Assembly: GCA_016177155.1 (NCBI GenBank)
Contig: JACOVU010000029.1
Span: forward strand, 1 to 35,407
DNA from: Candidatus Omnitrophota bacterium
GTDB taxonomy: Bacteria; Omnitrophota; Omnitrophia; Omnitrophales; Danuiimicrobiaceae
DNA: 35,407 nucleotides
Direction of reading: 5' to 3'
Shown here one piece after another: positions 1-35,407 of the stretch (its first letter is position 1; each line of letters starts with the position of its first letter). Both the position numbers and the translations under genes were made by a program. Below the pieces are notes generated by a model. That model was not told the origin of the DNA and did not search any database. It saw nothing but the letters and a program-made list of their open reading frames with translations.

Positions 1-1603
1 CTTCCATGGTTCCAATCCGGTGGCCTGCCACATTGAGCACGTCATCCAATCGGCCTAAAAGCCAAAAATAACCTTCCGGGTCTAACTTTGCCCCATCACC
101 AGGAAAATAGATGTTCGGCCACTTGGACCAATATTGCTTCTCGTAGCGGTCAGAATCTCCATAAATACCGCGGAGCATCGCAGGCCAAGGCTTTGTAATC
201 GCCAGGTAACCGCCTCCTACTTCAACTCGCTCGCCTTGCTCATTTAAGATACAAGCTTCGATGCCTGGAAAAGGTTTGGTCGCAGAACCCGGTTTTAAGG
301 TCGTCACGCCGGGAAGTGGTGTAATGAGAATCATGCCGGTTTCGGTTTGCCACCAAGTGTCCACGACAGGACATCTGCCGCGACCAATGTGCTCGTGATA
401 CCACATCCAAGCTTCTGGATTAATCGGTTCGCCTACAGAACCCAAAAGCCTGAGACTTGAAAGGTCGCGCTTCGCGGGCCACTCCGTTCCCCATTTCATA
501 AAGGCGCGAATTGCAGTCGGGGCCGTATAAAAAATAGTAATCCCATACTTTTCAATGAGCTGCCAAAAACGGTCCTTGTCAGGCCAATCGGGTGCGCCTT
601 CATACATAAAAACGGTCGCGCCATTCGCAAGCGGGCCATACACGACATAACTGTGCCCGGTGACCCAACCGATATCGGCTGTGCACCAGTAGACGTCGCT
701 TGGCTTGAGATCAAATACCCACTTCGTCGTCGCGTAAACACCTGTGAGGTAGCCCCCTGTGGTATGGACAATTCCTTTAGGTTTTCCCGTTGTGCCTGAG
801 GTATGCAAAATATAAAGAAGATCTTCCGAATCCATGGGTTCTGGCTCACAATAGGAATCTGCTTCTTGCATAAGCCTGTGCCACCAGTGATCACGGCCTT
901 CTTTCACGCGAAGCGGAAAATCACCACGTTTGACGATCACCACATGCTCAACGGTGGGTGTGTCTTTGAGGGCGTAATCGGCATCATGTTTTAAGGGGAG
1001 AAGTCCGCCGCGACGGTAACCGCCGTCCGCCGTGATCAACACTTTCGCCTGCGCGTCATTAATACGGTCTACGAGTGCCTCTGCGCTGAATCCTCCGAAC
1101 ACCACACTGTGAACCGCTCCAATCCTCGCGCACGCAAGCATGGAGATCGCAATCTCGGGAATCATGGGAAGGTAAATCGCAACACGGTCGCCTTTTTTCA
1201 CGCCCAATTTTTTGAGCGCGTTGGCAAATTTATTCACCTCGCGGTAAAGATCCCAATACGTAAGCGTCCTCTGGTCTCCTGGTTCTCCTTCCCAAATGAT
1301 AGCAGCTCGATTTCGAAACTCAGATTTTGCCCATCGGTCGACGCAACTGGTAGTAACATTCAGTTTCCCACCAACAAACCATTTTGCATCAGGGGGATTC
1401 CATTCGAGGATTTTGTCCCACTTTTTCGTCCAGACCAATTCTTCAGCAAACCGAGCCCAAAAAAGCTCGGGGTTGCGTTTTGCTTCTTCATAAATTTTTT
1501 CATCCCGAACCCAGGCCGTTTTTCGAAATGATTCTGGAGGCGTGAATTGTCTTGTTTCACTGAGCAAAACATCGATCGCTTCGGTCTTTGTTTCGGCTTT
1601 CAT
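1..1603 (-). CDS. acs: Acetyl-CoA synthetase (AMP-forming), C-terminus truncated by window edge
   Basis: Minus-strand translation from ATG at 1603 gives [91 protein letters not shown]..., typical of Acs. The ORF track missed it because the stop is outside the window. Confidence 0.9.
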
Positions 1604-1608
1604 TAGGC

Positions 1609-1947
1609 TCACCAGTTAGAGTCGTCGTACTTCCAGCTTGCGTATAGGTAATAATTTTTAATTTCTTGGTCATAATCCTCGAGCGTAAACGCAAAAGAGG
1701 AAATTCCGCCCTGTGGCAAACCATTGGGATCTGGGATAGTGCTTCGATTCAAAACTGGAAGTTCTTGTTCATTGAAAATGATGAGAGAAACTTTCAGATC
1801 GCAAATGGGGTGTCCAACATTGTTAATGACAATCCCTCTTAATTCAGGTCGGCCTTTGGGATCAAAACCCGAGGCGCCGCCTTTGACAATGACTTTGCGT
1901 GGTAACTTTTGGAAGGTTTCGATTTCAGGAAATTGTTCAATGCCCAT
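1609..1947 (-). CDS. Small FxLYD-like protein; true start uncertain
   Basis: ORF 1609..2073; the part after [12 protein letters not shown] ([10 protein letters not shown]...[26 protein letters not shown]...) resembles FxLYD/DUF3426-type beta domains. The N-terminal ORF extension is translated from a repeat element and is probably not native. Confidence 0.45.
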
Positions 1948-1984
1948 AGGTTTTGGAAATTCCACTATTGCATGGTTGGGTATT

Positions 1985-2087
1985 ATCCCACCACCTGCTT
2001 GTTTGCCACCTGTTGGTGGCAAATCTCTTTCGAGATGTAAGAGTGCGCGCTTAAAAGTGTGCGCTCTTATCAAGCAGGTGGTGGGAT
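1985..2087. repeat. Cloverleaf-type nested palindromic element (family II, copy A)
   Basis: Outer 17-bp perfect inverted repeat ATCCCACCACCTGCTTG (1985-2001)/CAAGCAGGTGGTGGGAT (2071-2087). It encloses hairpin TTTGCCACC-tgtt-GGTGGCAAA (2002-2023), mini-hairpin TCTC-tttc-GAGA (2024-2035) and a 13-bp hairpin with three G.T wobbles, TAAGAGTGCGCGC-ttaaaa-GTGTGCGCTCTTA (2038-2069). Confidence 0.85.
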
Positions 2088-2133
2088 TATAATCGAAGGG
2101 GAAGGAATTACCTACAAAAAATTTAAATGACGG

Positions 2134-3867
2134 CTATGCAGCAAACGCCCTTACGGTTTGTTCCAGTTTCCGCTGGTCATAGGCATCCGGTTTGATATCG
2201 CCGCCTTTAAGGAGAAGATGGACAAAATGAAGGACCACGAGAGGATCAAACTGCGTTCCCGCATGTTGAATCAGTTCCCGAACCGCTTCTTCGCAGTTAA
2301 GCGTTCTCTTGTATCTTCCGCCCGCAACCCGCATCGTATCGTAAGCATCCAGCACGGAGACGATCCGCGCTCCAAAAGGAATTTCTCTCCCTTTGAGACG
2401 GTGCGGGTAACCTTCTCCATTGAACCACTCGTGATGATGTAAAATAATCAACGCTTCGTCCGCCAAAAATTTGATGGGTTTTACAATTTGATATCCCATC
2501 ACGGGATGCGCTTTCATCTTTTCATATTCCTGGTGGGTGTAGGCGCCTGGCTTCAGTAAAATCTCGTCGGAAACGCAAATCTTTCCGATGTCGTGCAAAA
2601 GTCCAGCGTGTTCAATAATCCGCACATCATCTTCCCCCAAACCCATTTCACGCGCAGTCAAAGCGGAGTAATGTCCAACGCGTGCCGCATGACCCATGGT
2701 ATGAGGATCTTTGGCTTCGAGTGCATTGATGAGTGCTTTGGTCGCTTCAATGTAAGCCCGTTTAGACATTTCGGAAATATCAAAGAGGCGTTGTCGGAAT
2801 TGGTACACTTTTTCATCGCTGAATTTCAAATCGGGAATCTGATTGACATAATCCTTGATGATATTCTTATAAAGGACGACTTGATTCCGTCCGTTGCTCT
2901 TGGCTCGATAAAGCGCCTTATCCGCGTAAAAGAGCATGGTTTCTTTCCGATCAATCGGATCTTCGGGATAAGAGGCAATGCCGATGCTCACAGAAATTTG
3001 AACGGGTGTGCCAGATCCAAGGGAGAAGGATTGATCCAAGATTTTCTTCCTCAGCCTTTCTGCAAGAAGGTTCGCTCCTTCATATCCAATATGAGGAAGC
3101 GAGACCACAAACTCTTCGCCGCCATAACGAGCGACGGTATCGGTCTGCCTCAGATAGGAAGTAAAAAAGGAAGCTAAGTTCTTCAAAATTTCATCTCCCG
3201 AAACATGACCATGGGTGTCATTGATCGTTTTAAACTGATCAATATCAACCATGAGGCAAGAAAGCGGATAATGATATCGAGTAGCACGAGCAAATTCTTC
3301 TGCCATTTTTTCTTGAAAGAACCGGTGATTGTATAAACCAGTGAGCTCATCACGTACGGAACGTTCCGAAAGTTTCCTGCCCAAAGTTTCGAGCTGTGTG
3401 TTCTTATTGGCAAGTTCCGTTTCCAATTTTTTCTCACGAACCACCATTTGATGACGTTCGCAAGCAGTTTCAATCATGTGAGGGAGTTCGCGGAATGAAT
3501 TTTCAGATTTGACAAGATAGTCCGAAAAACCTGACTTCAAAACGTTAAGGGCTAAAAGTTCGTCGCCCGCATGGGTCATCAGCAAGATGGGAATATAATA
3601 GTTTTTGGCCTTAATTTGGGCCAGGAAGTCAACGCTGGTTTGATCAGAAAGTTGGTAATCGGTTAGAACCAGATCGAAATCGTCCGTGCTTAGCTTCTCA
3701 AGCGCTTCTTTGACGGTAGAAGCTTGTTCCATTTTTGCCTTATTCTCTTCGGCCCAGCGGGATAGAGCCTGAAATGCTGAACCTGTTTTGTTTGGCTCAC
3801 ATTCAACTACCAAAATCTTAATTGGATGTTTCCGTTCCATAAAATGTGACACACCCCCTTGTTTCAA
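2134..3867 (-). CDS. REC-GGDEF-HD-GYP hybrid response regulator (c-di-GMP synthesis/hydrolysis)
   Basis: REC at N-terminus (LVLTDYQLSD), GGEEF motif (ARYGGEEFVVSLP), HD-GYP motifs (HDIGKI; HHHEWFNGEGYPHRLKG). Confidence 0.9.
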   Translation of the reverse strand: MKQGGVSHFMERKHPIKILVVECEPNKTGSAFQALSRWAEENKAKMEQASTVKEALEKLSTDDFDLVLTDYQLSDQTSVDFLAQIKAKNYYIPILLMTHAGDELLALNVLKSGFSDYLVKSENSFRELPHMIETACERHQMVVREKKLETELANKNTQLETLGRKLSERSVRDELTGLYNHRFFQEKMAEEFARATRYHYPLSCLMVDIDQFKTINDTHGHVSGDEILKNLASFFTSYLRQTDTVARYGGEEFVVSLPHIGYEGANLLAERLRKKILDQSFSLGSGTPVQISVSIGIASYPEDPIDRKETMLFYADKALYRAKSNGRNQVVLYKNIIKDYVNQIPDLKFSDEKVYQFRQRLFDISEMSKRAYIEATKALINALEAKDPHTMGHAARVGHYSALTAREMGLGEDDVRIIEHAGLLHDIGKICVSDEILLKPGAYTHQEYEKMKAHPVMGYQIVKPIKFLADEALIILHHHEWFNGEGYPHRLKGREIPFGARIVSVLDAYDTMRVAGGRYKRTLNCEEAVRELIQHAGTQFDPLVVLHFVHLLLKGGDIKPDAYDQRKLEQTVRAFAA

Positions 3868-4253
3868 CCAATTAAATTTTTGACGGTCGCAAGCAACTCC
3901 TCGGACTGATAGGGTTTTTTCAAATAACCATTCACCTTTTGTTCCATGACTAACTCGCGGACGCGATCGCTTTCTATCCCTGTTGCAACCACCACTGGAA
4001 TATGGAGACCCGTGCGGTCACGCCGTGCGTTCAAACTGATCAACGTTGTTAAACCATTACGGTCGGGCATGTCGATATCCATAATGATCAAACTCGGGCA
4101 GTAATCTTGCTCAAGCAACTCAAGCGCCTCGAGTCCGTTAAAAACGGCTGAAACGTGATAGCCCGCTGACTCGAGACGAGTGCGCGTCACCTCCGAATAA
4201 TCAAGATCATCATCTACCAATAGAATTTCTTTAAGATTTCGACTTTCGGTCAT
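3864..4253 (-). CDS. Single-domain response regulator (REC)
   Basis: ILLVDDDLDYSEVTRTRLESAGY...LIIMDIDMPDRNGL...GYLKKPY; ATGA overlap with the next gene. Confidence 0.88.
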   Translation of the reverse strand: MTESRNLKEILLVDDDLDYSEVTRTRLESAGYHVSAVFNGLEALELLEQDYCPSLIIMDIDMPDRNGLTTLISLNARRDRTGLHIPVVVATGIESDRVRELVMEQKVNGYLKKPYQSEELLATVKNLIG

Positions 4254-4653
4254 GTTCCGTCAGCTCCACAAGTTGGCAGATGCGCTTCACCAATTTTTCA
4301 ACATCTACAGGTTTTACAAAAAAATCAACCGCTCCTTCAATTCGGGTCATATTTTCAATCATGGGGGCTTTTCCCGTAATAACAATAATGGGAATATCCT
4401 TCGTCGACGAAGGCTTCCCGGTTTCAATATCAATGGGAGCTTTAAGCCGCTTCAGAATGGTCAGGCCGTCCGTATCGGGAAGAAAGACGTCCAGAATCAC
4501 CAGATCGGGTAATTTTTCTTGAATGAGATTAAACGCCTGATCGCCTTCGGTGGTCATCAAAACCCGATGTCCACTGGCTTCAATCCTTAGTTTTAAAAGT
4601 TGCGAAAATTCAATATCATCTTCAACAATGAATACCGTAGCTGGATGCGTCAT
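4231..4653 (-). CDS. Single-domain response regulator (REC)
   Basis: VFIVEDDIEFSQLLKLRIEASGH...LVILDVFLPDTDGL...DFFVKPVDVEKL. Confidence 0.88.
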   Translation of the reverse strand: MTHPATVFIVEDDIEFSQLLKLRIEASGHRVLMTTEGDQAFNLIQEKLPDLVILDVFLPDTDGLTILKRLKAPIDIETGKPSSTKDIPIIVITGKAPMIENMTRIEGAVDFFVKPVDVEKLVKRICQLVELTEHDRKSKS

Positions 4654-5867
4654 GTGGTTGCCCTTTCCGATGTAAACGAATTGGCTTCCCGTTGATTGGA
4701 ATGCGTGATTGGAATCGAAACGAGAAACCGACTCCCCTTCCCATATTCACTTTCAGCCCAAATATCGCCGCCATGCAGTTTGACGAGTTCTTTGCAAATG
4801 GAAAGGCCAAGACCTGTACCTCGATTTTCTTTTGTGCCTGCACCTTTCACCTGCTCAAAACGCTCGAACACCCGTTCCAAATCTTCTTTTTTAATCCCAA
4901 TGCCCGTATCGATCACACTGACTAAAACGCGGCCGTTTGGAGTTTGTTCCAGCTGGACCGTAATCGATCCGCCTTCGGGCGTAAACTTAATGGCATTGCC
5001 GACTAAATTCGCCAAGACTTGTACGATCCGTTCGGCATCGCATTCCACCTTGGGAAAAGGTTCGATCGGTTGAAACACAAGTTTGATCTGCTTTTTTCCT
5101 GCCAAGCTTCTCAGAGCTCCAAACACCTCGTCTACGAGGACTTGAACATCACACAATTCAAAATGAAGACGCATTTTTCCCGCCTCCAGTTTGGAGAAAT
5201 CAAGTAAATCATTAATCATGGCAGTCAGTCGTCTGAGACTCCGCTTTGCGATTTCGAGAACTTGCTTTCCTTTCTCTTTATGGGTATCCACAATCCCATC
5301 GAGAATGAGTGAGATACTTTCTTGTACGGCGTTTAGAGGCGTGCGGACATCGTGGCTGACAGAGGCAATAAAATCAGATTTCAATTGGTCCAGTTTTTTG
5401 AGTTCACGGTTTGCTTTCTCAAGCGCTGCATTCTTCTCGCGAATTTCACGTTCGTATCGCTCTTTCTCTTTGACCGCCAAGAACTTCAAAAAAGTTTCGC
5501 CGATGACGTGCGGCAATAAACTCAAATACAAATCGTCCTTGACGATGTAGTTGTACGCCCCTTCCTGCATGGCCTTAACTGCCGTTTTCTCATCCCCTCT
5601 CCCCGTCAGCATAATGAAGGGAATGTCAAGACGTTCTCCATTCATCCATTCGAGAAGCTCAAGTCCGCTTTTTCCGGGAAGGTTGTAGTCCGATATGACC
5701 ATGCTCACGTTACCGCCTTTCATTCTTTCGATCGCCTCTTCAACAGACCCAACTAATTCGACGCTATAGGCGTTTTCCTTGGAGGAGGTAATTGATTTCT
5801 GAGCCAGCAAAGCGTGATCGGGATTATCCTCCACCAGCAATAAATTGAGCATCAACCGATTAATCAT
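4650..5867 (-). CDS. REC-histidine kinase hybrid
   Basis: N-terminal REC (LLVEDNPDHALLAQ); HisKA H-box SDFIASVSHDVRTPLNA; HATPase N/G boxes (LANLVGNAIKFTPEGG, DTGIGIKKEDLERVFERF, GTGLGLSICKELV). Confidence 0.93.
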   Translation of the reverse strand: MINRLMLNLLLVEDNPDHALLAQKSITSSKENAYSVELVGSVEEAIERMKGGNVSMVISDYNLPGKSGLELLEWMNGERLDIPFIMLTGRGDEKTAVKAMQEGAYNYIVKDDLYLSLLPHVIGETFLKFLAVKEKERYEREIREKNAALEKANRELKKLDQLKSDFIASVSHDVRTPLNAVQESISLILDGIVDTHKEKGKQVLEIAKRSLRRLTAMINDLLDFSKLEAGKMRLHFELCDVQVLVDEVFGALRSLAGKKQIKLVFQPIEPFPKVECDAERIVQVLANLVGNAIKFTPEGGSITVQLEQTPNGRVLVSVIDTGIGIKKEDLERVFERFEQVKGAGTKENRGTGLGLSICKELVKLHGGDIWAESEYGKGSRFLVSIPITHSNQREANSFTSERATT

Positions 5868-6301
5868 TTTTTCTCCATGCGCGACGCCGCCTGAACATGA
5901 GGTGTCTCAACCGTGTGAAACCAATAATCTTTGACGCATTTCATCTTAGAAACCAAATCACCAAATTGTTCTGGTTTTACGACATAACCCGAAGCGCCAA
6001 GCTGGTATGCTTTTTCAATCTCTTGTGCCCGAGCAGAGGTCGTTAGAAAAACAACGGGAATTTGTTCAAAGCCTTTGATTTGGCGTAAATTCTTTAACAC
6101 TTCAAACCCATCCATCCCGGGCAATTGCAGATCTAACAGGATGAGCTCAGGTTTTCCTTCTTGATTCTGAATGTCTTGACAGGCTTTAAGCGCTTGAAGG
6201 CCGTCGCTGTAACGAACCACTATACAGTCACTATCTTCAACGCTCTTTTGAACGAGAAAAGCATGATCTTCATTGTCTTCAACCATCATAATTTTTCTCA
6301 T
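5864..6301 (-). CDS. Single-domain response regulator (Rcp1-like REC)
   Basis: IMMVEDNEDHAFLVQKSVEDSD...LILLDLQLPGMDGFEVLKNLR...SGYVVKP. Confidence 0.88.
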   Translation of the reverse strand: MRKIMMVEDNEDHAFLVQKSVEDSDCIVVRYSDGLQALKACQDIQNQEGKPELILLDLQLPGMDGFEVLKNLRQIKGFEQIPVVFLTTSARAQEIEKAYQLGASGYVVKPEQFGDLVSKMKCVKDYWFHTVETPHVQAASRMEKK

Positions 6302-7335
6302 GATGGACTCCCGCTGAGCATGGTTGATTTACTGTGGTTCTTAGCCAGCGCGCTTTTTTCTGCGTTTGGCCACTCAAAGAAAAACCGGCTGCCTTTTCCT
6401 TCTTCCGATTCAACCCAAACCTGCCCCCCATTGTGTTCAACAATCTTTTTGACAATACTTAAACCGATACCCGTACCTTCTACCTTTTGAGTATTGGGAG
6501 CGCGCTGAAAAATCTGAAAAATTTTCTCCTGGAATTCCTTCCTAATTCCGACGCCGTTGTCTTTCACGCAAATCCGACAGAACTGCTCTTCGCTTGCGCG
6601 AGAATGCTCAATCTCGATCGACGGTTGCTCGGGCACGCCAATATATTTAATCGCGTTGCCAATGAGATTGGCAAACACTTGTTCCAGCCGTTTGCGAGAA
6701 CCCCATAAGTTCGGAAAATACTCTCCTACTTTCACACGGATAGATTTTTTCTCAAGCTCGGGCGCGAACGGCGCAATAATTTCTTTGAGCAAGTCGTTAA
6801 TATCCACTACTTCCTTCTCATCTTCCACCCGACCGACGCGTGAGAGCTCAAGAAGGTCTAAAATGAGATCATTCATGTGTTGAACATTGGATTGAATGCG
6901 ATTGAAATAATCGAGATTGTTCCCCTGAAGCGTATCGCCTAACTCGGTTTTGAGAATGGAAGCGAAACCTTGAATGGAAACAATCGGCGCTTTTAGGTCG
7001 TGTGAGATAATGTGGATGAAGTTTTCGATTTCTTCGTTTTTATTCAGGAGTTCTTTGTTCTTGGCTTGAATGTCACGTGTTCGCCAATCCACTTCCTTCT
7101 CAAGAAATATTCTTCGAGTTTCGATGGACCAGCTAAAGAGACCTGCCGCAACCGAAAAAAGAGTGCCCATAATCAAGATGAGATAACTTGCAATTTCTCT
7201 ATCGAAAGGGCGAGATCCGTTGTAATAAGCATCCCAGAGGGTCACCGTGAAAAAGACACCTACGAAGAAAATGACGATGTGAAAACGGAAAGGCCTTTTG
7301 CCTTGTTTCTGATCGTCAGGCTCTTTCTGATCCAT
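6298..7335 (-). CDS. Membrane sensor histidine kinase
   Basis: ORF 6298..7410; likely start MDQKEPDDQK at 7335. Two TM segments, H-box IHIISHDLKAPIVSIQGFA, HATPase motifs (FANLIGNAIKY, GTGIGLSIVKKIV). Confidence 0.88.
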   Translation of the reverse strand: MDQKEPDDQKQGKRPFRFHIVIFFVGVFFTVTLWDAYYNGSRPFDREIASYLILIMGTLFSVAAGLFSWSIETRRIFLEKEVDWRTRDIQAKNKELLNKNEEIENFIHIISHDLKAPIVSIQGFASILKTELGDTLQGNNLDYFNRIQSNVQHMNDLILDLLELSRVGRVEDEKEVVDINDLLKEIIAPFAPELEKKSIRVKVGEYFPNLWGSRKRLEQVFANLIGNAIKYIGVPEQPSIEIEHSRASEEQFCRICVKDNGVGIRKEFQEKIFQIFQRAPNTQKVEGTGIGLSIVKKIVEHNGGQVWVESEEGKGSRFFFEWPNAEKSALAKNHSKSTMLSGSPS

Positions 7336-7372
7336 GACCCCCTCTGTGGTCTTGTGGTTGCGAAGTTGATGG

Positions 7373-7400
7373 TTAGGTGTAACAAACCGGTTACACCTAA
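7373..7400. promoter_or_regulatory. Perfect 11-bp dyad upstream of the histidine-kinase operon
   Basis: TTAGGTGTAAC-aaaccg-GTTACACCTAA, 38-65 nt upstream of the probable kinase start codon. Confidence 0.55.
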
Positions 7401-7485
7401 AAGATAACACGCATTATCCTGTTTAAAGGATACCTGACCGTCTTCAGTTTTTCAAATAAGCTAGAGATATATAGTAAAAGGGAAG

Positions 7486-8496
7486 TTAAACTTTGTAACT
7501 CTTTACTAGAAAAGGGGTTCCAGCTTCTTTTGCCCACTGGGCAACTTCCTTGGCATGATAAGTCAAAATGACAGAAGCTCCAGCGCGAGCAAATGAGGTC
7601 AGGATTTCTTGTACTGCTTTTCGCTCATCCAGATATCCCATCGCGCATGCCGCCTTAACCATGGCATATTCACCGCTCACATTGTACGCCGCAATCGGAG
7701 TGTTAAACTTGACTTTGGCGGCACGAATGACATCGAGATAAGCAAGTGCTGGTTTCACCATCACAAGATCTGCGCCTTCTTCAATATCCATTTCAATTTC
7801 GCGGAGCGCTTCATTAACATTGGCATGATCCATTTGATAACTCTTTCGATCCCCAAACTGAGGGCGAGACTGAGCAGCGTCGCGAAAAGGACCGTAAAAG
7901 CTTGAGGCATACTTTGCGGCATAACTTAGAACTGGGGTGTGGGAAAAACCATTCGAGTCAAGTGCCTTTCGAACAGCCTGAATACGTCCGTCCATCATAT
8001 CGCTTGGAGCGACCATGTCCACACCAGCTTCGGCATGTGAAAGGGCGGTTTTTGCAAGCAAGGGAAGTGTGGCGTCATTCAACACATGACTTCCCTCCAC
8101 CACACCGCAATGTCCGTGACTCATATATTCACAAAGACACACATCTGTAATCACAGTAAGGTTGGGAAACCGTTTCTTGATTTCTTGGACTGATTTTTGA
8201 ATTACCCCATTTGCATCATACGCGCCGCTTGCGTGATCGTCTTTCCTGCTCGGAATTCCAAAAAGAAGGATATGTTCAATCCCCAATTCTTCAAGTTCCT
8301 CGAGCTCGCCCAGAAAACGATCGATCGAAAACCGAAACTGCCCCGGCATGGATTCTATTTCCGTTTTGATTTGCGTACCTTCTACCAAGAAATAGGGCAT
8401 GATGAGCTGATCGAGCGAAAGTACAGTTTCTCTCACCAATTTTCTCAAGCCTTCGGTTTGTCTCATCCGCCGAGATCTAAAAAAAGGAAATTTCAT
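7486..8496 (-). CDS. hemB: Porphobilinogen synthase (delta-aminolevulinic acid dehydratase)
   Basis: RRMRQTEGLRKLVRETVLSLDQLIMPYFLVEG..., ITDVCLCEYMSHGHCG, MVKPALAYLDVI, YNVSGEYAMVKAA. Confidence 0.96.
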   Translation of the reverse strand: MKFPFFRSRRMRQTEGLRKLVRETVLSLDQLIMPYFLVEGTQIKTEIESMPGQFRFSIDRFLGELEELEELGIEHILLFGIPSRKDDHASGAYDANGVIQKSVQEIKKRFPNLTVITDVCLCEYMSHGHCGVVEGSHVLNDATLPLLAKTALSHAEAGVDMVAPSDMMDGRIQAVRKALDSNGFSHTPVLSYAAKYASSFYGPFRDAAQSRPQFGDRKSYQMDHANVNEALREIEMDIEEGADLVMVKPALAYLDVIRAAKVKFNTPIAAYNVSGEYAMVKAACAMGYLDERKAVQEILTSFARAGASVILTYHAKEVAQWAKEAGTPFLVKSYKV

Positions 8497-10061
8497 GACC
8501 TCGCCTCCTTTAAAACGGCTTCGATCAAACCTGGAATGGTAGACACTTTTGCTTCTCGATCCACTTTTGCTCCAAACGCCAGAATGGTCTTCGAAGTAAC
8601 AGGCCCGATTGAGATGACCTTTGCTTCAATATGGCGTCCGTTCTTAAGCGCCTCAAAAAAATGCTGCGCGGTAGACGAGCTTGTGAAGGTGACATAATCA
8701 ATCGGGTATTGACGCACCAATTCCGCCACTCGGTGTTCGAGACCTGCTGGTTTTTCCGTCCGATAAACTGAAATTTCGGTCACTTGAGCGCCTAATTTCT
8801 TGAGTGAACGATTTAGAAAATCGGGTGCAATATTGGTCCTTAAAAGTAAAAACTTCTTTCGAGCGATCTTTAGTCCTTGAAAAGCGCGCACGAGACCTTC
8901 TGTGGTAAATACTTTTGGCACAAGATCTGGCTCGATCGAGAATGCATTCAGCTTTGCTTTTGTTCCTGGTCCCACCGCGGCAATCTTTAAGGAACTCAAA
9001 GTTCGGGTATCTTTCCCAAGTTCGCGAAATCGCTTAAAGAAAGCTTCCACACCATTTTCACTGGTGAATACAAGCCAATAATATTTCCGAATATTTTTAA
9101 CGGCTCGGTCCAAAGAGTGAAAATCGCGAATGGGGCTGACTTCAATGGTAGGAAGTTCCAAGACGCGCGCACCCAGGTTTTCTAATTCATCAGCAAGCTC
9201 GGAAGCTTGTTTTCGTGAACGGGTGACTAAAATCGTTTTTCCAAAAAGAGGTTTTTCCTCTCCGCCAGAATTCGGACGGATCCGTCCTTCGGCGGAAAAC
9301 CAGGCGAGTTTTCGACGCAAACGGTTCACTTCTCCAATTACGGTAATGGCGGGCGCTTGAAGTTTGGCTTCTTCTACTTTTTGAACAATGGTTGCGAGCG
9401 TGCCCGTCACAGTTCTCTGTTCCCCCGTTGTTCCCCACCGAATGACTGAAACGGGAGTTTTCCGTTTTCTTCCGTAACGAATCAACAAATCCACCACTTG
9501 GGGAAGTGCCTTCACCCCCATATAAAGCACGAGTGTTCCCTTGAGTTTCGCAAGGGCGTTCCAATTTAAATCTGAACCTTTTTTCGAAGGATCTTCGTGG
9601 GCTGTAATCAAAGTGACTTCGGAAGCAAGTTTGCGATGCGTCACTGGAATCCCCGCATAAGCAGGTGCTGCGATCCCTGCCGTAATGCCGGGGGAAATTT
9701 CAAAAGGAACTCGGTGGCGGGCGAGCCAAAGCGCTTCTTCTCCTCCTCTGCCAAAGACAAAGGGATCTCCCCCTTTCAAGCGAACGACACGCTTGCCTTC
9801 ACGTGCTAGCTTAACGAGCAAGGATTCAATCGACTTTTGCGGAGTCGAATCGGGATCACCGCCTTTTTTTCCAACATAAATCTGCTCGGCGTGCTCTGCA
9901 TGTCTTAAAATTTTTGGATGAACGAGATAATCATAGACCACCGCATCTGCTTCTTCGAGCACCTCTTTGGCGCGAAGCGTAAGCAGTTTCGGATCACCAG
10001 GGCCTGCGCCCACGATCGAAACAAAACCCTTTTTTTTCTGCAATCTACCTTTTTTCGCCAT
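8493..10061 (-). CDS. cobA-hemD: Fused uroporphyrinogen-III C-methyltransferase / uroporphyrinogen-III synthase (CobA-HemD)
   Basis: SUMT motifs VSIVGAGPGDPKLLTLRAKEVLEEADAVVYD, VRLKGGDPFVFGRGGEE, GIPVTHR; C-terminal HemD domain (ILVTRSRKQASELADELENLGARVLELPTIEV; YVTFTSSSTAQHFFE). Confidence 0.95.
   Translation of the reverse strand: MAKKGRLQKKKGFVSIVGAGPGDPKLLTLRAKEVLEEADAVVYDYLVHPKILRHAEHAEQIYVGKKGGDPDSTPQKSIESLLVKLAREGKRVVRLKGGDPFVFGRGGEEALWLARHRVPFEISPGITAGIAAPAYAGIPVTHRKLASEVTLITAHEDPSKKGSDLNWNALAKLKGTLVLYMGVKALPQVVDLLIRYGRKRKTPVSVIRWGTTGEQRTVTGTLATIVQKVEEAKLQAPAITVIGEVNRLRRKLAWFSAEGRIRPNSGGEEKPLFGKTILVTRSRKQASELADELENLGARVLELPTIEVSPIRDFHSLDRAVKNIRKYYWLVFTSENGVEAFFKRFRELGKDTRTLSSLKIAAVGPGTKAKLNAFSIEPDLVPKVFTTEGLVRAFQGLKIARKKFLLLRTNIAPDFLNRSLKKLGAQVTEISVYRTEKPAGLEHRVAELVRQYPIDYVTFTSSSTAQHFFEALKNGRHIEAKVISIGPVTSKTILAFGAKVDREAKVSTIPGLIEAVLKEARS
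9261..9296. repeat. 36-bp nested palindrome inserted in frame in the cobA-hemD linker
   Basis: TCCGCC AGAATTC GGACGGATCCGTCC TTC GGCGGA: 14-bp perfect palindrome (9274-9287) nested inside a TCCGCC/GGCGGA inverted repeat. It encodes exactly 12 codons, SAEGRIRPNSGG, on the minus strand. Confidence 0.8.
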
Positions 10062-10977
10062 TTCGAATCTCTTGTAAAATTCGAGCTCCGCCCTGTTCTA
10101 AAAGCTTCTCGGCAAGTTCTTTTCCAAGTGCTTCACCTGTTAAAAGAGCGCCTGAAACGGAGCTTCTCACTTCTTGAGTACCCCGCCACGAAAAAATCCC
10201 GCCTTTGACGGTGATCACATCACCAACAACGTTGGTAGCGACTCCCACAGGTAACTGACAACCGCCTTGAAGACGCCTCAAGAAACTTCTCTCGGCCAAA
10301 ATTCTCAAGTAAGAAAGTCTATGATTTAAAGGCGCTACCAGATTCTCGATCTCCGTATCTCCTTTTCGAATCTGGATCGCGAGCGCGCCTTGTCCTGCTT
10401 GGGGCAAACACCTATCTTCATCAAAAATCTCACTCACGTAATCTGAAAGACCGAGACGCTTGAGCCCTGCAAAAGCAAGGACCATTCCGTCCAATTCCCC
10501 GCCCTCGATTTTGCGAAGGCGCGTATCCACATTTCCGCGCATTTCGCACAAAACAAGGTCAGACCTCATCCGCTTCAGCTGTGCGATTCGACGAAGCGAG
10601 CTCGTTCCAATTTGAGCGCCTTGAGAAAGTTCGCTCAGCTTTTTCCTTCCGCGTGAAACAAGACAATCTCTCGGATCTTCACGCTCTAAAACTGCTCCCA
10701 ATTGCAAACCCTTCGGCAGTTCCGTTGCCAGATCCTTTGCGCTATGAACCGCTAAATCCACATCCCTTTGAAGAAGTGTCTGTTCAATCTCACGGGTAAA
10801 AATACCCGGCCCGAGTTCGCCAAAACGAGCGTGTTTTACTTGATCGCCCGTCGTCCGAATCTTCACCAATTCAAATTCAAGGGAGGGAAAGAGCAACTTA
10901 AGTTTCGCTTGGACCAACCCAGTTTGATAAAGTGCAAGCTTACTTCCGCGCGTTCCAATCCTAATGAGGGAGCGCAT
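10045..10977 (-). CDS. hemC: Hydroxymethylbilane synthase (porphobilinogen deaminase)
   Basis: IRIGTRGSKLALYQT, AVHSAKDLATELPKGL, GTSSLRR, GNVDTRLRKI, LPQAGQGALAIQ, GGCQLPVGV. Confidence 0.97.
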   Translation of the reverse strand: MRSLIRIGTRGSKLALYQTGLVQAKLKLLFPSLEFELVKIRTTGDQVKHARFGELGPGIFTREIEQTLLQRDVDLAVHSAKDLATELPKGLQLGAVLEREDPRDCLVSRGRKKLSELSQGAQIGTSSLRRIAQLKRMRSDLVLCEMRGNVDTRLRKIEGGELDGMVLAFAGLKRLGLSDYVSEIFDEDRCLPQAGQGALAIQIRKGDTEIENLVAPLNHRLSYLRILAERSFLRRLQGGCQLPVGVATNVVGDVITVKGGIFSWRGTQEVRSSVSGALLTGEALGKELAEKLLEQGGARILQEIRNGEKR

Positions 10978-12265
10978 CCTGTGCCGAAGATTCCTTCTCT
11001 TTCGTCTGAGAGGGTTTTCGTTCCTCCAAACGAAAGAGTGAATGAAGGGTTTCTAAATAACGTTCCATACCGCCAACTTTTGCAGATTCTTTCAATTTCT
11101 CGACGGGCGTATGGAGGAGACTCGCTTTAATTTTTTGAACCAAGCTCTTCAGCTCTTTTTCCCTACCTTTGAATTTAGGGGCTACTTTGGTTACCTCGGT
11201 TTCAACAATTTCATCAAAGTAAGCCGTTAATCTTTGAATCACTGGCCCAGCCTCCAAAAATTCATACCATTGGTCGAAGGATTCAAGCTCTCTTTCAATC
11301 ATGACCTCGCATTTGGAGATTTCTTTCTTCCTGAGCCTCAAGTTGGATTCGGAAACCGTTTTCAGATCGTCGATATCGTAAAGGTAAACGTCGTCGATCT
11401 CACCCACGCGGGATTCAACATCTCTCGGAACAGCAATATCAATAAAGAAAAGTGGCTTGTGGCGGCGTTCATTCATGACTGCTTTCACATCTTCATACTT
11501 GACAATCGCGTGAGGTGCGGCTGTTGAGGAAATCACGATATCGCTCGTCCGAATGGCTCTCAGCCAAGCATCAAATCCAATCGGTTTTGCCCCGTACCTC
11601 TGAGAAAGTTCGAGGGCGCGTTCATAAGTGCGGCTTGCCACCGTAATCTCGCCCGCGCCTGCTTTCACCAAATGTTTCATGGTCAGCTCGCTCATCTTTC
11701 CTGTTCCAAGAATCAAGACGCGTTCGCCTGTCAATTTTCCAAAAATTTTTTCAGCTAGTTCGACCGCGATGGAAGAAACGCTCACCGCCCCCTTACTAAT
11801 CTTCGTTTCCGTGCGAACTTTTTTACCGACGCGGAGTGCTCGTTCCACCAACTGGTATAGAATGGAATCGAGTGACTTCAGTTCATTGGCCATTTTGAAT
11901 GCATTGCGCACTTGCCCATAAATTTCATTTTCACCCACCACCAGTGAATCAAGCCCGCTCGCCACACGGAATAAGTGTCGCGCCGCCTCCCGTCCATGCA
12001 ATTGATAAAGATACTGACGGTAGGTACAACCCTCCAAACCATGGAAATCACTTAGGAAATGAATGAGGCTTTCCTCTACGCCCGAAAAACCCCGCCCATA
12101 AAGTTCAACCCGGTTGCAAGTAGACAAAACAAACCACTCGCGAAGACCTTCGAGGTCGCCCATCTTGACCAAGGCATCCGACAGTGCAGATTCCGAAAAG
12201 GCAATTTTCTCACGTATCTCTACAGGACAACTTTTGTGATTAAGACCCACACACACTAAATCCAT
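10961..12265 (-). CDS. hemA: Glutamyl-tRNA reductase
   Basis: VGLNHKSCPVEIREKIAF, VLSTCNRVELYG, VASGLDSLVVGENEIYGQVR, GTGKMSELTMKHL, FFIDIAVPRDVE. Confidence 0.97.
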   Translation of the reverse strand: MDLVCVGLNHKSCPVEIREKIAFSESALSDALVKMGDLEGLREWFVLSTCNRVELYGRGFSGVEESLIHFLSDFHGLEGCTYRQYLYQLHGREAARHLFRVASGLDSLVVGENEIYGQVRNAFKMANELKSLDSILYQLVERALRVGKKVRTETKISKGAVSVSSIAVELAEKIFGKLTGERVLILGTGKMSELTMKHLVKAGAGEITVASRTYERALELSQRYGAKPIGFDAWLRAIRTSDIVISSTAAPHAIVKYEDVKAVMNERRHKPLFFIDIAVPRDVESRVGEIDDVYLYDIDDLKTVSESNLRLRKKEISKCEVMIERELESFDQWYEFLEAGPVIQRLTAYFDEIVETEVTKVAPKFKGREKELKSLVQKIKASLLHTPVEKLKESAKVGGMERYLETLHSLFRLEERKPSQTKEKESSAQDALPH

Positions 12266-12268
12266 AAA

Positions 12269-13114
12269 TCAGCGCACTCCCGCATGAAGACCCGTATGAA
12301 ATAAACTCGTACCCAAAAAGGTAAAAAGGACCAAAACAAAAGCACCCAGGGACATCAACACAATACGTTTTCCTTTGATTTGAAGAACCTCGTGCAAATA
12401 AATGATGACAAGATAAACTGCCCAGGTCAAGAAACTTGCAAAAGACTTGGGCTCTTTTAAGATAAAACTTCCGAAAGCCGTTTTAGCCCAAAGTGCTCCG
12501 CTCAAGATGGCAAATCCCAATAAAATGACACCCCATTGAATGGTTCGGAACGCAAGCCGCTCCAAATCTTCGAGTGGGGGAAGTCGATGATAAAAGGTGC
12601 TCGAAGTTTTCTCTTTCAACGCTCGATTCAACACCAAATAAAAGAGAGCGGCAATAAAGGAAAGCGCAAAACTTGCATATCCAAAAAAGGCGGAAAGAAT
12701 GTGGATCAAGAAATAGCCGTCGTGGAAATGCTTAAAAAGCTCTTCATTGGGATGAAAAGGAAAAAAGACGGGGATTAAAAACAGAATCAGGACAGGCGTT
12801 AAAATCACGCCGAAGGTTTCCGTGCGCATTTGCCTGAGAAGAATCAGATAAACGAACGCAAGCGACCAAGCAAAAAACCCGGACGCCTCTCCCAGGGTGG
12901 TGACGGGCAGGTGAAATTCATTTGTCACGGACCGCGAGACTGAGAACGTCTCAGCGAAAATCAGAAGCGTATGAATCAAAAATCCAAGCTCGACAAAGCG
13001 CGCTGCCCAAATCACTCGCTTCTCGATAACGTTCAAAAACTCACTGGCAAAAAGAATAAACGCAATCGCATACGCACCGATCGCAAACAAGAGTAACCAA
13101 TAAACAAGATTCAT
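12269..13114 (-). CDS. Cytochrome c assembly (CcsA/HemX-like) membrane protein
   Basis: Multi-TM protein with HDGYFLIHILSAFFGYASFALSFIAALFYL; located between hemA and a siroheme-type dehydrogenase, as hemX/ccsA-like genes often are. Confidence 0.85.
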   Translation of the reverse strand: MNLVYWLLLFAIGAYAIAFILFASEFLNVIEKRVIWAARFVELGFLIHTLLIFAETFSVSRSVTNEFHLPVTTLGEASGFFAWSLAFVYLILLRQMRTETFGVILTPVLILFLIPVFFPFHPNEELFKHFHDGYFLIHILSAFFGYASFALSFIAALFYLVLNRALKEKTSSTFYHRLPPLEDLERLAFRTIQWGVILLGFAILSGALWAKTAFGSFILKEPKSFASFLTWAVYLVIIYLHEVLQIKGKRIVLMSLGAFVLVLFTFLGTSLFHTGLHAGVR

Positions 13115-13116
13115 TT

Positions 13117-13698
13117 CTATTTCCCCGTTTCAAGCAATTTAAATTCTGATGCCACTACTTTTTTAAAATGATTGCGGCGCGCCTCGGGAGCGTTTAAGGA
13201 TTGTTTGGTCTTCATGCGATCCTTGGACAATTTTTGTACCAAAGCAGAATATTTTGAACCAAATTCCTTTTCTAGTTTTTTCCGAAGCGTCTTGGCCAAA
13301 AGAGGACTTGCCCCTCCTGTTGAAATCGCGATTTGAAGTTTCCCGCGCTGAATGATCGACGGCACAATAAAAGTCGAATGCGTTGGATCATCTACCACAT
13401 TCACAAAAATCCCTTTTTTCTCGCACCATTCAAAAATAGTTCGGTTGAGCGCCTCATCTGAAGTTGCTGCCACCACAAGCTCAGGATTTTCTCCTTGCGG
13501 GATCTGAGATCCAAACCGAATATCGATTTTATTCGCCCGAGCAAACCGCTTAAAAGCCTTTGAACAATCATGGCTGATCACCAAAAGTTTTGCCCCTGCT
13601 TTGATCAGCGTCCGCGCCTTCCGAAGAGCCACGCCACCTCCTCCGAAAAGGAGCACTTTCTTTCCCTGAAGTTTAAGAAAAGCAGGATAGTATTTCAT
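13117..13698 (-). CDS. Precorrin-2 dehydrogenase / siroheme synthase N-terminal domain (Met8/CysG-N family)
   Basis: True start MKYYPAFLKLQGKKVLLFGGGGVALRKARTLIKAGA; NAD-binding plus STGGASPLLAKTLRKKLEKEF. The ORF track start at 13755 runs into a repeat element. Confidence 0.92.
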   Translation of the reverse strand: MKYYPAFLKLQGKKVLLFGGGGVALRKARTLIKAGAKLLVISHDCSKAFKRFARANKIDIRFGSQIPQGENPELVVAATSDEALNRTIFEWCEKKGIFVNVVDDPTHSTFIVPSIIQRGKLQIAISTGGASPLLAKTLRKKLEKEFGSKYSALVQKLSKDRMKTKQSLNAPEARRNHFKKVVASEFKLLETGK

Positions 13699-13805
13699 CC
13701 CCCACCACTTTCCAAAAATAAATCTGACAGCAATGCCGTCGTTATTGATGGACAATAAACATTATATTCGTAGTTCAATGCGTAGTATAAAAAGTGGTGG
13801 GGGAT
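13697..13805. repeat. Inverted-repeat element (family I, copy 1) from stop codon to start codon
   Basis: ATCCCCCACCACTTT (13697-13711) ... AAAAGTGGTGGGGGAT (13790-13805). Overlaps the TGA stop (13805-13807) of the upstream gene and the ATG start (13696-13698) of the downstream gene. Confidence 0.88.
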
Positions 13806-15226
13806 CATATAAATTTAAGACGGTTCCTCTCTAAGAATTCCTCAAACTCATTTTCCAACGTGAACTTTGGAATCACCCGCAACCCGCTCAACTCTTCCGC
13901 CGCTTCGATCGTTTCCTGATCCACAGGATCAACCATGGCAAGCTCCAGTGCATCATCTTTGATCGTGATCGGAACAACCCGATGATCGCGCACAAACTCC
14001 TCAGTTAAAATGCGGGCGAGGTCTTCGGTTAAAATATGGTTCTTAAGGCTCACATAACCCACTGAGAATTTCGACTCAAGCAGCTTCCCGACTTCACTGC
14101 TCGAAACCGCATTCATCCGAATCAGAACTTGACCGATTCTCTCCCCGGTTTCGACATGACGTTTGACTGCTTGATTGAGTTCTATTTCCGTAATGAGCCC
14201 TGCATCAAGCAACAACTGCCCAAGCGGTTTTGAGGTATCGCGCTTCTCATCGCTGGGTGAAAGCACTTCCAGGGACTCTTGAAGCGAGCTCAAGGGCATT
14301 TCTCGTCGATCGCGAAGATAATGACTTCCAGGTTGCGTCTTAAGATAAGCTTTCACTTCTGCGGCGTCACGAGCAACCTCCGCCATGCTGCGGTACGGCC
14401 GGTACAGATTCGTTACCGCTGCGATCGAAAGACTCATCAAAGGAAAAGAAACAGGAACACCGCTCCTGTTTTTCACGAGGACGGATTTACGTTTTCGGTC
14501 TGCATCCTCATAATGCGTCGGAATAATTCGGTCAAACTCTTGAAGGCAAAGTTGGGCAAAACGAGTTTCGTGATCCGTATCCGTCACCACTACAAAATCA
14601 TCACCTCCAATGTGGCCGAAAAAACTATTCCGATCCGCTTCGCTCAATTCAAGACATCTTGCAATCAATTGAGCCGTATGCCGAATCACTTGATCTCCCC
14701 GTTCAAATCCATATCGATCATTAAAAGATTTAAAGTGGTTGATATCCATATAACAAACCGAGAAAAGTTCACTTCGATCAATGCGTTTTCGAATGTTTTC
14801 TTCAATCGCAATACTACCGGGCAGGTTGGTAAGCGGATTCGCCTGAAGCCGTTCGCGGGCGCGGGTGAGATTGAGTTCAATCCGGAGTTGGAGCGAAAAG
14901 GCATCAAAGGGTTTAATCAAAAAATCGTCAAACCCGCGGTCGCGGCTCAAAACGAGCTCTCTGACTTCATTCTCCTCGGCCAACAACATAATCGGAACGC
15001 CCAGGCCGGTAATGCTCTGCTTCATTTTTTTGGCGAGGTTCACCCCATCCACCTCTTCCATCGTCGTACCCATTAAGACGAGATCGAAGCGAACCTTTTG
15101 AACCAAGCGAATCGCCTCATCGCTATGGGTGGCAATAAATACATCATAATTTCGAGCCAGAAGTCTCGCCTCTAGAAGAGCGAGCGTATCTGAATCTTTC
15201 TCTGCAATTAAAATTTTGTAACTCAT
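13805..15226 (-). CDS. REC-GGDEF-MshEN (T2SSE_N) protein, putative c-di-GMP signalling
   Basis: REC (ILIAEKDSDTLALLEARL), GGDEF domain with GGDDF motif (FGHIGGDDFVVV), C-terminal MshEN/T2SSE_N-like segment (PLGQLLLDAGLITEIELNQAVKRHVETGERIGQVLIRMNAVSSSEVGKLLESKFSVGYVSL). Confidence 0.85.
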   Translation of the reverse strand: MSYKILIAEKDSDTLALLEARLLARNYDVFIATHSDEAIRLVQKVRFDLVLMGTTMEEVDGVNLAKKMKQSITGLGVPIMLLAEENEVRELVLSRDRGFDDFLIKPFDAFSLQLRIELNLTRARERLQANPLTNLPGSIAIEENIRKRIDRSELFSVCYMDINHFKSFNDRYGFERGDQVIRHTAQLIARCLELSEADRNSFFGHIGGDDFVVVTDTDHETRFAQLCLQEFDRIIPTHYEDADRKRKSVLVKNRSGVPVSFPLMSLSIAAVTNLYRPYRSMAEVARDAAEVKAYLKTQPGSHYLRDRREMPLSSLQESLEVLSPSDEKRDTSKPLGQLLLDAGLITEIELNQAVKRHVETGERIGQVLIRMNAVSSSEVGKLLESKFSVGYVSLKNHILTEDLARILTEEFVRDHRVVPITIKDDALELAMVDPVDQETIEAAEELSGLRVIPKFTLENEFEEFLERNRLKFI

Positions 15227-15304
15227 CCCCCACCACTTTTCCTGATTAACTTTTCCAATCTAATCTTAGATCCGCTCACCAAATTGCAAAAAGTGGTGGG
15301 GGAT
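15225..15304. repeat. Inverted-repeat element (family I, copy 2) from stop codon to start codon
   Basis: ATCCCCCACCACTTTT (15225-15240) ... AAAAGTGGTGGGGGAT (15289-15304), 16-bp perfect stem. Overlaps the panB TGA stop (15304-15306) and the downstream ATG start (15224-15226). Confidence 0.9.
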
Positions 15305-16101
15305 CATCCCTTAAAACTCTCCTTCGATGAAGGAAAATGCTTTGAAAGTACATCTTTGCGATACTCGAGGACAGCTTTCCGAACAGCTTCACTCAAGTAA
15401 GCATATTGCCTGACAAACCGCGGTTTCACTTGAGATTCAAAACCAAGCATGTCATGAAGAACCAGGACTTGACCGTCTGTACTTGGCCCAGCTCCAATCC
15501 CGATCGTTGGAATCCTGAGTCCTTTCGTAATCCGCTTCGCCAGTGAATTTGGAACACATTCTAAGACAATCGAAAAAACACCCGCTCGCTCAAGCATCTT
15601 TGCGTCTTCGAAAATCCGCTCTGCTTCTTCTTCGGTCTTTCCCTGCACTTTATAGCCGCCGAGTTCGCGGACCGACTGTGGAAGCATGCCTAAATGCCCC
15701 ATCACGGGGACTCCAGCGCGAAGAATCGCCTGTACTTGCTTTAAAACTTTCTTGCCGCCTTCTAATTTCACTGCCTGAGCGCCCGCTTTTTTAAATTGCT
15801 TGGCGTTTGCCACTGCTACTTTCACATTGGAATAAGACCGGTACGGCATATCAACGACCAGAAAAGAACGGTGAACCGCACGGCGTGCTGCCTTCAAATG
15901 ATGGAGCATCTCTTCCATCGTAACGGGAAGTGTAGTCTCATAACCTAAAACTACCATCCCGAGCGAATCCCCAACGAGAACAATATCCACTCCCGCTTCG
16001 TCAACAATCTTGGCAAAGGGAAAATCATAGGCAGTTAAAACTGTGATTTTCCGCCGCTTTCTTTTCAAACCTATGATATTCCGAACGGTCATCCGATCCA
16101 T
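15304..16101 (-). CDS. panB: 3-methyl-2-oxobutanoate hydroxymethyltransferase
   Basis: KITVLTAYDFPFAKIVDEAGVDIVLVGDSLGMVVLGYETTLPVTMEEMLHH, AVKLEGG, GHLGMLPQSV, IGIGAGPSTDGQVLVLHDMLG. Confidence 0.97.
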   Translation of the reverse strand: MDRMTVRNIIGLKRKRRKITVLTAYDFPFAKIVDEAGVDIVLVGDSLGMVVLGYETTLPVTMEEMLHHLKAARRAVHRSFLVVDMPYRSYSNVKVAVANAKQFKKAGAQAVKLEGGKKVLKQVQAILRAGVPVMGHLGMLPQSVRELGGYKVQGKTEEEAERIFEDAKMLERAGVFSIVLECVPNSLAKRITKGLRIPTIGIGAGPSTDGQVLVLHDMLGFESQVKPRFVRQYAYLSEAVRKAVLEYRKDVLSKHFPSSKESFKG

Positions 16102-16136
16102 GACAGATTTCTGAAGAAACGCTTGAGGTCTCGATC

Positions 16137-17012
16137 CTACTTCTTGAGCTGGAGCGAAATGGCTTGAGCCAAATTTTCCATTAGGGTCATCGTTGTAAGC
16201 GGCCCAACGCCGCCGGGAACAGGGGTAATAAAAGCAGCCCGTTTTTTCGCCGTTTCAAAATCCACATCGCCCACCGTTTTTCCGCTCACCCGGTTAATGC
16301 CTACATCAATCACAATCGCCCCTTCTTTAATCCACGCTCCCGGAATCAGGGCAGGCTTCCCCGCCGATACCACAAGTACATCGGCGCGGCGCACATGGGA
16401 TTCGAGCATTCCTGATTTAAATGTTCCCGTGTGGCAAATGGTGCTCGTAATTTTCTTTCCGATCATGAGCAGGAATGCGGGAAGTCCCACAATTTTACTT
16501 GAACCGATGACAACCCCTTCTTTTCCAAAGAGATCAATTCCCGTTTCCTCAATAAGCCGAATGCACGAGCGAGCCGTGCACGGAGCGAGCCCTTCTTTGT
16601 GAATCACTAATTTCCCGAGGTTGCTCGTAGTCATCGCTTCCACATCTTTATCGGGATGAATCGCATCCAGCACTCGATCCACTTGAAAGGTCTTGGGAAG
16701 AGGCATTTGAACGATAATTCCATGAACTTTCGGATCGCGATTGGCGCGCTCAATTTCCCCAATGAGATCCGCCTCGCTTGCGGTCGAATCCAAGGTGGTG
16801 GTCTCGTGTTTAATCCCGACGGATTCTGCCGCGCGCCTTTGAGATTTTAAATAAAGTTCTGAGGCAGGATCTTCGCCTAACTCGATGGCGCGTAAGGTGG
16901 GCGGCATCATGAGTTGCTTTGCGTACTCCTTGATCTCACGCTCAACTTGAGTTCTGAGCTTTTCAGCGACTTTTTTACCTTCCAGGAGTTGTGCTTCCAT
17001 TATCTGCTCCAT
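16137..17012 (-). CDS. folD: Methylenetetrahydrofolate dehydrogenase / methenyltetrahydrofolate cyclohydrolase, divergent
   Basis: ASELYLKSQRRAAESVGI, VQMPLPKTF, DKDVEAMTTSNLG, PGGVGPLTTMTLMEN; start may be MEAQLLEGKKVA at 17000. Confidence 0.93.
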   Translation of the reverse strand: MEQIMEAQLLEGKKVAEKLRTQVEREIKEYAKQLMMPPTLRAIELGEDPASELYLKSQRRAAESVGIKHETTTLDSTASEADLIGEIERANRDPKVHGIIVQMPLPKTFQVDRVLDAIHPDKDVEAMTTSNLGKLVIHKEGLAPCTARSCIRLIEETGIDLFGKEGVVIGSSKIVGLPAFLLMIGKKITSTICHTGTFKSGMLESHVRRADVLVVSAGKPALIPGAWIKEGAIVIDVGINRVSGKTVGDVDFETAKKRAAFITPVPGGVGPLTTMTLMENLAQAISLQLKK

Positions 17013-17016
17013 CGCC

Positions 17017-17607
17017 TCATTCGAATTTAGCTTTCAAGTGCTTTTCTCTTAACTTAGCGAGCGCGCCTTCGCAATGCGCGCGTTCTTTTTCATCCTTCAT
17101 GTACATAACGTTAATATTGGCAGTCGCAAGAGCGCCTTGAAAGGCCCCGTCGAGAAGCCCGCTTGCTACAACCAGATCATTTCGAATAGAACCCTTGGTG
17201 TAGGAATTGATACTGCTCAAAAATTCTTTTGCCATGACAATGAGCATCGCAAGATCGGCTTGGAGACGAAACGAATTCTTAAGTGCCGTCTCTACCTTTT
17301 GCTGGGCCTTCGCAGGATCTGAAATCTTCTTCGCTTCCGAATAGGATGTCATGACTTCCTGATAAATTTTTGGGTCTAGATCAATGACGTCAGCGGCATT
17401 TTGCTGCATTCGCTCTAGGGTCTTGACAATTTTACTTAGGCTTTCCTTCTTTTCGCCTTCCTGTCTTTTTAAAGAGATTCGCGCAACCATTAACATCAAA
17501 CTGATTCCCAAGGCGGCTGCTAAAGCGGACGTTCCTCCCCCGCCCGGGACAGGTTCTGGACTTGAGAGCTTCTTGAGATACTCCTTGATGGAAGATTCCA
17601 GATACAT
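17017..17607 (-). CDS. Methenyltetrahydrofolate cyclohydrolase/cyclodeaminase family (FTCD_C, FchA-like)
   Basis: SSPEPVPGGGGTSALAAALGISLMLMVARIS...; helical FTCD_C domain. Confidence 0.9.
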   Translation of the reverse strand: MYLESSIKEYLKKLSSPEPVPGGGGTSALAAALGISLMLMVARISLKRQEGEKKESLSKIVKTLERMQQNAADVIDLDPKIYQEVMTSYSEAKKISDPAKAQQKVETALKNSFRLQADLAMLIVMAKEFLSSINSYTKGSIRNDLVVASGLLDGAFQGALATANINVMYMKDEKERAHCEGALAKLREKHLKAKFE

Positions 17608-17759
17608 GGTTTAATCCTTCGGGGTGAGCCTTCACTCTAAACGCTTGATTTTAAAGAAGATAGTCTAAAGGAGATGTGCACGAGTGTCAAGAAAACTGTC
17701 CGACAAAAAACGTACTCTTTTTCTTAACCCGAGGCAGAATCAAATGTTAAATCGTAAGT

Positions 17760-20700
17760 TTACGAACAACCAATTGAGTTGCCACAATTCAAACACTTAT
17801 AACAAGCGCCGCTCCTGACCGTGAGGTGGCCGCACTGGTTGCATATCGGAGCGTCACCCATCATGGTAGACAGATGCTCCGAAAGAACCGCTGAGGTTTT
17901 TCCCGCTCCAAGCACTTGCGCTCCTGCCATTACTAACTGCTCTTCGTGAACAAGTATTTGTTCAATCTGTTGCGTATTCTGAGCTTTCCCCCCATCGGAA
18001 GCTGGGGTTGCTTGTGTTGGACGAGGAGGTTCAAGTTTTTGCATCTTAGGCGTACGAGATTGCGCTGGAATGGGCTCGCTATCAATCGGTTTCTTGTGAA
18101 CAAAATCGGTCATGCCCAGATACTCCATTCCAAGAACGCGGAAGAGGTAATCCACCACCGAGGTTGCAAACTTAATGTTGGGATGATCCACAGCGCCCTG
18201 CGGTTCAAAGCGCGTGAACGTGAAGACATCCACAAATTCCTTAAGCGGAACACCATATTGAAGTCCCAGGGAAACGGCAATCGCAAAACAGTTCATCACG
18301 CTGCGGAACGCCGCACCTTCCTTATGCATATCGATAAAAATTTCACCAAGCTCCCCCTCTTCATACTCACCTGTTCTTAGGTAAATCTTATGCCCGCCCA
18401 CTGAACCTTCCTGGGTAAAGCCATGACGCTTCTTCGGTAGTCTGCGGCGTCTGAGAAGGGGCTGTTGGGACTCTTGGGACTTCTCACCCGTTTTCGCTTT
18501 GCTTTCGCCTTTAGAACTATCCGAGGAGGAGGTGTTAAGCGGCTGAGAAGCTTTGCACCCGTCACGATAGAGCGCAATTGCTTTCAGGCCCATCTTCCAA
18601 CCTTCAATATAAATATCTCGAATTTCTTCGACGGTTGCTTCGTTGGGTAAATTCACGGTTTTTGAAATCGCACCTGAAATAAACGGCTGGACCGCCACCA
18701 TCATACGGACGTGGGCCATGGGCCGGATAAAGCGTTCTCCATATTTGCCGCACTTATTGGCACAATCAAATACGGGAAGATGTTCGGACTTCAAATGAGG
18801 CGCACCTTCCACCGTCATGCTACCACAAACGACGCGATTGGCTTCTTCGATCTCGGCCGGCGAAAACCCAAACGCGGTCAGTAAATTGAAATTGGACGCT
18901 TTATACTCTTCAGGCTTAAATCCCAAGCGTTTCAAGGTATCTTCGCCGAGCACCCAAGCGGAAAAAGCATGGCTGAGCTCAAAAACCCCAGCAAGTTTCG
19001 ATTCGATCTGAGCTACGTCCTCATCGGTAAATCCCTTTGCTTTGAGTGCGTTTTCATTCACCCAAGGCGCGTGCTTAAGAGATGCCGTACCCAGCACGTA
19101 TTCGATGATGTCTTTGATTTCACCGTCGGAATATCCAAGTCTCCTAAGAGCAAGCGGAACGGATTGATTCACAATTTTGAAATAACCACCGCCTGCAAGC
19201 TTCTTAAATTTCACGAGCGCAAAATCAGGTTCGACCCCCGTCGTATCGCAATCCATCAGAAGCCCAATGGTCCCCGTCGGTGCGATCACCGTCGTTTGCG
19301 CATTCCGATAACCATAGCGCTTACCAAATGCAAGTGCCTCATCCCAATCTTCCTGAGCCGCTTTTAAAAGATAGGAAGGACATTTTTCCTTGTTGATCTT
19401 GTAAGCGGCATCTCGGTGTTTTCCAATCACGCGGAGCATGGGTTCTCGATTCTTCATATAACCTGGGAAAGGACTTTTCGAACGGGCCATTTCTGCCGAC
19501 ACGCGATAGGCATGGCCCGTCATAATGGCGGTAATCGCTCCACCAATCGCAATAGCTTCCTCGCTATCATAAGGAATTCCATTCACCATGAGCACCGTTC
19601 CAAGGTTGGCATATCCGAGCCCGAGTGTACGGTAATCATGACTGTTTTTTGCAATCATTTGGGTCGGATAAGAACCGAAATCCACGATGATTTCCTGCGC
19701 CATGATGAAGATCCGGCACGCGTGCCGAAATCCTTCCACATCGAAAGAACCGTCGGGATTCAAAAACTTCATCAAATTAACAGAAGCAAGGTTGCACGCC
19801 GTATTATTCAAAAACATATATTCGGAACAGGGGTTTGAAGCATAGATCCGGTCCGTGTTAGCGCAGGTATGCCAATCATTAATCGTCGTATCAAATTGAA
19901 CCCCGGGATCAGCACAGGCCCATGCCGCTTGGCAGATTCGATCCATCAGATCCTTCGCTTGGAACGTTTCCGAGTTCTCTCCCGTCGTTCGGAAACGGGT
20001 ATGCCACTCGCCTCCATTGAGGTAGGCATTCATAAATTCATCACTGATGCGGACAGAATTATTTGAATTTTGTCCAGAAACGGTACGGTAGGCTTCCCCA
20101 TTGAAATCTGCGGGAAAACCCGCCGCAATCAAAGCCCTTACCTTCCTTTCCTCGCGAAGCTTCCATTCAATGAAATCCACAATTTCAGGGTGATCCATGT
20201 CGAGCACTACCATTTTGGCTGCTCGGCGGGTTGTCCCCCCTGATTTCGTAGCCCCCGCTCCTCGGTCCAACACCTCCAAAAAAGACATTAAACCTGACGA
20301 AGTACCACCGCCGGAAAGTTTTTCCTGTTTGCCGCGAAGTTTTGAAAAATTAGTCCCCGTGCCAGAGCCATACTTGAACAAACGGGCTTCCGATTTAATG
20401 AGTTCGAAGATCGACATTAAATCATCTTCAACCGATTGAATGAAGCAAGCCGAGCATTGAGGTTGGGAATAGGAATCTTTAGTCTGTTCACAAACTCCAG
20501 TCTTCGGATTCCAAAACCAATTTCCGCCGCTTCCTGAAATTCCATATTCATGGTAAAGACCGCAATTGAACCAAACGGGCGAGTTGAACGCGACTTTTTG
20601 ATTGACTAAGAGATGAGTCAGTTCTGCCTCAAAATTCTCTGCATCTTCGGGTGTTGTAAAGTAACCACCAAATTCTTCGCCTGCCCGACGAATAGTGTGG

Positions 20701-21041
20701 GCAACTCGCCTCACCACTTGACGGACGCTTGTCTCTGAACCGGTCTTGGGAACTCCGGCCTTGCGGAAATATTTTGAAACGACAATGTCCGTAGCAAGCT
20801 GTGACCAAGAGGAGGGAATTTCAGCATCTTCCATTTTAAAAACAACTGAACCATCAGGATTCGTAATGACGGAGGTTCTCCTGCCCCACTCAAGCTCATC
20901 ATAGGAGTGTACTCCTGGTCTTGTAAAACGCCTGGGCACGTGCAAACCGCGCTTTGCGCCTTCTTTTGTCACAGTCGAATGGCCGTTTCCGGCTTCGGCT
21001 GTTTTAGCTTCCACTTTCGTTCTCTGCGTTTTCACTGACAT
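17760..21041 (-). CDS. nrdJ: Adenosylcobalamin-dependent (class II) ribonucleoside-diphosphate reductase
   Basis: Start MSVKTQRTKVEAK; VAFNSPVWFNCGLY, QCSACFIQSVEDDLMSI, YGSGTGTNFSKLRG, NPCSEYMFLNNTACNLASVNL, PTGTIGLLMDCDTTGVEPDFAL; C-terminal Cys-rich CNQCGHLTVRSGACYKCLNCGNSIGCS. Confidence 0.97.
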   Translation of the reverse strand: MSVKTQRTKVEAKTAEAGNGHSTVTKEGAKRGLHVPRRFTRPGVHSYDELEWGRRTSVITNPDGSVVFKMEDAEIPSSWSQLATDIVVSKYFRKAGVPKTGSETSVRQVVRRVAHTIRRAGEEFGGYFTTPEDAENFEAELTHLLVNQKVAFNSPVWFNCGLYHEYGISGSGGNWFWNPKTGVCEQTKDSYSQPQCSACFIQSVEDDLMSIFELIKSEARLFKYGSGTGTNFSKLRGKQEKLSGGGTSSGLMSFLEVLDRGAGATKSGGTTRRAAKMVVLDMDHPEIVDFIEWKLREERKVRALIAAGFPADFNGEAYRTVSGQNSNNSVRISDEFMNAYLNGGEWHTRFRTTGENSETFQAKDLMDRICQAAWACADPGVQFDTTINDWHTCANTDRIYASNPCSEYMFLNNTACNLASVNLMKFLNPDGSFDVEGFRHACRIFIMAQEIIVDFGSYPTQMIAKNSHDYRTLGLGYANLGTVLMVNGIPYDSEEAIAIGGAITAIMTGHAYRVSAEMARSKSPFPGYMKNREPMLRVIGKHRDAAYKINKEKCPSYLLKAAQEDWDEALAFGKRYGYRNAQTTVIAPTGTIGLLMDCDTTGVEPDFALVKFKKLAGGGYFKIVNQSVPLALRRLGYSDGEIKDIIEYVLGTASLKHAPWVNENALKAKGFTDEDVAQIESKLAGVFELSHAFSAWVLGEDTLKRLGFKPEEYKASNFNLLTAFGFSPAEIEEANRVVCGSMTVEGAPHLKSEHLPVFDCANKCGKYGERFIRPMAHVRMMVAVQPFISGAISKTVNLPNEATVEEIRDIYIEGWKMGLKAIALYRDGCKASQPLNTSSSDSSKGESKAKTGEKSQESQQPLLRRRRLPKKRHGFTQEGSVGGHKIYLRTGEYEEGELGEIFIDMHKEGAAFRSVMNCFAIAVSLGLQYGVPLKEFVDVFTFTRFEPQGAVDHPNIKFATSVVDYLFRVLGMEYLGMTDFVHKKPIDSEPIPAQSRTPKMQKLEPPRPTQATPASDGGKAQNTQQIEQILVHEEQLVMAGAQVLGAGKTSAVLSEHLSTMMGDAPICNQCGHLTVRSGACYKCLNCGNSIGCS

Positions 21042-21068
21042 TGCTAGGCCCCCCGAACATTTAGAATT

Positions 21069-21116
21069 CTTCAATATATTGTACTCTTAAACCCTGATTT
21101 ATACAATATCTAGTGT
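21069..21116 (-). promoter_or_regulatory. Tandem NrdR-box-like operator overlapping the nrdJ promoter
   Basis: Box 1 cttCAATATATTGtac (21069-21084), box 2 atACAATATCTAGTGT (21101-21116); centre-to-centre 32 bp. On the minus strand TTGTAT-N17-TACAAT forms a -35/-10 pair overlapping both boxes. Confidence 0.7.
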
Positions 21117-21303
21117 CACCAAGCATAGAATCGGCATCCCTTAAAAAAGACTTTAATCTCAAAACCTTAATTTTTTTGGATTACGTTTTAACCTGAGACA
21201 GCACCTCACAATTCCAATCCAGCAAACGAACTGGACCATTTTTTCCCTTTTGCTCGATCAAGAACTGTGGTGCATTTTTGGAAGTAGACGGGAAATTTAG
21301 AGA

Positions 21304-21335
21304 CAAAAAAGGCGGCTCAACTGCGCCGCCTTTTT
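21304..21335. terminator. Bidirectional Rho-independent terminator-like hairpin
   Basis: AAAAAAGGCGGC-tcaactgc-GCCGCCTTTTT: GC-rich stem flanked by an A-tract and T-tract, in the nrdJ/mnmE intergenic region. Confidence 0.75.
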
Positions 21336-21465
21336 CACATTTACTTTTTCTCGAATGTTGGGATCATGAAATTAAAAAACCAACCGGCTTCCCCGTTTAC
21401 CCAGTTAGAAATTTTCCTTACAACGAAATAAAACTATCAGTGGTTTTACTTTTAAGTTTCCCCGA

Positions 21466-21477
21466 TTTCTAACGGGG
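21466..21477. repeat. TTTCTAACGGGG repeat arm
   Basis: Identical to the right arm of the inverted repeat at 31375-31386. A degenerate partner CCCCGtttacccaGTTAGAAA lies upstream (~21391-21411). Confidence 0.5.
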
Positions 21478-21672
21478 TTTACTTTTAAAAACTTTTTTGC
21501 TTTTCTTCCCTACCACAACCGACTTTTTCTGAAAGAACCTTGTTCGTGAAAATGTAACAAACGAACAAATGGAATTTTAATGAAGGACAAACCACGTGTC
21601 AATACAAAAAGTAAAAAAATTTTTCTTCTACCTTTTCCCATAGGGAAGGCTTTCAGAAAAATACTTGACAAA

Positions 21673-23067
21673 TCATTTTCCGATACAGAATTCTTTGAAG
21701 ATCATGTCGAGCAGATCTTCGCTGTAAATCTCACCTACGAACTCGCGAAGCCGATCGAGCGCTTGCTTTAAATCAAGTACAACAAATTCCAAAGATTCTT
21801 GCCTCGTAAAAGAATCAAAACTTTTACGAAGCGCTTCCAAGGATTCTTCAAGTGAGCGTTTGTGTCTTGCGCGTGTGATGAGCGTCGATTCTTCATTGAG
21901 TTCATGTTTCAGTATGAGATCTGTCATTTTTTTCTCAAGCGTTTCAATTCCTTCACCGGTCTTTGCGGAAAGAAAAATGGCAGCTTCATCGATGTCAAAT
22001 TTTTGGAAGCTTTCAAATCCGTTTCGACGGTTTGCGATATCGATTTTGTTCACCACAGGAATCACTTTTTTGCCCTGTTTTAGACCCTTTACGATTTCCT
22101 GATCTTCATCAGTTAACCCCGAGGTGGCATCCAAAACCCAGAGGAAAAGATCGCCTTCCCCTATAGAGCGCCTGGTGCGTTCCATGGCCGCCTGATCTAA
22201 AGGGTTTTGGCTTTGCCCAAGACCTGCCGTATCCAGCAGGCGAATCCATAAGCCATTTAAGCTGATGGACTCCTCCAAAATATCTCGGGTTGTGCCTGGA
22301 ATTTCAGAAACAATGGCCCGATCGCGGTCCAAAAACGCATTGAGAAGCGAAGATTTCCCGACGTTCGGCCTTCCGATAATCACAACAAGAGCGCCCTCTC
22401 TCAAGATAGAACCTTTTGAAAAAGTACCGATCAAACGTTCTAACTTTTGCATGACGGACTCAAAATGCGACTTAAATTCTCGGTTCGAATAAACCTCAAG
22501 GTGTTCGTCCGGAAAATCGAGGTAGGCTTCAAGATGGGCATAGATTTTCACAAGCTCATCTTTAATCGAATGAATTTCCTCGGAAAGCTTCCCTGCCAAC
22601 TGCCGAAGGGCAACTTCAAGAGAACGGTCGCTTCTCGATCGAATGAGATCAAGCACAGCCTCAGCCTGAGCGAGATCAATGCGGCCATTCAAAAATGCGC
22701 GTTTGGTAAATTCGCCTGGCTCAGCATGGCGCGCCCCATACGAAAGCGCTAGATTTAAAATCCTCTGAAGTACGCGCGAACCGCCGTGCGCGCTAATCTC
22801 CACCACATCTTCTGCCGTATAGGATTTGGGCTTACGAAAAACGGTGACGAGCACTTGATCAATAACGCGGCCTTCGCCATCACAAACTGTTCCAAAATGT
22901 ACGGTATGAGATTTCACTTCGGCTAAATTTGTCTCATTCAAACTTCGAAACATGCAGGCGGCAATCGCAATCGCATTCTTTCCGCTCAAACGAACAATTC
23001 CAATTCCACCTTCACCTGGTGGTGTGGAAATTGCGGCAATCGTATCTTCTAAATGAATTTCGGGCAT
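21673..23067 (-). CDS. mnmE: tRNA modification GTPase MnmE
   Basis: Start MPEIHLEDTIAAISTPPGEGGIGIVRLSG; GRPNVGKSSLLNAF, IPGTTRDILEE, DTAGLGQSQNPLDQ, C-terminal MIFKEFCIGK. Confidence 0.97.
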   Translation of the reverse strand: MPEIHLEDTIAAISTPPGEGGIGIVRLSGKNAIAIAACMFRSLNETNLAEVKSHTVHFGTVCDGEGRVIDQVLVTVFRKPKSYTAEDVVEISAHGGSRVLQRILNLALSYGARHAEPGEFTKRAFLNGRIDLAQAEAVLDLIRSRSDRSLEVALRQLAGKLSEEIHSIKDELVKIYAHLEAYLDFPDEHLEVYSNREFKSHFESVMQKLERLIGTFSKGSILREGALVVIIGRPNVGKSSLLNAFLDRDRAIVSEIPGTTRDILEESISLNGLWIRLLDTAGLGQSQNPLDQAAMERTRRSIGEGDLFLWVLDATSGLTDEDQEIVKGLKQGKKVIPVVNKIDIANRRNGFESFQKFDIDEAAIFLSAKTGEGIETLEKKMTDLILKHELNEESTLITRARHKRSLEESLEALRKSFDSFTRQESLEFVVLDLKQALDRLREFVGEIYSEDLLDMIFKEFCIGK

Positions 23068-24389
23068 CCCAGAATTTCCCTCGCTTCTCCCGCTAGAAAA
23101 ATAGATCCTGCAATAAAAATAACAGAATTCCGAGAAGCTGCTTCTCGAGCTAACCGAAGAGCTTCTTTGAGATCGGAACTCCAAAAAGTGGGTTTTTTAT
23201 ACCCCATTTTTGAAAGCGTTTCCAGAATAACTTTAGGTTCTTGAGCTCTAACATTGTTACTTTTTGTCACAACAATTTTGGAAGCCTCTTCTAATACAGA
23301 AGTTAAGATTGGCAACAAAGCCTTCTCTCGAGATGTTCCTAATAAGATGATCTTTTCTTTCCCGGGAAACAGTGCTCTCAATGCATCGCTTGCTTCCTCC
23401 ATAGAAGCTCCATTATGAGCGGCGTCGATCACAAAAGTAAGCGCGCCCCGCTTAACAACTTCAAACCGCGCAGGCCAAAAGGCTTGCAAGAGACCTCGTC
23501 TCACCTTCCGCTCATCCAAGCTGAATCCAAATTGATTCTCAAGAAGGCTTACTGCTTGAAGGGCGCAAGCCGCGTTTTGGATTTGAAATCTGCCAAGCAT
23601 AGAAATCTTAAAATCCCCGCGTTTCTCAGAACCAATCTGAAAATCGAAACGTCCACCTTTAAGCGAAATGGATTCTTTTTGTGTTTTGAACGTTGAACCA
23701 AAGAAGTGACCTTTTGCCTTTTGCTTTTGAATTCGCTTGAGAATGACTTGACGCGCTTCCGGTTTTTGTTTTCCGACCACCACGTTGGCATTGGGTTTAA
23801 TAATTGCGGCTTTCTCCCGCGCGATTGAAGTGAGCGTGTGTCCCAAATGTTCTTCGTGATCGTAGCTAATCGGCGTAATGACCGAAACAAGAGGCTTGAG
23901 CACATTGGTCGCATCAAGCCTTCCTCCCATCCCCACCTCAAAAATTCCGAAGTCAACCTTGCGCTCTTTAAAATAAAGCGTGGCCACAAGTGTCAAAACT
24001 TCAAAAAAGGTGATCGGCTCAAGGGGTTTTATCCTTTTTCGTTTCCGCTCAAGAACAGGTTTTATTTTTGAAACCAGCTCAGCGAAATCATTTTGAGAAA
24101 TCGCGACGCCATTGATTCGGATCCGCTCACGAGGATCACTCAAATGGGGAGAAGTATAAAGCCCCACCCGATAGCTGTTAGCGGTAAGAATCGAGGCAAT
24201 GAAATTAGCAGTCGAACCTTTCCCTTTTGTTCCCGCTATATGAATGGAGGAAAAAGCATGCTCAGGATGGCTGAACCAGTCGAGCAGGCGCACCATGCGG
24301 GCCAAATTAAACTGGCGCTTATACTCAAACGGAAGCTGCTCAAAATCAAGGAAGGAATAGAGGTACTGAAGTGCCACAAAGTAGTGCAT
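23049..24389 (-). CDS. folC: Folylpolyglutamate synthase / dihydrofolate synthase
   Basis: SIHIAGTKGKGSTANFIASIL, GLYTSPHLSDPRERIRING, GMGGRLDATNVL, VIDAAHNGASMEE. Confidence 0.95.
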   Translation of the reverse strand: MHYFVALQYLYSFLDFEQLPFEYKRQFNLARMVRLLDWFSHPEHAFSSIHIAGTKGKGSTANFIASILTANSYRVGLYTSPHLSDPRERIRINGVAISQNDFAELVSKIKPVLERKRKRIKPLEPITFFEVLTLVATLYFKERKVDFGIFEVGMGGRLDATNVLKPLVSVITPISYDHEEHLGHTLTSIAREKAAIIKPNANVVVGKQKPEARQVILKRIQKQKAKGHFFGSTFKTQKESISLKGGRFDFQIGSEKRGDFKISMLGRFQIQNAACALQAVSLLENQFGFSLDERKVRRGLLQAFWPARFEVVKRGALTFVIDAAHNGASMEEASDALRALFPGKEKIILLGTSREKALLPILTSVLEEASKIVVTKSNNVRAQEPKVILETLSKMGYKKPTFWSSDLKEALRLAREAASRNSVIFIAGSIFLAGEAREILGCPKFI

Positions 24390-24401
24390 GAAAGAAGGAG
24401 C

Positions 24402-25961
24402 TCAGTGCCTGAAATGGCGTTCGCCAGTGAAACACATGGCAATGCCGGTTTTGTTACAGGCATCGATCACGTCTTGATCTCGAATCGAGCCGCCTGGCTG
24501 GATAATCGCGCGGATTCCATATTCATGGGCGACTTCAATATTATCGGGCATGGGGAAAAAGGCGTCGCTTGCAAGAACAGAACCCCGTGTGAGGTCTCCC
24601 GCTTTCATGCAGGCGAGTTTGACGCTGTCAACCCTGGACATCTGACCGCAGCCAATTCCAACCGTTTTCTTCCCATGAGTCAGAACAATCGCGTTGGACC
24701 GAACCACTTTGGCACATTTCCAGGCAAAGATGAGGTCACTTGTTTCGCTCGGCTTTAATTGCTTCTCCGTTACCCACTTGAGATTCTTCTTAAGTTCTTT
24801 TTCCCGTTCACAAACGGGCCTGTCTCTATCTTGAAGGAGAAGTCCAGTTTTAATCACCCGGAAGTCATAAGGCTCAAGATCATCTAGGTGATGAACTTGA
24901 ATCACCCTTAAATTCTTTCTCGATTTCAAAATCTGGAGCGCGCCTTCCGTAAAATGAGGGGCAACCATCAGTTCAAAAAAGGAAAGCTTTTCGAAAACAA
25001 GTCTCGCCAGTCCCTCGTCGCACGTTTGATTGATTGCCACAATCCCGCCAAACGCAGAAAGCGGATCGCAATCAACGGCTTGACGGATGGCAACGGCGAT
25101 TTTGGGATCGGCTGAAATCCCAGAGGGATTATTGTGTTTCACCACACAAGCCGCCGGCTCTTTGAACTCTCTTAAAATATCAATGGAAGCCTCAAAATCG
25201 AGAATGTTATTGTAGGAAAGCTCTTTGCCGTGAAATTGTTCAAAGCTGAATTTCGATCTGCCGCCCACGCGTTGATAAAGCGCGGCTCTCTGATGGGGAT
25301 TTTCCCCATATCTTAAGGTTTGAGTTTTCTTAAATACTTCATCAAAAATGTTCGGGAGGCCATCTTCTTTTTCAAATTGTTTCGTCAAATATTTCGCAAT
25401 TTCACGGTCATAGGTAGACGTATGACGGAACACCTTTAGAGCAAGCTTTTGGCGAAGCTCATGCGAGATCGAACCCCGGCTTTTCTTAAGCTCTTCAATG
25501 ACCATGGGATAATCCTGGGGATCTGGGACAACCGCCACCGATTCAAAATTCTTAGCGGCAGACCGAAGCATCGTAGGTCCACCAATATCGATTTGTTCAA
25601 CGGCGGTTTCTAATTGAACGCCCGGTTTGGAAATCGTTTCTTGAAAGGGATAAAGATTGACAACCACCATGTCGATCGGAACAATTCCATATTTTTTTGC
25701 TTCGCGCGCTTGTTTTTTATTGGAACGGAGATAAAGAAGCCCTCCGTGCACTCTGGGATGAAGGGTTTTTAGGCGGCCTTCCAAAATCTCAGGAAAACCG
25801 GTCAGTTCAGAAATGGATTTGGCGCGAATTCTATGATTCTTAAGTAAAGTAAGTGTTCCGCCCGTGGAGTAAATTTCAACTTTGTGGCGCTGGAGTTCTT
25901 TGGCAAGAGGAATTAAACCTGTTTTATCCGAAACGCTGATAATGGCCCTTTTAACTTTCAT
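24402..25961 (-). CDS. purH: Bifunctional AICAR transformylase / IMP cyclohydrolase
   Basis: RAIISVSDKTGLIPLAKEL, STGGTLTLL, HPRVHGGLLYLR, NLYPFQETI, RYGENPHQRAALY, VKHNNPSGIS, SDAFFPMPDNIE, QPGGSIRDQDVI, MCFTGERHFRH. Confidence 0.97.
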   Translation of the reverse strand: MKVKRAIISVSDKTGLIPLAKELQRHKVEIYSTGGTLTLLKNHRIRAKSISELTGFPEILEGRLKTLHPRVHGGLLYLRSNKKQAREAKKYGIVPIDMVVVNLYPFQETISKPGVQLETAVEQIDIGGPTMLRSAAKNFESVAVVPDPQDYPMVIEELKKSRGSISHELRQKLALKVFRHTSTYDREIAKYLTKQFEKEDGLPNIFDEVFKKTQTLRYGENPHQRAALYQRVGGRSKFSFEQFHGKELSYNNILDFEASIDILREFKEPAACVVKHNNPSGISADPKIAVAIRQAVDCDPLSAFGGIVAINQTCDEGLARLVFEKLSFFELMVAPHFTEGALQILKSRKNLRVIQVHHLDDLEPYDFRVIKTGLLLQDRDRPVCEREKELKKNLKWVTEKQLKPSETSDLIFAWKCAKVVRSNAIVLTHGKKTVGIGCGQMSRVDSVKLACMKAGDLTRGSVLASDAFFPMPDNIEVAHEYGIRAIIQPGGSIRDQDVIDACNKTGIAMCFTGERHFRH

Positions 25962-26785
25962 CGGATTCCAAGCTCCTTTTTAAGCTCCGAATGAAAACGG
26001 TTCATTAATTTTTTCGTTATCTGCCCAGGAATTTCAACTCCGATTTCCCTTCCGTCCAGAGAACGAATCGGGGTAATTTCACCTGACGTGCTTGTCAGAA
26101 ATGCCTCATCCGCATTCCAAACATCATGACGGGTTAAATTCGTTTCAACCAAAGGGAGGCGTTCCTTTTGGGCACATTCTATCACAAACTGACGTGTAAC
26201 TCCATCCAAGATGCCAACCTCGGGCGTCAAAATTTGATCCTCTTTGACCATAAAAAAGTTCCAAACTGTGGCTTCTGTCACATAACCGTTGAGATCTAAA
26301 AAAATGACCTCGTAGGCATCCTGTTTTTCCATGGCAGCAAGGACATTATTGAAGAAGGCGCTGGTTTTTGCTTCGGGAGGAATAGAGCTCGTCAGATTCC
26401 TGCGCGTGACTGCAGTTTTTATATCAATGCCTTGCTCATAAATCCATTCGGGCCGCTTGCGTTCCAAAACGAGGATGTAGCTACTCTGCTTATCCACTCC
26501 AAGGCGAAGGAAAACCTCCTGCTTGCCGCTTTGAGCGAATGCGGTAAGCAATTCTTTCTTCAGCTCACTCAAAGTCTTTGGAAGTTTGAGACCGATCGTT
26601 TTAGCAGATCGCAAAAGACGTTCCAAGTGTTGGTCGATGCGGAACACTTTGCTTTGATAGCCTCTTAAACTTTCAAACGCGAAGATATCCCCTTCTGAAA
26701 AGGAAATATCGTGCACCCGTTCAGACAAAACTTTTTTACCATCGACAAAAAGTTGAAGCTGAGGCGAAAGGGAAGGTTTAGACAT
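25958..26785 (-). CDS. PLP-dependent branched-chain aminotransferase / aminodeoxychorismate lyase family (PabC/IlvE)
   Basis: FESLRGYQSKVFRIDQHLERLLRSAKTIGL, VTEATVWNFFMVKEDQILTPEVGILDGVTRQFVIE, EAFLTSTSGEITPI; next to pabB. Start MSKPSL at 26785 (or 26800). Confidence 0.88.
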   Translation of the reverse strand: MSKPSLSPQLQLFVDGKKVLSERVHDISFSEGDIFAFESLRGYQSKVFRIDQHLERLLRSAKTIGLKLPKTLSELKKELLTAFAQSGKQEVFLRLGVDKQSSYILVLERKRPEWIYEQGIDIKTAVTRRNLTSSIPPEAKTSAFFNNVLAAMEKQDAYEVIFLDLNGYVTEATVWNFFMVKEDQILTPEVGILDGVTRQFVIECAQKERLPLVETNLTRHDVWNADEAFLTSTSGEITPIRSLDGREIGVEIPGQITKKLMNRFHSELKKELGIR

Positions 26786-28265
26786 TAAGACACAACGCAT
26801 CGATCAGTGCTTTTCCCTTATGAAGGGTTTCCCAATATTCGGCTTCGGGATCTGAATCGTAAACAATTCCAGCCCCTACCTGGAGATAACCCTTATTTTG
26901 ATACAAGATGAGACTGCGGATGACAATGTTCAGATCCATATCACCCTTAAAATCCAAGTATCCGATCGAACCGGTATACAAGTGACGCTTAAACGGTTCG
27001 AGTTCCTCAATAATTTCCATGGAGCGGATTTTGGGGCAACCCGTAATCGTTCCGCCCGGAAAAACGGCCCGCAGAAGATCGAACCGGTCATAACCTTTCT
27101 TAAGTTGGCCGACCACATTCGAAACAATATGAACCACGTGCGAATAAGGTTCAAGAGTCATGAGCTCACTCACCCGTACGCTGTGAGGTTTTGAAACGCG
27201 CCCCAGATCATTGCGTTCCAGATCCACCAGCATAATGTGTTCCGCCCGTTCCTTGGCACTCATGATTAAATCCCGACGCAACCTGCGCTCCATTTCAGGA
27301 TTTTCTCCGCGCGGTCTTGTCCCTGCAATGGGACGGGTCTCACATCGCTCGCCGTTGAGCTTGATCAAGCGTTCGGGTGAAACACTGGCAACCACAAGCG
27401 GACCAACTTTGAGGAAACTTGAAAAAGGAGAGGGATTAATGGTTCTCAGACGCTCATAAATGGCCTCTGGTTTGCCCTCATAATCGAAAGAAAACCGCTG
27501 GGATAGGTTCGCTTGGTAAATATCCCCTGCTTCAATATATTCCTTTGCCTTCAGGACCATTCGTTTGAAGGTTTGTTTCGAAGAGTCCGCTTTAAAATTG
27601 GAAATGTGGAAATTGTTAACAGTACCAGGTACGGCCGTGCCGGGTTCTACAGAAAAAGGGGACAGACTATAGTCTGTCCCCTTTTTCGCAACCGTACCTG
27701 GTACTGTCTGTTTTCCCATTTCTTCAACCGCGGCTTGTGCACGCTTGAAGGCTCGGTCAAATGAACCGTCTTTGGAGGGAATGAGATTGGCGACTAAGAA
27801 ATACTTCTTTTCCTTGTGGTCATAAACGAGGAGATCGCGCACGAAAAGAAGGGAAATCAAGTCTAACCGAAGGTCATCTTTCGCAAAATCAGGAAGGGCT
27901 TCAAACGCATGAGCAAGTTCATAACTCAAATATCCGACCGCCCCACCCGTAAAAAATGGCAGTTCATTCCATGTGTGACCTCGATAAGATGCAAACAGGG
28001 TTCTTAACTTTGAAACAATTCCTTCTACGTTTTTGGTTTTAAAAACGTGGAACGGTTTCCAACCGAAGTAAGAATACCGCGCTGTCTTTCCTTGATACCG
28101 AGTGCTATCCAGAAAAAAAGCGTTCTCAGAATGAATGAGTGCACCTTTCACCGTTGGCCATAGATCTTGTGCTGATCTGACCGTATGAACCAGTGGTACG
28201 GTAAATCCTTTTTCGTACCAGTGCTTCAACTTTTTGGGTGTGGTGGGCCAAGAAGAAACTGGCAT
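26778..28265 (-). CDS. pabB: Aminodeoxychorismate synthase component I
   Basis: IEAGDIYQANLSQRFSFDY, SPERLIKLNGERCETRPIAGTRPRG, HIMLVDLERNDLGRV, FPGGTITGCPKIRSMEIIEELE. Likely start MPVSSWPTTPKK at 28265. Confidence 0.93.
   Translation of the reverse strand: MPVSSWPTTPKKLKHWYEKGFTVPLVHTVRSAQDLWPTVKGALIHSENAFFLDSTRYQGKTARYSYFGWKPFHVFKTKNVEGIVSKLRTLFASYRGHTWNELPFFTGGAVGYLSYELAHAFEALPDFAKDDLRLDLISLLFVRDLLVYDHKEKKYFLVANLIPSKDGSFDRAFKRAQAAVEEMGKQTVPGTVAKKGTDYSLSPFSVEPGTAVPGTVNNFHISNFKADSSKQTFKRMVLKAKEYIEAGDIYQANLSQRFSFDYEGKPEAIYERLRTINPSPFSSFLKVGPLVVASVSPERLIKLNGERCETRPIAGTRPRGENPEMERRLRRDLIMSAKERAEHIMLVDLERNDLGRVSKPHSVRVSELMTLEPYSHVVHIVSNVVGQLKKGYDRFDLLRAVFPGGTITGCPKIRSMEIIEELEPFKRHLYTGSIGYLDFKGDMDLNIVIRSLILYQNKGYLQVGAGIVYDSDPEAEYWETLHKGKALIDALCLNV
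27619..27707. repeat. Compound nested palindrome inserted in frame in pabB
   Basis: Outer 16-bp inverted repeat ACAGTACCAGGTACGG (27619-27634)/CCGTACCTGGTACTGT (27692-27707). It encloses a 36-bp perfect palindrome GAAAAAGGGGACAGACTATAGTCTGTCCCCTTTTTC (27652-27687). Translated as TVPGTVAKKGTDYSLSPFSVEPGTAVPGTV. Confidence 0.92.
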
Positions 28266-28266
28266 C

Positions 28267-29553
28267 TCAATGATGATACATGAGAAGGCCGCTTGGAAAT
28301 TTAGGATAAAAATAGGTAGACTTTTGCGGCATAAGTTCGCCCGATTCACAAATGTCTTTGATCGTCTGACAATTCACGGGTCGAATGATAAAAGCACAGA
28401 GCGCTTCTTTGGACACCACCTTCTCAAACGCTTCGCCCACCGAAGGCGTATAAAACACGTTCCATTCAAGTTTTGACTCCGTAATTCCCAAAATAGGCTC
28501 GAGGATGAGATAAGAAACGAGAGTCATATCGAGCTCGTACCAAAGCGCGGGTTTCCCCGTGGGCATCGATTGGCGTGCAGTTGTATTGTCTTTCAACTCA
28601 AGTAAATAACATTCATGCTCGGAAAGTACAAGGCCGAAGCCTTCGGTAATCGCCCCCTCTGAGACTTTCTCCAAAACCGACCGTGAAACGGAATGTAAAA
28701 TGAAGTGTTTCTTGAGTGCTTCCAGGAAAATTTCCCGCTCAATCGGAACAGCATTGTACACCACCCGGTGAATCGGAAGGATGAGAAGCCCGGGATCGGT
28801 AAAGCGAACGAATGTCGTAAGCACATAATTCCAATTCGGGTCTTCCCCGCCTCCGCCTTTTCCATTCATTTCTTCAGCATACTGAAGGGCCGTTGAATAA
28901 CGGTGATGACCATCTGCGATGAAAATCCGTTTCCGATCAAAAACATCCTGAATTTGTTTCACCATATCCGACTCTTGAATGAACCACAACCGATGATGCG
29001 TCGTTTGCTCATCCGTAAAATCGAAAAGTGGCTTTCCCAATTCAAGCTTCACTTTAAGCTGATCCAATAGGTTTGAAGTGTCTTCATAAATGGTAAAAAC
29101 AGGTGAGAAATTCGTTTGAGTGGCTCTCAACAGTTTCCCGCGATCCACTTTGGGTGAAGCATGCGTCTTTTCATGAGGGAATACGACTTTACGTTCAAAA
29201 GGTTCTAGCTTCAAGAGTCCAAATAAAGCGAGACGCGATAGTTTCTTTGGCGAAAACGGATGATCATAAGACACTTCATAAAGGTAAAATCCTGGGTTTT
29301 GTTCCGTCACGAGGACATTTTTCCTGCGCCATTCATCCAAATATTTTCGGGCGTGAAGATAACGTTCCTTTTTTTCGATATCCGCTTTGCTGGCTTGTCC
29401 GAGTTCAAGACGGATCACATTATACGGATCGCGCTCGCGAAGCTCGGCCTCATCATCTTTTGAGATCACATCGTAAGGTGGCGCAACGACGCGTTCCATT
29501 GCAACTTGAGTGGGATCATACCGAAGAGCGCGGAAGGGTTTGACTGTGGCCAT
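28267..29553 (-). CDS. DUF1015 family protein
   Basis: VKPFRALRYDPTQVAMERVVAPPYDVISKDDEAELRERDPYNVIRLELG, IFIADGHHRYSTALQYAEE: hallmark DUF1015 motifs. Confidence 0.92.
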   Translation of the reverse strand: MATVKPFRALRYDPTQVAMERVVAPPYDVISKDDEAELRERDPYNVIRLELGQASKADIEKKERYLHARKYLDEWRRKNVLVTEQNPGFYLYEVSYDHPFSPKKLSRLALFGLLKLEPFERKVVFPHEKTHASPKVDRGKLLRATQTNFSPVFTIYEDTSNLLDQLKVKLELGKPLFDFTDEQTTHHRLWFIQESDMVKQIQDVFDRKRIFIADGHHRYSTALQYAEEMNGKGGGGEDPNWNYVLTTFVRFTDPGLLILPIHRVVYNAVPIEREIFLEALKKHFILHSVSRSVLEKVSEGAITEGFGLVLSEHECYLLELKDNTTARQSMPTGKPALWYELDMTLVSYLILEPILGITESKLEWNVFYTPSVGEAFEKVVSKEALCAFIIRPVNCQTIKDICESGELMPQKSTYFYPKFPSGLLMYHH

Positions 29554-29563
29554 AGAAAAAATG

Positions 29564-29884
29564 TTACCGTACTTGAGCGCCTGAAGGAACGTCGCGCTCA
29601 GGAATTATCAAAGTCAACATCGTATCATTACTGGCTGCAAGAAGCATTCCGTTAGACTCAACGCCACGGATGACGGCAGGCTCTAAATTGTTGACCACGA
29701 CGACTTTTTTACCGACTAATTGTTCCGGTTGATAATGTAGGCGAATACCCGCCACAATCTGCTTCTCTACCTCCCCTACCCGAATTTTGAGCACATAAAG
29801 CCGATCGGCATTGGGATGCGGGTTCACCTCTAAAATCTCAGCGACTCGAAAGTCTAAATTCTGAAAGTCCTTTATGGAAACCAT
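29564..29884 (-). CDS. tRNA-binding (OB-fold) domain protein, MetG C-terminal/CsaA-like
   Basis: MVSIKDFQNLDFRVAEILEVNPHPNADRLYVLKIRVGEVEKQIVAGIRLHYQPEQLVGKKVVVVNNLEPAVIRGVESNGMLLAAS. Confidence 0.92.
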   Translation of the reverse strand: MVSIKDFQNLDFRVAEILEVNPHPNADRLYVLKIRVGEVEKQIVAGIRLHYQPEQLVGKKVVVVNNLEPAVIRGVESNGMLLAASNDTMLTLIIPERDVPSGAQVR

Positions 29885-29985
29885 GCCACACCTCTTAAAT
29901 TTGCGCATTGTAACATAAATCCCCTCATAGGGGAAAATGAATCCAAGTGATTACTGGGAAGGAGGATACAGATATGGGATTTTGC

Positions 29986-30013
29986 TTGATCTTGGCTGGG
30001 AAACTGCTATAAT
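29986..30013 (+). promoter_or_regulatory. Candidate sigma70-type promoter for inositol-phosphate synthase
   Basis: TTGATC (29986-29991), 16-bp spacer, TATAAT (30008-30013). The -10 runs directly into the family II repeat. Confidence 0.5.
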
Positions 30014-30113
30014 CCCACCACTTGTTTGACAAGAACGCGATTTATGAACAAGCGCGTTCTTGTGTCTCTTCGAGATTTCACCCCGCACGGGATGAACAAA
30101 CAGGTGGTGGGAT
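30012..30113. repeat. Cloverleaf-type nested palindromic element (family II, copy B, inverted relative to copy A)
   Basis: Outer stem ATCCCACCACTTGTTTG (30012-30028)/CAAACAGGTGGTGGGAT (30097-30113), 17 bp with one wobble. Inside: ACAAGAACGCG...CGCGTTCTTGT (30029-30063), mini-hairpin TCTC-ttc-GAGA (30065-30075), TTCACCCCG..CGGGATGAA (30077-30096). Confidence 0.85.
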
Positions 30114-30180
30114 AATTCGGCTCTATTCGTTACCACACACTTCTAGAATCAATCTTCTGAAACAAAAAGGGAGTGCACTT

Positions 30181-31281
30181 TTGAGTAAGATTAAAATCGC
30201 CGTTGCTGGCGTCGGCAATTGCGCCGCCTCGCTCATTCAAGGAATCGAGTACTACAAAAAGAACGGAAAAGCAAAACAAGACACCCAAGGGTTAATGAAT
30301 TACGACTTGGGGGGTTACCTACCTGAAGATATCGAGGTCGTCGCCGCTTTCGATATCGATAAACGCAAAGTCGGCGAACGTTTTGATGTTGCGCTCAATG
30401 CAAAACCCAACTGCGTCATGGTCCTTTACAATCATCTGCCCAAAAGTAAGGTGATCGTGCAAATGGGCCACGTTTTAGACGGTGTTTCCGAACACATGGC
30501 TGAGTATCCAGATGACCGTACCTTCCTTGTCGCAAACAAGAAACCCTCTAATGTGGAACAAATCATCCGCGACAGCGGCGCTGAAATCCTTTTAAATTAT
30601 TTGCCTGTTGGCTCTGAAGAAGCGACGAAGTTTTACGCGGAAACTTGCCTCAAGACAGGAGTCAGCTTCATCAACTGTATGCCGGTTTTTATCGTCTCGA
30701 ACCCCCAGTGGGCCAAGCGTTTTGAAGACAAGCGAATCCCTTGTGTCGGAGATGACATTAAAGCGCAGATCGGTGCGACCATTACCCACCGAACGCTCGC
30801 TAAGTTGTTTATAGATCGGGGTGTCAAAATTGACAGAACTTATCAGCTCAACACGGGTGGCAATACGGATTTCCTGAATATGCTTAACCGCAACCGCCTA
30901 AAATCTAAAAAAATCTCAAAAACGGCAGCCGTACAAAGTCAACTCGACGTTCCCCTTGAGGAAGATAACATCCACATTGGCCCTTCGGATTACGTTCCGT
31001 GGCAAAATGACAATAAGGTCTGCTACTTAAGAATTGAAGGCCGAGGATTTGCAGGATTCCCCGTCACTTTGGAATGCAGGCTGTCTGTGGAAGACTCTCC
31101 GAATAGTGCCGGCGTCGCCATTGATGCCATCCGCTGCTGCAGGCTTGCGCGTGACCGTAAGATCGGTGGTCCGCTCATTTCCATTGCAGCTTACTCGATG
31201 AAACATCCTCCCAAACAAATCCATGACACGGAAGCCAAAGAACTCGTCCGGAAGTTTATTCAGGGCACTTGCCAGCGGTAA
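30181..31281 (+). CDS. ino1: Inositol-1-phosphate (myo-inositol-3-phosphate) synthase
   Basis: Likely TTG start at 30181 preceded by GGGAG; SKIKIAVAGVGNCAASLIQGIEYYKKNG, GDDIKAQIGATITHRTLAKLF, YQLNTGGNTDFLNML, SDYVPWQNDNKVCYLRIEGRGFAG. Confidence 0.93.
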   Translation: MSKIKIAVAGVGNCAASLIQGIEYYKKNGKAKQDTQGLMNYDLGGYLPEDIEVVAAFDIDKRKVGERFDVALNAKPNCVMVLYNHLPKSKVIVQMGHVLDGVSEHMAEYPDDRTFLVANKKPSNVEQIIRDSGAEILLNYLPVGSEEATKFYAETCLKTGVSFINCMPVFIVSNPQWAKRFEDKRIPCVGDDIKAQIGATITHRTLAKLFIDRGVKIDRTYQLNTGGNTDFLNMLNRNRLKSKKISKTAAVQSQLDVPLEEDNIHIGPSDYVPWQNDNKVCYLRIEGRGFAGFPVTLECRLSVEDSPNSAGVAIDAIRCCRLARDRKIGGPLISIAAYSMKHPPKQIHDTEAKELVRKFIQGTCQR

Positions 31282-31282
31282 G

Positions 31283-31386
31283 CCCCGTTAGAAACACTTT
31301 CGTCGCAATAATAATAGAATATTCAAAGAGAGCACTGTGTCTAAATTGAGATCTTCGTGGAATTGCGCACCGGCTTTCTAACGGGG
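31283..31386. repeat. CCCCGTTAGAAA / TTTCTAACGGGG inverted-repeat element
   Basis: 12-bp perfect arms at 31283-31294 and 31375-31386, 80-nt spacer, located exactly between the convergent genes ino1 (stop 31279-31281) and pdaD (stop 31393). Confidence 0.75.
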
Positions 31387-31392
31387 TAAGAA

Positions 31393-31938
31393 TTAAACAA
31401 TAAAGATACAGGCTGCAACGACAGATGTCCAGCGGCCGTCTTTGTCCCCTTCGGCACTTTGCGTAATGGCAGTGGTACGAACGATCTCTCCTGAAATCTG
31501 CCACGTCTCGCGTTTGGCATCGTAGTCCGAATCAGGATCAAATTTCACTCCCGAAATCGTCGCTAACATTTCAGCCGCAAGATCTTCGGCGTAATCATTT
31601 GTCTTTCGTTCTGTCCACCCAAACGCATGATGCTCGGAAAGATAACCATGCTTGCTTGGATTCTTAGGCATCGCCACGCCGATCGAGGTGGAAATGAGAC
31701 GGTTAGGTTCATTGGTTGCATTGTCACTCATGACGCAATAAACAATTTGCCCGGGCGTCAGATACTTCAAGCCAACTTCTTTGGGAATCAGCTTGCAATA
31801 GGGCGGGAAAATACTCGAAACCTTCACCAAATTGTAATAAGCGATGTCGGCATTCCGAAGCGCAAGCTCAAAACTCGTCAGCTTTTCGCGGTGAACGCCA
31901 ACACCTTTCGTCATAAAGCATTTTTTAGGTAATATCAT
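31393..31938 (-). CDS. pdaD: Pyruvoyl-dependent arginine decarboxylase (PvlArgDC)
   Basis: NLVKVSSIFPPYCKLIPKEVG (SS self-cleavage motif), AIGVAMPKN-like IGVAMPKNPSKHGYLSEHHAFGWTERKTNDYAEDLAAEMLA. Start could be MTKGVG at 31914. Confidence 0.93.
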   Translation of the reverse strand: MILPKKCFMTKGVGVHREKLTSFELALRNADIAYYNLVKVSSIFPPYCKLIPKEVGLKYLTPGQIVYCVMSDNATNEPNRLISTSIGVAMPKNPSKHGYLSEHHAFGWTERKTNDYAEDLAAEMLATISGVKFDPDSDYDAKRETWQISGEIVRTTAITQSAEGDKDGRWTSVVAACIFIV

Positions 31939-32010
31939 GATTAAGAAACTGTATCAAAAATTGGCAATGGCTTCAACCCCTTAGGTTAATTGTCAGGATG
32001 ACACTTCGTG

Positions 32011-32727
32011 TCACATTCTCAAGATGTTCCTCGCGTTCCCGCTGAAAACAGGCTCGCGCTTGGAGGATGGAAGTAAATATTCAAACTTTTTGATCTCGAG
32101 CCCCAAGTGGGAATAGGGAATGTCAGAAGCAAATACCACTTTATGCGCTCCCACTTCCCGAAGGATTTGCCCGGTTCGGTAGTAAGAAAGTGTAGAGGTA
32201 TCTAAATAAACGTTTTTAAGCTCTTTCGCGATCTCGATCGCCTCTCGAAATAAATCTTTCCCCGAATGAGCCAGTACAAAAAAAGTCCTGGGATAAGCTT
32301 TAAAAATATGATGCCACTCGCTTGGGTGGCAATTGGGTTCGTGGCCCGTATGGAGTACTACCGCTAATCGCTTTTGGTCAATCGCTTCAAAAAGAGGTTT
32401 CGCTAGGTGGGCATTGAACCGATCCGAACGCGGATGAAGTTTGACCGCCCGAAAGCCTAAGCGGACGGCGTGGTCAATCTCTTCAAAAGAAGCTTTCTTC
32501 TCATTGGGATTAAGTCTGGCGCACCCGATCAAACTCCGCTCGCGTTCAATCACTCGGGCAATCTTCCGGTTCATCCGAGCATAAGCAGGACCGGGACTTG
32601 CTTCATCAATCGGAAATATAACGCTCTTTGCAACCCCAAAACGCCTCATCACGTTCAGCATATCAGAAAGCGTTTGGCGTGCGCCATCGCGTGAATGGCC
32701 CAAGTGGGTGTGGAAATCGATGATCAT
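32011..32727 (-). CDS. Amidohydrolase-family (TIM-barrel) metal-dependent hydrolase
   Basis: MIIDFHTHLGHSRDG, AVKLHPRSDRFNA, VVLHTGHEPNCHPSEW, VYLDTSTLSYYR, KVVFASDIPYSHLGLEIKK. Confidence 0.88.
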   Translation of the reverse strand: MIIDFHTHLGHSRDGARQTLSDMLNVMRRFGVAKSVIFPIDEASPGPAYARMNRKIARVIERERSLIGCARLNPNEKKASFEEIDHAVRLGFRAVKLHPRSDRFNAHLAKPLFEAIDQKRLAVVLHTGHEPNCHPSEWHHIFKAYPRTFFVLAHSGKDLFREAIEIAKELKNVYLDTSTLSYYRTGQILREVGAHKVVFASDIPYSHLGLEIKKFEYLLPSSKREPVFSGNARNILRM

Positions 32728-32774
32728 CCCCCACCACTTTTCAGGTTGATAGATTCAAGAAAGTGGTGGGGGAT
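32726..32774. repeat. Inverted-repeat element (family I, copy 3) from stop codon to start codon
   Basis: ATCCCCCACCACTTTT (32726-32741) ... GAAAGTGGTGGGGGAT (32759-32774). Overlaps the TGA stop (32774-32776) and the ATG start (32725-32727). Confidence 0.9.
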
Positions 32775-34150
32775 CATCGATTGATTTCAGACTCGCAGGC
32801 AACAGTCGGCACGAGGCCGCCGCCGCGGGAAACATTCACCACAGTTTCATCACTTAAACGGGAAAGGCTCCCCGCGTAAGCTCCATTGAATACAAAACAG
32901 CCCGTATTTACCTTCTTAGCTACGAATTCGATTTTATGGTTCACAATGGTAGGAACAGTCATCACCGGGGGGCTCACAAATTCCTGAACGACCCAATTGG
33001 ATTTAATCGCTTTATCGATCGTGTGATTCCATTCATCATCCCGCGTCTCAGGACCGATCGTTACTTCTTTGCCGCCGTATCCTTCGGCCGGTTTGAGCAC
33101 GAGGGATTCTTTTTCATCTTTGAGAAAATCAACAAAATAAATCTTTTTGCCGCCATAAAAACGGTCGGCGTCAATCATCCGTCTTGTCCAAAGAACGTGT
33201 TGTTGTTTCGTTTCATTTTCCTTTGCCGAAAATAGGTGGTCATAACCAGGATTTGTGAGAATGGAAAGAATCGCTTTGGAAGCCGCCAGGCGCGAACGCA
33301 AGGGATTCACCACACAAACCGCACGATCTTTGTATGCACGAACCAAATCGTTCACCTCACGAAGCTTCTCCAAAAGCTCATTGAAAATCACCCGCCGATA
33401 AAGAAGGTCGATCCTGAAATTGCCGTGATAAAGCTTACCCGATTTATAACGAAGCTCGCGGGGATCTGCAATGGTGGTTTTGTATCCTTTGCTTTCAAAA
33501 AAGGATTTTAAAATATCAAATTCAGGTCTCGTGCGGACAGTTTTCCAATCCACAATGGCAATTTGAGGCGTTTCGACACCCCCAAAATCCTCATAAATAC
33601 TCAGAAGAGCGTCCAAAAGCTTTTGACTTCTCATCTCTCGCTGAACATGAATTTCATCAAAAAAATCGGTGAGTTCCTTCGACTCAAAAAAGAGTTGTTC
33701 CAGCGTATCCGTATATCCCATCCCCGCGGGGGAATCGCAATTGAGCTCCATAAATTTGAGCGTTTCGCCCTCAAGCGTACAATCAAACCGGGCGAGTACC
33801 ACAACACGGGCATAACCAGGATCGATTCGAACGAGTTCCTCGGCTTCTTGTGACAGCGAAAAACAATCTTTCAAAATGGGATCGTTGTGGAGATAAAGAT
33901 CAGCGAGACGATCGACCATACGGGCCAAATGATCTGAGGCAGCATGAATCAAACGCGTTTGCTTGGCCGTGATGAAATGAGGTTTGAAAAAAGTGGGAAT
34001 CGTAAAACGTCCAAACTTGACAAGACTATGGTGGAGCTGATCCTCAAAACGACGGATTGCTTCCGCCAGTACTTTTTCATTCGAAAGCACATACTGTTCG
34101 AACGCATGATCAGTATTTCGCGTATAATCAATGGATGTGCGCTGAACCAT
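32774..34150 (-). CDS. Circularly permuted ATP-grasp / glutathionylspermidine-synthase-like protein
   Basis: [69 protein letters not shown]; likely start [12 protein letters not shown] at 34150. Confidence 0.82.
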
Positions 34151-35003
34151 ATACCGCCTCGCCAATCTCTGCTGGACTTTCTACCACGGTAACCCCCGCT
34201 GCTCTAAGTGCTTTCATTTTTTCTGGTGCTCGCCCCATGCCTCCCGAAATAATTGCACCCGCATGACCCATTCGTTTTCCCTTCGGAGCGGTCCGGCCTG
34301 CTATAAATGCAATCACCGGTTTTTTCATCTTTTTTTTAACAAATTCGGCCGCTTTCTCTTCAGCATTACCACCAATTTCACCAATGAGAACTACCGCTTC
34401 GGTTGCGGGATCTTCTTCAAAAAGCTCAAAACAATCTATGAAATTAGTTCCTAGGATCGGATCGCCGCCGATCCCAATCACCGTAGACTGCCCAATTCCG
34501 CGGGCCGTCATCTGCCAAACTGCCTCATACGTCAACGTTCCGCTTCTGGAAACCACACCGACCACGCCAGGCTTATGAATGTAACCTGGCATAATGCCGA
34601 CTTTCGCAGCTTCTGGTGTGATTATACCTGGGCAATTTGGACCGATCAAGCGAGCCCCTTTATTTTTGAGGTATTTTTTCACGCGTACCATATCCAAAAT
34701 GGGGATTCCCTCCGTAATGCAAACAATAATCCGAATTCCGCTGTCCGCAGCTTCCACCACTGCATCCTTAGCAAATTGAGCAGGGACATAGATGACGCTC
34801 GCGTTTGCGCCCGTAGCCTGAACGGCTTCGCGCATCGTATTAAAGACAGGAACTCCTTCGCACGTTTGCCCGCCCTTTCCAGGCGTTACACCCCCCACAA
34901 TCTTTGTGCCATACGCGAGCATCTGCTTGGCGTGAAACGAACCGTGCGAGCCCGTAATTCCCTGCACAATTACTTTCGTATTTCGATCTACTAATATCGC
35001 CAT
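34128..35003 (-). CDS. sucD: Succinyl-CoA synthetase (ADP-forming) alpha subunit
   Basis: [99 protein letters not shown]. Confidence 0.97.
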
Positions 35004-35036
35004 CTTATACCCTTCCTTCAAACGCTAATGAAAAGT

Positions 35037-35169
35037 CAGACCCTTCTCTTCGCTTCCCTGCGCTTGCCGATTTTAGGCCGTTCGCCTAAGCGAAAATCGG
35101 CGTGCTCGGCCTACAAGAAAGAGATCGGTCCACGATCTCTTTCTTGTAAAGGCACTCCGAGAAGGTCTG
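35037..35169. repeat. Complex nested palindrome (sucD-proximal) in the sucC-sucD gap
   Basis: Outer CAGACC(c)TTCTC (35037-35048)/GAGAAGGTCTG (35159-35169). Inside: GCCGATTTTAGGC-cgttc-GCCTA(agcg)AAAATCGGC (35066-35101) and a 16-bp hairpin TACAAGAAAGAGATCG-gtcca-CGATCTCTTTCTTGTA (35112-35148). Confidence 0.85.
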
Positions 35170-35217
35170 CCCTTTCCAACAAATCCAAATAAATACGGGT
35201 GACAAAAGCTTGACGGA

Positions 35218-35351
35218 CATTCCGTGACCTCGAAGCAGATTAAAAGCGTTGCGTTTTCTATGGAATCGAAAACGCAGCTTTTATTCAGCGAAGGCCGCTC
35301 AACCCGACATCCATCACGTGGCCTGAGCGGTGCTGAGAGGTCAGCGGTATG
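35218..35351. repeat. Complex nested palindrome (sucC-proximal) in the sucC-sucD gap
   Basis: Outer CATtCCG-TGACCTC (35218-35231)/GAGGTCA(g)CGGtATG (35337-35351). Inside: TAAAAGC(gtt)GCGTTTTC-tatggaatc-GAAAACGC(a)GCTTTTA (35241-35283) and CCGCTCA...TGAGCGG (35295-35330). Confidence 0.75.
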
Positions 35352-35373
35352 GACGGCAAAATGCCTTGGCTCA

Positions 35374-35407
35374 TCATATCTTCCCTCTAACTGCCTCAAC
35401 GGCTTTC
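35374..35407 (-). CDS. sucC: Succinyl-CoA synthetase beta subunit, last codons only
   Basis: Minus strand reads ...KAVEAVRGKI* immediately upstream of sucD; typical SucC C-terminus. Rest lies beyond the window edge. Confidence 0.7.
   Translation of the reverse strand, partial: KAVEAVRGKI

Follow-up and report, generated by a model that had tools for sequence, protein, structure and literature searches.

Cloverleaf-forming palindromes of Omnitrophota as mobile elements with a candidate SLX1-like GIY-YIG mobility nuclease

The palindrome described here, copy A, is quite probably a MITE-like derivative, without the nuclease gene, of a minimal palindromic transposon that an SLX1/UPF0213-like GIY-YIG nuclease mobilises. 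It lies in a 35,407-nucleotide stretch of an Omnitrophota genome (contig JACOVU010000029.1, hereafter the window), and related copies are dispersed through that genome (G000; 1.38 Mb, 147 contigs, 86% complete). We also lean towards the view that these elements form a new class, in which an autonomous transposon of ~320 bp has as its sole enzyme a minimal SLX1-like GIY-YIG nuclease that recognises its own cloverleaf-forming palindrome, re-forms the start codons and -10 boxes that it targets, borrows its start and stop codons, and exists as several arm/nuclease clades in Omnitrophota.

Results

Fold and limits of copies A and B

Copy A has a minimum free energy of -77 kcal/mol (z = -12.4), and none of 200 shuffled sequences was equally stable. 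The fold confirms, far beyond chance, the perfect 17-bp outer stem enclosing a short, a mini- and a long hairpin that a first-pass annotation of the window had described. That annotation placed the element at 1985-2087; the stem does extend this far, but its outermost A/T pair belongs to a target duplication, which leaves 1986-2086 as the mobile unit (Table 1). The duplication had been overlooked, as had the autonomous copies and the two kinds of target, -10 boxes and start codons, reported below. Copy B (30012-30113) has the three hairpins of copy A in reversed order and is the same element on the opposite strand.

Table 1. Element copies, their parts and their targets in the window.
Feature	Position	Strand	Evidence
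Copy A, non-autonomous family II element (TCCC...GGGA, 101 bp)	1986..2086	-	Fold, target duplication, empty site in G024
Target duplication at copy A, TTA (TAA in gene orientation)	1983..1985	.	Direct repeat
Target duplication at copy A, second TTA	2087..2089	.	Direct repeat
Copy A outer stem, 5' arm	1985..2001	+	Fold
Copy A outer stem, 3' arm	2071..2087	+	Fold
Copy A short hairpin	2003..2022	+	Fold
Copy A mini-hairpin TCTCTTTCGAGA	2023..2036	+	Fold
Copy A long hairpin; its loop is the nuclease-gene site in full-length copies	2037..2070	+	Fold and comparison
-10 box TATAAT struck by copy A, restored by the duplication and the element's terminal T	2086..2091	-	Empty site GGTTATAATACTC, G024
Copy B, non-autonomous family II element	30013..30112	+	Target duplication; empty sites in G090 and G093
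Target duplication TAA at copy B	30010-30012 and 30113-30115		Direct repeat
-10 box TATAAT of the inositol-phosphate synthase gene, struck by copy B	30008..30013	+	-35 TTGATC at 29986-29991
Family I element, TGA stop/ATG start junction, duplication TGA	13698..13804	-	Empty in G101, G093 and G024
Family I element, junction of panB stop and next start, duplication TGA	15226..15303	-	Empty in G101, G093 and G024
Family I element, 47 bp, stop/start junction, duplication TGA	32727..32773	-	Target duplication and reading frames

Target duplications and empty sites

At least 55 distinct complete palindromes were extracted from G000 by BLAST and arm patterns, all of them ended by TCCC...GGGA; this count is a lower bound taken from genome stretches. 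With the ends set at TCCC...GGGA, an exact 3-bp direct repeat lies beside 53 of the 55 copies, both families included, and the other two differ by a one-base mismatch. The duplicated triplet is mostly TGA/TCA, otherwise TAA/TTA, and TGG once. In gene orientation, copy A reads CTTCGATTATAA, element, TAATACCCAACC, against an empty AGTTGGTTATAATACTCCCCC in G024, and copy B reads AACTGCTATAA, element, TAATTCGGCTC, against an empty ACCTGCTATAATCCGACTC in G090 and ACCTGCTATAATCCGGCC in G093. The family I elements at 13698 and 15226 are missing from the orthologous sites of three relatives (Table 1). At the glyA-nrdR junction, one and the same nucleotide is occupied in G000 by an autonomous element and in G090 by a different, short one, and the site is empty in G024 and G093. 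Since orthologous empty sites exist in genomes of the same genus, insertion is proven, and the family of copies A and B is a mobile DNA element whose copies were inserted. It has the transposon hallmarks of many sites, target duplication and empty sites, and its short copies, gene-less and bounded by terminal inverted repeats, have those of a MITE, including the empty sites in relatives.

These duplications also bear on whether the palindromes are REP/RAYT-like elements, which a Y1 (HUH) transposase would move through their single-stranded hairpins. Dispersed palindromes with hairpin ends would suit such a system, and a search for a Y1/RAYT-type recombinase, proposed in the first-pass annotation, did locate one Y1_Tnp (PF01797) gene in G000; that gene, however, has neither element arms nor a long palindrome nearby. 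Y1 enzymes produce no target duplication, so that the exact 3-bp repeats largely refute this explanation, which we consider very improbable. Even less credible is an attC-like recombination site for an integrase, to which a folded single strand with inner hairpins would correspond: the elements are dispersed single copies with target duplications rather than cassette arrays, in line with the initial reading of copy A, in which inspection had found no GTTRRRY core. A tRNA search also found none, agreeing with that reading.

Families and spread

Family I and family II had been proposed to form a superfamily on the basis of a common arm core. The core is indeed common to both, as are the ends, the duplication and the target; the interior of the family I copies is weakly structured. 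Searches of G000 with up to 2 mismatches gave 154 arm matches, against 15 with the reversed pattern, and for family I 48 matches against 2. Across 85,462 species genomes, the pattern CCCACCACCTG N55-85 CAGGTGGTGGG was found in 87 stretches, of which 75 belong to MAGs of Omnitrophota. Two of the three Elusimicrobia matches have TGA duplications; an element scan of the actinobacterial matches yielded none, and we take these to be chance hairpins.

Composite arrangements were also observed. One locus (L127 221-462) holds a tandem pair of cloverleaf elements, the second lying within the TGA/ATG re-formed by the first. The window contains a perfect, REP-like palindrome GAAAAAGGGGACAGACTATAGTCTGTCCCCTTTTTC at 27652-27687, a relative of which is nested within a cloverleaf element elsewhere (L165 1020-1165), inserted in the loop of its long hairpin.

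The dyad is kept in DNA

An outer stem and three hairpins are present on at least one strand in all 34 short family II copies, and the architecture on which the first-pass annotation had staked its interpretation of copy A is thus kept in additional copies. In 36 copies, among which 23 different arms occur, 98.8% of the outer 16 pairs are Watson-Crick, and positions 6, 7 and 12-16 of the stem vary on both sides. Over 21 oriented copies, the ORF strand has 26 G.U pairs and the opposite strand 21. The dyad is therefore kept equally on both DNA strands, since wobbles are rare and symmetrical. The G.T(U) wobbles of copy A had been taken as a sign that a folded RNA or single strand is maintained; family-wide they show no strand asymmetry, and we reject RNA-level selection as a reading of them. 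We infer that the perfect dyads are kept at the DNA level, either through selection on a cruciform or through hairpin-templated synthesis.

A structured RNA or regulatory leader (a riboswitch, attenuator or translation switch) kept for the host would account for the strong fold and for the location in 5' regions, and the right arm GGAGGTGGTGGGATG could serve the next gene as a ribosome site. Against this stand the empty sites in relatives, wobbles without strand bias and unrelated downstream genes. An Rfam search, which the first-pass annotation had recommended, gave no match at the gathering threshold, and a relaxed search gave only matches far below it. We judge a host RNA leader to be highly unlikely. 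The arm itself, in for example L149 1050-1154, reads GGAGGTGGTGGGATG at the re-formed start codon and is plausibly a putative ribosome-binding site supplied by the element.

Insertion at start codons and -10 boxes

At 39 of the 45 TGA copies, the re-formed ATG begins a reading frame of 50 codons or more. At 28 of the 45, the element lies between such a start and an upstream frame that ends on that TGA and has the same minimum length, unless the contig edge leaves it open, i.e., at a former ATGA, GTGA or TTGA junction. By the same criteria, the background over all TGA sites of the window is 25.5% for the start and 2.6% for the junction. According to a hand-made, approximate CDS list, the window has 46 TGA/TCA sites in non-coding DNA against about 8 NTGA starts, and the bias toward NTGA is therefore not explained by non-coding insertion alone. 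Among eight clean TAA copies, five (A and B included) are in an exact TATAAT and one is in GATAAT; copy B struck a conserved promoter (TTGATC, 16 bp, TATAAT) in its -10 box. Oriented short copies are divided 13 to 8 in orientation relative to the target.

Insertion thus favours NTGA start codons and TATAAT -10 boxes, and it restores the host signal at the site, be this a stop, a start or a -10 box. This targeting may be active, directed at melted or accessible DNA, or may partly reflect survivorship; real targeting is favoured because the glyA-nrdR nucleotide was struck repeatedly.

Full-length copies encode a GIY-YIG nuclease

Two autonomous family II copies, of 320 and 329 bp, were found in G000; in each, the long-hairpin loop carries a GIY-YIG gene (PF01541, 8.2e-15 and 3.1e-14). 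The motifs of the family are present (YIG/R/E: VYLLRS..FYLGWT..R), placing the product among GIY-YIG proteins. Its nearest solved structures are UPF0213 (1zg2, E 4e-10) and SLX1 (7wme, E 0.008); in NCBIfam no family matched it. The nuclease has roughly 107 residues, and its frame spans both arms and all hairpins. It starts on the ATG of the target, reads M-I-P-P-P from the left arm, and ends with V-V-G-stop from the right arm on the TGA of the duplicated target. This exact layout is found in six elements from five genomes (L203, L204, L166, L206, L208 and L209) and also in a CCCC-ended variant (L216); L205, L207, L215 and L248 are diverged autonomous elements. Most autonomous copies of the TCCC-ended clade have no start or stop codon of their own and use the target NTG and the duplicated TGA. 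The short family II copies keep all hairpins and lack the gene.

Nuclease and palindrome are coupled across Omnitrophota

A homologue of the nuclease (E <= 1e-8) is found in 185 of the 384 Omnitrophota genomes sampled. Inverted repeats of at least 16 bp surround the GIY-YIG gene at 27 of 86 loci, against 1.4 expected when left and right flanks were swapped between loci. Six arm families were distinguished: A (CCCAYCACC), B (CCCCCACCACTT, the family I arm), C (CCCCACACCAA), D (CCCGCYCTTTT), E (CCCCGTTA) and F (CCCGCACCTT). On the nuclease tree, which has 94 columns and many poorly supported forks, the arm labels require 13 changes against a shuffled mean of 34.7. Arm family C forms one clade at 99/97 and B one clade at 100/99, and the A rows fall in one 12-row clade (100/96) with two unlabelled members, the A-like variant L207 and L226, which is truncated by a contig end. 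Across the sequences compared, arm type tracks nuclease clade. The two B nucleases suggest that family I of G000 also derives from a GIY-YIG element.

In the ACCCC-ended arm families, the 3-bp duplication is not equally clear, and for this reason the mechanism may differ between arm/nuclease clades. Seven ACCCC-ended GIY-YIG elements of clades B, C and D (L210, L222, L230, L274, L292, L301 and L309) sit within CGAAYTT...AAATTCG half-palindromes, which suggests a target other than that of the TCCC-ended clade. Gene-less CCCCGTTAGAAA / TTTCTAACGGGG arm pairs of the clade E type occur in the window at 31283-31387, directly 3' of the inositol-phosphate synthase gene, and at about 21395-21478. On another omnitrophote contig, a gene resembling the ATP synthase b subunit directly follows a GIY-YIG gene (L061 3281-3544) that has CCCCGTGAGA-type arms.

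The coupling weighs on a more conventional explanation, namely an ordinary MITE with TNA-type duplications that is moved by a DDE transposase, with the GIY-YIG gene as a passenger or an invading homing gene. Short copies, terminal inverted repeats and a 3-bp duplication look MITE-like, and the phylum has many GIY-YIG genes for which no arms were detected. Nevertheless, the autonomous copies with the same ends encode PF01541, arm family tracks nuclease clade and the nuclease frame runs through arms and hairpins alike; furthermore, DDE_Tnp_1 (PF01609), the one DDE family searched, has no match in G000, whereas 9 of 14 control genomes match. We regard a DDE-driven MITE as unlikely.

Proposed mechanism

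We favour the nuclease as the mobility enzyme because nuclease and arms co-segregate, and from the sequences we propose that it would catalyse the insertion. The autonomous form, of ~320-330 bp, is made up of a pair of arms in perfect complementarity (TCCC...GGGA), three hairpins between them and a single gene, that of the nuclease, which occupies chiefly the long-hairpin loop and which a host promoter or translation signal would express. The nuclease would then recognise cognate arms, probably in the form of an extruded cloverleaf, and cut both the element and a TRA target with a 3-nt stagger; the element would be joined and the gaps filled by host polymerase. Short copies such as A and B would have lost the gene and been moved in trans.

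Several points weigh against this proposal. The nuclease could be a passenger in an element that some other host enzyme moves; G000 is only 86% complete, and only two autonomous copies were found there. Known GIY-YIG enzymes usually leave 3' overhangs, which do not directly predict a 3-bp duplication. The target preference, too, is possibly in part selection against harmful insertions.

Discussion

Known enzymes of prokaryotic transposition belong to a few classes (DDE, HUH, serine and tyrosine recombinases, and Cas1). We call the element categorically new because its candidate mobility enzyme lies outside all known transposase classes; a more cautious classification would place it among REPtron/MITE systems as a new variant. 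If the proposal is correct, a GIY-YIG nuclease that alone mobilises a self-folding element would be a further class, and would be a candidate for the enzyme that moves other orphan palindromic repeats. The element would be smaller than the autonomous insertion sequences of which we are aware. Its insertion strategy, in which a start codon or -10 box is re-formed and the gene carries no start or stop of its own, would be a novel means by which a parasite is at once expressed and harmless. Searches of the open-licence literature found no description of such an element, and one in a subscription journal is possible; a 2006 survey of GIY-YIG proteins does not mention palindromes or inverted repeats (PMC1564403).

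Among known systems, SLX1 and UPF0213 are structure-specific nucleases and the nearest solved relatives of the enzyme encoded here. SLX1 acts on branched DNA, which a cloverleaf would offer. To our knowledge, nucleases of this kind have not been described inside mobile palindromes. GIY-YIG homing endonucleases (I-TevI type; T4-like phages, PMC2988022) are likewise encoded by selfish elements. They do not recognise their own mobile DNA and are copied into a cognate allele, and the same survey separates from them an SLX1-like minimal nuclease lineage (PMC1564403). In contrast, the nuclease described here is of this minimal kind, and its element is found at at least 55 unrelated sites in one genome, with duplication.

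The CGTC palindromic repeats are abundant, as are the palindromes described here, and their mobility enzyme is missing (PMC3733652). No CGTC-type repeats were found beside 92 GIY-YIG loci. Two family I elements (L192 2430-2620 and L198 2909-3096) contain a nested GTCATTGCGAGCGAAGCG... repeat that resembles the CGTC palindrome type, for which the mobility enzyme is unknown (PMC3733652).

The closest parallels are bacterial MITEs and REPtrons. The short copies resemble MITEs in being short, non-coding and dispersed, with terminal inverted repeats and target duplication, but their autonomous partner is only about 320 bp long and encodes a GIY-YIG nuclease instead of a DDE transposase. REPtrons combine REP palindromes with a RAYT, a Y1 tyrosine transposase (PMC2817692, PMC3733652), and share with our elements a small nuclease gene flanked by palindromes and many gene-less palindromic copies chromosome-wide. 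The elements described here differ from them in having a GIY-YIG rather than an HUH-Y1 enzyme, a gene inside the palindrome, a clean 3-bp duplication, start-codon and -10-box targets, and a three-hairpin cloverleaf.
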